Assembly (NCBI GenBank): GCA_027485615.1
Contig: JAIXQS010000011.1
Span: forward strand, 46,966-110,965
DNA length: 64,000 nt
Direction of reading: 5' to 3'
Origin: Verrucomicrobiaceae bacterium
GTDB taxonomy: Bacteria; Verrucomicrobiota; Verrucomicrobiia; Verrucomicrobiales; Akkermansiaceae
In this document: positions 1 through 64,000 of the stretch, one piece after another
Numbering within the stretch: the stretch's first letter is position 1
Layout: the number at the start of each line of letters is the position of its first letter
Translations under genes and position numbers: made by a program
The notes under the pieces: generated by a model
The model's database searches: none
The model's input: the letters and a program-made list of their open reading frames with translations, nothing else
What the model was told of the DNA's origin: nothing

Positions 1-20
1 TCATCCCCCCCCTATCATTC

Positions 21-1262
21 ATGAAAAAGAAATACTCCCGAATTTTATTGAGCTCCGCTATGCTCACGGCAAGCTTCGCGAACGCTGCTGACCTCTATAA
101 AGCAGACCCTGAAGCAGATGCAAGCATTCCCTTGAAGTGGTCCGTGGGTCTCGATGCGGTTTGGGATGACAATACGAATCCGGGTGGTGTTACCGACGGG
201 GACGAAACATTCGCTCTCAGCCCGTTCACCGGTCTGTCGTATGCATCCGTCGATCCGCAGACAACCATCGCCCTTTACTCCCGTCTCGGCATGATTTACT
301 ACATCGACGAGCCGGAATCCCCGACTTCCGACGATTCCTACATAAATTCACGCGTGGGCTTCGACTTGGCGCACCGCTTTGACGAGCGTCTCCGCTTCAG
401 TTCCCGCAATAGCCTGTCTTACGAGCTCGAGCCTGACTACTCCCAAGGCGTCACGACATCCCGCCAATCCGGTGAATATCTGTTTTATTCGACAGACAAC
501 GCCCTCGGATACCGCTGGACGGAGCGCTTCGGCACATACACCGGTATCACACTCACCGGTGTTGCTTATGACGATAGCGTGGCAAATGCCGACCGTGATT
601 CTTATACCGCTTATAACCAACTTCGTTACCAGTTTTCGCAACAGACTGTTTTAACTGGCAGCTACCGTTTCTCCCAATCCGCCGGTTCCGGTCTTGCATC
701 GGATAGCCAAGACCAATACTTCATTTTTGGCGCAGAACACCGCGTCAGTGCTAGTTCGACGATCGTCGGCGGCGCTGGCCTCCAGCTCCGGGAGGTTGAC
801 AACACTGCCTCGGACAGTACCGCCAATCCATATCTGGAATTCTCGATGAACACCCAGCTCAACGAAGCCTTCAACTACAGCTTGTTTGTCCGCTACGGTG
901 CCGAGGATTACGATACATTGGTCAGTGCTCCGGGCATCGTCCCACTCATTGAGTTCGAAAGCAAGATGACTCTCAGGTTAGGCGTGACGACACAGTACCG
1001 TGTCTCACCCACCTTGAAATTTTTCGGTGGTCTGAACGTGATCAGCGCTTCGTTCGAGGAAGGGAGAACCGCAGACAACTTGTTCACCCCTGTGGCCGAC
1101 CAGGATGAAACCTTGCTCAATGTCAGCATTGGTTCTGCGGTCAATTTTACCGAAAGCCTTATCGGAACCCTCACTTATAATTTCACGAATTCCGATTCAG
1201 ACCTCGCCGACCGGACCTACGACCGCAGCACGGTCACAGCCGGTCTTCGTATGGAATTCTGA
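21..1262 (+). CDS. Outer-membrane beta-barrel protein next to exopolysaccharide export genes
   Basis: 413 aa ORF with signal peptide (MKKKYSRILLSSAMLTASFANAA), alternating aromatic/polar beta strands and terminal Phe (GLRMEF); followed by Wzc/Wza-like genes. Confidence 0.75.
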   Translation: MKKKYSRILLSSAMLTASFANAADLYKADPEADASIPLKWSVGLDAVWDDNTNPGGVTDGDETFALSPFTGLSYASVDPQTTIALYSRLGMIYYIDEPESPTSDDSYINSRVGFDLAHRFDERLRFSSRNSLSYELEPDYSQGVTTSRQSGEYLFYSTDNALGYRWTERFGTYTGITLTGVAYDDSVANADRDSYTAYNQLRYQFSQQTVLTGSYRFSQSAGSGLASDSQDQYFIFGAEHRVSASSTIVGGAGLQLREVDNTASDSTANPYLEFSMNTQLNEAFNYSLFVRYGAEDYDTLVSAPGIVPLIEFESKMTLRLGVTTQYRVSPTLKFFGGLNVISASFEEGRTADNLFTPVADQDETLLNVSIGSAVNFTESLIGTLTYNFTNSDSDLADRTYDRSTVTAGLRMEF

Positions 1263-1313
1263 GCACGCGTTGCGTAGTGTTAGTTTTCTAAATACCTTTA
1301 AATATAAAAATGT

Positions 1314-1352
1314 CTCTCGCGGTGAAAGTCACCGCGGGAGCCTTTTTCTTTA
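1314..1352 (+). terminator. Rho-independent terminator between the beta-barrel gene and the Wzc-like gene
   Basis: CTCTCGCGGTG-aaagt-CACCGCGGGAG 11-bp stem (one G-T pair) followed by CCTTTTTCTTT. Confidence 0.8.
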
Positions 1353-1379
1353 ATCATTGAATCAGTCAGCCGAAGTTCT

Positions 1380-3539
1380 ATGAACCAGTCCCCTCAGCAA
1401 CAGGAAGCATCATTGCACGCCATTGATTACTGGCAAGTTATCAAAAACCGCTACGGCGTTATCTTGCTTACACTGCTCCTTGTTTTCATGACCGCATCGG
1501 TCATCACTTACGTGATGCCGAAAAGGTTCGAGAGCTTCGCTACGATCGAAGTGAAGCCGCGCGAAAGAACCATTGACCCGCTTGGCGGAATGATGGGATC
1601 CAGCGGCCCTACTATGACCGCACAGTTTTTCGGTACTGAATTCGAGAAGATCAAGAGCCGTAATTCCCTAAGCCGGGTGATCGACAACCTGGATCTGACA
1701 AATAGATGGTCGACGGATCGTGAAACGGTTCTAAGCATATTGAAGGGTATCGTAGGCACGGAGAATATCAGGGGCACTGACCTTATCCAGATCAGGGTTC
1801 GCCATACAAACAAGGAAGACGCGAGGGATATCACTGCCGAAGTCGCACGGTCATATAAAGAATACCGAATTGATCTTGAGGGCAAGACCCAGGATAAAGG
1901 CGTGAATGAAATCAGAAAGGCCGTGCGCCTCCAAGAAGACAAGGTGGAAGAGCGCAGAAAGGTCCTCACCACCATCAGTCGTACGAAGGATATCATCTAC
2001 TACGGAGATCCGGAAATGTCCCGTGGCGGCGGCTTCGAAGAGGATTCGGAGGCCACCCATGCACTCAATACCTGGGTGCAGCTTGAGGATGAGAGGATGG
2101 ACCTGGAATCCCAGGTTCAAAACCTTTTGAAGTATGATAGCGAAGCCCTGTTAATTTATGCAGCAGGCTTGGACCTTCCTGACAATATCATCAAATCCTT
2201 GTATCCGCAATATCTCGAACAGATGAGGGAGATTGAGGGATTGAAAGCCGGTGGTTTGGGTAATCGGCATCCTACAATTCTTTCGAACCTTCGCATAATG
2301 GAGCGCACCAAGGAACAACTGGATGAGGGAGTGGTCAATCTTCGCTCCCGCCTTCAGGGAAACCTTGAACTGGTGAAGGAACGCTTGGAAAAGGTCGAGG
2401 TCAGAAAGCGTCAGACAAAAAAAGATGCCCTCGAGCGCAGCATCGACACCACTGACTACGTGGACGCCAAACGTGACTTCGAAACGGATCAAGCTCTCCT
2501 TGAGCAGATGAAAATCAAGCTCATGACGGAAGAAATCGTAGGTGATCTTCCCAACGAGACTATTGTTGTGCACGATGATCCGGTGATCTCTGACTCACCG
2601 GTCAGCCCGAACGTGACCTTGAATCTTGTCCTTGGCGCAGTTGTGGGTCTTGTTTTCGGAGTCGGCATAGCATTTTTCCTCGAGTACCTCGATACGTCGG
2701 TCAAGAGCCTCGAGGATGTGGAGCGCTATCTGCAGGTGCCCGTTCTTGCGGTAATTCCAAAGGACGTCGGAGTGCTCCATAAGCAGAACGGCATGAGCCC
2801 TGATGCAGAGGCCTACAGAATCCTTCGCACTAACATCGAGTTCAACCGCAAGAATCCAGAGGACAATGCGATCACTGTGGTATCCGGCGGTGCCGGCGAA
2901 GGCAAATCGACCACGCTTGTCAACCTCGCATATATATGCGCCCAAGGTGGCTACACGACCCTGATGATCGACGCCGATCTTCGTCGCCCCAGGCTGCACA
3001 CATTCTTTGACATCAACAATGCGGTGGGCTTGACCAATTTCCTGACTACGGAACTGATGTTGGAAGACGTCATCCTCCAGACGCCTGTTGATAACCTATA
3101 TTTCATGCCGTCCGGTATTCTTCCCGCTGATGCGGCTGGCATTCTCAATTCCCGCCGCATGTCCGAACTCATTCAGGATGTCAAACAGCGCTTTGACTTG
3201 GTTCTTGTGGATAGTCCACCAATTCTGGGCGTGAGTGACGCTTCTGTCCTGGCCAGCGAGGTTGATCTAACCATGATTGTTGTTCAACATCGCAAGCTGC
3301 CAAGAAACATGCTCATGCGCGTGAAGCAAGCAGTGGAGAATGTGGGTGGTCACGTTATCGGCGTCGTTCTTAATAACGTCGATGTGCGGAGTGACAGCCA
3401 ATACCAATACTACACGAGTTACTACACTTACTACGCCCCCGCCGAGTCTCAGATCGGCCCCCCCGTCGTATCCAGCGCTAAAAACTCACAACAGACCGTT
3501 TCTGCTGTCCCTGAATCGAAGGAAAATGATTTGTACTGA
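1380..3539 (+). CDS. Polysaccharide co-polymerase / tyrosine autokinase (Wzz+BY-kinase, Wzc-like)
   Basis: 719 aa; N-terminal Wzz-like TM region, coiled coil, Walker A GGAGEGKST, Walker A' TLMIDADLRRP, Walker B VLVDSPP, C-terminal Tyr cluster YQYYTSYYTYY. Confidence 0.92.
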   Translation: MNQSPQQQEASLHAIDYWQVIKNRYGVILLTLLLVFMTASVITYVMPKRFESFATIEVKPRERTIDPLGGMMGSSGPTMTAQFFGTEFEKIKSRNSLSRVIDNLDLTNRWSTDRETVLSILKGIVGTENIRGTDLIQIRVRHTNKEDARDITAEVARSYKEYRIDLEGKTQDKGVNEIRKAVRLQEDKVEERRKVLTTISRTKDIIYYGDPEMSRGGGFEEDSEATHALNTWVQLEDERMDLESQVQNLLKYDSEALLIYAAGLDLPDNIIKSLYPQYLEQMREIEGLKAGGLGNRHPTILSNLRIMERTKEQLDEGVVNLRSRLQGNLELVKERLEKVEVRKRQTKKDALERSIDTTDYVDAKRDFETDQALLEQMKIKLMTEEIVGDLPNETIVVHDDPVISDSPVSPNVTLNLVLGAVVGLVFGVGIAFFLEYLDTSVKSLEDVERYLQVPVLAVIPKDVGVLHKQNGMSPDAEAYRILRTNIEFNRKNPEDNAITVVSGGAGEGKSTTLVNLAYICAQGGYTTLMIDADLRRPRLHTFFDINNAVGLTNFLTTELMLEDVILQTPVDNLYFMPSGILPADAAGILNSRRMSELIQDVKQRFDLVLVDSPPILGVSDASVLASEVDLTMIVVQHRKLPRNMLMRVKQAVENVGGHVIGVVLNNVDVRSDSQYQYYTSYYTYYAPAESQIGPPVVSSAKNSQQTVSAVPESKENDLY

Positions 3540-3589
3540 TTAGACCAGTTGTATCCCAACTACCAAATTAATTAACGCCTGTCATCCAT

Positions 3590-4165
3590 ATGAACATACT
3601 ACGTTTAAAAATATTTACAACATTCGCAGTTGTATTTCTATCACTCATCAGCCCCTCGCTATCTCAAATCGAAGCTGGAACGTCTGTACAGATTGCAATT
3701 ATGGGTGTGCCAGGTGATGAAAAAGGAAAAATCGATGCAATGTATCCGGTTTCCGAGAGCGGCACGATAAACCTGCCATTCATCGGAACCATGAGAGCTG
3801 CCGGGCTCCGTCCTGAGGCGTTGGCTGCATCCATACAGAATGCTTACAAATCTGCTGAGATTTATACAGACCCCACAATCCAAGTCGTTTGGACAACCGA
3901 AGCAGGTGGCGTGAGGTCTCAAGTTGTACACGTGGGTGGGTTCGTCAGAAAAACAGGCCCTATTGCTTTCCAAAGAAATCTGACAATCTGGCAAGCAGTC
4001 CAAGCGGCCGGTGGTCCCAGCGAATTCGGCAGTCTGAGACGTGTGAAGCTCTATCGATCGGGTAGGACTCAAACCTTCGATATTGAAAACGCCCAGTTTA
4101 AGCAAATTCCCCTCCAGCCGGATGATACTTTGGAAATACCAGAGAAAAATATTTGGGGAGGTTGA
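3590..4165 (+). CDS. Polysaccharide export protein (Poly_export/SLBB, Wza-like, short form)
   Basis: 191 aa with signal peptide, Poly_export-like motif (VSESGTINLPFIGTMRAAGLRPEALAASIQNAY) and SLBB-like segment (VHVGGFVRKTGPIAFQRNLTIWQAVQAAGG). Confidence 0.85.
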   Translation: MNILRLKIFTTFAVVFLSLISPSLSQIEAGTSVQIAIMGVPGDEKGKIDAMYPVSESGTINLPFIGTMRAAGLRPEALAASIQNAYKSAEIYTDPTIQVVWTTEAGGVRSQVVHVGGFVRKTGPIAFQRNLTIWQAVQAAGGPSEFGSLRRVKLYRSGRTQTFDIENAQFKQIPLQPDDTLEIPEKNIWGG

Positions 4166-4218
4166 TGCATTGCAACTCTCTCAGGACGTAAGATTTTTGT
4201 GCATAATTGGTGATTGCC

Positions 4219-4896
4219 ATGAAAGCACTGTTCAGCTGGATGTTATCATGCACTTTGATGCCATGTTTTCTTTACGGTCAGGAGTCCCCTTCGGACAAGC
4301 TGTTTGAAGGGTTAGGCTCCGAAGAATTCATCATTAGGGAAGGAGCTCAGGCAGAGTTGCTCGCATGGGCTCTGAAGAGTCCCCAATTTGCAACACCGAA
4401 AATCCTCAAGTTATTCCAAGAGGATAACGATCCAGAAGTTAGGAAGCGTGCGCTTGAGATTCTGAAGGGGCTCGGCAACATAGATTATCTTTCCGATGGG
4501 CAAGGTTACCTCGGCATCCTGATGGAGGAGGAACCCCTCGATGCGGCGCAGGGTGGCCAAGTGCGGTTCGGCATCAGGGTGCTGGATGTAATGAAAGGCA
4601 GCCCGGCGGAGCAAGCGGATCTTAAGATAGGAGACCTGATTGTTTCGCTTGATGGCAAAGGATGGGAAGCTGCCGGTGCCGTGACGATGTTCAGAGGTGC
4701 CGTGGCGGCGAAGAAGCCTTTGGCGGAGGTAACCCTCATGGTACAAAGAGCCCAAGGCGACCCTATCGGCATTACCGTGAAGTTAGGAAAACGTCCCATA
4801 CCCGACTTGTGGGCTGGGGGTGATTTGGGGTTGCTTGAGCAACAGGCAAAAGAACTGCACTTCAAGCAATGGCTCAAGAAACAGCAGGAAGAGTGA
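4219..4896 (+). CDS. Secreted HEAT-repeat plus PDZ-domain protein
   Basis: Start chosen at MKALFSWML; HEAT-like DNDPEVRKRALEILKGLG then PDZ-like GIRVLDVMKGSPAEQADLKIGDLIVSLDG. Confidence 0.7.
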   Translation: MKALFSWMLSCTLMPCFLYGQESPSDKLFEGLGSEEFIIREGAQAELLAWALKSPQFATPKILKLFQEDNDPEVRKRALEILKGLGNIDYLSDGQGYLGILMEEEPLDAAQGGQVRFGIRVLDVMKGSPAEQADLKIGDLIVSLDGKGWEAAGAVTMFRGAVAAKKPLAEVTLMVQRAQGDPIGITVKLGKRPIPDLWAGGDLGLLEQQAKELHFKQWLKKQQEE

Positions 4897-5475
4897 TTAG
4901 CGCGTACCTGCGACTTTAGCGCGCTTGATTTCTTCGTCGTCCAGGTTTCTCCAAGTTCCGGGGACAAGCAACGGATCCGAAAGAGCACCGATTTCGATGC
5001 GAACCAGCCTCAGGGTTGGGTGTCCGACCGCGGCAGTCATGCGTCTGACCTGGCGGTTTTTTCCTTCCGTGAGTTTAATCTGTATCCATGTGTCGGGGAT
5101 CTCCTTTCGAACGCGGATCGGCGGCTCGCGGGGAGGAACCTCCGGACGGGGAGCCAGAATTGTGGCTTGGCAGGGTAAGCAACGGTGACCGCGGATAGTG
5201 ATGGAACCCATCCTGAGTCGATTGATCGCGGAAGCGTCCGGGATCCCTTCGACCTGCACTAGATATGTGCGGGGATGCGCGTGCTTTGGATTGAGTAAAC
5301 GGTCATTCAGCCCGGATTCATCGGAAAGGAGGAGCAAGCCTTCAGAGTCCATATCCAACCTGCCGAGCGGATAGACGTTTTTTGGAAACCCAAAGTCCGC
5401 TAGTGTGCGCTGTCCGGGCTGGTCGGGCGTGAACTGGCAGAGGACTCCGTATGGCTTGTGGAATGCGATAACCAT
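4897..5475 (-). CDS. rRNA large subunit pseudouridine synthase (RsuA/RluE-type)
   Basis: HKPYGVLCQF, YPLGRLDMDSEGLLLLSDE (catalytic Asp motif), EGKNRQVRRM; start moved to MVIAFHKPYG. Confidence 0.92.
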   Translation of the reverse strand: MVIAFHKPYGVLCQFTPDQPGQRTLADFGFPKNVYPLGRLDMDSEGLLLLSDESGLNDRLLNPKHAHPRTYLVQVEGIPDASAINRLRMGSITIRGHRCLPCQATILAPRPEVPPREPPIRVRKEIPDTWIQIKLTEGKNRQVRRMTAAVGHPTLRLVRIEIGALSDPLLVPGTWRNLDDEEIKRAKVAGTR

Positions 5476-5510
5476 GAAGCATGAAATGGATGCGACGTGT
5501 GCCAAAGGCA

Positions 5511-5541
5511 AAGGCTCCGGGGATGCATCCGCCGGAGCCTT
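5511..5541 (-). terminator. Hairpin downstream of thioredoxin gene
   Basis: AAGGCTCCGG/CCGGAGCCTT perfect 10-bp stem between trxA end and the pseudouridine synthase start. Confidence 0.6.
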
Positions 5542-5560
5542 GAACAGATTCCCGTCAATC

Positions 5561-5881
5561 TCAGGTGAGTGCGAGGAGCTTCGCCTTGAGCTGTTCCTTG
5601 GTGACGTTTGCTCCGACGATCTGATCCTTCACTTCTCCGTTCTTGAAGAAAAGCAGCAGGGGTATGGAGCGAACGTTATACTTCACGGCCAGCTCGCGGG
5701 CGTCGTCGACATTGACCTTGGCGACTTTCGCATGGCCATCCATCTCGCCTGAGAGCTGCTCAAGAATGGGCCCGATCATTTTACAAGGGCCGCACCACTC
5801 CGCCCAAAAATCGACTAGCACGGGTTGGGTGGAGTCGATTACTTCTGATTGAAAATTCGCTTCAGTAACGGTGATTGCCAT
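5561..5881 (-). CDS. trxA: Thioredoxin
   Basis: VDFWAEWCGPCKMIGPILEQL active site; start at MAITVTEANF, not the upstream ORF-track start. Confidence 0.95.
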   Translation of the reverse strand: MAITVTEANFQSEVIDSTQPVLVDFWAEWCGPCKMIGPILEQLSGEMDGHAKVAKVNVDDARELAVKYNVRSIPLLLFFKNGEVKDQIVGANVTKEQLKAKLLALT

Positions 5882-5925
5882 GCGGAGAATCTGAAACCTG
5901 TTATGCACCGCGTCAAGGGTGGGCA

Positions 5926-5974
5926 CAAAAAACCTCCGCTCCTTTTTCCGTAGTCCGGAATCGGGGGCGGAGGT
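5926..5974 (-). terminator. Rho-independent terminator downstream of the 25-aa sORF
   Basis: Minus strand: ACCTCCGCCCCC...GGAGCGGAGGT followed by TTTTTT. Confidence 0.7.
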
Positions 5975-5997
5975 AGAGCAAGCGCGGTGGCCGTAAG

Positions 5998-6075
5998 CTA
6001 TTGGAGAGCCGCTCCGGTGATGGAAAGATAGAGGACGATCCCTGCAATGAACGTGTTGATGATGCCTAGTATCAT
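5998..6075 (-). CDS. Putative 25-aa single-span membrane microprotein (not in ORF track)
   Basis: ATG...TAG reads MILGIINTFIAGIVLYLSITGAALQ*; hydrophobic helix; lies between the Pro-rich membrane protein and a minus-strand terminator. Confidence 0.5.
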   Translation of the reverse strand: MILGIINTFIAGIVLYLSITGAALQ

Positions 6076-6098
6076 AGTGGTGTTGTTTGTTGAGATTT

Positions 6099-6815
6099 TT
6101 ATTCAAGGAGCAGCGACCATTCGCCCTGCCTGTCGTTGTCCTCGGCACCAATCCAGATGTTCGAGATTTTCAATTGGACACCTAGCACTACGAGTGCGGC
6201 CACCAGGCCTACACCTGCGAGAATCTTGGTGAAAGTGTCCGCCCCGGTCTCGTCTTCAGCCTCCTCCATGGTGGAGAGAGTCGGCTTTTGGGTGGCGGGT
6301 GCGCTGGTTGGGCTGAGAGGCTTGGTTGGCGGATTGAGTGCAACGGTAGCCTTTGGCAGCGAGACGGTGGCGGCACCTGCTACAGGGAGAGGCGTGTTGG
6401 CCGTTTTCAGCGCGATGGTGGGGGCGCCCGAACCTGGGAGCGGGGTGTTTGCCGTCTTGAGCGCGATGGTTGGCGCTCCGACCGGTGCGTTGGTGGTGGC
6501 CAGCCTAATGGTGGGAGCTCCCACGGTCGGGGCGCCGGCCGTGCGAAGCGGGATCGTGGGTGCCGGGGCGGGTGGTTTCATCGTGGTCGGAGCACCCGAT
6601 GGCGGCTGAATCATGGGCGGTTTGGTAGCGGCAGGGGCAGGCGGCGCGATGGGAGGGGTAGGCGGCGTGATCGTGGGAGCCGGGTTGGCAGGCAGCGTGG
6701 CGGATGGGATGGCCGGCGGGGCATCGGCGGCCTTGAGGGTCACGCGGACGGTTTCCTTTTTCAAGGGCACACTCGAGGTTTGTTTGGACGGGGCTTTGTT
6801 TTCGTTATCGCTCAT
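6099..6815 (-). CDS. Pro/Ala/Thr-rich protein with C-terminal TM helix
   Basis: 238 aa; low-complexity repeats GAPTIALKTANTPLP x2; TM segment ILAGVGLVAALVVLGVQL. Confidence 0.75.
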   Translation of the reverse strand: MSDNENKAPSKQTSSVPLKKETVRVTLKAADAPPAIPSATLPANPAPTITPPTPPIAPPAPAATKPPMIQPPSGAPTTMKPPAPAPTIPLRTAGAPTVGAPTIRLATTNAPVGAPTIALKTANTPLPGSGAPTIALKTANTPLPVAGAATVSLPKATVALNPPTKPLSPTSAPATQKPTLSTMEEAEDETGADTFTKILAGVGLVAALVVLGVQLKISNIWIGAEDNDRQGEWSLLLE

Positions 6816-6909
6816 GCGTTTGGTTTTTCACTATCAGGAAAAGTAAGGGTGGAGGGCTTGCTCATGTCAAACCCGCAAGTTCGGATTCCTGCGAAAATTT
6901 CAAAAAAGA

Positions 6910-8028
6910 TCAGGCGAAAATCCTCTCGAACATCCAGAACAGGCCGGCAGAGGCGATCAGGACGGAGCCGCCAAGCTGGATTTTATCCGTCCATTTTCGC
7001 AACGGCCATAGGATGAGGGTCGCGATGGCGAGCACGGAGAGCTGGGCGAGCTCCACCCCGACATTGAAACCGATCAGTGGCAGGGCGAGATCCTTACCCT
7101 CGAGGTTGCCAAGTTTTTCCAGCAACACTCCGGCGAAACCGAGGCCGTGCAGCAGGCCGAAACCAAAGACCAGATAAAGCCGCGAAGGTTTCAGTTTCCG
7201 CACCAGCAGGTTTTCGATACCGATCCAAGCGATGCTGGCTGCGATGAGGATTTCCACGGGCCGCGAAGGCAGACTGATCAGGCCGAAAACGGCGAGAGCG
7301 AGCGAGATGGAATGAGCCGTTGTAAACAAGAGAGATTGCCCAAGGAGCGGCTTGAGTCGCGGTGCTAGAAGGAACAGGCCGAGAATGAAAAGAAGGTGGT
7401 CGAGTCCCAGCGGGACGACATGCCGGAAACCCGAAATGATCCAGTTCTCCGTTTGTGCAGCGCGCGTTGGCGTGGCGTTCGGCCTGTCCTGTCCTTCCGG
7501 GACTTTCAGCAGCACCGCCGACATGCCGGACGAGATCGGGAAAACGTTGGGCATGTTCGTCCCCTCCTCAAAAATGATGTAGAGATCGGATTGCAGCTCG
7601 TCTTTCCAGAAGGCGGAGAAGTTACCTGGGCCGGGCAGGGCGGGGGTGGTGATCTCGACCTTCATCAGCGCCCAGCCTCCCTCTTCGGGTGGTAAGACAA
7701 GCGGCGATTTCTCGAAATCGGGGAAGCGGATGTCCCATTTCAGCTCTTTGCCGTTGTAATCAAGCTTTAGCAGTTTGCGCATCGTCTCCTCCGCGACACG
7801 CGCATACCGCGCGTGGGTCGCGGGTGTTGCGTCCATCACGTCTTTGCGGAAAAGCGGCGGCGCATTCTCCACTCCGCGCGACTCGGGCATCATGTAGGCG
7901 ATGTCCAGCAAGCCCTCCAGTTTCCATTTCCCATCCGTCTGGAGGAGTTCGAGCTCCACCGTATCGACCTGATGGGCGCTCGCGGCGGTGATACCGAAAA
8001 GAAGGGCGAGTATGATGCGTTTGATCAT
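6910..8028 (-). CDS. HupE/UreJ-family membrane protein
   Basis: Start at MIKRIILALLFG; C-terminal HupE-like FRHVVPLGLDHLLFILGLFLLAPRLKPLLGQSLLFTTAHSISLALAVFG and FGFGLLHGLGFAGVL. Confidence 0.8.
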   Translation of the reverse strand: MIKRIILALLFGITAASAHQVDTVELELLQTDGKWKLEGLLDIAYMMPESRGVENAPPLFRKDVMDATPATHARYARVAEETMRKLLKLDYNGKELKWDIRFPDFEKSPLVLPPEEGGWALMKVEITTPALPGPGNFSAFWKDELQSDLYIIFEEGTNMPNVFPISSGMSAVLLKVPEGQDRPNATPTRAAQTENWIISGFRHVVPLGLDHLLFILGLFLLAPRLKPLLGQSLLFTTAHSISLALAVFGLISLPSRPVEILIAASIAWIGIENLLVRKLKPSRLYLVFGFGLLHGLGFAGVLLEKLGNLEGKDLALPLIGFNVGVELAQLSVLAIATLILWPLRKWTDKIQLGGSVLIASAGLFWMFERIFA

Positions 8029-8050
8029 GTCGGGAGCTGTGAAAAACGCT

Positions 8051-8350
8051 TCAGAGGGCGAACTCCCCGTCTTCATCCACTCCGTGCCAGCCCAGGCGAC
8101 CGAAGGCGCGGTGGATGCACTGCACGAGTTCGCCGTCTTCCTCCCCTTCGGCGTGCTCGATGGTCGCGGATGAGCTAAGGCCCCTGTTCGACTCGATGCT
8201 GATCACCGAGTTGTATCCATCCAGGTAAATCCAGTCACCCCACGCCTTCGATTCGAGTCGCGGATCGAGGTGTTCTTTTTTGAGCGAGTCCAACACTTCG
8301 GTGAGAGTGCTGGGGGCGGAGGTGTCGGAGAGTTGCAAGAGGGTTTCCAT
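8051..8350 (-). CDS. Small acidic hypothetical protein (99 aa)
   Basis: In-frame start METLLQLSDTS; ends just downstream of the HupE-like gene start. Confidence 0.55.
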   Translation of the reverse strand: METLLQLSDTSAPSTLTEVLDSLKKEHLDPRLESKAWGDWIYLDGYNSVISIESNRGLSSSATIEHAEGEEDGELVQCIHRAFGRLGWHGVDEDGEFAL

Positions 8351-8502
8351 TCGGAACAATGTGGCTGCCAGAAGATAAGCGAAGCGCTTATCACGGTCTA
8401 GGAGGAAGTGGGAATTCCTCCTAGATCCTCTCTGAAAGGATGCTTTGCCGGGTTGCGTTGACCTGCATAGGCTTCCTACCAAGAAACATTCAGCCCTTTG
8501 AC

Positions 8503-9864
8503 ATGAGAAATCCCACGCTATCACGCGCATTGTCAGCGCTCTTGGCTGCCGTCGTTTTCGGAAGCGCCTACGGAAAGGAAAAACCCAACGTCGTCATCCT
8601 CTATGCCGACGACTGGCGTTTCGATACGCTCGGCTGCGCTGGCAACCCCATAGTCAAGACGCCGAACCTCGACGCGCTCGCCAAGGAGGGGGTCCGTTTC
8701 ACCCGGAACTGCGTCACCACCTCGATCTGCGGAGTGAGCCGCGCCACGCTGTTCACCGGACAATGGATGTCGCGCCACGGCAACCGCGGCTTCAACGCCT
8801 TCGACACCGCATGGGAGCAAACTTATCCCGGACTGCTGCGCGACAACGGCTACTGGGTCGGACACATCGGCAAGTGGCACAACGGCAAATTTCCCGCCGA
8901 TAAATACGATTTCGGCACCGCCTATTCCGGCACGCACTGGATGAAGGATGCCGACGGCGGAAAGATCCACGTCACGAAAAAGAACGAGAACGACGCCATG
9001 GAGTTCCTTGCGAAACGACCGCAAGACAAGCCCTTCGCGCTCACCCTCGCGTTCTTCGCGACACACGCCGAGGATCACAACCCGGAGCAATTCCTCCCAC
9101 AGCCGGAAAGCCTCTCCCTCTACAACGACATCGAGATCCCCGTTCCCAAGAACGCCACAAAGGAATCATGGGAACGCTTGCCTGATTTTTTCACGGATAA
9201 GAACGAAGGCCGCATCCGCTGGACATGGCGCTTCGACACGCCGGAGAAATACCAGGAGATGATGAAAAACTACTATCGCCTCGCCACCGAGGTGGATGCC
9301 GCCTGCGGCAAGGTCATCGCCGAGCTGAAACGCCAGGGCATCTACGACAACACCCTCGTCATTTTCACCACCGACAACGGTTACTTCCACGGCGAGCACG
9401 GCCTTGCCGACAAATGGTATCCGCACCAGGAAAGCATCCGCGTCCCCCTCATCATCCGCGATCCCCGCATGCCTTCGGAAAAACGCGGCACGACGAACGA
9501 CGCATTCACGCTCAACGTCGATCTCGCCCCCACCGTCCTCGCCTCCACCGGCATCACCGCGCCCGCCACGATGCAGGGCCGTGATATCGCCCCGCTCTAT
9601 CTAACAGACGGCATGGACGACTGGCGCACCGGGTTTTTCTACGAGCACCCCACTCTCCCCGGCAAGGTCGACATCCCGGGCTCCGAGGCGCTCGTCCGCA
9701 AGGGCTGGAAATACATGTTCTGGCCGGATGCGGATCTCGAACAGCTCTTCGATCTCACCGCCGATCCCGTCGAGGAAAACGATCTCGCCTCCGATCCCGC
9801 GCAGAAAGATCGTCTTGCCGAGATGCGCATCCGTTTCAACGAACTGAAACAACAAGCGAAATGA
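8503..9864 (+). CDS. Secreted sulfatase (alkaline-phosphatase superfamily)
   Basis: [58 protein letters not shown]; signal peptide. Confidence 0.93.
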
Positions 9865-12242
9865 GAACCCATCTCCTCTTGCTCGCCGCGCTGCTCCAGT
9901 CCGCCGCCGCAGAGCCCGTTTCCCTCAGCGGCATCTACCCGCACCTCACCATGTTCAACGAACAGGGAGAATGCGGCACCGGCGGCGTCGTCCCATGGCG
10001 GGGAAAACTCTGGGTCATCACCTACGCCCCGCACCAACCGAAGGGCAGCGATGACAAGCTTTACTCCGTTTCCCCGGATCTCATCCAGACCATCCACCCG
10101 GAAAGCATCGGCGGCACCCCCGCGAACCGCATGATCCACCGCGAGTCGGGCCAGCTCTTCATCGGTCCCTACGCCGTGGACGCGGCCTCCAAAGTACGGG
10201 CCATCCCGTACACCACCATGTTCGGCCGCCCGACCGGCACCGCCCGCCACCTCACCGATCCCGCCGGGAAAGTCGTCACCGCCACCATGGAGGAGGGCAT
10301 CTACGAGATCGGCGCGAAAGACCTCAAGGTCACCGAGCTATGGGGCGATGAGGCGAACGAGGCCAGCCCCCGCAAGGCCAACCTCCCCGGCTACCACGGC
10401 AAGGGCTTCTACTCCGGCCAGGGCGTTTACGTTTACTCGAATAACGGCGAATACGGCACCGAAGCGAAAACGAAACCCGAAACCCCCTCCGGCGTCCTCG
10501 CCGAGTGGGATGGCAAAGCCGACAAATGGACTGTCGTACGCCGCAACCAGTTCACCGAAGTCACCGGCCCCGGCGGCATCCACGGCAGCGAAAACCCCGC
10601 CACCGATCCCATCTGGGCCGTCGGCTGGGACCATCGCTCCCTCCTGCTCGGCGTCCGCATGCCGGAGACCGGATGGTCCTTCTACCGCCTGCCGAAAGGT
10701 TCCCACTCCTACGACGGCGCCCACGGCTGGAACACCGAATGGCCGCGCATCCGCGAGATCGGTGAGGAGGATTTCCTCATGACCATGCACGGCACCTTCT
10801 GGAAATTCCCGCCCACCTTCACCCCGAAAAACTCCGCCGGAATCTCCCCGCGCTCGAACTACCTGAAAGTCATCGGCGACTTCGCCGAGTGGAACGGCAA
10901 GATCGTCATGGGCTGCGACGACACCGCGAAATTGGAATTCCTCAACAAGCGCAAAGCCAAAGGCCACGTTCCAGAGCCCCAATCCCAATCCAACCTCTGG
11001 TTCGTCGAAAAAGCGCAGCTCGACCAGCTCGGCCCCGTCATCGGTCGCGGCGCCGTCTGGGTGGATGAGCCGGTGAAAAAAGGCACGCCCTCCGACGCCT
11101 ACCTCTTCTCCGGTTACCAGCGCCGCGCCCTCCATCTCACCCACAGTGCCGGCGAAAAAGTCACCTTCCTCATCGAGATCGACCGCAAAGGCAACGGCGA
11201 ATGGACACCTTTTGGTGATCTCACTGTCCCATCATCGGGGTATTTGCACGCCCCCTTTCCGGAGACATGGAAAGCCGCATGGATCCGCATCACTTCCACC
11301 GTCGATCTCGCTAAAGCCTCCGCTGTTTTCACCTACCACAACCCCGACACCCGCACCCCCGAGGCTGATGCCATCTTCGCCGGAATCGCCAAGCCCGGTG
11401 CCCCCCACACCAATGGCTTCGTCCACGCATTAGGCGATGGCGGAGGCAAGCTCGCCTTCGAGGCTTACGACGTCGATGGAAGGAAACCCATCGGAACCTA
11501 TGAACTCGACGCCGAGCTGAAACTCAAGCCTCACGGACCCATCACCACGGGATTGGTTCGCATCCCCGCCGGCATCCTCACCGTCGATGCCGCCTCCGTC
11601 CTCTACATCGACGACAAAGGCAAACCCTGGCGCTTGCCCAAAGGCGATCCCGCCCTCGACACCCACACCTACCGCGTCTGCCGCGAAGTCGCCACCGAGC
11701 GCGACCTCTTCAACGCCGCCGGCACCTTCTACGAGCTCCCCGCCGAGAACGCCGGCGGCTTCGCCAAAGTCCGCCCCGTCGCCACCCACAACCGCCTCAT
11801 CCACGATTATTGCTCCTACCGCGGCCTCTTCGTCGTCTCCGGCATCGCGGACAGCGCAGCGGAAAGCCCCCACATCATCCGCTCCGCCGATGGCAAGACC
11901 GCCCTCTGGGCCGGGGCCATCGATGACATCTGGAAACTCGGCAAACCGCGCGGCCATGGCGGCCCGTGGTGGGGGAGCAAAGTGAAAAAGGCCATCCCCT
12001 CCGATCCCTACCTCATGACCGCCTACGACCGGAAAACCCTCATCCTCGCCGCCGACAAGGAAACCACCCTCACCGCCGAGATCGACATCACCGGCGAAGG
12101 CCGCTGGGCCGTTTACCAAACCTTCGCCGTAAAACACGACGCCGAAACCACCCACACTTTCCCCGAGGAATTCCAAGCCTACTGGATCCGCTTCAAATCC
12201 TCCGAAGACTGCACCGCCACCGCCCAGCTCGTTTACGAATAG
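9861..12242 (+). CDS. Large secreted protein of unknown function coupled to the sulfatase
   Basis: 793 aa, signal peptide [17 protein letters not shown]; overlaps the sulfatase stop by 4 nt (ATGA). Confidence 0.8.
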
Positions 12243-12283
12243 TCCGTTTGGCAAACGGGCTATGGCCTGCCTTTTCATTGGCG

Positions 12284-12319
12284 CTTGATTCTCCGGGGCG
12301 GGCTGAAGACCCGTGGTCC
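12284..12319. repeat. Solo arm of the 57908-57988 repeat family
   Basis: CTTGATTCTCCGGGGCGGGCTGAAGACCCGTGGTCC versus reverse complement of the left 57.9 kb arm CTTGATTCTCCGGGGCGAGCTAAAGACTCGCGGTCC. Confidence 0.85.
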
Positions 12320-12336
12320 TCCTGCCGTGTGATACT

Positions 12337-14811
12337 TCATTTTGTGACGATCATTTCTACGGCGACGGGGGAGAGCTTTGCGGACTCCAGCCAGACGCTC
12401 ATGTGGCCTGTGGGAGGCGCGGCTTTGCCACGGTGTCCGTTCCGGCGGAGAAAGCTTTTCACGGCGATGGTGACCTTGCCGGACTCGAACTCGGGCATGA
12501 GATCATTGAGGATGAGCGCGCCGCGCGTCTGGCCGCCGCTCTTGTAGTAGCCGCCGGTGGCTTCGCTGACGAGCTTGCCGTTCAGGTAGAGGGCGTAGCC
12601 TTCGCCCGACCAACCGTGGCCCGCGCCGCCGACCACGATGCGGTAGCGGTGATCGGAATCGAGCTTGGGCACCTCGAAGGTCTGGCGCATAAGCAGGACT
12701 TCCTTGTCCCAGAGTGTGGCGGGCGTGACGTTGCATCCGCAATGGGGAACATCGCAGCTCGGGATCAGCGCCTCAAGCTTGCCGTCATTCTGGCCGAAGG
12801 GAGCCTTGGCGGTTTTCCATCCGGCTTTCGCGGCATCGAAATCAGCGGCGAACCAGTTTTCCGAACCGGCGGGGAGCGTGACGGGGCGGTAGCGGTCGCC
12901 TTCCGGCCCGGTCTTTTTCTCGGCGGGATCGAAGGTCAGGAACGACCACTCGGCGTCTTTCATCTCCGGGCCGAAGGGTTTCCAGTTGAACTCATCAATG
13001 CCGACGAGTTCGTAGAAGGAGATCATCTGGTCGAGCTGGGACTCGATGATCGGCGAGGGCTTGGCGGGCTTTTCACCGCTGAGGATGTTCTCCAACGGCA
13101 GGCCGCGGCGCAGGTAGGAGGGGACGTTGGCGGCGCTCAGTGCGAACTCCGGCAGCAGCCCGTCCATGATGATGGGCTTGATCGCGGGGATCATGGGTTT
13201 CACCTCGGAGGCGGTGGACGGCTGCATGTAAGGCGGGGCGTCCACCGCCTTCACCATGCCGGGCTCGGGGTATTCCGCCTTGCCGCCTTTCAGCCCGACC
13301 ATCGCGCGGCCGAGGGCGTCGCCGACGAGCATGTAGGTCTCGGCGTTGTGGTTGTAGTGGTAGCCCTGGTTCTTGGGGGAAATGCTGGAGTCGCGCCAGA
13401 ACGGGCGGGTATCGACGGTTTTCACGGTTCCGGCGAGCTCGGGGTGGCGTTTCGGATCGGAGACGTTGAGCTGCGCCTGGGCGATGAGCAGGGCGTTGCC
13501 CTCGGTGCCCTGGCTGCCGCAACCGGTGCCGACCACGAAATGGGCTTTCGGCGCGTTGAACTCCTTGCGCCATGCCTTGATGAGATTCGCGAGGTTTTCC
13601 TCATAGCGGGCGGTGTGTGCCGCGCTGCCGCTGTCCTTGTGACCCTGCCACCACGCGAAGCCCGCCACTTCGTATCCCTGATCCTTGAACTGCGGGTAGC
13701 GCTCGCCGAAATTGTCCAGCACGGCGCGGATGGAAGCGGTGTAGTCGTCGTATTGCTTGCCGGCGTACCACTCGCCCTCCTTTGGTTTCCTGATCGTGCC
13801 GTCGGCGTCCATGGTCTCGCCGTAGCCGGGATATTCCGTGCCTTCGAAGGTGTAGCGCTCGCTGCCGGGCGGCAGGACATCCCAGCCGAGGCTGCGGTTG
13901 CCGATATCGGCCTTCATCACGATGACCGGCTCGTCGTGGAAAGTGCCCATCACGAAACCGAAGCCCAGCTCGGGGCCGAAGGTGGGGCCGCAGGCATCGA
14001 CGCCGTGTGGGGCGCTGCTGCCCTTGCCCATGTAGGCGTCGTTGAGGAAAACGTCGGGGCGCTTCACCCATGAGCCGTCCTCCGCGCGGAGATATCGGAA
14101 GCGCCCCAGCTCATCGACCACGTGGCCGAGATCACCGAAGGCCCGGAGATCCACCTGCTCCAGCCACAAGGCTGCCGATCCGCCTTTCAAGTAGGTGATG
14201 CGCAGCGGGGTGCGCTGGCCTTTTTTCAATGCGACCTTGGTGACGGTGGCGGCGCCTTCGCCGTCCTTGCGGTAGGCTTCCCTGCCATCGAGTTCCGCGA
14301 TGGCCTGCGCGCTGGATTCGAAACCGGCGTGAAGCTCGTAGTTTCCGTCGAAGGGGACATCGATGAACGCGTCCACGACCACATGATGCGGGCCGTCGAT
14401 GGAGGGAAGCGTGGCGGAGGTGTCGCCGAGGGCTACGCTTCCTTTTTTCGCGGGCAACATTTTCAAAAGATCCGCCTTGGCATCGTAGGCACCTGCGAAG
14501 ACGGAGGCGGTGGCGTCATGCACGCCGAATTTCAGCAAGGCGGAGCTTGCGACAGGCAGCGCGACGTTCTGCGCGGTGGGATCGGCGGAGAGGAAAATTT
14601 TCGCGTATTGCGGGGCGCCCGGTTTCACGGCGCCGAAGCCGAGCGAGTTCGACTGGCCGGACTGGATGTAGATCTTCACCGGCTTGTCGGTGGCGGCCGG
14701 TTTCGCGTCGGCGGGCGGGAGATCTACGGGGATCACCTGGGCGGCGGCATGGAGCGCCGAGAATGCGGCGAGAAAAATCAGGGCGAGGCCTGTGCGGTGA
14801 TTCGGTTTCAT
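12337..14811 (-). CDS. SASA/SGNH-type carbohydrate esterase (sialate O-acetylesterase / acetylxylan esterase-like)
   Basis: 824 aa; signal peptide; KIYIQSGQSNSLGFGAV (GQSN block); GFAWWQGHKDSG; VVGTGCGSQGTEGNALLIAQAQ; C-terminal carbohydrate-binding-like region. Confidence 0.78.
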   Translation of the reverse strand: MKPNHRTGLALIFLAAFSALHAAAQVIPVDLPPADAKPAATDKPVKIYIQSGQSNSLGFGAVKPGAPQYAKIFLSADPTAQNVALPVASSALLKFGVHDATASVFAGAYDAKADLLKMLPAKKGSVALGDTSATLPSIDGPHHVVVDAFIDVPFDGNYELHAGFESSAQAIAELDGREAYRKDGEGAATVTKVALKKGQRTPLRITYLKGGSAALWLEQVDLRAFGDLGHVVDELGRFRYLRAEDGSWVKRPDVFLNDAYMGKGSSAPHGVDACGPTFGPELGFGFVMGTFHDEPVIVMKADIGNRSLGWDVLPPGSERYTFEGTEYPGYGETMDADGTIRKPKEGEWYAGKQYDDYTASIRAVLDNFGERYPQFKDQGYEVAGFAWWQGHKDSGSAAHTARYEENLANLIKAWRKEFNAPKAHFVVGTGCGSQGTEGNALLIAQAQLNVSDPKRHPELAGTVKTVDTRPFWRDSSISPKNQGYHYNHNAETYMLVGDALGRAMVGLKGGKAEYPEPGMVKAVDAPPYMQPSTASEVKPMIPAIKPIIMDGLLPEFALSAANVPSYLRRGLPLENILSGEKPAKPSPIIESQLDQMISFYELVGIDEFNWKPFGPEMKDAEWSFLTFDPAEKKTGPEGDRYRPVTLPAGSENWFAADFDAAKAGWKTAKAPFGQNDGKLEALIPSCDVPHCGCNVTPATLWDKEVLLMRQTFEVPKLDSDHRYRIVVGGAGHGWSGEGYALYLNGKLVSEATGGYYKSGGQTRGALILNDLMPEFESGKVTIAVKSFLRRNGHRGKAAPPTGHMSVWLESAKLSPVAVEMIVTK

Positions 14812-14899
14812 GGAGGGTTTGGTGGGAGGTGGATCTTCCGATACGCGGCGCGGGGGTGATTCTATCCGTTCGCGAGGATTCGGGGTAATTTCCCTGCGA

Positions 14900-17800
14900 T
14901 CAAGACTGCCGTTTACGAGAGGACAGGTTTTTCAGATCCTCCATGATCAGGTAAATGCCCGGGACGAGGAAGAGGGTGATCATGGTGGCGAAGAGGCTGC
15001 CGAAGGCGAGGGAGACGGCCATGGGGACCAGGAAGCGCGCCTGCACATCGGTCTGGAGAATCATCGGCATGATACCAATGAACGTGGTCACGGAAGTGAG
15101 CATGATGGCACGGAAGCGGCGACCGCCCGCCGCGATGGCCGCGTCGTGAAGGCTGCCTGAGGGATCACGATGGCGGTTCACGAAATCCACCATCACAAGT
15201 GAGTCGTTGACGACCACGCCGGAGAGCGCGACGAGACCGCACATCGACATGATGCTGAGGTTCAGGCCCATCAGGGCGTGACCCCAGATCGCACCGACGA
15301 GGCCGAAGGGGATCACCGCCAGGAGGATGAGCGGCTGCGAATAGGAGCGCAGCGGGATGGCGATGATCACATACATCGCGAGCACGGCCCCGAGGAAACC
15401 GATGGTGAGTTCGCGCACGCTGTCGTTCTGGTCTTTCTGCTCGCCCTCGAAGCCGTAGCGCACGCCGGGGAATTTCCGGGGAATTTCATCAAGCACCTTC
15501 GCGGTGTAGGCGGTGACGACCTCGTTTGCGTTCACGCCCGGCTCGACATCGGCGGTGACCTTGATCGAGCGCTGGCGGTCGGTGCGCTCGATCACGGCGG
15601 GGCCGCGGCCGGGCACGAGCTCGATGACCTGCAGCACCGGCACCTCATCGCCTTGCGGGGTGCGAATTTTCATTTCCTCAAGGCTGGCGAGCGTGCGGCG
15701 GTCGTCATTGGGGAAACGCACCATGACCTTCACCTCGTCGCGCCCGCGCTGGAGGCGCTGCACCTCGTTGCCGTAAAATGCGTCCCGCACCTGCGCGGCG
15801 ACATCGCCGAGCCGGAAGCCCATGGCGCGTCCGGCCGGGGTGAGTTCGCCGAAACGTAGCTCGTCCTTACCCGCACGGTTCGAGTCCGAGATGTCGATCA
15901 CGCCGGCATAATCGGCAAGGCCGGCCTTCGCGAATTCTGTGGCCGCGATGAGCTGCTCCAGGTCGTTTCCAGTGAGAGCCACGTCGATCGCGTTACCGGA
16001 AGTGGCGGTTTCCGCCTGCACACTGAGTTCCACCACACCGGGGAGCGTGCCTACCATGCGCCGCCATTCCGTGACGATTTCCTCGGAGCTTGCGGTGCGT
16101 TCGGAAGCGGGCGCGAGTTCCAAGGTCACCTCACCGATGTGCGTCTGCTGCGGCGGGCCGCCGACCGGCACACCGCTCTGGAAAGGCTGCGTGCCCGCGC
16201 TGGTGAGGACATGCTTAATGATGTCGCCGCCGTCCTTCGTCTTGTATTTGTCCGAAAGCAACATGGCCGCCGCCTCGATGCGTTTCACGACCGCTTCGGT
16301 TTCGGAAAATGGCACGCCCTGCGAGAGTTCGACCTTCGCGCTGAGCACGTCGCCCTCGACATCGGGGAAAAAGCGGAACTGGATCATTCCCGTTCCGACG
16401 GTGGCGAGCGTGAGAACCAGGATGGCGATGAAGGTGGCGGCGGTCACGTAGCGCCATTTCAGGGTGAAACCGAGTGCGGGCTGATAGACCTTTTCCACGA
16501 ACTTTTCCAGGCCATCATTGATTTTGCGCTGAAAGCGGAAAAAGACGTTCAGTTTCTTGTCCGGATCCACGGGCCTCAACAAAGCGAGGTGCGCGGGTAG
16601 CACGAACTTTGATTGGATCAGGGAAAAGGCGAGGGTCGGGATCACGACGAGCGGGATGTTCGGCCAGATCTTTCCACTGACCCCGCTGAGGCCGAGCATG
16701 GGGGTGAAGGCGACCATCGTGGCCAGAATGCCGAAGACCACCGAGGTGCCCACTTCGCTGGTGCCTTTCCATGCGGCGATGCTGGGGTGCTCGCCATTCT
16801 CGATACGGACATAGACAACCTCGGCGGTTACGATCGCGTCGTCCACGACGATGCCGAGCACCAGGATGAAGGCGAAGAGCGAGATCATGTTGATCGAGAT
16901 GCCCATGAGCGGCATCAGCCAGATGCCGCCCGCGAAGGAAAGCGGGATGCTGAGGGCGACGAGAAAAGCCAGCGAGGGGCGGAGGAAAATCGTCAGCACG
17001 CCGAGCACCAGGAGGAGTCCGACGAAGGCGTCCTCTTTCAGGAGATCGAGACGACCCTGGAGGTAAAGGCTCTGGTCATTCCAGATCGACAGCGTGATGC
17101 CATCCGGGAGGGTTTTCTTCGACTCCTCCACATATCTCTGCACGAGATCGGCGAGCGCCAGGGTGTCCTCGTTGCCGACGCGGAAGACATTGAACACCAC
17201 CGCCGTCTCGCCATCGAAGCGGCTGCTCAGGTCCACATCCTCGAAGCCGTCGATGAGCTCCGCGACATCGCCCAGCAGGATCTCGCCGCCCTGCGCGTCC
17301 GTCCTCACCGGCACGTCCGCCAGCTCGCTCGCCTCGTATTTTTTCCCAAGCGCGCGGAGGATGACTTCGCCGCGCTCGGTGCGAACGGAGCCGCCGGGCA
17401 AGTCCAGCGTGGTGTTCCTCACGGCGTCGGCGATGTCGGAAAGCTTCAGCCCCAGCTTGCGCAGTTTTTCCTCGGAGACCTCGATGGAAATCTCATAAGG
17501 CCGCGTCCCCGCGATCTCCACCTGGCTGATGCCCGGTTTACCGCCGAACATCCTCGCGAAAAAGGTTCCGAGATCGCTGGCGGGCGGCGGGTCGTAGATG
17601 AGAAGGTCGTCGCGCACGCGCTCGGCGAGCTTGCGGAGCGTTGCTTCATCGGTCTTCGCCGTAAGCGTCACGCTCATCACAGGGCTCTTGATCAGGATCT
17701 CCTCCAGCACCGGGGTCTCGGCCTCTTCGGGAAAATTGTCGATGGCGTCCACGCGGGATTTCACATCGCTCATCACCGACCGGACATTGTAGCCGGTCTC

Positions 17801-18085
17801 CACCTCGACGAGGACAGTGCCGACATTCTGCGAGGCGGTGCCACGGATTTTCTTGATGCCCTGGAGGTCGGCGATGGCCTCCTCCACCGGCACGACCACG
17901 CCGCGCTCCGTCTCCTCCGGAGTCGCATTCGGATAGGGGATGGACACGGAGACGGCGTCGATGGAAACCTCGGGGAAAATCTCTTTCTTCAGCTTGAACC
18001 ACGTTGCGAAGCCCGCGACCAGGACGACCAGCATCAGGAAATTGCCCGCCACGTGGTTGCGGGTGAACCATTTGACGGCGTTCAT
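14900..18085 (-). CDS. RND-family efflux transporter permease (AcrB/MMPL-like)
   Basis: 1061 aa, MNAVKWFTRNHVAGNFLMLVVLVAGF..., NATPEETERGVVVPVEEAI, GIVVDDAIVTAE, VALSGVVVNDSLVMVDF. Confidence 0.92.
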   Translation of the reverse strand: MNAVKWFTRNHVAGNFLMLVVLVAGFATWFKLKKEIFPEVSIDAVSVSIPYPNATPEETERGVVVPVEEAIADLQGIKKIRGTASQNVGTVLVEVETGYNVRSVMSDVKSRVDAIDNFPEEAETPVLEEILIKSPVMSVTLTAKTDEATLRKLAERVRDDLLIYDPPPASDLGTFFARMFGGKPGISQVEIAGTRPYEISIEVSEEKLRKLGLKLSDIADAVRNTTLDLPGGSVRTERGEVILRALGKKYEASELADVPVRTDAQGGEILLGDVAELIDGFEDVDLSSRFDGETAVVFNVFRVGNEDTLALADLVQRYVEESKKTLPDGITLSIWNDQSLYLQGRLDLLKEDAFVGLLLVLGVLTIFLRPSLAFLVALSIPLSFAGGIWLMPLMGISINMISLFAFILVLGIVVDDAIVTAEVVYVRIENGEHPSIAAWKGTSEVGTSVVFGILATMVAFTPMLGLSGVSGKIWPNIPLVVIPTLAFSLIQSKFVLPAHLALLRPVDPDKKLNVFFRFQRKINDGLEKFVEKVYQPALGFTLKWRYVTAATFIAILVLTLATVGTGMIQFRFFPDVEGDVLSAKVELSQGVPFSETEAVVKRIEAAAMLLSDKYKTKDGGDIIKHVLTSAGTQPFQSGVPVGGPPQQTHIGEVTLELAPASERTASSEEIVTEWRRMVGTLPGVVELSVQAETATSGNAIDVALTGNDLEQLIAATEFAKAGLADYAGVIDISDSNRAGKDELRFGELTPAGRAMGFRLGDVAAQVRDAFYGNEVQRLQRGRDEVKVMVRFPNDDRRTLASLEEMKIRTPQGDEVPVLQVIELVPGRGPAVIERTDRQRSIKVTADVEPGVNANEVVTAYTAKVLDEIPRKFPGVRYGFEGEQKDQNDSVRELTIGFLGAVLAMYVIIAIPLRSYSQPLILLAVIPFGLVGAIWGHALMGLNLSIMSMCGLVALSGVVVNDSLVMVDFVNRHRDPSGSLHDAAIAAGGRRFRAIMLTSVTTFIGIMPMILQTDVQARFLVPMAVSLAFGSLFATMITLFLVPGIYLIMEDLKNLSSRKRQS

Positions 18086-19263
18086 TCTTCCTCCTTCTCG
18101 ATCTCAACTTCCATGCCGATCACAGGCGCGGAAAGGCGGGTGAGCACTACGCGGTCGCCCGCCTCAAGGCCGCCGCTGACCAGCGCCGTTTCACGGGTGA
18201 GCCTTGGGATCACGAGGTCGCGGAAGGCGATCCTGTTATCCTCCATGACCACGATGGCGCGGTTCCCTTCCAAAAGCGCGCGCCTCGGGATCTCTTTCAC
18301 GCCGTCCAGTGTTTTCCCGGCGATCTCCGCGTTGACGAAAAGCCCGACGGGCGGCAGGGGGAAAGCGGATCCCCCGGCGGGCAGGACTTTCACCACGATG
18401 TTTGCGGAAAGCGTTTCGCGCGCGATCTCCGGATCGACACGCGCCGTCACCGCCTTCCAGATGTATTCCTCCGCGCCGATTTTGCCTTTCAGGACGATCT
18501 CACCGGTGACCATGCCGTCGGCATCCCGTGCGAGGAAACCGAAGTCCTCCAGGCTGAGCGGCAGGCGCACCTCGAGTTCGCCGCTGGCATAAAGCTCGGC
18601 AACCATCGTGCCGGGAGCCACCACCGCGCCGACCTCGGCGTTCGCGGAACGCACGCCCGCATCGAAGGGCGCGAGGATTTCCGTGCGCTCCACATCGCGC
18701 CGCGCCTTGGCCGCCGCCTCCACGGCGGATGCCGCGCTCGCTTCCGCCGCCGCCAAGTACGGCTCGCGTAGTACGAGCGGGTTGAGCGGTTTGCTGCCGC
18801 TCCCCAGTTTTTCCCAATCGAGCTTCGCCTGTTCCACCCGGGCTTTTTCCTGCTCCAGCGCCAGCTCCGCCTCCGCCCGCCGCACCTCCGCCGCGGCCAG
18901 CGCCGAGCGGTAATCCGCCGGATCGATCTGTACCAGCCTTTCGCCCTTTTTCACCACGCCGCCGCGTTTGAACGAAGGGGAAATCTCCATCACCCGCCCG
19001 CCGACCTCCGCCGCGAGCTTCGTTTCCCGCGCGCTCTCGACCACACCCTGCGTGAAAATTTTCACCGCGTGATCCGCCGCAGCAACCTCAACGATCTCGA
19101 CCGCCGGGACGATGCGCCGCTTCTCGTCCTCCTTCGCGACCCGTTTGTTGATGACGAGCAGCACGATCCCAAGCGCCGTGACCACGATAATCGCTAGAAT
19201 CAAAACGAAGGATGCCACCGCCTTGACCTGAATTTTCCGATCCACCTCCGCTCGCTCGTTCAC
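18082..19263 (-). CDS. RND membrane fusion protein (HlyD/AcrA-like periplasmic adaptor)
   Basis: 393 aa; VVESARETKLAAEVGGRVMEISPSFKRGGVVKKGERLVQIDPADY; 4-nt overlap with the permease gene. Confidence 0.9.
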   Translation of the reverse strand: MNERAEVDRKIQVKAVASFVLILAIIVVTALGIVLLVINKRVAKEDEKRRIVPAVEIVEVAAADHAVKIFTQGVVESARETKLAAEVGGRVMEISPSFKRGGVVKKGERLVQIDPADYRSALAAAEVRRAEAELALEQEKARVEQAKLDWEKLGSGSKPLNPLVLREPYLAAAEASAASAVEAAAKARRDVERTEILAPFDAGVRSANAEVGAVVAPGTMVAELYASGELEVRLPLSLEDFGFLARDADGMVTGEIVLKGKIGAEEYIWKAVTARVDPEIARETLSANIVVKVLPAGGSAFPLPPVGLFVNAEIAGKTLDGVKEIPRRALLEGNRAIVVMEDNRIAFRDLVIPRLTRETALVSGGLEAGDRVVLTRLSAPVIGMEVEIEKEEE

Positions 19264-19449
19264 GCACCGAACTTCCTTTCAGGTGCGGGCATTGTCAATG
19301 GTTGCGGCGAAATGGTGGTTTGACCATGAATCGGCGCTGACATAGGTCCCGCGCATCACGCACGGATTTTGGACAAACGGACTACGTGTCACCCAAATGC
19401 GCGTGGGAGTCACCGGCCGCGGATAGGGCGATTGCGATCCGGCGGGCGA

Positions 19450-19578
19450 TCATGGCGTGATGTCCACATTGAGGCGGACGAATTTTCGGGAATCCGCGGC
19501 TTGGGGGATGGTGAGTGCGATGGTGACGGTGAGCAGCAGTCTGAGGGGAGAACTGATGTATCCACGGAAACCGTCCAT
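19450..19578 (-). pseudogene. Possible C-terminal relic of a secreted protein
   Basis: Reads ...SSPLRLLLTVTIALTIPQAADSRKFVRLNVDITP*; looks like the tail of a larger protein with no upstream coding context. Confidence 0.3.
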
Positions 19579-19654
19579 CCGATGCCGTTGATTTTTTAAT
19601 GCCCCCTGACTTCGCCTCGCGAATCCGGATGGCAAACTTTCGGACGTAGGGTCT

Positions 19655-22339
19655 TCACCCCAGCAGCTCCCGGATCATCGCAGCGTCGAGTTTCCGCACG
19701 ACATCCGCGTCCGCGAGGAGGCCGTCGGCGAGCTTGGCTTTCTCGATCTGGAGGCGGTGGATGCGTTCCTCGACGGTGTCCTGGCAGAGGAGCTTGTGGA
19801 CGAAGACGGGCTTGTCCTGGCCGATGCGGTAGGCGCGGTCCGTGGCCTGCGCCTCGGCGGCGGGGTTCCACCAGGGGTCGTAGTGGATCACGGTGTCGGC
19901 GGCTGTTAGATTGAGGCCCGTGCCGCCGGCTTTCAGGGAGATGAGGAAAACCGGGAACGCGCCGGACTGGAATTTCTCAACAAGTTGGCCGCGATCCTTC
20001 GAAGCACCGGTGAGCTTGAGGAAAGGGACTTTCGTTTTCACGAGATGCTCCTCGATCAGCGAGAGCATGGTGGTGAACTGCGAGAAAACAAGGATGCGGC
20101 GGCCTTCCTCGATGAGCGTTTCCAGCAACTCGGTGAGGAAATCCAGTTTCGCGGAGCTTTTCACGCCGTCGGAGAAATCCTCAGGCAGCAGGCGGGGATC
20201 GCAACAGATCTGGCGGAGCTTCAGCAGGGCGTCGAGGAAGACGATCTGCGATTGCTCGATGCCGCGCGCGGCGATGGCCTCGCGGACGCGCTTGTCCATG
20301 GTGGCGCGGACGGTTTCGTACAGATCCTTCTGGTCGGAGTGGAGTTCGACGAGGTGCACCATGATCGTCTTCGGCGGCAGTTCCTTCGCCACCTGATCCT
20401 TGGTGCGGCGCAGGACGAGCGGGGCGATGCGTTTTTTAAGCAGCGCGTTTTTCTCCGCATCGCCCTCGTCCTCGATGGGTTTGCGGAAGTTTTTCGTGAA
20501 CGTGTCCTCGGTGCCGAGATAACCGGGAATGAGGAAGTGCATGAGGCTCCACAGCTCGCCGAGGTGGTTTTCGATGGGCGTGCCGGAAAGGCAGAGCCGG
20601 TGCCGCGCGACCACCCGGCAGGCGGCCTGCGCGACCTTGGCGCGGGGGTTCTTGATATATTGCGCCTCGTCGAGCGCCATGATGTGATACTGGAAACCCA
20701 GTAGTTTCTCGATATCGCGCTGGAGAAGGGCGTAGGAGGTGATGACAAGATCCGCGTGCGGGATGGAGCGGTAGTATTTCCGGCGATCGGCTCCATTTAG
20801 GACGAGCACCCGCAGGCCCGGCGCGAATTTGATGGCCTCCGCCCGCCAGTTCGGCACCACGGAGGTCGGCGCGATGATGAGCGACGGCCTCCCACCGCTG
20901 CGACCGCTGGCTTTCTCCGCCATCAGGTGGGCGAGGGTCTGGAGGGTTTTCCCGAGACCCATGTCATCAGCGAGGATGCCATGGAGTCCGTGGCGGGCGA
21001 GGAACTGCATCCATTGGAAGCCGGATTTCTGGTAATCGCGCAGCGTGGCCCGCAGCTCCGGGGGCTCGTCGAGCTCCTCGACCTTGGAGAAATTCTCGAG
21101 CCGCTTCTTGAGTTTTTCCAGGCCTTTCGGCGTATCGATCCCCAAGCCCTCCAGCCCGGCCAGCGCGGCTGCGTCGAGGGCGTGGACGCGGGCTTTTCCG
21201 AAAAACTTAGGATCCACCAACGCGGAGAGATGGCGCAAGATGCGCCGCACGCGGCCGATGGGCAGTTTGAGCGCGTCGCCGTTTTTCAGCGGCGCATAGA
21301 CGAAGCCGCCGTCGGGCCGGTCGAGCGTTTCCTCCAGGAAATCCTGTTTCAGCAAACCTGCGAGGATGGGCATGAGATCATGGCGCACGCCGTCCACATC
21401 GAAGCCCACCGAGAGGCTGAACCATCCGCCGTCGGAGTAATCGCCGTCGTATTCCTCTGCGGAAAGTTTCGTCTCCCATTTCCCGGGATCCGCCTCGTGC
21501 ACCTGATGGCCGACGCCTTCGCCGAAAGTGATCCGCCATCCCAGCGCCTCCAGCTCGGTCGCTTTCTCGCCTCGGAACTCGTGCCAGAACGCATCCACTG
21601 GCATGCGTCCGGGATCGGGAAACCATTTGTCCTGCCCTTCCTCCGCGGACACTGAGCGGGACTTCATGCTGAGCAGGAATCGCCACGCGGGATTCGACAT
21701 CATCGAGGAAAGCCCCGTGTCGCGGAGATGGCGGATCGCCCGCATTTCCGCCGGGGTCTTGCCGCCCTCGCCTGCATCGGCGAGGGGTTTGCGTAGGTCG
21801 CCGTAGATCACGAAAGCCTCGCCGAAAATCCATTCCTCCGGCTCCTTCTGGCCGAGCGATTGGAGCAGGAGCTTCGTCGCCCGATCCACCTCGCCCTTCC
21901 GCACCGCCAGCTCGAAAACCGCTTCGGGCGCGTTCTCTTCCTTTCCCCCCCTCTCCCCCTCACCCACTCTCCCAATCTCAATCAAAACCGCTTCTGCAGC
22001 CGTCCTGCCGAAAAGCCGCGCGAGCCGCTTTTCCTTCGCCATCTTTCCCAGCATCGCGAAGCCGTGTTCGCAGAACGCCCCTGCGTCGCAGGTGCAGCTT
22101 GTCTCGAATGCGATCCCGCCGCCCGCATCCCAAAACGCGGCCTCCACCTCTTCACCGAGCACATTTGCCTTCGCGGAAATTTCCACCTCACCATTCATCC
22201 GCAGGTCTTTCACCTTCGGCACCAGCCTCGCGCCAAGCGCCCGCAACTCCTCATCGAACCGCTCCACCCAAGCGCCCTCCGCCAGGAAATCCTCCAATGC
22301 CGCTACTATCTCCACGCGGAGTGACCCTATTTTCCGCAT
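19655..22339 (-). CDS. SNF2/DEAD-box helicase with N-terminal SWIM zinc-finger-like motif
   Basis: ILADDMGLGKTLQTLAHL, ALDEAQYIKN, LSGTPIENHLGELW, LISLKAGGTGLNLTAADTVIHYDPWWNPAAEAQATDRAYRIGQ; CTCDAGAFCEHGFA. Confidence 0.93.
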   Translation of the reverse strand: MRKIGSLRVEIVAALEDFLAEGAWVERFDEELRALGARLVPKVKDLRMNGEVEISAKANVLGEEVEAAFWDAGGGIAFETSCTCDAGAFCEHGFAMLGKMAKEKRLARLFGRTAAEAVLIEIGRVGEGERGGKEENAPEAVFELAVRKGEVDRATKLLLQSLGQKEPEEWIFGEAFVIYGDLRKPLADAGEGGKTPAEMRAIRHLRDTGLSSMMSNPAWRFLLSMKSRSVSAEEGQDKWFPDPGRMPVDAFWHEFRGEKATELEALGWRITFGEGVGHQVHEADPGKWETKLSAEEYDGDYSDGGWFSLSVGFDVDGVRHDLMPILAGLLKQDFLEETLDRPDGGFVYAPLKNGDALKLPIGRVRRILRHLSALVDPKFFGKARVHALDAAALAGLEGLGIDTPKGLEKLKKRLENFSKVEELDEPPELRATLRDYQKSGFQWMQFLARHGLHGILADDMGLGKTLQTLAHLMAEKASGRSGGRPSLIIAPTSVVPNWRAEAIKFAPGLRVLVLNGADRRKYYRSIPHADLVITSYALLQRDIEKLLGFQYHIMALDEAQYIKNPRAKVAQAACRVVARHRLCLSGTPIENHLGELWSLMHFLIPGYLGTEDTFTKNFRKPIEDEGDAEKNALLKKRIAPLVLRRTKDQVAKELPPKTIMVHLVELHSDQKDLYETVRATMDKRVREAIAARGIEQSQIVFLDALLKLRQICCDPRLLPEDFSDGVKSSAKLDFLTELLETLIEEGRRILVFSQFTTMLSLIEEHLVKTKVPFLKLTGASKDRGQLVEKFQSGAFPVFLISLKAGGTGLNLTAADTVIHYDPWWNPAAEAQATDRAYRIGQDKPVFVHKLLCQDTVEERIHRLQIEKAKLADGLLADADVVRKLDAAMIRELLG

Positions 22340-22418
22340 GGGCGAGCGTCCACTCTCTTTCCCCGCCCATTCCAACATCGACAAGCACCACCCGCGGCCG
22401 CTTGAATCGGCCACGCCC

Positions 22419-23558
22419 ATGCCCGGTTACCTCCGCTTCGAGAACGTCACCCGTCGCTTCGGCTCCTTCACGGCGGTGGATCGGGTGTCGCTGGAGATCG
22501 AGAAAGGCGAAGTGTTCTCGCTGCTCGGGCCGTCGGGATGCGGAAAAACGACGCTCCTGCGCATGGCGGCCGGTTTCGATGTTCCGGACGAGGGCCGGAT
22601 CTTCCTCGATGGGGTCGATATCACCCGCCTACCTCCCGACCAACGCCCGGTCAACACGGTGTTCCAATCCTACGCCCTTTTCCCCCACCTCTCGATTCGC
22701 GAAAACATCGCCTTCGGCCCGAAACTCTCCAAACGATCCCCTGCCGAGATCCGCAGCGAGGTCGAGCGCATGCTGGAGCTTGTCGATCTAACAGCCCACG
22801 CCGACAAAAAGCCCGCCCAGCTTTCCGGCGGGCAGAAGCAGCGGGTCGCCATCGCCCGCGCGCTGGTGAACAAACCCAAAGTCCTCCTCCTCGACGAGCC
22901 GCTCGCCGCCCTCGACCTGAAGCTCCGCCAGCGACTTCTCGTCGAACTCGACGCGATCCACGACGAGGTCGGCATCACCTTCATCTACGTCACACACGAC
23001 CAGGGCGAGGCGATGTCGATCTCGGATCGCATCGCGGTGATGAACAAGGGCGTCGTCGAGCAGATCGGCAAGCCCGCCGAGATCTACGAGGCTCCCCGTA
23101 CTTCGTTCGTCGCCGCCTTCATCGGCGACACGAATTTCCTCGACGGGAAAATCACCTCCCGCATCGGCGAGCGCTTCTCGAAATGCGCCATCCATGGCAT
23201 CGGCGAGATCATCATCGACAACGACAAGCCCACCAGCCCCGGCGACCTCGTCCACCTCTCACTGCGCCCTGAGAAAATCATCGTTTCGCGAAACCGGCCC
23301 GAGCTGCGGGAAAACGAGAACAGCGTCCCCGGCGTCATCGAGGACATCATCTATTTCGGCTCCCATACGCGGCTATGGGTGCGCTGCGGCGGCTGGCGCA
23401 TCTGCGCGGAAACCCAGCACCGCACCTACCAGCTCGACGACACACCGCTGAACTGGGGCGACACCATCCACCTCCGCTGGCACGCCAACGACGGCTACCT
23501 GCTCGAGCAATATCGCGAGGAGGACGAATCCCTGCTCACCCTCCCGGACGAAACATGA
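22419..23558 (+). CDS. potA: Spermidine/putrescine-type ABC transporter ATP-binding protein
   Basis: LLGPSGCGKTTLLRMAAGF, LSGGQKQRVAIARALVNKPKVLLLDEPLAALD; TOBE-like C-terminus; start at MPGYLRFENV. Confidence 0.92.
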   Translation: MPGYLRFENVTRRFGSFTAVDRVSLEIEKGEVFSLLGPSGCGKTTLLRMAAGFDVPDEGRIFLDGVDITRLPPDQRPVNTVFQSYALFPHLSIRENIAFGPKLSKRSPAEIRSEVERMLELVDLTAHADKKPAQLSGGQKQRVAIARALVNKPKVLLLDEPLAALDLKLRQRLLVELDAIHDEVGITFIYVTHDQGEAMSISDRIAVMNKGVVEQIGKPAEIYEAPRTSFVAAFIGDTNFLDGKITSRIGERFSKCAIHGIGEIIIDNDKPTSPGDLVHLSLRPEKIIVSRNRPELRENENSVPGVIEDIIYFGSHTRLWVRCGGWRICAETQHRTYQLDDTPLNWGDTIHLRWHANDGYLLEQYREEDESLLTLPDET

Positions 23559-24385
23559 AGATCCGCAAACCGGAACTGCTGGCGACGGCTCCCAGTTTCC
23601 TCTGGCTCGCACTTTTCGTCTTCGTTCCGGTGGCGATCATTTTTGCCATCGCTTTCCGACCGGCGCTGCCTGCGGGGAGAATCGGCGAGGGCTGGAGCAT
23701 GGATGCGATGCGTTCGCTGAAAGACCCCATCTATCCGAGCCTGCTGTTGCGCACGGTGCTCATCAGCTTTTTCACCACCGCGCTGTGCCTTGCGCTGGCG
23801 CTGCCGGTGGCGTGGCATCTCGCGAGGCTCCCGCCGAAGTGGCGCGCGCGCATCCTGATCCTGATCATCATCCCGTTCTGGACGAATTTTGTGATCCGCG
23901 TGTTCGCATGGCAACAGATCCTCCACGCGGAGGGTGCCATCGCTGAGACCCTGCGCTCCATCGGCTTGCTTGGTGAAACCGACCGCCTGTTAGGGAACTC
24001 AGCAGCCGTCATCATCGTCAGCGTCTACACGTATCTGCCCTTCGCGATCCTGCCGATCTTCGCGGCGGCGGAGAAATTCGACTTCGCGCTGCTCGACGCC
24101 GCCCGCGATCTCGGCGCGAAGCCGTTCCGTGCCTTCCGCTCCGTGTTCCTGCCGGGCATCCGCCAAGGGCTGGTCACCGCCATCCTCATCGTCTTTATCC
24201 CCATGCTCGGCTCCTACGTGATCCCGGACATGGTCGGCGGCACAGACAGTCAGATGCTCGGGAACAAGATCGCGCAGCGGAATTTCAACGACCGCAACCT
24301 CCCGCAGGCCGCCGCCCTTTCCTGCGCGCTGACCCTGCTCGTCCTCGCGCCGATGCTTCTCAGGAGAAAGGAGAAGACCGCATGA
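23555..24385 (+). CDS. potB: Spermidine/putrescine ABC transporter permease
   Basis: Start MKIRKPELL, 4-nt overlap with potA; AARDLGAKPFRAFRSVFLPGIRQG EAA-like loop. Confidence 0.9.
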   Translation: MKIRKPELLATAPSFLWLALFVFVPVAIIFAIAFRPALPAGRIGEGWSMDAMRSLKDPIYPSLLLRTVLISFFTTALCLALALPVAWHLARLPPKWRARILILIIIPFWTNFVIRVFAWQQILHAEGAIAETLRSIGLLGETDRLLGNSAAVIIVSVYTYLPFAILPIFAAAEKFDFALLDAARDLGAKPFRAFRSVFLPGIRQGLVTAILIVFIPMLGSYVIPDMVGGTDSQMLGNKIAQRNFNDRNLPQAAALSCALTLLVLAPMLLRRKEKTA

Positions 24386-25158
24386 AACCGTCCCGCATCC
24401 CGTTGGTTACTACGGGCATCGTACTTGCGTTTTTCTACCTGCCCATCGCGGCGCTGGTGGCCAAGTCGTTCAACTCCTCCCGTTTCAGCCCGGAGTGGAA
24501 AGGATTCACGCTGAAATGGTATGAACGCCTCTTCGAGCGGGACGACATCCTCGCCGCCCTCGTCAATTCACTGAAAGTGGCGCTCATCGCCGCCTCCGCA
24601 TCGATGCTTCTGGGAACCTGCGCCGCCTTCGCGCTGCACCGCTACAAATCCCGCCTTCAGGACGCCCACCGCATGATGGTGAACGTCCCGCTCGTATTAC
24701 CCGACATCCTCATGGGCATGTCGCTGCTACTGCTTTTCATCGCGGCGGGCGTCAGCCTTTCGCTCGCCACCGTCACGATCGCGCACATCACTTTCTGTCT
24801 CAGCTATGTCACTCTGGTCGTGCTGGCGCGCTTGCAGGATTTCGATCCGAACATCGTCGAGGCCGCACGCGACCTTGGCGCGACGCGGCTCCAGGCCTTC
24901 GTGAAAATCACCCTGCCCATCCTGTTTCCCGGCATCCTGGCGGGTGGGTTGCTGGCCTTCACCCTGTCCATCGACGACTACGTGGTCACCTTCTTCGTCA
25001 AAGGCCCCGGCTCCGACACGCTACCTACGCTGGTCTATTCGATGATCAAAAAAAGCAAGGAGCTGCCCGTCATCAACGCCCTCTCGACCCTCATGCTGCT
25101 TTTCACCTTCCTGCTCGTATTCGCTTCCCAACGCCTCACGCGTCCCGTAAACCGATAG
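24382..25158 (+). CDS. potC: Spermidine/putrescine ABC transporter permease
   Basis: 4-nt overlap with potB; EAARDLGATRLQAFVKITLPILFPGILAGGLLAFTLSIDDYVVTFFVKGPG. Confidence 0.92.
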   Translation: MKPSRIPLVTTGIVLAFFYLPIAALVAKSFNSSRFSPEWKGFTLKWYERLFERDDILAALVNSLKVALIAASASMLLGTCAAFALHRYKSRLQDAHRMMVNVPLVLPDILMGMSLLLLFIAAGVSLSLATVTIAHITFCLSYVTLVVLARLQDFDPNIVEAARDLGATRLQAFVKITLPILFPGILAGGLLAFTLSIDDYVVTFFVKGPGSDTLPTLVYSMIKKSKELPVINALSTLMLLFTFLLVFASQRLTRPVNR

Positions 25159-25163
25159 CCATC

Positions 25164-26207
25164 ATGAAACGCCGCCATTTCATCGCCACCTCGTCCGCCG
25201 CGCTCGCCGCGGGTTTCCTGCCTTCCTGCTCGGGAAAAAGCGCCAAGCCGACCCTCACCGTGTTCACATGGGCGGATTACCTCAGCGAAAAAGCCGCCGC
25301 CGCCTTCGAGGAAGCGCACGGCTGCAAGCTCGTCATCGACACCTTCGATTCCAACGAAGCGATGATCTCGAAGATCGAGTCCGGCGCAACCGGTTACGAC
25401 ATCCTCGCCCCTTCCTCCTACGCCGTGAAGCAGCTCGATACGAAAGGCCTGCTCCAGCCGCTCGATCACTCGAAGCTCCCGAATCTCGCGAACATCGACA
25501 AGGCTTACCTCTCCCACGCGCTTGATCCGGAGATGAAAATTTCCGCGCCCTACATGATGGCCCCCACCTGCGCCGCCTATCTGAAATCGAAAGTGCCCGA
25601 CGCGGAGCCGTCTTGGGGCCTGTTTTCCCGCGCCGATGTGAAGGGCCGCGCCACCCTGCTCGACGACATGCGCGAAGTGCTCGGAGCCGCGCTCAAAAGC
25701 CTCGGCCACTCACTCAACTCCACCGATCCCGCCCAGCTTGAGGCCGCCGCCGCCCTAGCGATCCAATGGAAGGCGAACATCGCGAAATTCGAGAATGAGC
25801 AGTTCAAGTCCGGCATCGCCTCCGGTGAGTTCCACCTCGTCCACGGCTACGCGGGCGACCTCATCGCCGTCCAGCAGGAGAACGGCGACATCGAGATCGT
25901 AATCCCGCGCGAAGGCGCGTCCTTCCCCTGCGATGATCTCTGCATCCCGAAATCCGCGAAAAATGTCGACCTCGCCCACGCCTTCATCAACCACCTCTGC
26001 GATGCCGAAATCGCCGCTGAGAACATGGAATGGATCGGTTACCGCGCGCCGAACTCCGCCGCCTATAAAAGCCTTTCCGAGGACTTCCGCGGCAGCGCCA
26101 TCCTTTTCCCGCCTGACGAACTCTTCGCGAAATGCGAGCCGATCGGTTACCTCGGCGACAAGCTGCCGCTGTGGACGGCGGCGTGGGAAAAGGTGAAGAA
26201 CGCGTGA
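25164..26207 (+). CDS. potD: Spermidine/putrescine-binding periplasmic protein
   Basis: Lipoprotein-like signal ...FLPSCSG; LTVFTWADYLSEKAAAAFEEAHGCKLVIDTFDSNEAMISKIESGATGYDILAPSSY. Confidence 0.92.
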   Translation: MKRRHFIATSSAALAAGFLPSCSGKSAKPTLTVFTWADYLSEKAAAAFEEAHGCKLVIDTFDSNEAMISKIESGATGYDILAPSSYAVKQLDTKGLLQPLDHSKLPNLANIDKAYLSHALDPEMKISAPYMMAPTCAAYLKSKVPDAEPSWGLFSRADVKGRATLLDDMREVLGAALKSLGHSLNSTDPAQLEAAAALAIQWKANIAKFENEQFKSGIASGEFHLVHGYAGDLIAVQQENGDIEIVIPREGASFPCDDLCIPKSAKNVDLAHAFINHLCDAEIAAENMEWIGYRAPNSAAYKSLSEDFRGSAILFPPDELFAKCEPIGYLGDKLPLWTAAWEKVKNA

Positions 26208-26211
26208 AGCA

Positions 26212-26886
26212 TCAACCCCTCCGGCGCTCCAGCATCACGAGCATCATGAAGGAGAGGATCAGGTTCAGCTCTTCCCGAGGGGTCATCTCGCCGAGCTTGG
26301 TGATCTCAAAACGGCCTTCGAAAAACGCCGCCTTTTTCTCAATTCTCATCGCGGGCTGGCCGTTGGCGCAGCTGGCGAGATAGCGCGGATGGAACAGGAA
26401 GCCGGTGGCCAATCCCACAAGCGGGATTTCGCCGAGCAGGCTGTCCATCACCTTCGCGCCGGGGTTCTCCTCACGGATGGCGAAATCCGGTGCCTGATCG
26501 CCGGGGTTGAAAACCTCGTAGTGCGAGCGCCAAAGCGAGCGCCAGCCCTTGCGCCCCACCGACCCGATGGGCTGGCCGGAGGCGTCATTCGAGTCGTAGC
26601 GCGCCGACCAATCGATCACCTTGTTCGCCTTGATCTCCGCCAACCGCGTGGCGCGGTTGTTGTCGGTGAAAATCTCCACGTGCTCGCGGAACTTGAACAT
26701 CTTCTGCTTCGTATGGAGCAGGGTTTTCCCGGCCGCGTCGGTTACGTTCGCCTGGCTGGCCAGCGCGAGGATCTTGAAACTCAATTGCAGCGGATACTGG
26801 ATGCCGGAAAGGTGACGGGCGATGTCATCGGTGGCGGGGATGCCCGCAAATTTCTGGGCCGCCGTCTGGTGGGAGTTGTCTTCCAT
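26212..26886 (-). CDS. Scramblase / LURP-one-like (tubby C-terminal fold) hypothetical protein
   Basis: 224 aa; QYPLQLSFKILALASQANVTDAAGKTLLHTKQKMFKFREHVEIFTD. Confidence 0.5.
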   Translation of the reverse strand: MEDNSHQTAAQKFAGIPATDDIARHLSGIQYPLQLSFKILALASQANVTDAAGKTLLHTKQKMFKFREHVEIFTDNNRATRLAEIKANKVIDWSARYDSNDASGQPIGSVGRKGWRSLWRSHYEVFNPGDQAPDFAIREENPGAKVMDSLLGEIPLVGLATGFLFHPRYLASCANGQPAMRIEKKAAFFEGRFEITKLGEMTPREELNLILSFMMLVMLERRRG

Positions 26887-26938
26887 GCATCCTTAAAGAC
26901 GATGCGTCGCGCCAAGCCAAGCGCGGAATGGTTTGCCG

Positions 26939-27856
26939 CTAATCCGGGATGGCGACGCGGTAGAAAGCGGCTGCGTTTTTCGAGAAAAGCTTTTCCGAAA
27001 CGCCGCGGCCTTTGTTGTCGAAGTATTCCCGTGTGAGCTTCAGCACGGATGCGTAATCGCCCGTCCGTTCCGTGACCGGCCAGTCGCTGCCGAACACGAG
27101 CCTGTCCTCGCCGAAGTTCTCCCACGCGAGATCCAGCACTTCCTTGTATGGTGCGAGCTCCTTGGGCGCGGGCTGCTCCTTGAAGCGCCCGTAGAGTGCG
27201 GAAACCTTGCAGAAAACATTTGGATGCTTCGCCACGGCGCGGAACGATTCCACCCACTCCGCAGGCAGCGGTTTCCCGTCGAGCGCGACCCCGCCGAAGT
27301 GATCCACGATGATGCGCAGCTCCGGTACGCGCGCGGCGATCTCCGCCACTTCGGCAAGGCTGTAGCCGCCCAGCAGGAAATCGACGGACTTGCCTTTCGA
27401 CGCGGTGAGTTTGAGATCTTCGAAAAACAAATCCGTCATTTTTTCCTGAGTGCGCCCCGAGATCCGGTAGCCGACGTAGCGCGGGTCTTCGCAGAGCTTT
27501 TCGAAAAGCGGCTTGAACTCCGGCGTGCCGATGACCAGCGAGAGGTTTCCGACCACGCCGAGGTAGAGCGACCTGTTGGACGCGGTGATGTCGAGGTTCC
27601 ATTGGTTGTCCGGCAGACTCTGCCCGGCCTGGACGAGCACCACGCCGGTAACCCCGTTCGCCTTCGCGATCGGCTCGTGATCCGCGGGAAGGAAGGAGCG
27701 ACGCAACACCTTGTCGTCCTCCGCGATCCAGGTGACGCCCTCTGTCCTCTGGATATCGAAGAGATGCACATGGCAGTCGATTACAGGCATTTCCTCCGCG
27801 CGAGCAATCGAGGAAATGAGCAAGCAGGCGGTAAATGTGCGAGCGAGACGGTTCAT
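26939..27856 (-). CDS. Secreted amidohydrolase (TIM-barrel metal-dependent hydrolase)
   Basis: PVIDCHVHLFDIQRTEGVTW, RIIVDHFGGVAL, DRLVFGSDWPV; signal peptide. Confidence 0.85.
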   Translation of the reverse strand: MNRLARTFTACLLISSIARAEEMPVIDCHVHLFDIQRTEGVTWIAEDDKVLRRSFLPADHEPIAKANGVTGVVLVQAGQSLPDNQWNLDITASNRSLYLGVVGNLSLVIGTPEFKPLFEKLCEDPRYVGYRISGRTQEKMTDLFFEDLKLTASKGKSVDFLLGGYSLAEVAEIAARVPELRIIVDHFGGVALDGKPLPAEWVESFRAVAKHPNVFCKVSALYGRFKEQPAPKELAPYKEVLDLAWENFGEDRLVFGSDWPVTERTGDYASVLKLTREYFDNKGRGVSEKLFSKNAAAFYRVAIPD

Positions 27857-27857
27857 G

Positions 27858-29270
27858 TCAGGCAAGCAGCTCCTTGATCGGCCCGGTCTGGATGCCTTTG
27901 AGGCCGGGATCGAGGTCGCCGTAGTGTTTGATCGGGTTGCCGTTGGCGTTGAGGATGGAGGTGTAGAAATTGCCGAGCGTCTTGTGGCCTTCGGTGCCCC
28001 AATACGGCAGGCGGATGTAGCGTCGGCCGAGGTTCATCGGAGTGTTGTCGCCGGCCATGATGAGGAAAGGGAACTCGAAGCCGTGGGCGTGGTGGGTTTC
28101 CCCGGAGGAGGGGAAATAGCAGATCATCGTGTTGTCGAACATCGTGCCGTCGCCTTCCGGCACGCTCTTCAGGCGGGTGACGATGCGGTTCACGAGCTCC
28201 ATGTGATGGGTTTCGGTGCGTTTGCGGATTTCATCGGCGGTGAGATCCTTGACGGGTTTGCCGTGGCCGATGTCGTGCATGTTGACCTTCTCGTTCTCGA
28301 TGCCGGGGATGCCGGTGTAGTCGTGGCCGAGTTCATCGACGGTGAAGGCGACCACGTTCGTGAGTCCGGAAATCAGCGAGGAAAGCAGCACCTCGGTGTG
28401 GCCCACCTGGCGGGTGAAGGTGTCCATGTCGTTGTTGAGGTATTTGCCTTCCAGTTTTGGCACGTGCTGGCGGACGATGTCCGTCATCATGTCGATCTTG
28501 CGGTTGCGTTCGCGGATCCCCTCGATGGATTCCGCGTAGTTGCTGACCTTTCTCCGCTCGATGCCCGCGACGTGGCGCGCCAGCTCGGTCTCGGTTCCGG
28601 CCGCGAATTCCAGGACCTTGCGCTGGAGCTCGTAGCGGATCTGCTCGTTCTTGTCGGTGGAGACGGATTTGAAAATCTCATCCACCGCGATGCCCGGGCC
28701 GCCGAAAGCGTAGTTCGGCTGCTGCGTGCCGCGGGCGGAAAAGCCTTTCGCGATGCCGTTGAGGCCGCCGCGCGGGTTGCCGCCGCCGGTGGGGAAGCAG
28801 GCGAGCTCGATGTGCTCCAGCGGGGAGGGAAAAAGCTTCGCGAGCTCGAAATCGACCGTCGCCCATTTGATCGAGCTGTTGCGTTCGTTCGCCTTGTAGA
28901 CGCCGAGAGCCGAGCACCAGCCGTGGTGACCGACGGTGCACATTTTCCCGGAGAGTCCCTGGAGGATGGTGAGGTTTTCCTTGTGATCAGCCAGCGGCCC
29001 CATCCACTCGGGAAGGGTGTGGGCATCGAGATCGACCTCGTAGGGCAGCTTCTTGTTTTCCTTCTCCATCTGCTCGGGGGTGAAGGAGGGCGGCACCATG
29101 ACCTTGGGGAAAAGCCCGTTGCCGCGGTGCATGAAGATGAAACGCATCGGGGTTTTTCCCGAAAGGGCGGAGCCCGCTTGCGAGGCGTGTAGCCGTGGCA
29201 TCATGCCGGGCATCGAGAGGCCGCCCATCGCGAGGAAGGCGTTGCGGATGAATTCGCGTCGGTTGTTCAT
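27858..29270 (-). CDS. DUF1552 family protein (Tat-like signal)
   Basis: NRREFIRNAFLAMGG leader; RFIFMHRGNGLFPK; DAHTLPEWMGPLADHKENLTILQGLSGKM; adjacent to DUF1592-type gene. Confidence 0.85.
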   Translation of the reverse strand: MNNRREFIRNAFLAMGGLSMPGMMPRLHASQAGSALSGKTPMRFIFMHRGNGLFPKVMVPPSFTPEQMEKENKKLPYEVDLDAHTLPEWMGPLADHKENLTILQGLSGKMCTVGHHGWCSALGVYKANERNSSIKWATVDFELAKLFPSPLEHIELACFPTGGGNPRGGLNGIAKGFSARGTQQPNYAFGGPGIAVDEIFKSVSTDKNEQIRYELQRKVLEFAAGTETELARHVAGIERRKVSNYAESIEGIRERNRKIDMMTDIVRQHVPKLEGKYLNNDMDTFTRQVGHTEVLLSSLISGLTNVVAFTVDELGHDYTGIPGIENEKVNMHDIGHGKPVKDLTADEIRKRTETHHMELVNRIVTRLKSVPEGDGTMFDNTMICYFPSSGETHHAHGFEFPFLIMAGDNTPMNLGRRYIRLPYWGTEGHKTLGNFYTSILNANGNPIKHYGDLDPGLKGIQTGPIKELLA

Positions 29271-29279
29271 GGTGCGGAA

Positions 29280-31739
29280 TTATTTGCGGTAGATGAAGGA
29301 ATCTGAGGTGAGAAGGGAAAGGATGACCGCCTTGAAGCTCCCTCCACTGGACACGTAGGCGTTGTCCGCGTCAATCAGCGTCTTGGAATCGGAAAGGGTC
29401 TCGTTGCGACCCATGTAGAAGCGGAATGCGTGCCGGATGATGGATTGGCGCGTGCGTGTGGATTTCGCCAGGCGGTCGATGAGATCCGGCGCGTCCTTGA
29501 CCTCGCCGTCGAGCGCGGGATCGCCCGTGCCGCGCAGCTCGCCGCGTGTATCGACGGGGAGGGTCTTGTAGACATTGAAATATTTGAGCTGCTTCCCGAT
29601 CACGTTCTCCGGATGCTCGATGGGTTCGTCGATGCGGAAGCGCCCGAAGTCGTCGTACATCTCGAAGGGCAGACCGAGCGGATTCATGTATTCGTGGCAC
29701 TTCCAGCACTCCTGCTGGTGCATGGTTACCTTGTCGAGGCGCTGGCGCAGTGTTTTCGTGTGGTCCTCCGGCACCACCGCATCCACGGTGATCGGGACAT
29801 CGGGCACGCGGCCGGCGAGGAGTTTCTCCTGGACGAAACGCCCGCGCCGGACGGGATCGTTTTCCGTGTTGAGCGAGTGGGCGATGAGCCACGCAGGGTG
29901 GGTGAGGATGCCCTTGCGGTTCGGGAGCTTGAAAGGCTGCTCCGGCGTGTAGCTGAAATACGGGGAACCCTCCTGGTAGCCCCCTGTGCCCATGACGGGC
30001 GGGAGGTTATACATCGGGGAATAGTTGTGATGGTATCCGTGCGCCCATGGGAAAACGATGAAGGGGGTGAGCCCTTTTCCGAAATGCGCCTCGAAGTGGG
30101 TCATCAATCTCGTGAGGGTGGTGGCGTGCCCTTTGGCCTGATTGTCGGGAGTGATCTGGAATGTCTTGGTCAGCAGCTCCTTGTGCTCTTCCAGCACCTT
30201 GTCGGGATTCGTTTTCCACTCGGTGTCTTTCAGCAACTCCCAAACCTCACGCCATTTGGCGATGGTTGTTTCCGCCTCAGGCCTGTCGAATACGAAGAAT
30301 TTCTCCGTGGTGAGGATGTTCTCGAAGACCTTTTTGTCCTGATCCACATAGAATGCGACGATCTGATCCGCCTCATCCACAAGGCTCCCCGCCGTCCCTA
30401 GGGTGCCGCGGTCGGCGTTCTGGTATTGCCTGAGGGCGCGGTCGACGTCCTTGAAGACCTTGGTCGCGTTCGGGTAGCCGAAAAACTCGCGGAAGAAGCG
30501 GACGATGCGCGGGTGCGAAACCACATGGGAGGTCACCTTGCCCGTGGTCATGTAGTCATCGACGCCGCCACGGAAAAGGTCGGGATCTTGCAGGAGGCGT
30601 GTGACCTCGCGTTTGAAATCCTCGCGGGTGGCGAGTCGTCCCTGGTCGGCCGATTCCAAAAGCTTAGGGTCGGGCGCGTTGTCGCCCATCGCGTAGGCGA
30701 TCGCGTAGGCGGCTTCGAGCGGGGCGAGCGTTTTGCGGCCGTGCGCGTCGGGCGCGCCCGCTCCGAATTCCATGCGATAGAGAAATTCCGATTCCAGCAG
30801 CACGAGGGTCAGCATCTGGCGCAAGCCTTCGGAATTCCCGGCGGCACGGATCGCCTCTTTCGTGAGGTCGAGGTATTTCACCATTTCCGTTTCGGATGGC
30901 GGGCGCTTAAGCACGGCTTGGAACTGTCGCCTTATGGCCGCTTGGATTTCGTCATCTAACGGCTCGGACTTTTTGAAGATGATGTTCTCGAACTCCACCG
31001 GCACCGTGCGCGGCATGAACTTGTCCTTCGGGTCGGGGAAATCATCCGCTTTGATCTCGCCGTTTTTCACTCGCGCAGGGCGGATCTGGCGGTCTGAAAT
31101 GTATTCGGCATTTGTCAGCATCACGAGCAGCGTGCCGCCGTCGAGGGAGCCGATATCGTAGTCCCGAACACCCGAGGTATCTGGCAGGGAAAAGGGGTTG
31201 GTGACGCCCGCGAAGGAGACCCCGCGTTGGTTTCTCTCCATCCCGAAAATTTCACGCACTCTCGAGTCGAAAATCTGCGGCCTGACCAGCCAGCGCCGCG
31301 CAGGGGAGGAAGCGGGATCCTTGTTCTTGCCGCTGAAGAGCTTTTCGTGATCGACGTAATTCCCGTAGGAAGGGTAGCGGAGCTTGTCCTCCAGCTTCGA
31401 GGCGTTGTGGTTGTGCAGGTTTTCCCAGAGCCACTCGCCCAGCTCCTCGCGCTCCGCCTCGCTGGGCTGGTCTTTCTTCTTGGGCGGCATCTGTTTCAGA
31501 TACACCTGCTCCAGCGCCCGGTTCATCAGGTCGAGCCGCGCCTGGAGCGGCAGCTCCTCAAGGTTGTCGAGCCGGATGTCGCCCTTCTCGGTGCCGTCTT
31601 CATGGCAGTCAGTGCAATAGTTCGAGAGGATCTCGGCAGCCTTGGGATCGACATGGAACGCCGGCTCTGCCGAGCAAACCGCCACGCCCATCGAAAAAAC
31701 GGCGAAGTGGAGCGGAATCGATGGGTGGCCTGAGATCAT
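29280..31739 (-). CDS. DUF1592/DUF1588/DUF1585-type protein with heme-binding motifs
   Basis: Start MISGHPSIPLH; YCTDCHEDGTEKGDIRLDNLEEL; ECWKCHEYMNPLGLPFEMYDDFGRFR; C-terminal FRFYMGRNETLSDSKTLIDADNAY. Confidence 0.87.
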   Translation of the reverse strand: MISGHPSIPLHFAVFSMGVAVCSAEPAFHVDPKAAEILSNYCTDCHEDGTEKGDIRLDNLEELPLQARLDLMNRALEQVYLKQMPPKKKDQPSEAEREELGEWLWENLHNHNASKLEDKLRYPSYGNYVDHEKLFSGKNKDPASSPARRWLVRPQIFDSRVREIFGMERNQRGVSFAGVTNPFSLPDTSGVRDYDIGSLDGGTLLVMLTNAEYISDRQIRPARVKNGEIKADDFPDPKDKFMPRTVPVEFENIIFKKSEPLDDEIQAAIRRQFQAVLKRPPSETEMVKYLDLTKEAIRAAGNSEGLRQMLTLVLLESEFLYRMEFGAGAPDAHGRKTLAPLEAAYAIAYAMGDNAPDPKLLESADQGRLATREDFKREVTRLLQDPDLFRGGVDDYMTTGKVTSHVVSHPRIVRFFREFFGYPNATKVFKDVDRALRQYQNADRGTLGTAGSLVDEADQIVAFYVDQDKKVFENILTTEKFFVFDRPEAETTIAKWREVWELLKDTEWKTNPDKVLEEHKELLTKTFQITPDNQAKGHATTLTRLMTHFEAHFGKGLTPFIVFPWAHGYHHNYSPMYNLPPVMGTGGYQEGSPYFSYTPEQPFKLPNRKGILTHPAWLIAHSLNTENDPVRRGRFVQEKLLAGRVPDVPITVDAVVPEDHTKTLRQRLDKVTMHQQECWKCHEYMNPLGLPFEMYDDFGRFRIDEPIEHPENVIGKQLKYFNVYKTLPVDTRGELRGTGDPALDGEVKDAPDLIDRLAKSTRTRQSIIRHAFRFYMGRNETLSDSKTLIDADNAYVSSGGSFKAVILSLLTSDSFIYRK

Positions 31740-31834
31740 GCGGAATGCAGCCGATACGCCCCGGTGTATCGCGTCTTGCAAAAAACGCTCCAATATCTTC
31801 CATAAGCGCGACAATAGAACGCGCTTTTGCGCAA

Positions 31835-32860
31835 TCAGCGGAAATCCGCAGGTGGACGCGGCATCACGCCAAGTTTCTCGTAGTGGAACCCGCTGGAGAG
31901 CGGTTTGTATTCGGAAACGTATTCCACGGAGCTTACGGCGGAAATTTTGTCCTCCATGCCGAGTCCCCAGTAAGCGCCGTTTACGACGAGGCGGCGCAGG
32001 CCGGGGTTCTCGAAGTCCTTCCCGCTGCCCATCGTGCAGTGGAGCACGCGGGCTGCTTTGCCTGGGCTCGTTTTCCAATCCTTTGTCCAAACGACCGGCA
32101 GCGGCTCCTTCTCGGGATTATCCTTGCCGCCCTGCTCGCGGCCGATCAGCGGCTGACCCATCACCAGCGCGGTGCAACCCTCCGGCAGGGAGCCGCCTTC
32201 GGGAAAGGTGCGGTAAACATCGGTGAGTCCCCAGATGTCCTTCACGCCGGTGAGAACGGGATGGTCTTTCGCTTCCGGAACAATGTCGCCGCGCGTCGAG
32301 TCCGCCTGCCAATCGCCGTGGTGGTTCATGAAAGCGCCGCCGACAATCTGGCCGATGTTCACGCGCTTGCCGTCGATCTCATAGGGCAGCGGGCTTTGGA
32401 AGCCATGGTTCGAGGTGCGAAGGGCGATGATGGGTTTCCCGGAGTCGAAGTAATCGGCGAAATGCTTGAGCTGCTCGTCCGGCAGGGTGAGCAGGCGGAT
32501 GGCGAGGATCACGAGATCGGCCTTCGCGAGATGTTCGGTGCCGGGAATGTTGTGGGGCTTGAACTCCGCCTCCTTGCCTTTCTCTGGATGCACCGGCGCG
32601 GTGGGATCGACCATGCCCTGCTCATTCACGCCGAACAGCACGGTGCAATCGAAGCCGTGGTGTTTCGAAAGGATGCCCGCGAGCATCGGCATGTAGTGCT
32701 CGCCGCGGTATTCCTGGTCGGCGGAGACCAGGACGATGTGCTTGTCTTTTCCAGGGCCTTCACCACCGGGATAGGTCAGCCACATCGGGTTTTCCGGGAC
32801 GGGGTGGGCGGCCATGGCGATGACGGGGAAGAACAGGAGGGTGGAGAGCTTCGTGATCAT
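31835..32860 (-). CDS. ThuA-like domain secreted protein
   Basis: HIVLVSADQEYRGEHYMPMLAGILSKHHGFDCTVLFGV; PIIALRTSNHGFQ. Confidence 0.8.
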   Translation of the reverse strand: MITKLSTLLFFPVIAMAAHPVPENPMWLTYPGGEGPGKDKHIVLVSADQEYRGEHYMPMLAGILSKHHGFDCTVLFGVNEQGMVDPTAPVHPEKGKEAEFKPHNIPGTEHLAKADLVILAIRLLTLPDEQLKHFADYFDSGKPIIALRTSNHGFQSPLPYEIDGKRVNIGQIVGGAFMNHHGDWQADSTRGDIVPEAKDHPVLTGVKDIWGLTDVYRTFPEGGSLPEGCTALVMGQPLIGREQGGKDNPEKEPLPVVWTKDWKTSPGKAARVLHCTMGSGKDFENPGLRRLVVNGAYWGLGMEDKISAVSSVEYVSEYKPLSSGFHYEKLGVMPRPPADFR

Positions 32861-32870
32861 GGTCGGATGT

Positions 32871-34355
32871 TCATTTGGAGGAGGGAACTTCGTTCAAAGT
32901 GTAATAAGCGTGGCGATGGAGAAGCTCCTCGCCGTCGCGGTCGCGGAGGTCGCGGAGATCAAACTCGTGGACGTGGCCTTTGGTCATCGCGTCGAGGGTG
33001 ATGGTGGCGGTGAGTCCGTCTTCGGAAATTTCCACGGACTTCACGTTCGGGGCGGTCAGATCGACCTCGGGGCCGCCGTAGCCTTGGGCGTACTTGTGGG
33101 TGAAGGTGGTGACCTTATACGTTGCGGTTTTCACTCCCTCGGCCTCGGCCACGGGTTTCGTGAACTTGATGTTGAAGCCGTCCGGCGTGACCGTGACCCG
33201 CTCAATTTCGAAAGGCATTTTCCCGCTCCATGCGAGGCGTTCGAGGGCGTAGGGTTTCAGGCCGCGCACGGGCCAGCCGCGGTTCGTGCCGCCGCAGATG
33301 AGGTTTCCCGCCGGGGTGAAATGGGTGTTGAGGATGCCGGTGGAAAGCCCTTCGCGGAAGGGATAGCAAGCGCCCTGCCAGACGCCGTTGACCTGCTCGG
33401 TGGTGGCGCGGACGAGGATGGACTGCGTGTAATCGCCGAGGAAAATCTGGTTCTCGAAGGGACCGAATTTTCCGCTCGTGCCATCGATGACAAAACCGGA
33501 GAGCGAGCGCCCCATGCGGATGTAGGGGAAAATCACCGCGTAGGGTTCGAGCTGCGGGATGCGCTCTTTTTCGATGATGATCTTCGATCCGGATTTCGGG
33601 ACTTCGGGAGCCTTACCCATGTTCGGCGCATACTCATACCAATTGAAGCTGATGGGGTGGCCGGTGAAGCCGCCTTCCTTGATATGCTTCAGGCTGCACG
33701 CGGGATTCCACGGGCCCTGGCTCTCCATGTAAAACAGCGCGCCGGACTCGTTGAAGCCGATCCCGCCGGGGCTGCGCAGTCCGCTGGCGATGGGGATGCT
33801 CTTGCCCTCCGGCGTCACCTTGAACGCCCAGCCGCGGAAGAGCTGGTGCGAGTGGTAGGAGCTGGAAAGCCCGAGCGCGACGTAAAGGTTGCCCTGCGGA
33901 TCGGGCTTCGAGCCGAAGGCGTATTCGTGATAGGTGCCATAGCCCCACGCGTCGGAAACGACATCGTATCGATCCGCCGTTCCATCGCGGTTCGTGTCGG
34001 TGAGCTTGGTCAGCTCCGCGCTGTGGGTGACGAAAAGCGACCCGTCCTTCCATGCGAGGCCGAAGATCTCGTCGAGGCCGGAGGCGAAAAGGTGGTATTT
34101 CGGTTGGGGCTTGGCGTCGTCGATGCCGGAGACGAAATAGACATCCCCATGCCGTGTGCCGACCGCGATGCGTCCGTCCGGCAGGGTCTCGAAGGCACCC
34201 GCCTCGATGACGAGTTCCTGGGGAATCGGCACATCCACGATGGGATAAAATTCGCGTTCCTTATCGGCGGTGCCCCAACGCTCGCCGACCTCCTCGGCAT
34301 GGGCAACGGGGAGGGAAAGGAATGCGATGGCGAGGAATTTAGCGGAGGAGTTCAT
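32871..34355 (-). CDS. Glucose/sorbosone-dehydrogenase-like beta-propeller secreted protein
   Basis: Start MNSSAKFLAIAFLSLPVAHA; FETLPDGRIAVGTRHGDVYFVSGI; GLRSPGGIGFNESGALFYMESQGPWNPACSLKHI. Confidence 0.8.
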   Translation of the reverse strand: MNSSAKFLAIAFLSLPVAHAEEVGERWGTADKEREFYPIVDVPIPQELVIEAGAFETLPDGRIAVGTRHGDVYFVSGIDDAKPQPKYHLFASGLDEIFGLAWKDGSLFVTHSAELTKLTDTNRDGTADRYDVVSDAWGYGTYHEYAFGSKPDPQGNLYVALGLSSSYHSHQLFRGWAFKVTPEGKSIPIASGLRSPGGIGFNESGALFYMESQGPWNPACSLKHIKEGGFTGHPISFNWYEYAPNMGKAPEVPKSGSKIIIEKERIPQLEPYAVIFPYIRMGRSLSGFVIDGTSGKFGPFENQIFLGDYTQSILVRATTEQVNGVWQGACYPFREGLSTGILNTHFTPAGNLICGGTNRGWPVRGLKPYALERLAWSGKMPFEIERVTVTPDGFNIKFTKPVAEAEGVKTATYKVTTFTHKYAQGYGGPEVDLTAPNVKSVEISEDGLTATITLDAMTKGHVHEFDLRDLRDRDGEELLHRHAYYTLNEVPSSK

Positions 34356-34381
34356 GGGGAAAGGTAAAAGTCTTGGGGAGC

Positions 34382-34424
34382 ACACGCGCCCTCGCGTGTT
34401 GTTTCCGACGCCCTCGTCGGAAAC
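34382..34424. repeat. Twin hairpins with identical CCCT loops
   Basis: ACACGCG-ccct-CGCGTGT (34382-34399), then GTTTCCGACG-ccct-CGTCGGAAAC (34401-34424); perfect stems. Confidence 0.9.
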
Positions 34425-34470
34425 CGCGTGAAATGATTGGGACGGCCGATTCGCGAATCCCGATCTGAAT

Positions 34471-36753
34471 TTAGCGAAGGAGTTCATATCCGAGGGCGGC
34501 GTTGGATTTCCCTTTCGGGAGGGTGATTTTCAGGAGCAGCTCCATGCCGCCGCTGGCGATGGGGCGGAGGGTGGCGCTTTTCAGTGGGACTGTGATCCTG
34601 AGATCAGCGGTTTGGAAAACGGTCTCGGAAACAGCCTTGATGTCTCCGGTCAACGCGCGGAGCCAGAGGGTTTCGGCGGCGGGGGCGGTGAATGTGAAGG
34701 TGCGCTCCAGGGATTTTTCCGCAGCCTTCGTGGTGTCCTCGATCAGCGTTTCCCCGCAACGGTAGCGGAAGGTCGGGATGGAGGTTTTCGTGTCGAGCGA
34801 GTAGCCAAGGAAGGCGTAGCCGTGGTTGCGCGGGTAGAGCGGGTCGGGGTTCACCGGCGCTTCCTTCGTGACGACCGGATGCGCGGGCCAGACGGAGGGC
34901 GGCTCGGCTCCATTCAGGAACGCAACGTCCTGAGAGAGCTGGATGTGCGGGGAAAGCGGGGCGAAATCCCCCGCGCCCTGGCCCTGCCAGTTCACGCGGA
35001 CGTATTCGCCTTTCCAGATGGCCGTGAGCGAGCCGTATTCCGCATTGAAGGCGAAGTTCATGCCGCCGGGATGACCGACCGCGATGCCACGGTATCCGGC
35101 CACGCCACTGCGGCCGCGGTAGGTCACCGTTTTATCGGCCACCACGAGTTTCGACGGTTCGCTGCGCAGACCGGAAGGATCGCGGGCCGAGCGGCCGAGC
35201 GAGAAATTATCCCACAGCGCGCGGAGCTGGCGGTCGGTATCGCCGTCGAGGATGTCGGTGCGCACGGCTTTCCCCTGCGGCCAATAGCTCGGCATGATGA
35301 TGCCGGGGCGGAACTTGGCGGGAGCGATCATGTATTGGTAAAACCACGTCGGCTGGAGGCGCTCGTAGGTCGTCATCAGGTCGATGCCCTTCATGCCCGG
35401 CGATTCCTTGCCGTTGTAATTGTGGCAGGCGATGCAGTTCAGCCCTTGGTCGCCTAGCAGGTCGTGCGCGCCGTCGCGCATCTGCGGCTGGGACTCGCGC
35501 TCCGGCGGTGCGAGCTCGACCAGCGGCTCCAGCTTGTCGGTTTCCGCGAAAAGATCGGCGAGATCGGACAAGCCCTTTTCGCCGTATTGCGGCATGCGCG
35601 TCTTCATGTAGGGGCGGACGACGGCTCCATCGTAGAGGACTTTCCGCATCCACTCGGGGCGCAGCTTCGCGCCGGTAAGGGTGAGCGGCGGCGGGATGCG
35701 CGAGTCGTTGCCGAGCGATTCCTCGGTGGAGTGGAAAAAGTCATCGAGCTTCGGCGAAACGCCGCCGAAATCATCGCGAACGTGGCAGGCGATGCAGTTG
35801 AGGCGGGTGAGGTGGATGTTGATCCGGTCGTTCGCAGCGATCTCGTCGCGCTTGATTCCCAAGTTCTCTCGGATGGCATCCCGTTGCGCGGCGCTGAGCT
35901 GGAAGTCGGGCGCCTTGCCGGGCTTTTCGGAAAGGCAACCGCCAGTCAGATCGAGTTTCGCGAGAGGTTTGGCGGCGAGGGGAGGGGTGTTGGCGTCCTT
36001 CTCCGGCTGGTGGCAGGCGGTGCAGTTGTGGGCCTGGAAAGCCTTGCGTCCGGCATCGATGCGGGCCGCTTCGGCGGGCGGCGCGGGTTTCGTCTTGTTC
36101 TCGCCCTCCAGATAGGCGGCGAGGGAGTGCGCCTCCATTTTCGAGAGCTTCATGTCGGGCATGCGACCCGAGGGACGGATGGCGAGAGGGGCGTGGAGGA
36201 ATTCTCCGAGCGCGGCGGGAAGGTGCTTGCCAGGCAGGTGGGATAGGGAAACGACGCCATTCTTGAGCACCTCGCGCGTCGCCTCGTCGCGCGGCGAGTG
36301 GCAGGCAACGCAACCGGCGGAGTGGAAAAGTTCCTTGCCGTCATAGGGATCGATCTCGCCCTCGGGAAACGCCGGAGCCGGGCCGTCTTTCAGCGACGTG
36401 AGGTAAGCGGCGATGTCCCCCGCGATGGCCGCGCGTTTCTCGGGAGTCTCGGCGGCCAGCACGTTCGGCATGGTCGTGCCGTGGTGCGTGGCGGCGGGAT
36501 CAGCGATGAATTTCTCCATGTATTCCCGCGTGAGCCGCGCACCGGCGTTGGAGAGATCCGGCGCTTCCTTCATGTTTGAGGCGTCCATCCCCTCATGGCA
36601 CGCCGCGCAACGCAGCTCACCGATCAGCAGTCTGCCGGTCTGCGTCTCGTCGAGCGGATGCTTGCCGTGCAGACCGGGGACGACAGGTGGCGCGGCGAAA
36701 CAGAAACCGCCGGAAAGAAGAAGAGCGAGTGAGGGAAGGGTGCGGGGATGCAT
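34471..36753 (-). CDS. Multi-CxxCH c-type cytochrome protein
   Basis: 760 aa with five CxxCH: CAACH, CVACH, CTACH, CIACH, CIACH; signal peptide. Confidence 0.88.
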   Translation of the reverse strand: MHPRTLPSLALLLSGGFCFAAPPVVPGLHGKHPLDETQTGRLLIGELRCAACHEGMDASNMKEAPDLSNAGARLTREYMEKFIADPAATHHGTTMPNVLAAETPEKRAAIAGDIAAYLTSLKDGPAPAFPEGEIDPYDGKELFHSAGCVACHSPRDEATREVLKNGVVSLSHLPGKHLPAALGEFLHAPLAIRPSGRMPDMKLSKMEAHSLAAYLEGENKTKPAPPAEAARIDAGRKAFQAHNCTACHQPEKDANTPPLAAKPLAKLDLTGGCLSEKPGKAPDFQLSAAQRDAIRENLGIKRDEIAANDRINIHLTRLNCIACHVRDDFGGVSPKLDDFFHSTEESLGNDSRIPPPLTLTGAKLRPEWMRKVLYDGAVVRPYMKTRMPQYGEKGLSDLADLFAETDKLEPLVELAPPERESQPQMRDGAHDLLGDQGLNCIACHNYNGKESPGMKGIDLMTTYERLQPTWFYQYMIAPAKFRPGIIMPSYWPQGKAVRTDILDGDTDRQLRALWDNFSLGRSARDPSGLRSEPSKLVVADKTVTYRGRSGVAGYRGIAVGHPGGMNFAFNAEYGSLTAIWKGEYVRVNWQGQGAGDFAPLSPHIQLSQDVAFLNGAEPPSVWPAHPVVTKEAPVNPDPLYPRNHGYAFLGYSLDTKTSIPTFRYRCGETLIEDTTKAAEKSLERTFTFTAPAAETLWLRALTGDIKAVSETVFQTADLRITVPLKSATLRPIASGGMELLLKITLPKGKSNAALGYELLR

Positions 36754-36799
36754 CGGATGGCGGGGATACTAACGGCTTGGGGGCGGGAGAGTCTAGGGA

Positions 36800-37002
36800 C
36801 AGTTTTCTAATCCACACGTTGCGGAATTTCACGGGGTTGTGGTGGCCTTGGAACTTGATCACGCCCGGCTCCGGTCCCTCCGCCGCGCCCGCACCGGGAT
36901 GGGATCGCCCTTGGTGAAATCGGGTTTCGCCATCTTCCCCTGCGGCGCGGCGGAGGCGAGTGGAGCGGCGATGATCAGCGACCCTGAGGCTTTGAGGGGC
37001 AT
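36800..37002 (-). pseudogene. Degenerate DUF1080-like (3-keto-disaccharide hydrolase-like) gene relic
   Basis: Two frames: SLIIAAPLASAAPQGKMAKPDFTKGDPIP (N-terminal part) and GVIKFQGHHNPVKFRNVWIRKL (characteristic C-terminal part), out of frame and missing the middle. Confidence 0.45.
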
Positions 37003-37189
37003 GGAAAACATTCTCGCTCCAAGATGTCGGAGGGACTACGCCTCGTCCATGCGCAAATCCCGAGCTGAGCGGCTCTTCCCGAAAAAATCGCGAGACAGGG
37101 AGATTGTCTTTCAAAAGTCCGGTTTTCGGAGTGAATTTCTCCGGTAACATGCGGTCGTTTCTAACCGAAGGATGATGAAAGCCCATTGA

Positions 37190-38083
37190 ATGATGAGATC
37201 CCAATTTTTTATCAAAGCGGTAATCTCCGGATCGAGGCCGAAAACCCTGGCGGCGGGGGTGGTGCCGGTGTGGGCGGGAGGGGTGCTTGCCTGGGAGCTT
37301 TCCGGAGCGTTCGATACGTGGCTGTGGATTTGCACCCTTCTCGGTGCCCTGTGCGTGCAGGTGGCCACGAATTTTTTCAACGACGCGGTGGACGGAAAAA
37401 ACGGTGCGGATGGTGACCAGCGGACGGGGCCAAGGCGTCTGACGGGAACCGGCGAGATGTCCTTCGCACAAGTGATGGCGCTGGGAGTTGTGTTTCTGTT
37501 GGGGGCGGTGTTCTTCGGAGCGTTCCTGGTGATCGAGCGGGGCTGGCCCATGCTGGCGATCGGGCTGCCGTCGTTGTTCCTCGCCTACGGCTACACCGGT
37601 GGGCCGTTTCCGCTGGCTTACCGGGGTCTGGGGGAAATCTTCGTGATCCTTTTTTTCGGCCTGCTGGCGGTCATGGGCACGGTGTTCGTCCAGACGGGGG
37701 CATGGCCGCGGGAGGCGGTTCTGTTAGGCGGTCAGATCGGGCTGCTCTCCGCGGTGCTGATCTCCGTGAACAATTTCCGCGACCGTGAGGGCGATGCGCT
37801 GGTCGGGAAACGCACGCTCGCAGTCCGGTTTGGGCCGAAGGTGGCGGCGGCAGTGATCTGGCTGGAGATCAAGGGCGCGGCGTTTCTCGGCGTCGCTTGG
37901 CTGGTGATGGGTTATCCGCTCTTCGGAGTCGCCAGTCTGCCGGTGCTGGTGATCGGCATGCGCATCATCTGGGGTGTCCTCACCCTCCCGCCCGATGAGC
38001 GGATGAACCGTCTGCTCGCCCTCGGCGCACTGGAGCTGGTTCTGTTTGCGATCGTGTTTCACGCGGTGGCTTTGCTTTTCTAA
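37190..38083 (+). CDS. menA: 1,4-dihydroxy-2-naphthoate polyprenyltransferase (UbiA family)
   Basis: SRPKTLAAGVVPVWAGG, NFFNDAVDGKNGADGDQRTGPRRLTGTG, NNFRDREGDALVGKRTLAVRFG. Confidence 0.9.
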   Translation: MMRSQFFIKAVISGSRPKTLAAGVVPVWAGGVLAWELSGAFDTWLWICTLLGALCVQVATNFFNDAVDGKNGADGDQRTGPRRLTGTGEMSFAQVMALGVVFLLGAVFFGAFLVIERGWPMLAIGLPSLFLAYGYTGGPFPLAYRGLGEIFVILFFGLLAVMGTVFVQTGAWPREAVLLGGQIGLLSAVLISVNNFRDREGDALVGKRTLAVRFGPKVAAAVIWLEIKGAAFLGVAWLVMGYPLFGVASLPVLVIGMRIIWGVLTLPPDERMNRLLALGALELVLFAIVFHAVALLF

Positions 38084-38178
38084 GCAAGCGGCAGGCGAGG
38101 GATGGGATTCATCTTTTTCGGGATGTATGCCCGCGAATGGCTCGCCTCACGCCGAAGATCTGCGTAGATACCTGCCAG

Positions 38179-39093
38179 ATGACCTCGCACACCGCTCCGC
38201 TCACCGCCGACCAGGTCGGGACACTCCGGGCTGTGCTGGTGGAGCAGGGCTTCGAGTTCGTGCCGAAGGAATACACGATTTTCGCCGCGAAGAAGGGCAA
38301 GCTGAACGTCAGCGTCTATGCAAAGGGGCCGAAGGTTTTGATCCAGGGCAAGGACACCGAGGACTTCATCCGCTTCACGCTGGAGCCGCAGGTCACGGGC
38401 GAGGCGAAGCTCGGCTATGAGGAAATCGCGGATCCGGAGCATTTCTCGCCACACTTCGGCATCGACGAGAGCGGCAAGGGCGATTTCTTCGGGCCGCTGT
38501 GCATCGCCGGGGTTTACACCGATGCGGAAATCACGCGGCATCTGATCAGGAGCGGGGTGATGGATTCCAAGCGTGTCACCTCCGCCGCCGCGATTCGCAA
38601 GCTCGCCGCCGTCATCAAGGCCACGCCCGGCATCGCCTTCGATGTGATCGCCCTGCGTCCGGAAAAATACAACGAGCTCTACGCCACGTTCAAGAACCTC
38701 AACCGCATGCTCGCCTGGGGGCACGCCACCGTGATCGAGGAACTCGCGCGGAAGAAACCGGATTGCCCCCGCGCCCTATCCGACCAGTTCGCCCGCGCCG
38801 ACGTGCTCCAGACCGCGCTGAAGCGGAAAAACATTTCCCTCAAGCTCGACCAGCGCACCAAGGGCGAATCCGACACCGCCGTCGCCGCCGCCTCGATCCT
38901 CGCCCGCGAGCGCTTCATCGACTGGATGGATGCCGCCTCGAAAAAGGTTGGATTCACGGTTCCGCTGGGTTGCTCGGCGCAGGTGGTGGATGCCGGGAAA
39001 AAACTTGTCGCAACGCACGGCCCCGAAGTTCTCGGGAAATTCGCCAAGCTGCATTTCAAGACGACGCAGCAGGTGACCGGCGAGCTACTCTGA
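38179..39093 (+). CDS. rnhC: Ribonuclease HIII
   Basis: IDESGKGDFFGPLCIAGVY, MDSKRVTSAAAIRKLA, KGESDTAVAAASILAR; ORF opens at 38137, start MTSHTAPLT preferred. Confidence 0.9.
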   Translation: MTSHTAPLTADQVGTLRAVLVEQGFEFVPKEYTIFAAKKGKLNVSVYAKGPKVLIQGKDTEDFIRFTLEPQVTGEAKLGYEEIADPEHFSPHFGIDESGKGDFFGPLCIAGVYTDAEITRHLIRSGVMDSKRVTSAAAIRKLAAVIKATPGIAFDVIALRPEKYNELYATFKNLNRMLAWGHATVIEELARKKPDCPRALSDQFARADVLQTALKRKNISLKLDQRTKGESDTAVAAASILARERFIDWMDAASKKVGFTVPLGCSAQVVDAGKKLVATHGPEVLGKFAKLHFKTTQQVTGELL

Positions 39094-40251
39094 GAAATAG
39101 GAAACGGGATAGACCCGGATGCCAAGTTCGCGGGCTTTCTCGCGGAGACCGGGATGTTTCGAGAAGGTCAGGATGTAATCGACGGGCAGGGTTTGGGAGA
39201 GATCGATCGCCTCCAGCGCGCCCACCTCCTTCCCGACGGCGTACTCGTGCATGATATCGGGATGCAGGCATGCCGGAGGGAGCGGCAAATCCCTTTCGCT
39301 GTCGTTCACCCAGATCAGGGCGCGGTGAGGCTTGTTGCCCCGGGACTCGGGTTCGCCGAGCCATTTGACCGGCGTTGCCCTTTTTCCGATATACATTTTC
39401 CAGCGCTCCTGCATCCAGAAGACATCGATCAGGGAAACCTCCATCGCTTTCTCCAGCGCCGCCATGCAGTTCGTCGTCGAATAAGGCTTTTCCACGGGGT
39501 GGTAGCGCGCAACCCATCTACCCGGTGCAATGGTGCGGAACGACAGGGCAAGCGCCTCGCTCTTGCAGCGCCGCGCCAGCAGGCTCGGCACAGGGCTGGT
39601 GCGCGTGAGCCTTCCGAAAAACGGAACCAGCTCGCCCTGCCAGCCGACGCGTTGGTCGGCGAGGATGCCCACGACCCCGTTTTCACGTAGGAAACCGCTG
39701 ACATGGTGGAGGCTGTCCCGTTTCGAAAACATTCGCGCGCCATCCGCCTGCCGTTCCCGGAGAACTCGCTCGTTGAGGATGGGGTTGTTCAGCGGGCGGT
39801 AGAATCCGCCGATTTTCACGCCTTCGGGAAAGGTCCGGTGAAGGCGGGTCAGAAGCTCCCAATTTCCCATGTGCGCCAGCAGCAGCATGACGCCCTTGCC
39901 TTTTGCCGCCGCCTCCGCAAGCAGCTCCGGGTTCTCGACCTCAAGAATCTCGCCGATGTCCTCGCCGCGCATGTTTGCGGAAACGGACGAGCACATCAGG
40001 TTCGCCACGGTGCGGATGAACGATTCCCTCGCCGTGCTTTTGCTTTCCTCCGCGCCGACCAAGCCCGCGATCCTGAGGTTCCGGGCGATCGTGTTGCGCC
40101 GCGCTTTCATGAAAGGCCAGATCGCGCGCCCGAGGTGTTCTCCGATCACGAAGACCGTCTCGGCGGGCAGTTGCCGGAACAAGGCGGCGACGGCCGAGTG
40201 CGCCCCCGCCTCGATCCGCCACTTCGCCTTTTTAACGAAACCGGCTTCCAT
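39085..40251 (-). CDS. Lipid A biosynthesis acyltransferase-like (LpxL/HtrB family) with C-terminal extension
   Basis: GKGVMLLLAHMGNWELLTRLHRTFPEGVKIGGFYRPLNNP; GVVGILADQRVGWQGELVPFFGR. Confidence 0.85.
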   Translation of the reverse strand: MEAGFVKKAKWRIEAGAHSAVAALFRQLPAETVFVIGEHLGRAIWPFMKARRNTIARNLRIAGLVGAEESKSTARESFIRTVANLMCSSVSANMRGEDIGEILEVENPELLAEAAAKGKGVMLLLAHMGNWELLTRLHRTFPEGVKIGGFYRPLNNPILNERVLRERQADGARMFSKRDSLHHVSGFLRENGVVGILADQRVGWQGELVPFFGRLTRTSPVPSLLARRCKSEALALSFRTIAPGRWVARYHPVEKPYSTTNCMAALEKAMEVSLIDVFWMQERWKMYIGKRATPVKWLGEPESRGNKPHRALIWVNDSERDLPLPPACLHPDIMHEYAVGKEVGALEAIDLSQTLPVDYILTFSKHPGLREKARELGIRVYPVSYFSE

Positions 40252-40252
40252 C

Positions 40253-40954
40253 CTAGTTCAGTTCCTCCCGCCTACCGAGGGTGATCGCGAGACCGAGCGA
40301 GCCGACGAACACGAAATAACAGGCGAGCAGCTCCAGGTAACTTTTGCAGATACGCGGAATCTCCGGGGAAAAGAAATCGCCGAGAGCTGCCTCCCAGAAC
40401 TGCGGTGCGCCGATCACTCGGTTGAAAACATAAATGATCAGCAACGCCGCCGCGATGAGGCCTGCGCCCGCGTGGTGTCCCATCGTTTCGAAAAAACGCA
40501 GCATCACCCGGCGATGGCGGATGATCGTGATGAGCGCCGCGCCAAGCAACGCGCCGATCACCCATGCATCGGGAAACGGCCACTTCAGGATTTCGGAGAT
40601 GAAATCCTCCAGCTCGCCGACCAGCGCCGCCGCGAGCCCGAACGACAACACACGGCACACGGCGCGGCGGTGCCCGGAGTGTGCCATCGCGCCGGCCATG
40701 ACCACCGTGGCCGCCGCCAGCAGCGCGGCCTGCATCAGTTCCACCGTCCCCCGCTCCAGCGGTGCGCCCGGGCGGTTCGGCAACCAGGCGGGCAGCAGGA
40801 TCGTCACGGAACCTGCGCAGATCAGCAGCCCGCGCAGCAGGGTGGTTTTCCACCCGCCCGGACCGGAGCTTCGGTTGTCTGGTTTCGGCACGAACCTGAC
40901 TAGTCCATCCGACACACCGCACGCAAGGCGGATGAGCGGGAATCCACGGTTCAC
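40253..40954 (-). CDS. Hypothetical multi-pass membrane protein
   Basis: About 5 hydrophobic segments; directly upstream of the acyltransferase on the same strand. Confidence 0.6.
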   Translation of the reverse strand: MNRGFPLIRLACGVSDGLVRFVPKPDNRSSGPGGWKTTLLRGLLICAGSVTILLPAWLPNRPGAPLERGTVELMQAALLAAATVVMAGAMAHSGHRRAVCRVLSFGLAAALVGELEDFISEILKWPFPDAWVIGALLGAALITIIRHRRVMLRFFETMGHHAGAGLIAAALLIIYVFNRVIGAPQFWEAALGDFFSPEIPRICKSYLELLACYFVFVGSLGLAITLGRREELN

Positions 40955-40963
40955 ATTCCATTT

Positions 40964-41154
40964 TTCACCGCAAAGTCGCAGAAGCCGCAGAGGGACGCAG
41001 AGAAAAGCCCATCATTCACTTGGAATCGGCAACCGCTTCCTGTTTCCGACATCTCATCCCACTGAGCCAACGAAGCTTACCTTCCCTCATTTCATTTCTT
41101 CACCCAAAAGCAAAGCTCCGCGCTCCTTTGCGGCCTTTGCGCCTTTGCGGTGAA
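40964..41154. repeat. Inverted-repeat locus 1, module CGCAAAGG
   Basis: Left TTCACCGCAAAGTCGCAGAAGCCGCAGAGGGACGCAGAGAAAA; right arm reverse complement TTCACCGCAAAGGCGCAAAGGCCGCAAAGGAGCGCGGAG. Confidence 0.85.
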
Positions 41155-41258
41155 TCCCTCCATTCCGGTCGCGTAGATCGTGATGAGCGGGAATCGCCCG
41201 CCGCCGGGATTTTTTCGGGTTTGCCGGAATGCCCCGCCTCTGCCAGGTTCCCCCCGCT

Positions 41259-41600
41259 GTGAAGACGATTTTTGAGAAAATCCGCGACGGGGAGATCCCC
41301 GCCGATGTGATTCACCGCGACGAGCATTGCTTCGCCTTCCGCGATATTTCCCCGCAGGCGCCGTTTCACGTCCTGATTGTTCCCAATAAACCCATCCCCC
41401 GCATCGGCGAGGCGGAACCCGGGGATCAGGCCATCCTCGGCCATCTCCTTCTCACCGCCGCGAAGATCGCCTCCGGCCTCGGTCTCGCGCAAAGCGGATT
41501 CCGCGTGGTGATTAACAACGGCCCGCACGGCGGCGAGACCGTCTCCCACCTCCACGTCCACCTGCTTGGCGGGCGTCAACTCATCTGGCCTCCCGGCTGA
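41259..41600 (+). CDS. HIT-family hydrolase (HinT-like)
   Basis: KTIFEKIRDGEIPADVIHRDEHCFAFRDISPQAPFHVLIVPNKPI...GGETVSHLHVHLLGGR; GTG start likely (ORF opens 41229). Confidence 0.92.
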   Translation: MKTIFEKIRDGEIPADVIHRDEHCFAFRDISPQAPFHVLIVPNKPIPRIGEAEPGDQAILGHLLLTAAKIASGLGLAQSGFRVVINNGPHGGETVSHLHVHLLGGRQLIWPPG

Positions 41601-41604
41601 AACC

Positions 41605-42279
41605 ATGACCGCACGTTTTTTCCAACTCTTCACCGGGGTGTTCGCCACCGCCGTTTCCTGCCATCCCCAGCAGTCATGCCAGCCACGATACGAAAAGGTG
41701 GTGCTCGTTCACGGCATCCTTGAGGACGGCGTTTCCTTCGAGCCCCTCCGCCTCCGTTTGGTGAACCATGGGATCCAATGCCACGTCCCGCAGCTCAAGC
41801 CGAGCGATGCCCGCGACGGTATCGAAAAACTCGCCGAGAGCCTCAAGGAGGGGATCGACAAGGAATTCGGCCCGGACGAGCGCTTCGCGATGGTGGGCTT
41901 CAGCATGGGTGGCCTCGTTTCGCGGTATTACCTGCAGAACCTCGGCGGCGCGGAACGCTGCGATACGTTCATCACCGTCTCGTCCCCCCACCACGGCACA
42001 AACATGGCCTACGCCTACCCCGGCAAAGGCGCGCGCCAGATGCGGCCCGGCAGCCCGTTCCTGAAAGACCTGGAGGCCACCGAAGACCGCCTTGGGGATA
42101 TCCCCATCGTTTCCTACCGCACCCCCATGGATCTCATCATCCTACCCACCGAGTCCTCCGTCTGGGAACGCGCCGAAAACCATTCCCATCCCGTCATCCT
42201 ACATCCCCTCATGCTCTACTCGAAGCCCGTCCTCGACGATATCGAGAAACGCATGGTCATCAAAAAGAAGGGAGCGTAG
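41605..42279 (+). CDS. Triacylglycerol lipase/esterase-like alpha/beta hydrolase
   Basis: KVVLVHGILEDGVSFEPL; FAMVGFSMGGLVSRYYLQNLGG (GxSxG); VSSPHHGTNMA. Confidence 0.82.
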   Translation: MTARFFQLFTGVFATAVSCHPQQSCQPRYEKVVLVHGILEDGVSFEPLRLRLVNHGIQCHVPQLKPSDARDGIEKLAESLKEGIDKEFGPDERFAMVGFSMGGLVSRYYLQNLGGAERCDTFITVSSPHHGTNMAYAYPGKGARQMRPGSPFLKDLEATEDRLGDIPIVSYRTPMDLIILPTESSVWERAENHSHPVILHPLMLYSKPVLDDIEKRMVIKKKGA

Positions 42280-42919
42280 GCTTCAGCCCACCCTTGTCCT
42301 CACTTTGAGCCTCTGCTGATACGCCAAAGGCTGAAGGTATGCCGTGTGGTCCGCTGTGAATTCTAACAGGCGTGCCGACGCGGCAATGTTCGTAAAAAAA
42401 AACCTGCCCATCCTCGGGACAACGGATGCAGCCTTTGCTCGTAGTCACCCCACGTGAGAATTGCCCGACGTGCATCCCCACGCCGCCCGCCGTTAGCCGC
42501 ATCCAGTAGGGCATTGCGATTCCCTGATACACCGTGCCGGCGGGCTTGGGGCCTTTATGTTCCCAATGCCGCGCCACCACCACTTCACGGGTGTCTTTTT
42601 TCACATACTGACCGTAAAGATTTGAGCGTTTAAGCGGCATTTTCTCGGTTACCCGGAAGTTGCCTTTCGGGGTGCGATGTCCGGCTTCGCCCGTGGATAC
42701 ATCCATCTCGGCCAGTAAAGTTCCATCGCCTTGCAGCAGCTGCGCGGTCATCGAAGATAGCGAGATATCCACGCGTACAGGCTGTGGAGATACATCAGTC
42801 GTCAAAATACGCGCCCGTGGTGAGGTCGTATCCGCAGGCGGGCTTTTGACCCCACACGAAACACAAACAACCGTAAGAATGGGAAAGATCGTGTGGCGAA
42901 TCATGCAGGCGTGAATCAT
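42260..42919 (-). CDS. L,D-transpeptidase (YkuD domain), probable lipoprotein
   Basis: GEAGHRTPKGNFRV; MHVGQFSRGVTTSKGCIRCP catalytic Cys motif. Confidence 0.87.
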   Translation of the reverse strand: MIHACMIRHTIFPILTVVCVSCGVKSPPADTTSPRARILTTDVSPQPVRVDISLSSMTAQLLQGDGTLLAEMDVSTGEAGHRTPKGNFRVTEKMPLKRSNLYGQYVKKDTREVVVARHWEHKGPKPAGTVYQGIAMPYWMRLTAGGVGMHVGQFSRGVTTSKGCIRCPEDGQVFFYEHCRVGTPVRIHSGPHGIPSAFGVSAEAQSEDKGGLKPTLPSF

Positions 42920-42934
42920 TTCTAAAAAAGGAAA

Positions 42935-43006
42935 TGATCCCGACAGGAATCGAACCTGTATCTAAAGTTTAGGAAACTCTTGTTCTATCCGTTGAACTAC
43001 GGGACC
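42935..43006 (-). tRNA. tRNA-Arg (anticodon CCT)
   Basis: Minus strand GGTCCCG TA GTTCAACGGATAGAAC A AGAGT TTCCTAA ACTTT AGAT ACAGG TTCGATT CCTGT CGGGATC A; full cloverleaf, CCA not encoded. Confidence 0.95.
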
Positions 43007-43051
43007 CGAGGGCACCGGATTCGTAGGCTCTACCGGACGGGGAGGCAAGCC

Positions 43052-44008
43052 CTAAGGCGCGGCGAGGAAACCGGCGGCGCGGGTTTCCGACCAGTATTCG
43101 CGCCCTGCGCCGAAGCCGACGTGGCCGCCTTCGGCGGGGATCTCGAGATGGAGGAAGGCGCTGGCCTCCGCTTCCTCGCGGGGGTAGCAGGATGGGCCGA
43201 GGAAGGGATCGTTCTGCGCGTTGATGAGAAGGGTGGGGATGGTGATGGCGGGAAGGAAAGGGCGGCTGCTACTACGTTTCCAGTAATCCTCCGCATCCCT
43301 GAAGCCGTTGAGGGGGGCGGTGAAACGGCCATCGAACTCGGCGAAGGTCCGCATCTTTTCCAGTCCTGTGAGATCGAAGCTTTCCGGAAACCTGCCGTGC
43401 TTCTCCCTGACCTTGGCGCGCAGTGTTTTCATGAAGCGCTCCATATAGATCGCGTTTTCGGGTTGCCCGAGGCTGGTGGAGCAACAGGCGAGGTCGCAAG
43501 GCGCGGAGAAAGCCACGGCGCGGCGGATCTTCGGGTGAATGTCGCCGCCGCGCTCGCCGAGGTATTTCAGGGTGAGGTTGCCGCCGAGGCTGAAGCCGAT
43601 GAGGTCGATCTCCTCCGCCGGATGGATGCTGAGGGCGTGACGGATGACGATTTCGAGATCCTCGGTCTTGCCGCTGTGGTAGAAGGGTGCGAGACGGTTG
43701 GGCTCTTCACCACAGCCGCGCAAGCTCCAGGCAAGCACATCCCAGTCGCGCTTCATGAGGGCTCGTGCCATGGCTTGGATATAATTTGCCTGGGTGGAAC
43801 CTTCCAAGCCGTGCGAGAGGATCGCAAGCCGATTGCCGCTTCCGCCCGACCATTCGAGATCGAGGAAATCCCCATCCTCCAGCTCCAGCCGCTCGCGGCG
43901 GAGTGTGACCGGCGCGACCTTGCGGAACAGTGCGGGGTGGATCGTCTGCAAATGGGCACCGCGCATCCAAGCGGGAGGGCGGTAGGTGGAGTTTTCGATG
44001 AGTGGCAT
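43052..44008 (-). CDS. YheT-like alpha/beta hydrolase
   Basis: Start MPLIENSTYRPPAWMRGAHLQTIHPALFR; AILSHGLEGSTQANYIQAMARALMKRDWDVLAWSLRGCGEEPNR; DLIGFSLGGNLTLKYLGE. Confidence 0.88.
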   Translation of the reverse strand: MPLIENSTYRPPAWMRGAHLQTIHPALFRKVAPVTLRRERLELEDGDFLDLEWSGGSGNRLAILSHGLEGSTQANYIQAMARALMKRDWDVLAWSLRGCGEEPNRLAPFYHSGKTEDLEIVIRHALSIHPAEEIDLIGFSLGGNLTLKYLGERGGDIHPKIRRAVAFSAPCDLACCSTSLGQPENAIYMERFMKTLRAKVREKHGRFPESFDLTGLEKMRTFAEFDGRFTAPLNGFRDAEDYWKRSSSRPFLPAITIPTLLINAQNDPFLGPSCYPREEAEASAFLHLEIPAEGGHVGFGAGREYWSETRAAGFLAAP

Positions 44009-44030
44009 CCGTTTCCTGGTTCGGTAAGAT

Positions 44031-44173
44031 TTAACCGCGAATGGACGCGAATGGACGCGAATCGAAGGTGGCAATAATGGCTATGCCATCCTCTGGAGGG
44101 AGCAGTTATCGAAAAACAGCATCTGAACCGGACTCATGAAATTTCGCGTTCATTGGCGTTCATTCGCGGTTGA
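44031..44173. repeat. Inverted-repeat locus 2, module CGCGAATGGA
   Basis: Left TTAACCGCGAATGGACGCGAATGGACGCGAAT; right arm reverse complement TCAACCGCGAATGAACGCCAATGAACGCGAAAT. Confidence 0.88.
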
Positions 44174-44198
44174 TTTCCCATTTGCTTTTTTCATCCGC

Positions 44199-45590
44199 TC
44201 AGAACGGGAATTTTCCGCCTTTTCCACCCATGCCGCCGAGGCCTTTCATCATGTCGCCCATACCGCCGGCGCCGCCCATCTGCTTCATCATGTTCTTCAT
44301 TTTTCCGGGCGATCTCATCATCTTGCGCATCTCGCCGAACTGCTTGATGAGCTGGTTCACCTGCATGATCGAGGTGCCGGAACCGGCGGCGATGCGCTGG
44401 CGGCGCGAGGCCTTGATGATCTCCGGGCGGGAGCGCTCATAGGGCGTCATGGAAAGAACGATGGCCTCGGTGCGCTTCAGCTTGCTGTTGTCGAGCGCAC
44501 CGGCGGGTAGCTGTTTCTTGATCTTGCTGAAACCCGGCATCAGGCCGAGCAAGCCTTCCAGCGGGCCGAGCTTCTGGATCATCCGCATCTGGTCGAGGAA
44601 GTCGTTGAAATCGAATTTCCCCTCCTGCATCCGCTTCATCGAGCGCATGGCGTCCTCCTCGTTCACCGCCTCGGCCACGTTCTCGACCATGCTGACGATG
44701 TCGCCCATGCCGAGGATGCGGTCGGCCATGCGCGAGGGGTGGAACTCCATGAGCTGGTCGAGCTTTTCGCCCTCGCCCGCGTATTTGATCGGCTTGCCGG
44801 TGACCTCGCGCATGGAGAGCGCCGCGCCGCCGCGGGCGTCGCCGTCGAGCTTCGTCAGCACGATGCCGGTGATGCCGACCGCGTCGTCGAAATGCGTCGC
44901 GACCGAAACCGCCTGCTGGCCGGTGGCCGCGTCGGCGACGAGGAGGGTCTCTTTCGGTTTCAGGAAAGCGTTCAGCTTCTTGAGTTCCTCGATGAGCCGC
45001 TCATCGATTTCCTGGCGCCCCGCGGTGTCGAAAATCAGGACGGTGGCTCCGCTGCTTTCACCGAAGGCGATCGCCTCGCGGGCGACCTTGATCACATCCG
45101 TCTCGCCTCTCTCGGGGGCGAAACACGGCACATCCGCCTGCTTGGCTAGCGTCTGGAGCTGCTCGATGGCGGCGGGGCGGTAAAGGTCGCAGGCGACGAG
45201 CAGCGGGCGGCGGCCTTCCTTTTTCAGGCGCCGGGCGAGCTTGGCGGAGGTGGTGGTTTTTCCCGCGCCGTTGAGGCCGACCATCAGGATGCGGGCGGGC
45301 GGATTGAGGTCGAGCGGGACGTTGTCGCCGCCGAGGACGCGGGTGAGCTCGTCGTGGAAAAATTTCACGATCATCTCGCCGGGCTTGATCGATTTGAGGA
45401 CATCCTCGCCCATCGCGGCCTCCTTGACGCGGGCGATCAGTTCCTTCGCCACGCCGAACTCGACATCCGCCTCCAGCAGGGCGATGCGGATATCGCGGAG
45501 GGCGTCGGTGATGTTCTTGTCGGAAATTTTGCCGACACCCCGGAGGTTGCGGAAGGTCTTGTCGAGGTTGTCGCTGAGGGCGGAGAACAT
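44199..45590 (-). CDS. ffh: Signal recognition particle protein
   Basis: GLNGAGKTTTSAKLARRLK, DTAGRQEIDERLIEEL, TKLDGDARGGAALS; Met-rich C-terminal M domain. Confidence 0.97.
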   Translation of the reverse strand: MFSALSDNLDKTFRNLRGVGKISDKNITDALRDIRIALLEADVEFGVAKELIARVKEAAMGEDVLKSIKPGEMIVKFFHDELTRVLGGDNVPLDLNPPARILMVGLNGAGKTTTSAKLARRLKKEGRRPLLVACDLYRPAAIEQLQTLAKQADVPCFAPERGETDVIKVAREAIAFGESSGATVLIFDTAGRQEIDERLIEELKKLNAFLKPKETLLVADAATGQQAVSVATHFDDAVGITGIVLTKLDGDARGGAALSMREVTGKPIKYAGEGEKLDQLMEFHPSRMADRILGMGDIVSMVENVAEAVNEEDAMRSMKRMQEGKFDFNDFLDQMRMIQKLGPLEGLLGLMPGFSKIKKQLPAGALDNSKLKRTEAIVLSMTPYERSRPEIIKASRRQRIAAGSGTSIMQVNQLIKQFGEMRKMMRSPGKMKNMMKQMGGAGGMGDMMKGLGGMGGKGGKFPF

Positions 45591-45595
45591 GAACG

Positions 45596-45626
45596 AAATT
45601 CTAAATTTTAAACTTTAAACCTCAAG
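45596..45626. repeat. AT-rich 31-nt interspersed repeat, copy A
   Basis: AAATTCTAAATTTTAAACTTTAAACCTCAAG; 24/31 ungapped identity to 63679-63709. Confidence 0.6.
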
Positions 45627-45633
45627 TGTCCAT

Positions 45634-46812
45634 TCACTCATCCGGCAGATACGCGGCTTCGCGGTCGATCTGAAAGCTCCATTTCAGTGGAGTTTCCGTG
45701 GCTTTTCCTTCGGTGTCCTTCCAGGTGACCTGCACCTGGCAGATGGGCTGGCGTAGGCGGCGGTTGACCTGCCATGAGAAGATCTTGCCCTCGCTGGCGT
45801 AGTTCGCGGGCACCTCGCCGAAGCCTGCGACCTGCATCCTGAGCGACGCCGGATCGATGTTTTCCGCTTTGGAGAAATCCACGGAAATCACGGGCAGGCG
45901 GGAATTGATCATGTCTCCCGGCTGGGGTTCGACGGGGAAGGGTAGTTCCTGCACCAGCCCGGCGACCGATCCGGCGGGCATATCCGTCCGGGAGTCTCGA
46001 AAGGTTAGGGCGAATTCGAAGATCTTGTCGTAGTTCCCCAGGATGATGTAACGCGGCAGGACTTCGTTGGGGATCGTGCGTTTCACCTTCCCCGGCTGAA
46101 CCGTGAAGAGATGGGTGTAACCAAGCTGCCCCGCCTTGGTGAGCATTTCCTCGGTGAAGTAACCGCCGGGATACGCGTAGGTCGTCACCGAGCCGCCGAA
46201 TTTCCCCTCCAGGAAACGTTTCGATTCGCCCATCTCGGTGTTGAGGAACTTGTCGTAGGTCTCCGGGCCGCGCTTGCGGCTCGCCTTCACCGCCTGCGGA
46301 AACGGATGGGTCACCGAGTGGCTGCCAACCGTGGCGCCATGTTTCATCATTTCCTTGATCATCGCGGTGGTCAGCGCCCTGCCGCCGCCGTCCACGTAAT
46401 CCTTGTAGAGGTAGATCGTGAACGGGTAGCCGAACTCCTTCAGGATGGGATACGCGTCGGTGTAGGTGGAGATCCAGCCATCGTCGATGGTGATCACCAC
46501 GGCCTTTGCGGGAATATCTTTCGTGCCGTTTTTCCAGGCTGCGAAATCAGCCATCGGGATCACCGGAAGTCCGAGCTGGCGGATCGCCTCCATCTGTTTG
46601 CGGAATTTCGAGGTACGGATGCGCATCGCAGTCTCGCGATCGGTTTCGGAAAAATCATGGTATCCGAGAACCGCCACGCGCACGCCGTCATCCGGCACGT
46701 CAAGGGTGCGCAGCGGTTCGGCATCGGGTGCGGTCTCAGGGGAAGGCTCCTGGCCAAGGAGCGGCGAAACCACCGCCAGCCATGCGAAAAACAGTTCTTT
46801 CGGAAATCTCAT
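45634..46812 (-). CDS. Polysaccharide deacetylase
   Basis: VAVLGYHDFSE; AVVITIDDGWISTYTDAYPILKEFGYPFTIYLY; GATVGSHSVTHPFP. Confidence 0.88.
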   Translation of the reverse strand: MRFPKELFFAWLAVVSPLLGQEPSPETAPDAEPLRTLDVPDDGVRVAVLGYHDFSETDRETAMRIRTSKFRKQMEAIRQLGLPVIPMADFAAWKNGTKDIPAKAVVITIDDGWISTYTDAYPILKEFGYPFTIYLYKDYVDGGGRALTTAMIKEMMKHGATVGSHSVTHPFPQAVKASRKRGPETYDKFLNTEMGESKRFLEGKFGGSVTTYAYPGGYFTEEMLTKAGQLGYTHLFTVQPGKVKRTIPNEVLPRYIILGNYDKIFEFALTFRDSRTDMPAGSVAGLVQELPFPVEPQPGDMINSRLPVISVDFSKAENIDPASLRMQVAGFGEVPANYASEGKIFSWQVNRRLRQPICQVQVTWKDTEGKATETPLKWSFQIDREAAYLPDE

Positions 46813-46930
46813 CTGGCCGGAATCTTAGCCGTGCTTGCCTGGCGTGCAATCCAAACGGCACCGAAGGCCCGGCCTTTCCGGCGATCACTTCTGGCAAAAG
46901 GCTAGGTATCCGAAGAGGCGCTTGCCCCGT

Positions 46931-49900
46931 TCACGCCTCTTTCCCGCAGCATTGCTTGAACTTTTTCCCGGAGCCACAGGGGCAGGGGGCGTTGCGTCCG
47001 GCGGTCTCGATGGAGAAGCTGGGCTTGCGTTTCGGGAGGTTGAGCTTGAGGCCGGGGGTGTCTTCGCCGGACTCGTGCAGCGAGGAAACGATGTGCCCGG
47101 AACTGCCGGAGGAGGCCATGTTGTCGCTGGTGAGCGCGGACTCGCCGCCCTGGAGCTGGCGTGGCTGGCTGTGAAGTTGGCGGAGGAAATCCTCGAGGTT
47201 CCCGGCGGAGCGGAAAAGGTTGGTGAGGGCTTCCTGTTTGATGGAGTCCATCAGGGTCACGAAAAGGTTGTAGGCCTCGTTCTTGTATTCGATGAGCGGA
47301 TCCTTCTGGCCCTGCGCGCGGAGGCCGACGCCTTCGCGGAGCGCGTCCATGTTGTAAAGGTGCGCCTGCCATTGCTTGTCGATGGCGACGAGAACCATGC
47401 GGCGCTCTTCCTGGTCGAGGACTTCGTAGGGCAGGCCGCCGACCTTGATCTCGTAGGTTTCCTTCACCTTATCGACGAGGCAGGCGGAGATTTCCTCTGC
47501 GCTGTGGTTCACGTCGAGATCCTCCGCTTTGATGCTGATGGGGAGGTTGGTGTTGATCCAGCCGAGCAGCTCGGTGTAGTCGGGTGCGTTCTTGTCGAAA
47601 TCCTCGAGGTACAGGCTGACCTTGGCGGGGATGGTTTCCTCGATGATCTCGGTGACGAGGTCGCGCGGGGTCTCGGTGCTGAGAACCTCGTTGCGGTAGC
47701 CGTAAACGACCTCGCGCTGCTTGTTCATCACGTCGTCGAAATCGAGGACACGCTTGCGCCATGTGTAGTTGCGCTGCTCGACGCGCTTCTGTGCGGTCTC
47801 GACGGAGCGGTTGAGCCATGAGTGCTCCAGCGCCTCGCCGTCCTTCATGCCGAAGCGCTCCATCATCGCCGTCATGCGGTCGGCGGCGGCGAAGTTCCGC
47901 ATGAGGTCGTCCTCGAAGGAGATGAAAAACTGCGAGCGGCCGGGATCGCCTTGGCGGGCGCAACGGCCGCGCAGCTGGCGGTCCACGCGGCGGGACTCGT
48001 AACGCTCCGTGCCGATGACGAACAGGCCGCCGACTTCCGGCACGCCCTTGCCCAGCTTGATGTCGGTTCCGCGTCCGGCCATGTTGGTGGAGACGGTGAC
48101 GGCGCCGGGCTGGCCGGCTTGGGAAATGATTTCCGCTTCCTGCTCGTGGAATTTCGCGTTGAGGACGGAGTGCGGGATTTTCGCGCGCTGCAACATGCGG
48201 GCGAGCGTCTGCGAAGCCTCGACCGATGCCGTTCCGCAGAGGACGGGCTGGCCTTTGCCGTGGGCTTCCTCGATTTTCGCGATGACGGCGTTGAACTTCT
48301 CGCGGCGGGTTTTGAAAACCTGGTCGTTCTCGTCCACGCGGACGTTGGAGGTGTTCGTCGGGATCGGTAGGACATCGAGGCGGTAGATGTCGTGGAACTC
48401 GGCGGCTTCCGTTTCGGCAGTGCCGGTCATGCCCGCCAGTTTTTCGTAGAGGCGGAAGTAGTTCTGGATCGTGATCGTTGCGAAGGTCTGGGTTTCCTTC
48501 TCGATGGCGACGCCTTCCTTTGCTTCCACGGCCTGGTGGAGGCCGTCCGACCAGCGGCGGCCGGGCATTTCACGGCCCGTGTTGTCATCAACGATGATGA
48601 CCTTGCCTTCTTTGACGACGTATTGGACGTCCTTTTCATAGACGCAGTAGGCCTTGAGGAGCTGGGAGATGTTGTGGATTTTCTCGGCCTGGACGCTCAT
48701 GCGATCCTGCGCTTCCTCTTTGGCGGCGATTTTTTCCTCGGGGCTGAGGTCGAGGTTCGTGTCGATATCGGCGAAAACGGTGCCGAGGTCGGGCAGGGTG
48801 AAGGATTCGGGATCTCCGGGGGAGAGGAACTCGCGGCCCATTTCCATGAGGTCGGCGTCGTTGCCTTTCTCGTCGATGACGAAATAGAGCTCTTCCTTGA
48901 GCTCAAAGAGTTCCTTTTTCTGGGCGTCTTGGTAGAAGGATAGCTCGGATTTCTCGATGAGGCGGCGGTTCTCCGGTTCCTCCATGAAACGCATGAGCAT
49001 GCGGTTGCGCGGCTGGCCGAGCTTGATCTTGAAAAGCAAGCGGCCGGCGCCGTCCATGTCGCCGGCGTCGGTGAGCTTCTTCGCCTCGGAGGCGAGGTCG
49101 TTGCAGAGCTGGGTCTGCTTCTTGACGAGCGCGTCGATGGAGGCGCGGTATTTGTCGAACTGGTGGGTGGACAGCGCGGTGGGGCCGGAAATGATGAGGG
49201 GCGTGCGTGCCTCGTCGATGAGGATGGAGTCCACTTCGTCGATGATGGCGAAGTAGTGGCCGCGCTGCACCTGGTCTTCGCGGGAGGAGGCCATGCCGTT
49301 GTCGCGGAGGTAGTCGAAGCCGAACTCGGCGTTGGTGCCGTAGGTGATGTCGAAGGCATATTGCTCGCGGCGATCCCATGGCGCCATCTGGTTCTGGATG
49401 CAGCCGACGCTGAGGCCGAGGTAGCGGAAAAGGGATCCCATCCAGTCGGAGTCGCGTTTCGCGAGGTAATCGTTGACCGTGACGACGTGGACGCCGAGGC
49501 CGGTGAGGGCGTTGAGGTAAACGGGCAGGGTGGCGACGAGGGTTTTTCCCTCACCCGTCTGCATCTCCGCGATCATGCCGCGGTGCAGGGCGATGCCGCC
49601 GACGAGCTGGACGTCGAAATGAACCATCTGCCACTCGATGGGGTGATCGCTGACCTGGATCGTGGTGCCGCACATCCGGCGAGCCGCGTTTTTCACGACG
49701 GCGTAGGCCTCGGGAAGGATCTGCTCGAGATACTTGGCGCGGCCTTTCTGGAAGGCGGGCTCGATCTCATGGAAAGCGACCTTCGCTTCCTCGATGGCCT
49801 CGGGGGTCGCGCGGATCGAGGCGGGCAGGGACGGAAACTCGTCGCGCATCGCCTTGAAACGATCCTCAAGAGCCGCGGCGGTGGCGGAAAGTTCCTCCTC

Positions 49901-50116
49901 CGACATGCGGGCGATGACCGGTTTCGCGGGCGCTTCGAGTTCGTGGTAACGGGCGAGATGGGTTTTCCATTTCGCGGTGAGTTCGCGGAGCTTTTCCTCC
50001 GGCTCGCGCTGCAAGGCCTCCTCGATTTCCTTGATGCGGGCGACGGTCGGGCGGATGCGGCGCAGTTCGCGCTGGTTCTTGCTGCCGACGATTTTTTGGA
50101 GAATCCACTTGATCAT
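46931..50116 (-). CDS. secA: Preprotein translocase ATPase
   Basis: GIALHRGMIAEMQTGEGKTLVATLPVYLNAL; VDSILIDEARTPLIISG; TNMAGRGTDIKLG; C-terminal CPCGSGKKFKQCC. Confidence 0.97.
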   Translation of the reverse strand: MIKWILQKIVGSKNQRELRRIRPTVARIKEIEEALQREPEEKLRELTAKWKTHLARYHELEAPAKPVIARMSEEELSATAAALEDRFKAMRDEFPSLPASIRATPEAIEEAKVAFHEIEPAFQKGRAKYLEQILPEAYAVVKNAARRMCGTTIQVSDHPIEWQMVHFDVQLVGGIALHRGMIAEMQTGEGKTLVATLPVYLNALTGLGVHVVTVNDYLAKRDSDWMGSLFRYLGLSVGCIQNQMAPWDRREQYAFDITYGTNAEFGFDYLRDNGMASSREDQVQRGHYFAIIDEVDSILIDEARTPLIISGPTALSTHQFDKYRASIDALVKKQTQLCNDLASEAKKLTDAGDMDGAGRLLFKIKLGQPRNRMLMRFMEEPENRRLIEKSELSFYQDAQKKELFELKEELYFVIDEKGNDADLMEMGREFLSPGDPESFTLPDLGTVFADIDTNLDLSPEEKIAAKEEAQDRMSVQAEKIHNISQLLKAYCVYEKDVQYVVKEGKVIIVDDNTGREMPGRRWSDGLHQAVEAKEGVAIEKETQTFATITIQNYFRLYEKLAGMTGTAETEAAEFHDIYRLDVLPIPTNTSNVRVDENDQVFKTRREKFNAVIAKIEEAHGKGQPVLCGTASVEASQTLARMLQRAKIPHSVLNAKFHEQEAEIISQAGQPGAVTVSTNMAGRGTDIKLGKGVPEVGGLFVIGTERYESRRVDRQLRGRCARQGDPGRSQFFISFEDDLMRNFAAADRMTAMMERFGMKDGEALEHSWLNRSVETAQKRVEQRNYTWRKRVLDFDDVMNKQREVVYGYRNEVLSTETPRDLVTEIIEETIPAKVSLYLEDFDKNAPDYTELLGWINTNLPISIKAEDLDVNHSAEEISACLVDKVKETYEIKVGGLPYEVLDQEERRMVLVAIDKQWQAHLYNMDALREGVGLRAQGQKDPLIEYKNEAYNLFVTLMDSIKQEALTNLFRSAGNLEDFLRQLHSQPRQLQGGESALTSDNMASSGSSGHIVSSLHESGEDTPGLKLNLPKRKPSFSIETAGRNAPCPCGSGKKFKQCCGKEA

Positions 50117-50260
50117 GAGAAATGGGGAAATGCCCTGAACGGGCTAAGGAAAGGGTCGATACACCGGGGCGGGCGGGGAGGCAAGCGCGGGAATCGGTTG
50201 GAAAAGCAGGGTTCCTACACTAGGACACGGCACTAGAAAACTGATACGAGTGGGCAGAAA

Positions 50261-50386
50261 TTGAACCGCCAAGACGCCAAGTTCGCCAAGGAAGACCAAT
50301 ATGAGGGTTCAGAAGCCGGTTTCCACTCATCATTCTTTCGGTTTTCCATCCGATTGGCTTGGCGCACTTGGCGTCTTGGCGGTGAA
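50261..50386. repeat. Inverted-repeat locus 3, module CGCCAAGN
   Basis: Left TTGAACCGCCAAGACGCCAAGTTCGCCAAG; right arm reverse complement TTCACCGCCAAGACGCCAAGTGCGCCAAG. Confidence 0.88.
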
Positions 50387-50444
50387 TATGGTTTTTCATC
50401 CGGGATTTTCAGATAATCCCTCCCTAATGGAGGAACCCTGCGGA

Positions 50445-51536
50445 TCACAGCCACTTGATTTTCTTGAAAATGACCAGCTGGATGATGGCGACGGCGGCCA
50501 TGATGGCCATGAGCCAGAGGTAGCCGTGCGGTTGGTAAAGTTCCGGCATGTTGAGGGGGAGTTTTTGCCCGGTTGGCGACTCAGGCGCGAAGTTCATGCC
50601 GTAAATCCCGACGATGAAGGTCAGCGGAATGAAAATGGAGGTGATCACGGTGAGAGCCCGCATGACCTCGTTGGTGCGCAGGCCGACGCTGGAGTGGTAG
50701 AGTTCCATCAGGCTGGAGGTGAGCTCCTTGTTGCTTTCGACGAGATCCATGAGCTGCACGGTGTGGTCGTAGCAGTCGCGCAGGTAGACCTTGGTGGGGG
50801 AGGTGATGAAACCGGAGGGATCATGCAGCAGTGCGTTCACCACGTCCCGCAACGGCCAGACAAGGCGGCGCAGGTGGGCGAGGCTGCGCTTGTGCTCGTG
50901 CAGCTTCCTCACCATTTCCCGCGTGGGCTTTTCCAGCAGGTCGTCCTCAAGATCCTCGATGTTTCCGCCCAGCTCCTCCAGCACCGGATAAAAATGGTCG
51001 ATGACCGAGTCCAGCAGCGCGTAGGCGAGGTAGTCGGCCTTGGACTTGCGGATCTTGCCACGGCCTCCGCGGAGGCGGGCGCGGATGGGATCGAACACAT
51101 CGTATTCACCCTCCTCCTGGACGGTGATGAGGAAATTCTCCCCGAAAAACAGGCTGATCTGCTCGCTGCGTATCGTGCGCGATGCGTCCTGATAGACCAT
51201 CTGCGCGACTACGAAAACATAATCCGTGCTGCTCTCCACCTTGGGGCGCTGGCCGGTGTTGAGCACATCTTCGAGAGCCAGCGGATGCAGGTTGAATTTT
51301 TCCCCGAGCAGGGTGAGAGCCTCCGTATCGCCGAGGCCGTCGATGTTGATCCAGGTGATTTTCTCGCTGGTGATATGTGAGGCGAGTTCGGAAATGTCGG
51401 TGATGTCGCGCTCCTCGATGTGATCGCCATCATACTCGATGAGCTGGATCGCGGGTTTGCGTACTTTGCCATCGACCAGATGCGGGGAAAGCGTGGCGGG
51501 CGAGGTTCCCGGCGGGCCGTGGCGCTTGATGAACAT
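50445..51536 (-). CDS. corA: Magnesium/cobalt transporter CorA
   Basis: TSIFIPLTFIVGIYGMNFAPESP (GMN motif), C-terminal TM pair and KKIKWL tail. Confidence 0.95.
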   Translation of the reverse strand: MFIKRHGPPGTSPATLSPHLVDGKVRKPAIQLIEYDGDHIEERDITDISELASHITSEKITWINIDGLGDTEALTLLGEKFNLHPLALEDVLNTGQRPKVESSTDYVFVVAQMVYQDASRTIRSEQISLFFGENFLITVQEEGEYDVFDPIRARLRGGRGKIRKSKADYLAYALLDSVIDHFYPVLEELGGNIEDLEDDLLEKPTREMVRKLHEHKRSLAHLRRLVWPLRDVVNALLHDPSGFITSPTKVYLRDCYDHTVQLMDLVESNKELTSSLMELYHSSVGLRTNEVMRALTVITSIFIPLTFIVGIYGMNFAPESPTGQKLPLNMPELYQPHGYLWLMAIMAAVAIIQLVIFKKIKWL

Positions 51537-51633
51537 GGCCGCGAGCGTATGGCGTGCGGACTGCGAAGCAAGCGAAGGAATGGAGGCGAATCACACCTTG
51601 CGCGGGTGGTGGTGCGGAGAGTAGGTTCACTGC

Positions 51634-52410
51634 GTGCTTTTCGATTCCCACAACCACTTGCAGAGCGGGAAATTCGGGAGACCGGCTGGCGAGATGGTCG
51701 CCGATATGAAAGACGCGGGGATCGCCGGCTGCGTGGTGAACGCGACGCGGGAGGACGATTGGGAGGCGGTGGCGGCGCTGGCGCGGGGGTTTCCCGGGTT
51801 TGTGTTTCCCGCATACGGGATTCACCCATGGCATGCGGATACGGCGGCGGAGGGTTGGGAGGAAAGGTTGCGGGAGAGGCTGTTGGCCGATCCCATGGCC
51901 AGCGTGGGGGAAGTGGGCGTGGACGGCTGGGTGGAATCGCCGCCGATCGAGGTGCAGATCGGTGTTTTCGTGAAACAGGCGGAGATCGCGGCGGAGATGG
52001 GGCGGGTGATGACCGTGCATTGCCTCAAGGCATGGGAGGAGCTGTTTGCGGCGATGGATCAGGCGTCGGCTTGGCCGGAGAAATTCCTCATGCATTCCTT
52101 CGGTGGCTCCATCGAGGTGGCGGAGCGATTGGCGAAAAAGGGCGCGTGGTTTTCCTTTTCCGGATATTTCCTGCATGAGCGGAAACGCAAGGTGCTGGAG
52201 GTCTTCCGTCGGCTGCCGAAAGACCGCATCCTGCTGGAGACCGACGCACCGGATATGATGCCGCCAGAGGATTTCGTGAAATTTCCCCTCGGCGAGGGCG
52301 TGAACCATCCGGCGAACCTGCGGAGCATCGCAGGGGCGTTTGAGCGGGAGACTGATGAGGGGATGCTCGGGCGGATTGAGCGGAACGGGATGAGGTTCTG
52401 GGGCATCTAA
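51634..52410 (+). CDS. TatD-family metal-dependent hydrolase
   Basis: LFDSHNHLQ, ASVGEVGVDGW, KFLMHSFGGSIEVAERLAKKGAWFSFSGYFL, ILLETDAPDMMPP; GTG start. Confidence 0.9.
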   Translation: MLFDSHNHLQSGKFGRPAGEMVADMKDAGIAGCVVNATREDDWEAVAALARGFPGFVFPAYGIHPWHADTAAEGWEERLRERLLADPMASVGEVGVDGWVESPPIEVQIGVFVKQAEIAAEMGRVMTVHCLKAWEELFAAMDQASAWPEKFLMHSFGGSIEVAERLAKKGAWFSFSGYFLHERKRKVLEVFRRLPKDRILLETDAPDMMPPEDFVKFPLGEGVNHPANLRSIAGAFERETDEGMLGRIERNGMRFWGI

Positions 52411-52693
52411 GTGCGCCTTCCGTTGACCATGCAGATGTTGGGAAAAGGAGCGGAAGTCACCGGCTACGCGCGGATCGCCGACAACGCGATCTTCATCTCC
52501 CGCCCGGAAAAGAAAGACCACATCCGCAGCACGCTGGATCCGCGTTTCGCGCCGCCGAAAGAAATCAGGACCGAGCCTCAGATGTCCGCCTGAACCAGCC
52601 ATGCTTTTACGCATTCTGCCAAGGCATCGTAGCCCAGTGCTGTAGCAGCGGGCAATTTTCGGATATTGCGGCCGGTCGACGCACGGAACCGAA

Positions 52694-53518
52694 CTACCGA
52701 TTCGGCACGATTTCTACCTCTCTTGCGGGGATTACCATTCGGAAAACTCCAACCTCGCGTCCGGCATTGGTCGCGGGACTCCCGTCATAAAGCACAAAAA
52801 GCTGTATATGGCCTTCTTGGTTTAAGCGTACCGCAGTGTTGTAAATGATTTTTTTCTCTCTGCCATATCTAGCGGCCAACTTGTAAAGCTGTCCAACTTC
52901 TTCCTGCCGGTATGTGATGATCTTCTCTGGCGCGACAGACTCGACCTTTTGCTCGAAAGCATGCTGCACCGTATGACTGGAAAAATTAGCCAGAATGAAA
53001 TTTTTATCTTTCAAATCGGAATTTTCCAGCGTGAGGACCCTGATTTTGGGAGATTCCTTCCACGGTGTGGAATCAAGTTTACTCGGCATGAGGAAGAATA
53101 TCCTCCGCATCGTATCCGGTATTGCAGGCAGGGTGACGTATGGCCCGAAGTTATCTTCTCCAGAAAGCTTGCGATAGAGCCTCAGCTCCCCTTCAGCCGG
53201 CATTTGCCGAAGAGTTGAGGGGTTGTTGAAGGGAATATTGAGCGCATTCCACCTGCCATCCTTATCTTCACTCTTGCCACTGCGGAAAAAAAGCTGAGCG
53301 GGCGGTGTTTCTCCAGGTTGAGCAAGCAGCATTACGGCCTCGCCGCCGTCTTCTGGCTTACTGTATTTTCTGGTTGGTTTCGGACCGAGCGCGACGATGG
53401 CGAATTCCGCGATACCGTCTTTCGTCGGATCAATTTTCTGCTGTTCACCTTGCGCCTTGGAATCGGAGGCCAGGCAGCACAAGGTCAGAATGAGCATTAA
53501 TAATTTACCGAGTGTCAT
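52694..53518 (-). CDS. Secreted hypothetical protein downstream of the Verru_Chthon A-like gene
   Basis: 274 aa, signal peptide MTLGKLLMLILTLCCLASDSKAQ; same strand and 3 nt from the large cassette gene. Confidence 0.7.
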   Translation of the reverse strand: MTLGKLLMLILTLCCLASDSKAQGEQQKIDPTKDGIAEFAIVALGPKPTRKYSKPEDGGEAVMLLAQPGETPPAQLFFRSGKSEDKDGRWNALNIPFNNPSTLRQMPAEGELRLYRKLSGEDNFGPYVTLPAIPDTMRRIFFLMPSKLDSTPWKESPKIRVLTLENSDLKDKNFILANFSSHTVQHAFEQKVESVAPEKIITYRQEEVGQLYKLAARYGREKKIIYNTAVRLNQEGHIQLFVLYDGSPATNAGREVGVFRMVIPAREVEIVPNR

Positions 53519-53521
53519 ATC

Positions 53522-56500
53522 CTATATTTCATCGTGGTGAAGCCAGCGGAATGACTTCACCTTGAATTGCCTGCCGAATCTCCGGTTTGTCACACTAAGG
53601 TTCCCTTCCGTAATCTGTCCGCTGCTATGGTTCAGATCGAGAGCTGAATCGAGCGGCGTATTGCCGACCGTACCCGCCTGCCCGGAGTCCCGGTGCTCCA
53701 GATACAGTGGCGTTCTGACGACCGTGGCTTCAACCCACGCACGCGCCTGAATGCCGCTGTCATCTTTTGATTCGCCGTATGCGCGAATTACAAAGGTGTC
53801 TCCCCTTGTCGTTAATGCGGGAGCGAGGGGTTCGAGAAGATCTCCTTGGGTGAGATACCCGGGCATTCCCCATGCCTTGCTCTGTGGCTGGGTGGTGGTG
53901 AACTGTCCGGAGGAATCCTGATAACGGTAGCCGTTCCTGAAATCCGGATGGTTATTGTCCCGTTCATCCGCAGCACTGCCCGGCGCGGCGTTCAGCGAGG
54001 TGGTTTGGTGAATCGTGTCTGATGAAAAGTCATCATTCAGTCCCGCCGCCATGATCGCGGCATCCAGGGCGCTCATGTGTGAGGTTTCGTCATTCCGATC
54101 CGCGAGCCTGCGGTTAATGAAATCTGCCAGCGAAAGAAACGGCCCTCGTCTTTTTACCTCGACCACGATGTTTTCCGCCAGCACGCGCACCTCATCGCTG
54201 GAAAGTTTGCGGGCACCGGCCCAGGCCCCCCACGAGTCCGGCTCGGCCTCATCGGTTATCGCGGCAGCGCTAGGTAGCGAATGCCTCGCAAACGTGACTT
54301 CATCACCGCTTTCTTGTCCGGTCCTAAGCGGAAGTTTTTTTCCCAGTGTGCTGGAGAGAAACGCCGTCCACGCTTCCACGGAGGTGGAATTTACATTGAA
54401 GGCGGCTGTGTTGTGCAGGAACTCCGCGCTGCGATAAAATCCGTTTTCCGGGCTATTTGTGCCGGCCAGGAGGCTCGCGACACCGCCACTTGCCAATGAT
54501 CCATCAGGATTGTAGCGGTATTTCGGGTTGGCAAGAGGTTCTCCCACATTCCATGCGAAACGGTCCGTGGCGCTGTTCAGTGGGATACTGGAAAGAAAAT
54601 GACCATCCCACAGGTTCTGGTTCACTTCGTAAGCAATGTCGTAGGCTAGAATTTCATTTGATGAAGAAAAGCTGCTACCAGAAACAGATTTCGATACAGC
54701 TTGGTTGCCGATTTGCAGGAGCCCCTGCGAGTCCGAAGCCGCCGCGCGGGCACCATGGGTGGAGACATCCTTAGCGGCTCCCAACAGGGAATCCCAACGG
54801 GTGGGGAAAGCTGCCCCGGTATAAGCATTCGCCGCCACCGGGTGTGCCGTTTTATCCGATGGTGCATGCAGGTCTCTCAATGATTGCCCGACGATGTAGG
54901 AGGGATTCCAAGAATAGGGGCTAAGCATTGCGTGGCGCAACCTGGCCATCGACAGCACCCCATGACCGCTGGAGGGCAGGTCAAACAAAACCACATTCGG
55001 GAAGAACGAGTAATCCACACTGGCACCGAACGGGTTCTTCACAAAGCGGTTGTTGGAGTTGAGGCTCGGCTGATCGTTGACGTTCTGCGGCGAATAGGGA
55101 ACGAACTGTAGATACCAAGCCCCGGCGCTGATCATGTAGTATTTGTTCGCAACCTGGGCGGCCGGGGAGCGCGCCGACAACTGTGCCCGGACATTCCAGT
55201 TCGCCACAGAAGCGACATTCAGCGCCATATGATTGATCGGCCAGCGGTTCGCACGCATGGGCGGCGCGTTGCCTTCGGTTCCCCGCTCGTCCAACCACAA
55301 GATTTTCGCCCCCACCTGGTGGGTGTCTGGGGAGTCTTTCATCGGCGCGTCGGCAAACCTCTCAAGAAAACCGAAACTGTTGTCTTGCTGATTGGCAGAG
55401 CCCCATTGCTCCCCCTGGTATCCGAAAGAGTTGGTCGAGTGGGCTCCGCCACCACCAAAATAGACCAATTGCAAGCTCGGGTGGCTGAGATTGCTGTGAA
55501 GATTTGTCAGGGAAGTTGATGTCCCCGCCTTCAAGACGAAGGGGAAGCCCTCCACGCGGCCAGCTTGACTCAACCCAAGCTCCGGCTGGTAATCGAAAAT
55601 CCGTCCGAGATCGATCTGATCGACTTGCGCTGAAGTAAGATCCTCCCATTTGATTTTCCTGTTCGGAGGCGGTTCTGTTTCGTCCTGAATCTGGTACTTT
55701 ACGGTCGATGCGTGATCAAAGTAAAAATGATCCGTCCCCTGTGGCGAAGCGGAACTGAGCACATTCCGCGACGGGTTCGACTGATCGTATAGCTGCAAAT
55801 TCACACCCGCCGCAGACACTTGGGGGGGGGACACTTTTGGTGAAAACACATGACATTCCCCGGAGCCAATCGTCGTGCCCTCCAAAGTGAAGGCCAGATA
55901 GCGTGCAGTCGGAAATGGGTTCAAACGCATTTTATATACATCGCCCCCAACGTAACCGCTTGACAGGCACCATACCGAAAACGGAAATATACCCGTGCCG
56001 ATCAAGTCATTGGCATGGTTACGCTCCGGGAAAAAATGCATGCTTTGTGCGCCGGCGTTGAAATACGGATTTGGCATCAGAACCGACAGATTCGGAATTT
56101 TCAAAGGCCGACTGTAAGGGTTCCACAAACAGACCCGAGGGATGATGTGCGTGCGAATCCGCTTGTTGTGGTGGGAAAAATAGTAATGCCAGCGCACATC
56201 CGTCATCACGGGATGGATCTTCGGAGCTTGCGCGGCCCAATTCGTAGCGTCGGAAGCGGCACCATCCGAAATCGAGTGCGCCCAGTTTGTCGTCGGGCGA
56301 ATCCGGACGGCAGAGGTGGGGAAATTGGTCTCCGCATTATCTAGATTGGTATGCGCGTGTTGCGCCCAGTCGCGCAAGGAGTCGAAGCCGGGCCCCAGCA
56401 CACCGTGCTCCTGACCGGGAATGATCGGCAGACGGCTGGAAAAGGTAAATTGCTTGCCGCCATAACTCTGGATGAATTCCACCGATGGATCGCTTTTTTT

Positions 56501-57511
56501 GGCAAGTAGCAGAGGCGTAAGGTCGCGTTTCAAGCCGCCTGTGACGGGATTGGTGAACAACCCGCTCGAGTCGATTGTGAAGTGGTTCCCGAGTTGCCTG
56601 AGCTTTTCCCGTTGAGTATCTGTAGTCAGGGCGAGGCCGACGGTTCCATATGTGGCAAATTTGCCGACATGCGGTTTCAGATTCGAATTCAAGTTTCCGA
56701 ATGGCAGCTCCTCTCCAACCTTCACAAGAGCGGGATTGGTTTGGGCTGCGGCCTCGAATGCCAAGGCGTCTGTTCGCGGATCGATGACGGGTGCGATGGA
56801 TGCCTTTTGGCTCTCGTCCGAAATGTGCCATGCAAACGCTCCTTTCGGTCCGACATCGACTTTCTCAACCAGCACCCGGTTTTTTGAATACTCCACTAAG
56901 TTCATTTGCGCCCCGAGCGCGCCTCTTCCAAGCAGTTCGACGACATTCGGATCCGCCGGATCAAGTGCGGTGGAAGCATCGATGGCAGCACTCCGCTTGC
57001 TCACCAGCCAGGCCAAGCGCATCTCATTTCGCCATTTCCCGCCGTTGAGCGAACTCTGGGTGTGGCGCAGGTCTTCATACGCGCCGGCGAGGGAATAGGG
57101 AGATTCGTTACCCGCACCAGCTGGCCTTTTTCCGATCACCGGCCATTCCCGCGAGCCTTGCGAATACGTCGTTTTCCATACACCCAGCCAGTTGCGATTC
57201 GGGATGGTAACTCCGGGTGATTCGAGAGACGCCGCCTTAGCTGTCGCTCTTTGATCGGATCCAGCCTGTTTTTGTAGCTCCCCAAGGGCTAGCATGAGTG
57301 CCAGCTTGGCATTGCTTTTCGCAATGGCCGCGTGGTTCTGCTGGTTTGATTTCCTGAGTTCTATTGCAGACAGAGACAACATTCCCAACGCCACCATAAG
57401 CACGAGCGGTATCAATAGCAGCGCAGCGACAAGGGCGAAGCCATTCCGATGACTCGACCTCTTGCTGGGTGAGCCAAGTTTCCGGCGCGGAGATTTTGGG
57501 AAAAGATCCAC
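53522..57511 (-). CDS. Verru_Chthon cassette protein A-like large pseudopilin-type protein
   Basis: 1329 aa; N-terminal prepilin-like GFALVAALLLIPLVLMVALGMLSLSAIELRKSNQ; size and layout fit the cassette A family. Confidence 0.75.
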   Translation of the reverse strand: MDLFPKSPRRKLGSPSKRSSHRNGFALVAALLLIPLVLMVALGMLSLSAIELRKSNQQNHAAIAKSNAKLALMLALGELQKQAGSDQRATAKAASLESPGVTIPNRNWLGVWKTTYSQGSREWPVIGKRPAGAGNESPYSLAGAYEDLRHTQSSLNGGKWRNEMRLAWLVSKRSAAIDASTALDPADPNVVELLGRGALGAQMNLVEYSKNRVLVEKVDVGPKGAFAWHISDESQKASIAPVIDPRTDALAFEAAAQTNPALVKVGEELPFGNLNSNLKPHVGKFATYGTVGLALTTDTQREKLRQLGNHFTIDSSGLFTNPVTGGLKRDLTPLLLAKKSDPSVEFIQSYGGKQFTFSSRLPIIPGQEHGVLGPGFDSLRDWAQHAHTNLDNAETNFPTSAVRIRPTTNWAHSISDGAASDATNWAAQAPKIHPVMTDVRWHYYFSHHNKRIRTHIIPRVCLWNPYSRPLKIPNLSVLMPNPYFNAGAQSMHFFPERNHANDLIGTGIFPFSVWCLSSGYVGGDVYKMRLNPFPTARYLAFTLEGTTIGSGECHVFSPKVSPPQVSAAGVNLQLYDQSNPSRNVLSSASPQGTDHFYFDHASTVKYQIQDETEPPPNRKIKWEDLTSAQVDQIDLGRIFDYQPELGLSQAGRVEGFPFVLKAGTSTSLTNLHSNLSHPSLQLVYFGGGGAHSTNSFGYQGEQWGSANQQDNSFGFLERFADAPMKDSPDTHQVGAKILWLDERGTEGNAPPMRANRWPINHMALNVASVANWNVRAQLSARSPAAQVANKYYMISAGAWYLQFVPYSPQNVNDQPSLNSNNRFVKNPFGASVDYSFFPNVVLFDLPSSGHGVLSMARLRHAMLSPYSWNPSYIVGQSLRDLHAPSDKTAHPVAANAYTGAAFPTRWDSLLGAAKDVSTHGARAAASDSQGLLQIGNQAVSKSVSGSSFSSSNEILAYDIAYEVNQNLWDGHFLSSIPLNSATDRFAWNVGEPLANPKYRYNPDGSLASGGVASLLAGTNSPENGFYRSAEFLHNTAAFNVNSTSVEAWTAFLSSTLGKKLPLRTGQESGDEVTFARHSLPSAAAITDEAEPDSWGAWAGARKLSSDEVRVLAENIVVEVKRRGPFLSLADFINRRLADRNDETSHMSALDAAIMAAGLNDDFSSDTIHQTTSLNAAPGSAADERDNNHPDFRNGYRYQDSSGQFTTTQPQSKAWGMPGYLTQGDLLEPLAPALTTRGDTFVIRAYGESKDDSGIQARAWVEATVVRTPLYLEHRDSGQAGTVGNTPLDSALDLNHSSGQITEGNLSVTNRRFGRQFKVKSFRWLHHDEI

Positions 57512-57518
57512 AGCACTT

Positions 57519-57725
57519 TTATCTAGTTGAAGGTGATGGTGCTAGAGCAGAGTTTACATTGCGATTTTTTGACATGGGGGCTAGTGATGTTGGAGGAGAT
57601 TGAAAAAGTCGGACGGTTGCGACGCGACGAAACGAGAAGATTGCGATCACCGCCAACAGCTCGACAAGGCTGAAGGCCGGTAGTCTGCGGTTCGCATTTG
57701 GGGTCATATATCGGGCGGTTCGCAT
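57519..57725 (-). pseudogene. Truncated/frameshifted prepilin-like cassette gene remnant
   Basis: RRLPAFSLVELLAVIAI type IV prepilin motif, then collapse to non-prepilin sequence after 12 aa; another frame continues ...FSISSNITSPHVKKSQCKLCSSTITFN*. Confidence 0.55.
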
Positions 57726-57907
57726 CGGGTGTGCTGGCGCAACAGATTACGTTCGTTAATAATCAGCATTTCGTGCGCCACGACCAAGTAAATACAGAAA
57801 CGCACGCTAGCCATGGGCGGATTGTGGAGATTTTGTCACATTCGGGGGAATGTTGGATGATACTCTTTTGCAACTGCTTGTGGATCAGGGGTTCAGCATC
57901 CCTTGCC

Positions 57908-57988
57908 GGACCGCGAGTCTTTAGCTCGCCCCGGAGAATCAAGTTCCGATAAAGATACGCACCGGGGCGGGCTAAAGACCCGCGGTCC
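57908..57988. repeat. Inverted repeat GGACCGCGAGTCTTTAGCTCGCCCCGG / CCGGGGCGGGCTAAAGACCCGCGGTCC
   Basis: About 27-bp arms with few mismatches around a ~26-nt spacer. Confidence 0.88.
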
Positions 57989-58064
57989 GTTCAAAAAGTA
58001 GGAAAACCATGGCTTACCTAAGCCTCAAAATTGGCGGTTCTTCACTCTTATCTGCCTCCTTCCC

Positions 58065-59090
58065 CTAGCCCAGCAACTCCGTGAACCCGCAGAAAATCCG
58101 CGAATCGCCGGGGGGAAGAGGTTTGAGGGCTTCCGGGCTGTCGAGATGTTCCCGGCACAGATTCTCGAACTCGGCGGGCGTTTTCATCCGGCGAATCTCC
58201 CGCTCGAAGTCCGGGTCGATGCCCTCGCAGATGTAGATCAGCGTTTTTTTCATGCGCTGGATGTGCAGGAGGGGATCGAAATCCGGGTGCTCGCGGGCGA
58301 GTTCCACGGAAAGCTCGCGGATGTAAGCGAGGAGATCGCGGCGGGTGGGTTCGGGCGGTTCATTTCCGGAAAACGCGGCGGCGATGCGGGCGAAGATCCA
58401 CGGGTTGCGGATCGCGCCGCGCCCGACCATCAGGCCCGCCGCGCCGGTCTGGCGGTGATAGGCGAGGGCGGTTTCCGCATCGACGACGTTGCCGTTTGCG
58501 ATCACGGGGCAGGGCATGGTTTCCACGGCGAGTTTCACGGAATCGGGTTTCACCGGTGTGGCGTAGCGATCCTCGACCGTCCGCCCATGGATGGTGAGTC
58601 CGTCGATGGCGTGTTTGCGGAAAATTTCCAATAGTTTCGGAAATTCCCCGGGCGAGTGGTATCCGAGACGGGTCTTCACGGTGAAACGCCCCGGAATCGC
58701 GTCGCGCAGGGCACCGAGGATGGCATCGACCTTTGCCGGATCGCGCAGCAAGCCGCCGCCCGCGTCCTTGCGGCAAACGACGGGAGCCGGGCAGCCGAGG
58801 TTCAGGTCGATCCCCGCGACGGGATACGTCGCAAGCTCGCGCGCCGTCCGCACCAGATCCGGGATCTCCTTTCCGATCAACTGCGCGAAGACCGGGCGGC
58901 CGGTTTCGTTTTCGGAAATGGAGCGCAGGATATACGCGTTCAGCCCGGAGTGCGGATGGACGCGGAAGTATTCCGTCACGAACCAATCGGGCGCGCCGCG
59001 CCGCGCGAGAACCCGCATGAAGGGCAGGTCGGTCACATCCTGCATCGGCGCAAGGACAAGGGCGGGGCGGGCGGATGGGAGGAGGTCACG
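58065..59090 (-). CDS. tRNA-dihydrouridine synthase (Dus family)
   Basis: LVLAPMQDVTDLPFMRVLARRG; IDLNLGCPAPVVCRKDAGGGLL; VKTRLGY; LTIHGRT; NGNVVDAETA; GLMVGRGAIRNPWIF. Confidence 0.92.
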   Translation of the reverse strand, partial: RDLLPSARPALVLAPMQDVTDLPFMRVLARRGAPDWFVTEYFRVHPHSGLNAYILRSISENETGRPVFAQLIGKEIPDLVRTARELATYPVAGIDLNLGCPAPVVCRKDAGGGLLRDPAKVDAILGALRDAIPGRFTVKTRLGYHSPGEFPKLLEIFRKHAIDGLTIHGRTVEDRYATPVKPDSVKLAVETMPCPVIANGNVVDAETALAYHRQTGAAGLMVGRGAIRNPWIFARIAAAFSGNEPPEPTRRDLLAYIRELSVELAREHPDFDPLLHIQRMKKTLIYICEGIDPDFEREIRRMKTPAEFENLCREHLDSPEALKPLPPGDSRIFCGFTELLG

Positions 59091-59136
59091 CATCGGCGCG
59101 GTTAGGAAATGGGTTGACAATCAAGCCCGCCTCCCA

Positions 59137-59379
59137 ATGCTGGAAGCGAACAACAACCAAGGGATTAAAGTGGATAATGACTTGTTGCATACGGAAAAAA
59201 TCCTGTCGGATCGGAAAACCTTTTTCCTCGACCTGAAACAGAACTCGCGGGGCATGGTGGTCAAGATCACGGAGGATGTCGGCGGCAACAGGGACACGAT
59301 CATGGTGCCCGTGGAGATTCTCGGTGATTTCATCGCCGCGCTAACGGACATCAAGATGACAGCCGACGAGCAGGGGTGA
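59137..59379 (+). CDS. PUR-alpha-like nucleic-acid-binding small protein
   Basis: 80 aa MLEANNNQGIKVDNDLLHTEKILSDRKTFFLDLKQNSRGMVVKITEDVGG..., PUR-repeat-like pattern. Confidence 0.65.
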   Translation: MLEANNNQGIKVDNDLLHTEKILSDRKTFFLDLKQNSRGMVVKITEDVGGNRDTIMVPVEILGDFIAALTDIKMTADEQG

Positions 59380-59449
59380 AGCCTCTTGCCGTCTCCCTCC
59401 CTTTCGGCTTGTGGAAGGGGGTGTGCATCGTGAATACTCCGTCTTCCGA

Positions 59450-60517
59450 ATGCATCGCTCCTCCATCAACATCGCGCGACTTGTTTATCTGCTTGTCTGT
59501 CAGGCCGCTGCGGTTGCGATCGCGCTGAGCACGAAAGGCACCGTGATCGAAATGTCGGTCGCGACCGGCCTGCTGATCGGTCTCGCCATCGGGATTTTTT
59601 TCATCGGGATCGAGAGGCTCACCAAGGGGTTCACCCTACGCGGTTTCTCCACGGCCACCTTCGGTCTCGGTGTCGGCCTGTTTTGCGCGTGGCTGCTGAC
59701 CCGGGTGGAAATTTCCAACCTCCTGGAGCTCGCTTTCCGCGACAAGATCGATAAGACGGAATACGGCGAGACGATGGTGAACTCGTTGCGGCTTGCGCTT
59801 GATGTCACGCTTTTCGCCAGTTTCGGGTTCCTCGGCGCGGTGCTCGCCCTCCGCAGCAACCGGGACGATTTCGCGTTCATCATCCCCTACGTCCGTTTCC
59901 GCCAGGACGCCAGCTCCGGCCAGCCCATCGTGCTGGATGCCGAAACGATCATGGACGGGCGCATCCTCGGGCTGCTTTCCTCGGGTTTCATCAGCGGGCG
60001 GCTCATCGTCGGCCAGTTCGTGCTGGAGGAAATCCAGACCCTTGCCAATGAAAGCTCCAACGGCCTGCGCCAGCGCGCCCAGCGCGGCCTCGGGAATCTT
60101 GAAAAAATGCAATCCTCTCCCGATATCCAGGTTTCCATTCACGACACCAGGATCCTCACCGAAGAGCAGACCCTGCATTCCCGCCTGATTGAGACGGCGA
60201 AATTCTACGGGGCCCGCCTTCTCACGCTGGAGGACAGCCTGGCGAAGATCGCGAAGTTGCAAGGTGTGTCCGTGCTCAATCTCAACGAACTCGACATCGC
60301 GCTGAGTCCCTCCATCGCCATCGGCGAGCGGCTGCGCGTCCCATTGGTAAGGCCGGGCAAGGAAGAGCACCAAGCGGTCGGATATATGCCGGACGGCACG
60401 ATGATCGTCGTAAACCAGGCCGCCGGTGATATCGGAAACACGGTGGACGTGGTGGTCGTCACCAGCCTGCAGACCGCAGGCGGCACGCTCATTTTCGCGG
60501 AGCCGATCCGTTCCTAA
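59450..60517 (+). CDS. PIN/TRAM-domain membrane protein (YacL-like)
   Basis: N-terminal TMs; VLDAETIMDGRILGLLSSGFISGRLIVGQFVLEEIQTLANESSNGLRQRAQRGL; LLTLEDSLAKIAKLQGVSVLNLNEL; C-terminal TRAM. Confidence 0.88.
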   Translation: MHRSSINIARLVYLLVCQAAAVAIALSTKGTVIEMSVATGLLIGLAIGIFFIGIERLTKGFTLRGFSTATFGLGVGLFCAWLLTRVEISNLLELAFRDKIDKTEYGETMVNSLRLALDVTLFASFGFLGAVLALRSNRDDFAFIIPYVRFRQDASSGQPIVLDAETIMDGRILGLLSSGFISGRLIVGQFVLEEIQTLANESSNGLRQRAQRGLGNLEKMQSSPDIQVSIHDTRILTEEQTLHSRLIETAKFYGARLLTLEDSLAKIAKLQGVSVLNLNELDIALSPSIAIGERLRVPLVRPGKEEHQAVGYMPDGTMIVVNQAAGDIGNTVDVVVVTSLQTAGGTLIFAEPIRS

Positions 60518-61350
60518 CAGAGCGTGAAAACGGTGACCTCCGGCCTGACGTTGAAACGAACCTGGCGGAGGAATCCGAGAGCCCGGTTAATGTAGAGATC
60601 CCTCCCTCCCGAGAGCGCCAAATGACCGGCGGTGTAGCGCCTGTTCGTGACAGGCAGCAGCGGTGGCGGCAGGAAAGGCGGCTTGCACTGCCCTCCGTGC
60701 GTATGTCCCGCGAGGATCCAGCCTTGATAGCTGCTCCAATCGCCATGATCCACGCTGTCTGGATTATGCGTCAGCGCCAACGCCGCCTTGCCGGGAGTCA
60801 AAGCGGAAAGCCCTGCTGCGAGATCAAATTTCTCCGCCCACAGGTCACCGAAGCCGAGCACCTGCAAGCCGCCGATGTCGCGCACCTCGTTTCTCAATAC
60901 CGGTATGCCCGCCTCGCCGAGCGACCCGGTGATCTTTTCCGCCCAGCTTTCCTCTACCCAGTTGACCCCGTAATCGTGGTTCCCGAGGATCGCCGCCGAA
61001 CCGATTGCACCCGTCGGGAGGTGCGGGAAAACTTTTGCCATACCGGCTTCCGTCCCCTCGTCCAGGGTGACGAAATCCCCGGTGTAGACGACGATATCGG
61101 GCTTCAGCGCGGCGACTTTTTTGAAGCTCTCGAGCAGGAAATCCGAGGAGACCCGCGCCGAGACATGGATGTCGCTGATCTGGACGAGGGTTTTTCCTTT
61201 CAGGGACTCCGGCAGGTTCGCGATGGGCAATTCCCGCTCGACGAGTTCCAGGAAAAACGGCTCCACCAGCGCGGTGTAACCAAGGGTCGCGGCTCCCCCG
61301 CATATGCCGATTCGCAGGATATTTCGGCGAGTGAAATGTTTTCTCTTCAT
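60514..61350 (-). CDS. Calcineurin-like metallophosphoesterase
   Basis: LVQISDIHVSARVSSDFLL; DIVVYTGDFVT; AILGNHDYGVNW; ALTHNPDSVD; ILAGHTHGGQCKPPFLPPPLLPV. Confidence 0.92.
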   Translation of the reverse strand: MKRKHFTRRNILRIGICGGAATLGYTALVEPFFLELVERELPIANLPESLKGKTLVQISDIHVSARVSSDFLLESFKKVAALKPDIVVYTGDFVTLDEGTEAGMAKVFPHLPTGAIGSAAILGNHDYGVNWVEESWAEKITGSLGEAGIPVLRNEVRDIGGLQVLGFGDLWAEKFDLAAGLSALTPGKAALALTHNPDSVDHGDWSSYQGWILAGHTHGGQCKPPFLPPPLLPVTNRRYTAGHLALSGGRDLYINRALGFLRQVRFNVRPEVTVFTLC

Positions 61351-61414
61351 CGGACGCTTGTGCATACTGCCCCCCACGCCACCCTTCAACCCACCATTTT
61401 TCAAAAAACCGCAC

Positions 61415-62455
61415 ATGGCTCGCAACCGCACCGCACCACCCATCCCGAACATCGCCGCCCGCTTCATCCTGCCCGGCCCTGTCGTCGCGTTTGAGGAAAT
61501 CCCCACCGGCCTGATCAACACCACCTACGCCATCACCTGCCGCAGCGGCTCGTCGGAAAAACGCTACATCCTGCAATCGATCAACTCCGCCGTTTTCCCG
61601 GAGCCGGAGAAAGTGATGCAAAACATCTTCCAGGTCACCGGCCACATCGGCGCGCGCGATCCGGGCACCGAGCAGCTCCAACTCATCCCCGCGCAGGGCG
61701 GCCACAGCTGGCTGACGCTGCGCGATCACACCGTCTGGCGCTGCTATCCCTATCATGAGGGCACCGAATCCTTCGCGAAAATCGACTCGCCCGACCTCGC
61801 GTTCCGGGCCGCCGCCGCCTTCGGCAGCTTCCAGGCGAAGCTCTCCGACCTCGACCCCGCCACCCTCCACGAGACCATCCCCGCCTTCCACCATACGCCC
61901 ACCTATTTAGCGAAACTTCTCGCCGCCGCCGAGAAAGACCCCGTCGGCCGCCTCGACAACGCCCGTGCGGACTTCGATTTCATCCTGTCGCAGAAACACC
62001 TCACGACCCTTTTGGTGGACGCCGGCCTGCCGATCCGCATCACCCACAACGACACGAAAATCTCCAACATCCTTTTCCCCACCAATCCCGCCCTGCCGCC
62101 CATCGTGATCGATCTCGATACGGTCATGCCAGGCCTCGCGCTCTTCGATTACGGCGATCTCGTCCGCTCCGCCGCCTCCACCGCGGATGAGAACGAGACC
62201 GACCCCGAGAAAATCCGCCAGGATCCGGAGCTCGCCGCCGCGCTCACCGAAGGCTATCTCTCCACCGCCTCCGTTTTCCTGACGCCGGAGGAAAAAGCCC
62301 TGCTGCCCTCCGCACCCAAGGTCATCGCGCTGGAGCTCGCGATCCGTTTCCTCACCGATCACCTCCTCGGCGGTGTCTATTTCCGCTCCGACTACGAAGG
62401 TCACAACCTCGCACGCGCCCGCAACCAGCTCACCCTGCTGCGCTCGATGCCATAA
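61415..62455 (+). CDS. Phosphotransferase/kinase (N-acetylhexosamine kinase-like, APH fold)
   Basis: FEEIPTGLINTTYAITC; RITHNDTKISNILF; PIVIDLDTVMPGLALFDYGDLVR. Confidence 0.85.
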   Translation: MARNRTAPPIPNIAARFILPGPVVAFEEIPTGLINTTYAITCRSGSSEKRYILQSINSAVFPEPEKVMQNIFQVTGHIGARDPGTEQLQLIPAQGGHSWLTLRDHTVWRCYPYHEGTESFAKIDSPDLAFRAAAAFGSFQAKLSDLDPATLHETIPAFHHTPTYLAKLLAAAEKDPVGRLDNARADFDFILSQKHLTTLLVDAGLPIRITHNDTKISNILFPTNPALPPIVIDLDTVMPGLALFDYGDLVRSAASTADENETDPEKIRQDPELAAALTEGYLSTASVFLTPEEKALLPSAPKVIALELAIRFLTDHLLGGVYFRSDYEGHNLARARNQLTLLRSMP

Positions 62456-62558
62456 CTGCGTTGCGGTTTTCTCCGCGTCATTTGCGGCGGGGCGATTCCC
62501 GCTTGCGGAACCCGCGCCGCCGGGTGAAAGCTGCTCAGCGAACCAACCAACCGACATC

Positions 62559-63677
62559 ATGGAAATCACCCAAACGGCATACGGAACCTGGAGCGGAGGC
62601 CGCTTCATGCACTTCGGCGAAACTCTCTCGGAAGAACGCTTCCTCGGCTGCATCAAGACCGCCTACGAGGCCGGCATTCGCACCTTCGTCACCTCCGACG
62701 TTTACGGAAACGGCAAGGCCGACGAACTCCTCGGCAAGGCGCTCGCGGGCATCGACCGCTCCAGCTACGCCCTCGTCGGCATGATCGGCCACGATTTCTA
62801 CGACGGCGAGCGCAAGGGCAGCCAAGGCTACCCGCGCTTCACCGATCCCGAGCTGCGCGGCGAAGATGGCTATGACGAGTTCGTCCAGCGCGCGACCAAG
62901 CTCTCGCTGCAGCGCTGCGGCACCGACCATTTCGATCTCCTCATGCTCCACAACCCGGACGTGATCGGATACACCTCGGAAGCCCTCTGGCAAGCCATGG
63001 CCCGCGCCAAGGAAACCGGCCTCACCAAACAGCTCGGCATGGCTCCCGGCCCCGCCAACGGCTTCACCCTCGACCTCCTCGATTTCTTCGAAAAATTCGG
63101 GGACATCATCGACTGGACCATGCTCATTCTCAATCCGCTCGAGCCATGGCCATCGAACCTCCTCCTCCCCGCCTGCGAGAAAAAAGGCATCAAGGTGCTC
63201 ACCCGGGTCGTCGATTACGGGGGCGTCTTCCACGATGATCTCGGCGGCCCCGACCATGTTTTCAAACCCGGCGACCACCGCACCTATCGCCCCGAGGGCT
63301 GGGTCGGCCACGGTATGGAAAAGGCGAACCGCATGCGCCCCATCGCCGAGAAATACAACCTCTCCATGATGGAGTTCGCCTGCATCTGGAACCTCAGCCA
63401 AGCGCCCGTGGAGTGCGTCGTCCCCACCTTCATCCAGGAAGCCGGCGAGAGCGCGCGTCCCATCGAGGACAAGATCCGCGAATTCGGCAACATGCCCGAC
63501 GTCCGCCTCACTCCCGAGGAGGTCGATGCCGTCCGCCAGATCGGCGACAACACCGGCTGCATGAAACTCAAGGGAGCCAGCCAGCGCCACGCCACGTCCG
63601 AGCGCTGCGACGAATGGCCGATGCGCCCCGAGCTCCTCGAACTCGCCGAGCGGTACGGGGTGGGCACCGACTGGTGA
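62559..63677 (+). CDS. Aldo/keto reductase family protein
   Basis: MEITQTAYGTWSGGRFMHFGE...; FDLLMLHNPDVIGYTSEALWQAMARAKETGLTKQLGM. Confidence 0.87.
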   Translation: MEITQTAYGTWSGGRFMHFGETLSEERFLGCIKTAYEAGIRTFVTSDVYGNGKADELLGKALAGIDRSSYALVGMIGHDFYDGERKGSQGYPRFTDPELRGEDGYDEFVQRATKLSLQRCGTDHFDLLMLHNPDVIGYTSEALWQAMARAKETGLTKQLGMAPGPANGFTLDLLDFFEKFGDIIDWTMLILNPLEPWPSNLLLPACEKKGIKVLTRVVDYGGVFHDDLGGPDHVFKPGDHRTYRPEGWVGHGMEKANRMRPIAEKYNLSMMEFACIWNLSQAPVECVVPTFIQEAGESARPIEDKIREFGNMPDVRLTPEEVDAVRQIGDNTGCMKLKGASQRHATSERCDEWPMRPELLELAERYGVGTDW

Positions 63678-63678
63678 G

Positions 63679-63709
63679 AAACCCTAAACCTTGAATTTTA
63701 AACCTTAAG
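63679..63709. repeat. AT-rich 31-nt interspersed repeat, copy B
   Basis: AAACCCTAAACCTTGAATTTTAAACCTTAAG; pairs with 45596-45626. Confidence 0.6.
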
Positions 63710-63812
63710 GGAGGCTCCCGCGCTTCCTTGGCTTCGACGGTTGTTGATTTCGCTTGAAACGTCTGCCTTCACAGCGCATACCGCTTTCCGTTTCCACACG
63801 GTTCAGCCCAAC

Positions 63813-63900
63813 GGAGGGGTGGTAGAGTGGTCGATTGCGCCAGTCTTGAAAACTGGAGAGCCGAAAGGTTCCGTGGGTTCGAATCCCACCCCCTCCGCCA
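63813..63900 (+). tRNA. tRNA-Ser (anticodon TGA), CCA encoded
   Basis: GGAGGGGTGGTAGAGTGGTCGATTGCGCCAGTCTTGAAAACTGGAGAGCCGAAAGGTTCCGTGGGTTCGAATCCCACCCCCTCCGCCA; long variable arm. Confidence 0.97.
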
Positions 63901-63938
63901 ACACCCCAACCCGGCTCATCCGGGTTGGGGTGTTGGCG
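63896..63938 (+). terminator. Strong hairpin overlapping the tRNA-Ser 3' CCA
   Basis: CGCCAACACCCCAACCCGG-ctcat-CCGGGTTGGGGTGTTGGCG, 19-bp perfect stem. Confidence 0.75.
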
Positions 63939-64000
63939 TTTCAGGTCGGGGATGAGAACCCCTGCGAAGCTTGGGGTTCGAACGCTGGGGCGAGCTTCGC

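Follow-up and report, generated by a model that had tools for sequence, protein, structure and literature searches.

Paired module arrays in the window

In the window, the whole stretch of 64,000 nucleotides that was analysed, there are three loci at which two short arrays of repeated modules face each other across a spacer. The first of these, locus 1, has the following features, with the search or comparison on which a feature rests in brackets.

40931..40944, + strand: left 14-nt direct repeat GATGAGCGGGAATC, candidate target-site duplication of locus 1, single in the relative G007
40945..41181, no strand: insertion of 237 bp relative to G007, containing locus 1 (comparison of the window with G007)
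40964..41002, + strand: left arm, 39 nt (repeat search)
41003..41115, no strand: spacer, 113 nt, no match to the GxxExxY gene described below
41116..41154, - strand: right arm, 39 nt (repeat search)
41182..41195, + strand: right copy of GATGAGCGGGAATC (repeat search)

The arms of locus 1 are 82% complementary, and both begin at their outer ends with TTCACCGCAAAG, from which modules of the type CGC(A/N)(A/G)AG run inward at a spacing of about 8-10 nt, the left arm reading TTCACCGCAAAG T CGCAGAA GC CGCAGAG GGA CGCAGAG. The earlier note had described such facing arms across an unrelated spacer, with a common outer end and drifting CGC modules, and was right in both respects. As an inverted pair the locus scores 43, where the cut-off for the pairs listed in the genome scan was 34. 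A gene remnant in the spacer was considered and ruled out, there being no similarity to the GxxExxY gene.

The closest relative by secA is G007, with 94% DNA identity. In the comparison of empty sites that the earlier note had proposed, G007 lacks locus 1 and carries GATGAGCGGGAATC in single copy at the empty site. Between the arms and the GATGAGCGGGAATC repeats are 19 and 27 nt of extra sequence, therefore the ends of the arms are not the ends of the 237-bp insertion. Locus 1 is the sole case of an insertion of this type with extra sequence outside the arms, and the exact ends of such elements rest on few cases.

The two sister loci have the following features.

44033..44061, + strand: left arm of locus 2, CGCGAATGGA flavour, downstream of ffh
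44143..44171, - strand: right arm of locus 2 (repeat search)
50206..50224, + strand: left outer terminal inverted repeat GCAGGGTTCCTACACTAGG of the MITE containing locus 3 (repeat search; copy comparison)
50265..50290, + strand: left arm of locus 3, CGCCAAG flavour, upstream of secA
50291..50357, no strand: spacer of locus 3, sharing 94% identity with that of a second copy in the same genome (G000:C179)
50358..50383, - strand: right arm of locus 3 (repeat search)
50423..50441, - strand: right outer terminal inverted repeat of the MITE around locus 3 (repeat search; copy comparison)

Placed at 44.0 and 50.3 kb by the earlier note, these are real pairs with other module text, the arms of locus 2 being 90% complementary with CGCGAATGGA modules and those of locus 3 96% complementary with CGCCAAG modules. 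The extent first given to the loci holds for the arms, but locus 1 sits inside a larger insertion and locus 3 inside an unrelated inverted repeat. In place of locus 2, G007 carries an element both of whose arms have another flavour, with roughly equal spacing from ffh, and it lacks locus 3 as well. Rfam matches a tRNA gene at window positions 42935-43006, on the minus strand.

The unit around locus 3 (window 50206-50441) is 235 bp long with 19-nt terminal repeats, GCAGGGTTCCTACACTAGG, that are unrelated to the modular arms it encloses. Its second copy, at about 59961-60195 of G000:C179 (92% identity over 236 nt), is flanked by an 8-bp direct repeat, CGGGTGCC, and as the homology reaches the outer 19-nt repeats and the second copy has this direct repeat, it was probably an ordinary MITE carrying the modular element that moved to C179. 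Sequences in other genomes that are related to the interior of locus 3 for the most part stop near the arms (query 12-147). The candidate target-site duplications are the 14 nt at locus 1 and these 8 nt, which belong to the outer MITE, with none clear elsewhere.

Module arrays in the genome and its relatives

The arms recur well beyond a single locus, a matter on which the earlier note had made its idea of a mobile or structural family depend. A scan of 460 kb of the genome gave 18 inverted pairs with a score of at least 34, and none in a block-shuffled control, whilst over the whole genome the module pattern has 45 matches against 4 for the reversed pattern. Taking 1.03 Mb (30% of the genome) together with the loci hit by the pattern, there are 19 distinct modular pairs, three of which hold a GxxExxY gene. 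The arms are non-palindromic module arrays of differing text, alike in both arms of one locus and unlike between loci, and the flavours found in the genome are CGCAAAG/CGCAGAG, CGCGAATGGA, CGCCAAG, CACGAAG and CGCAGATGGA. The hairpins predicted for arm pairs, near gene ends, have energies of -52 to -84 kcal/mol. Whether the pairs are intergenic is poorly judged by overlap with open reading frames, a test that is uninformative because ORFs of at least 200 aa cover 85% of this GC-rich genome. A search of the arms against Rfam gave no family, only sub-threshold chance matches of microRNA type.

Arms above control were not found in G018, the only genome of the genus without GxxExxY that was checked. 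On several contigs of G008 there are more than 10 dispersed matches to the extended arm GAAGCGAAACGCGGAGGACGC of the metH cassette of the genus, as if this flavour had been amplified, and G009 has several copies of the sub-flavour ACCGCCAAG(A/G)CGCCAAGCGC.

The gene between the arms

Modular repeats occur near GxxExxY genes, which served only as a lead for testing. The genome has five genes of this named family (PF13366/TIGR04256), to which no role has been assigned, and each of the five is enclosed by inverted modular arms of a flavour of its own. For 34 loci of this genome and its relatives, the score of the upstream flank against the reverse complement of the downstream flank has a median of 48.5, compared with 19 when flanks of different loci are paired. 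A broad set, drawn from many phyla with one genome per species, comprised 80 GxxExxY loci, 75 of them with enough flank, and 51 of the 75 reach a score of at least 32, as do 5.9% of the pairs made up of mismatched flanks. At about one third of the loci no arm pair exceeds the threshold, some of them showing weaker arms by eye and some none. Flavours outside the CRC type, ACAGGATTAACA for example, are found in distinct protein lineages.

A full cassette is about 450-500 bp long and consists of an AT-rich outer end, a left arm of 3-4 short modules, a GxxExxY gene of 116-130 aa and an inverted right arm of the same text. Within the broad set the gene is oriented with both neighbours at 51 loci and against both at 3. 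The median distance from the upstream stop codon to the left arm is 2 nt, and that from the right arm to the start codon of the next gene is 14 nt. The distribution of PF13366 is patchy, with 1 to 12 genes per genome in 111 of the 195 good genomes of the phylum, and no match to GxxExxY was found in a phage collection. No transposase gene was found between any of the modular arms examined.

All three window loci have paired modular arms of one flavour that match the arms of GxxExxY genes in the genome or genus, with locus 1 matching those of one Prosthecobacter cassette equally. Against an all-locus median of 20, locus 1 has its best matches in L263 (Prosthecobacter), with a score of 61, and L001 of the same genome, with 60, locus 2 in L005, also of the same genome, with 53, and locus 3 in L037, which is the pheS-pheT cassette of G004, with 65. 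The assembly, which is 94% complete, has the CGCCAAG arms of locus 3, and a GxxExxY gene of CGCCAAG flavour was not found in it.

In an alignment of 50 GxxExxY sequences E29, D69, E79, K81 and Q93 are invariant and Y97 is nearly so, the conserved motifs being E, D, ExK and the Q of QxxxY. The structure is predicted with a mean pLDDT of 95, and its nearest solved fold by Foldseek is SSO0001, a Cas4 nuclease (4ic1; E = 6e-4, TM 0.59), followed by lambda-type exonucleases. The Cas4 profiles of PADLOC match weakly (E = 1.5e-4), and a search of the PDB by sequence gave no match. The conserved D and (D/E)xK core together with the predicted fold mark the protein as a putative PD-(D/E)XK nuclease of RecB/Cas4 type. 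The gene is under purifying selection, with a dN/dS of about 0.08-0.15 where it can be computed, values that are rough because dS is saturated in most pairs.

Co-variation of arms and protein, and exchange of cassettes

Arm text tracks protein lineage. Over 84 loci the distances between proteins and between arms are correlated (Mantel r = 0.41, reached in 0 of 5000 permutations), and the result is the same after the difference in GC is removed (0 of 2000), the points being partly non-independent because orthologous loci are included. In Bipolaricaulota, Desulfobacteraceae and an unclassified bacterium, arms of CACGAAG flavour accompany proteins that share 77-81% identity, which suggests that the complete unit has been transferred.

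Flank alignments identify two orthologous sites, using gene names taken from reading the translations. Site A is between two parts of metH in eight species. Site B, between pheS and pheT, is shared by five species of the genus, and in a genome of another family this gap contains a cassette of different flavour. At L001 and the seven loci orthologous to it, metH forms two ORFs with the GxxExxY cassette exactly at the split, which separates the homocysteine-binding from the pterin-binding part. At site A the arms of one locus score 60 with each other and 30 with arms of other species, a sum reached in 6 of 20000 permutations, and the consensus hairpin has compensatory changes in 16 of its 27 pairs, thus the two arms have changed in step at one place. 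Site B points in the same direction more weakly (53 within loci against 37 across, 530 of 20000 permutations). The within-locus co-variation on which the earlier note had staked its family is therefore present.

Gene and arms are also replaced or transferred as one block. At L045 and L046 the flanks match up to the stop codon and again from the start codon, and the gene and both arms differ throughout. The pair L048/L049 shows a cassette that is 97-100% identical, with a dS of 0 for the GxxExxY gene, between metH flanks that are 73-95% identical; the block extends about 17-20 nt beyond the arm on its left side and reaches some 70-90 nt into the gene downstream, and homologous recombination of the ordinary kind between metH genes could account for this exchange of a whole cassette. 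Empty sites are also found, with a cassette between radA and a FAD gene in Bacteroides finegoldii (NZ_OY725952.1) where Parabacteroides distasonis (NZ_OY725753.1) has 13 nt, and a cassette between fabD and fabG in Sphingomonas parapaucimobilis (NZ_CP155749.1) where the two genes are nearly adjacent in two other alphaproteobacteria, S. paeninsulae (NZ_CP032828.1) and Sinorhizobium meliloti (CP090106.1).

What the elements may be

We consider it rather likely that loci 1 to 3 are gene-less members of a homing-like family of hairpin-armed cassettes whose gene encodes a RecB/Cas4-type PD-(D/E)XK nuclease, the GxxExxY protein. The arm-gene-arm linkage, the co-variation, the exchange of blocks, the empty sites and the gene-less copies of the same flavour in the genome or genus were all observed and support this. 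The nuclease would recognise arms of its own flavour, either as duplex or as an extruded hairpin, and the break that it makes would let the cassette be copied, in the manner of homing, to a junction that follows a stop codon, whether empty or already occupied. Arm pairs that lack the gene might be mobilised in trans, and template switching within the hairpin could keep the arms alike whilst their text drifts into flavours. Against this reading it has to be said that about one third of the GxxExxY loci lack an arm pair above the threshold, that the insertion at locus 1 does not end at its arms, that CGCCAAG arms occur here with no gene of that flavour in the assembly, that one element of G007 combines two flavours, and that the movement of locus 3 within this genome can be explained by its outer MITE. 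The preference for same-strand operon junctions reflects selection at least in part, and perhaps mostly, as such insertions leave both neighbours translatable.

An element that works at the level of RNA, in the manner of the IVS of 23S rRNA, is an unlikely alternative. The arms would be co-transcribed and form a hairpin that RNase III cuts, the ORF would be removed or separated and the operon mRNA would work, leaving the nuclease as a passenger or as a spreader at the DNA level only. The orientation of the gene with its neighbours and the closeness of the arms to the adjoining genes both speak for it, mismatches on the sense strand are more often G.U than A.C (90 vs 62, p = 0.03), the S23/IVP ORFs of the genome share the build, and RNase III does cut IVS hairpins (PMC4990558). 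The excess of G.U is small, however, and could be a bias of base composition, the orientation is explained by selection for operon-neutral insertion, and a hairpin alone leaves unexplained why module text follows protein lineage.

It is improbable that the elements are ordinary MITEs of a DDE transposase, with GxxExxY as passenger and the modules as subterminal transposase sites. The 14-nt direct repeat at locus 1, the 19-nt terminal repeats around locus 3 and the 8-bp direct repeat of its second copy speak for this, but loci 1 and 2, like those GxxExxY cassettes that were inspected, have no terminal repeats of this kind, most relatives of the locus 3 interior end near the arms instead, and the modular arms examined enclose no transposase gene.

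The earlier note had suggested REP/RAYT-like or MITE-like elements with variable text and conserved build; a dispersed, MITE-like family of that description does exist, and its membership of the REP/RAYT group did not hold up. That the arms are a REP or REPIN family moved by a RAYT, an IS200-like Y1 transposase, we regard as very improbable. The repeats are short, inverted, paired and dispersed and the genome has Y1_Tnp genes, yet of the three that were read, the one RAYT-type gene with flanking repeats (in G000:C161) carries GGGGAGCACACGCGCCCTCGCGTG and not modular arms, the two others (C12 and C3) have no matching flanks, and none is flanked by the arms that the earlier note had proposed to look for around such genes. 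A REP is moreover short, palindromic and fairly fixed in its text, unlike these arms with their tandem modules of free text, and the gene between modular arms is consistently GxxExxY. The GGGGAGCACACGCGCCCTCGCGTG repeat that flanks the RAYT-type Y1_Tnp gene (L258:15064-15700) is dispersed as inverted pairs in both G000 and G007.

Transcription terminators or other regulatory hairpins of the host are scarcely credible as an explanation, for despite the stable predicted hairpins near gene ends the loop of full members holds a conserved nuclease gene, presence and absence differ between close species, and the text has been swapped wholesale at one site.

Comparison with known systems

Several known systems resemble the proposed nuclease cassette in part. 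REPIN/RAYT systems consist of dispersed gene-less inverted pairs and a few genes with the same repeats at both ends (PMC3116915, PMC2817692, PMC3733652), and the cassettes share this split between non-autonomous, gene-less pairs and autonomous, gene-bearing copies. They differ in that the enzyme is a predicted PD-(D/E)XK nuclease and not an HUH Y1 transposase, in that the arms are tandem modules of 8-10 nt with free, co-varying text and not fixed palindromes, and in that gene-bearing copies swap at fixed operon junctions. Homing endonuclease genes likewise have the nuclease as the only gene, and the pattern at L048/L049 would fit their transfer to the corresponding position in a relative with co-conversion of a short tract, though ordinary recombination could also give it; unlike them, the cassette has many unrelated junctions, inverted modular arms, no intron or intein, and a nuclease whose site-specific cutting is putative. 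MITEs have inverted ends, non-autonomous copies and possible target duplication in common with the cassettes, but the ends of a cassette are module arms and not fixed TIRs, and the linked gene is not a DDE transposase.

The IVS of 23S rRNA is an element of about 430 nt with a small S23 ORF in the loop of a long stem of complementary ends and is thought to be selfish (PMC4990558). A small ORF between complementary stem ends is also what a GxxExxY cassette has, but this lies between protein genes and not in a 23S rRNA helix, and its protein is a different one, with a predicted nuclease active site and with arm text that follows its lineage.

No description linking GxxExxY to arms, gene-less copies or cassette exchange was found in the open-access literature, and papers there on S23/PF05635 with repeats contained nothing tying GxxExxY to repeats; the GxxExxY-linked hairpin cassette is a proposal made here. 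As GxxExxY is annotated in many bacterial phyla, its link to arms, repeats and exchange offers a concrete candidate function, and the link would account for many intergenic repeats, a large class alike in build and not in sequence. A stand-alone, Cas4-like mobility nuclease would, if true, be surprising and could bear on the route of Cas4 into CRISPR adaptation.

A broader proposal can be offered tentatively, and with some doubt. Homing-like cassettes of this kind might be widespread, with a minimal Cas4/RecB-type nuclease as the sole mobility enzyme that recognises self-matching hairpins of module arrays, co-evolves with their text, inserts at operon stop codons and mobilises gene-less pairs in trans, the S23/IVS elements then being a second, convergent lineage. 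PF05635 (23S_rRNA_IVP) is a second protein family with the same arm-gene-arm architecture. Of the four PF05635 genes in the genome three were read, and each of these is enclosed by other modular inverted arms (AGAAACTAGAAAC, AAATCCTAAGCACGAAATCC and GGGGGACGGGGGAC).

L212:12439-12921, G000: PF05635 four-helix-bundle gene with its own tandem-module arms
L216:2492-3081, G000: PF05635 four-helix-bundle gene with its own tandem-module arms
L254, near 14457-14774, G000: PF05635 four-helix-bundle gene with its own tandem-module arms

A gap that holds a PF05635 element in G000 is occupied in G007 (L173:10998-11139) by a short element with a left arm of CAGAT flavour and a right arm of CGAATG.
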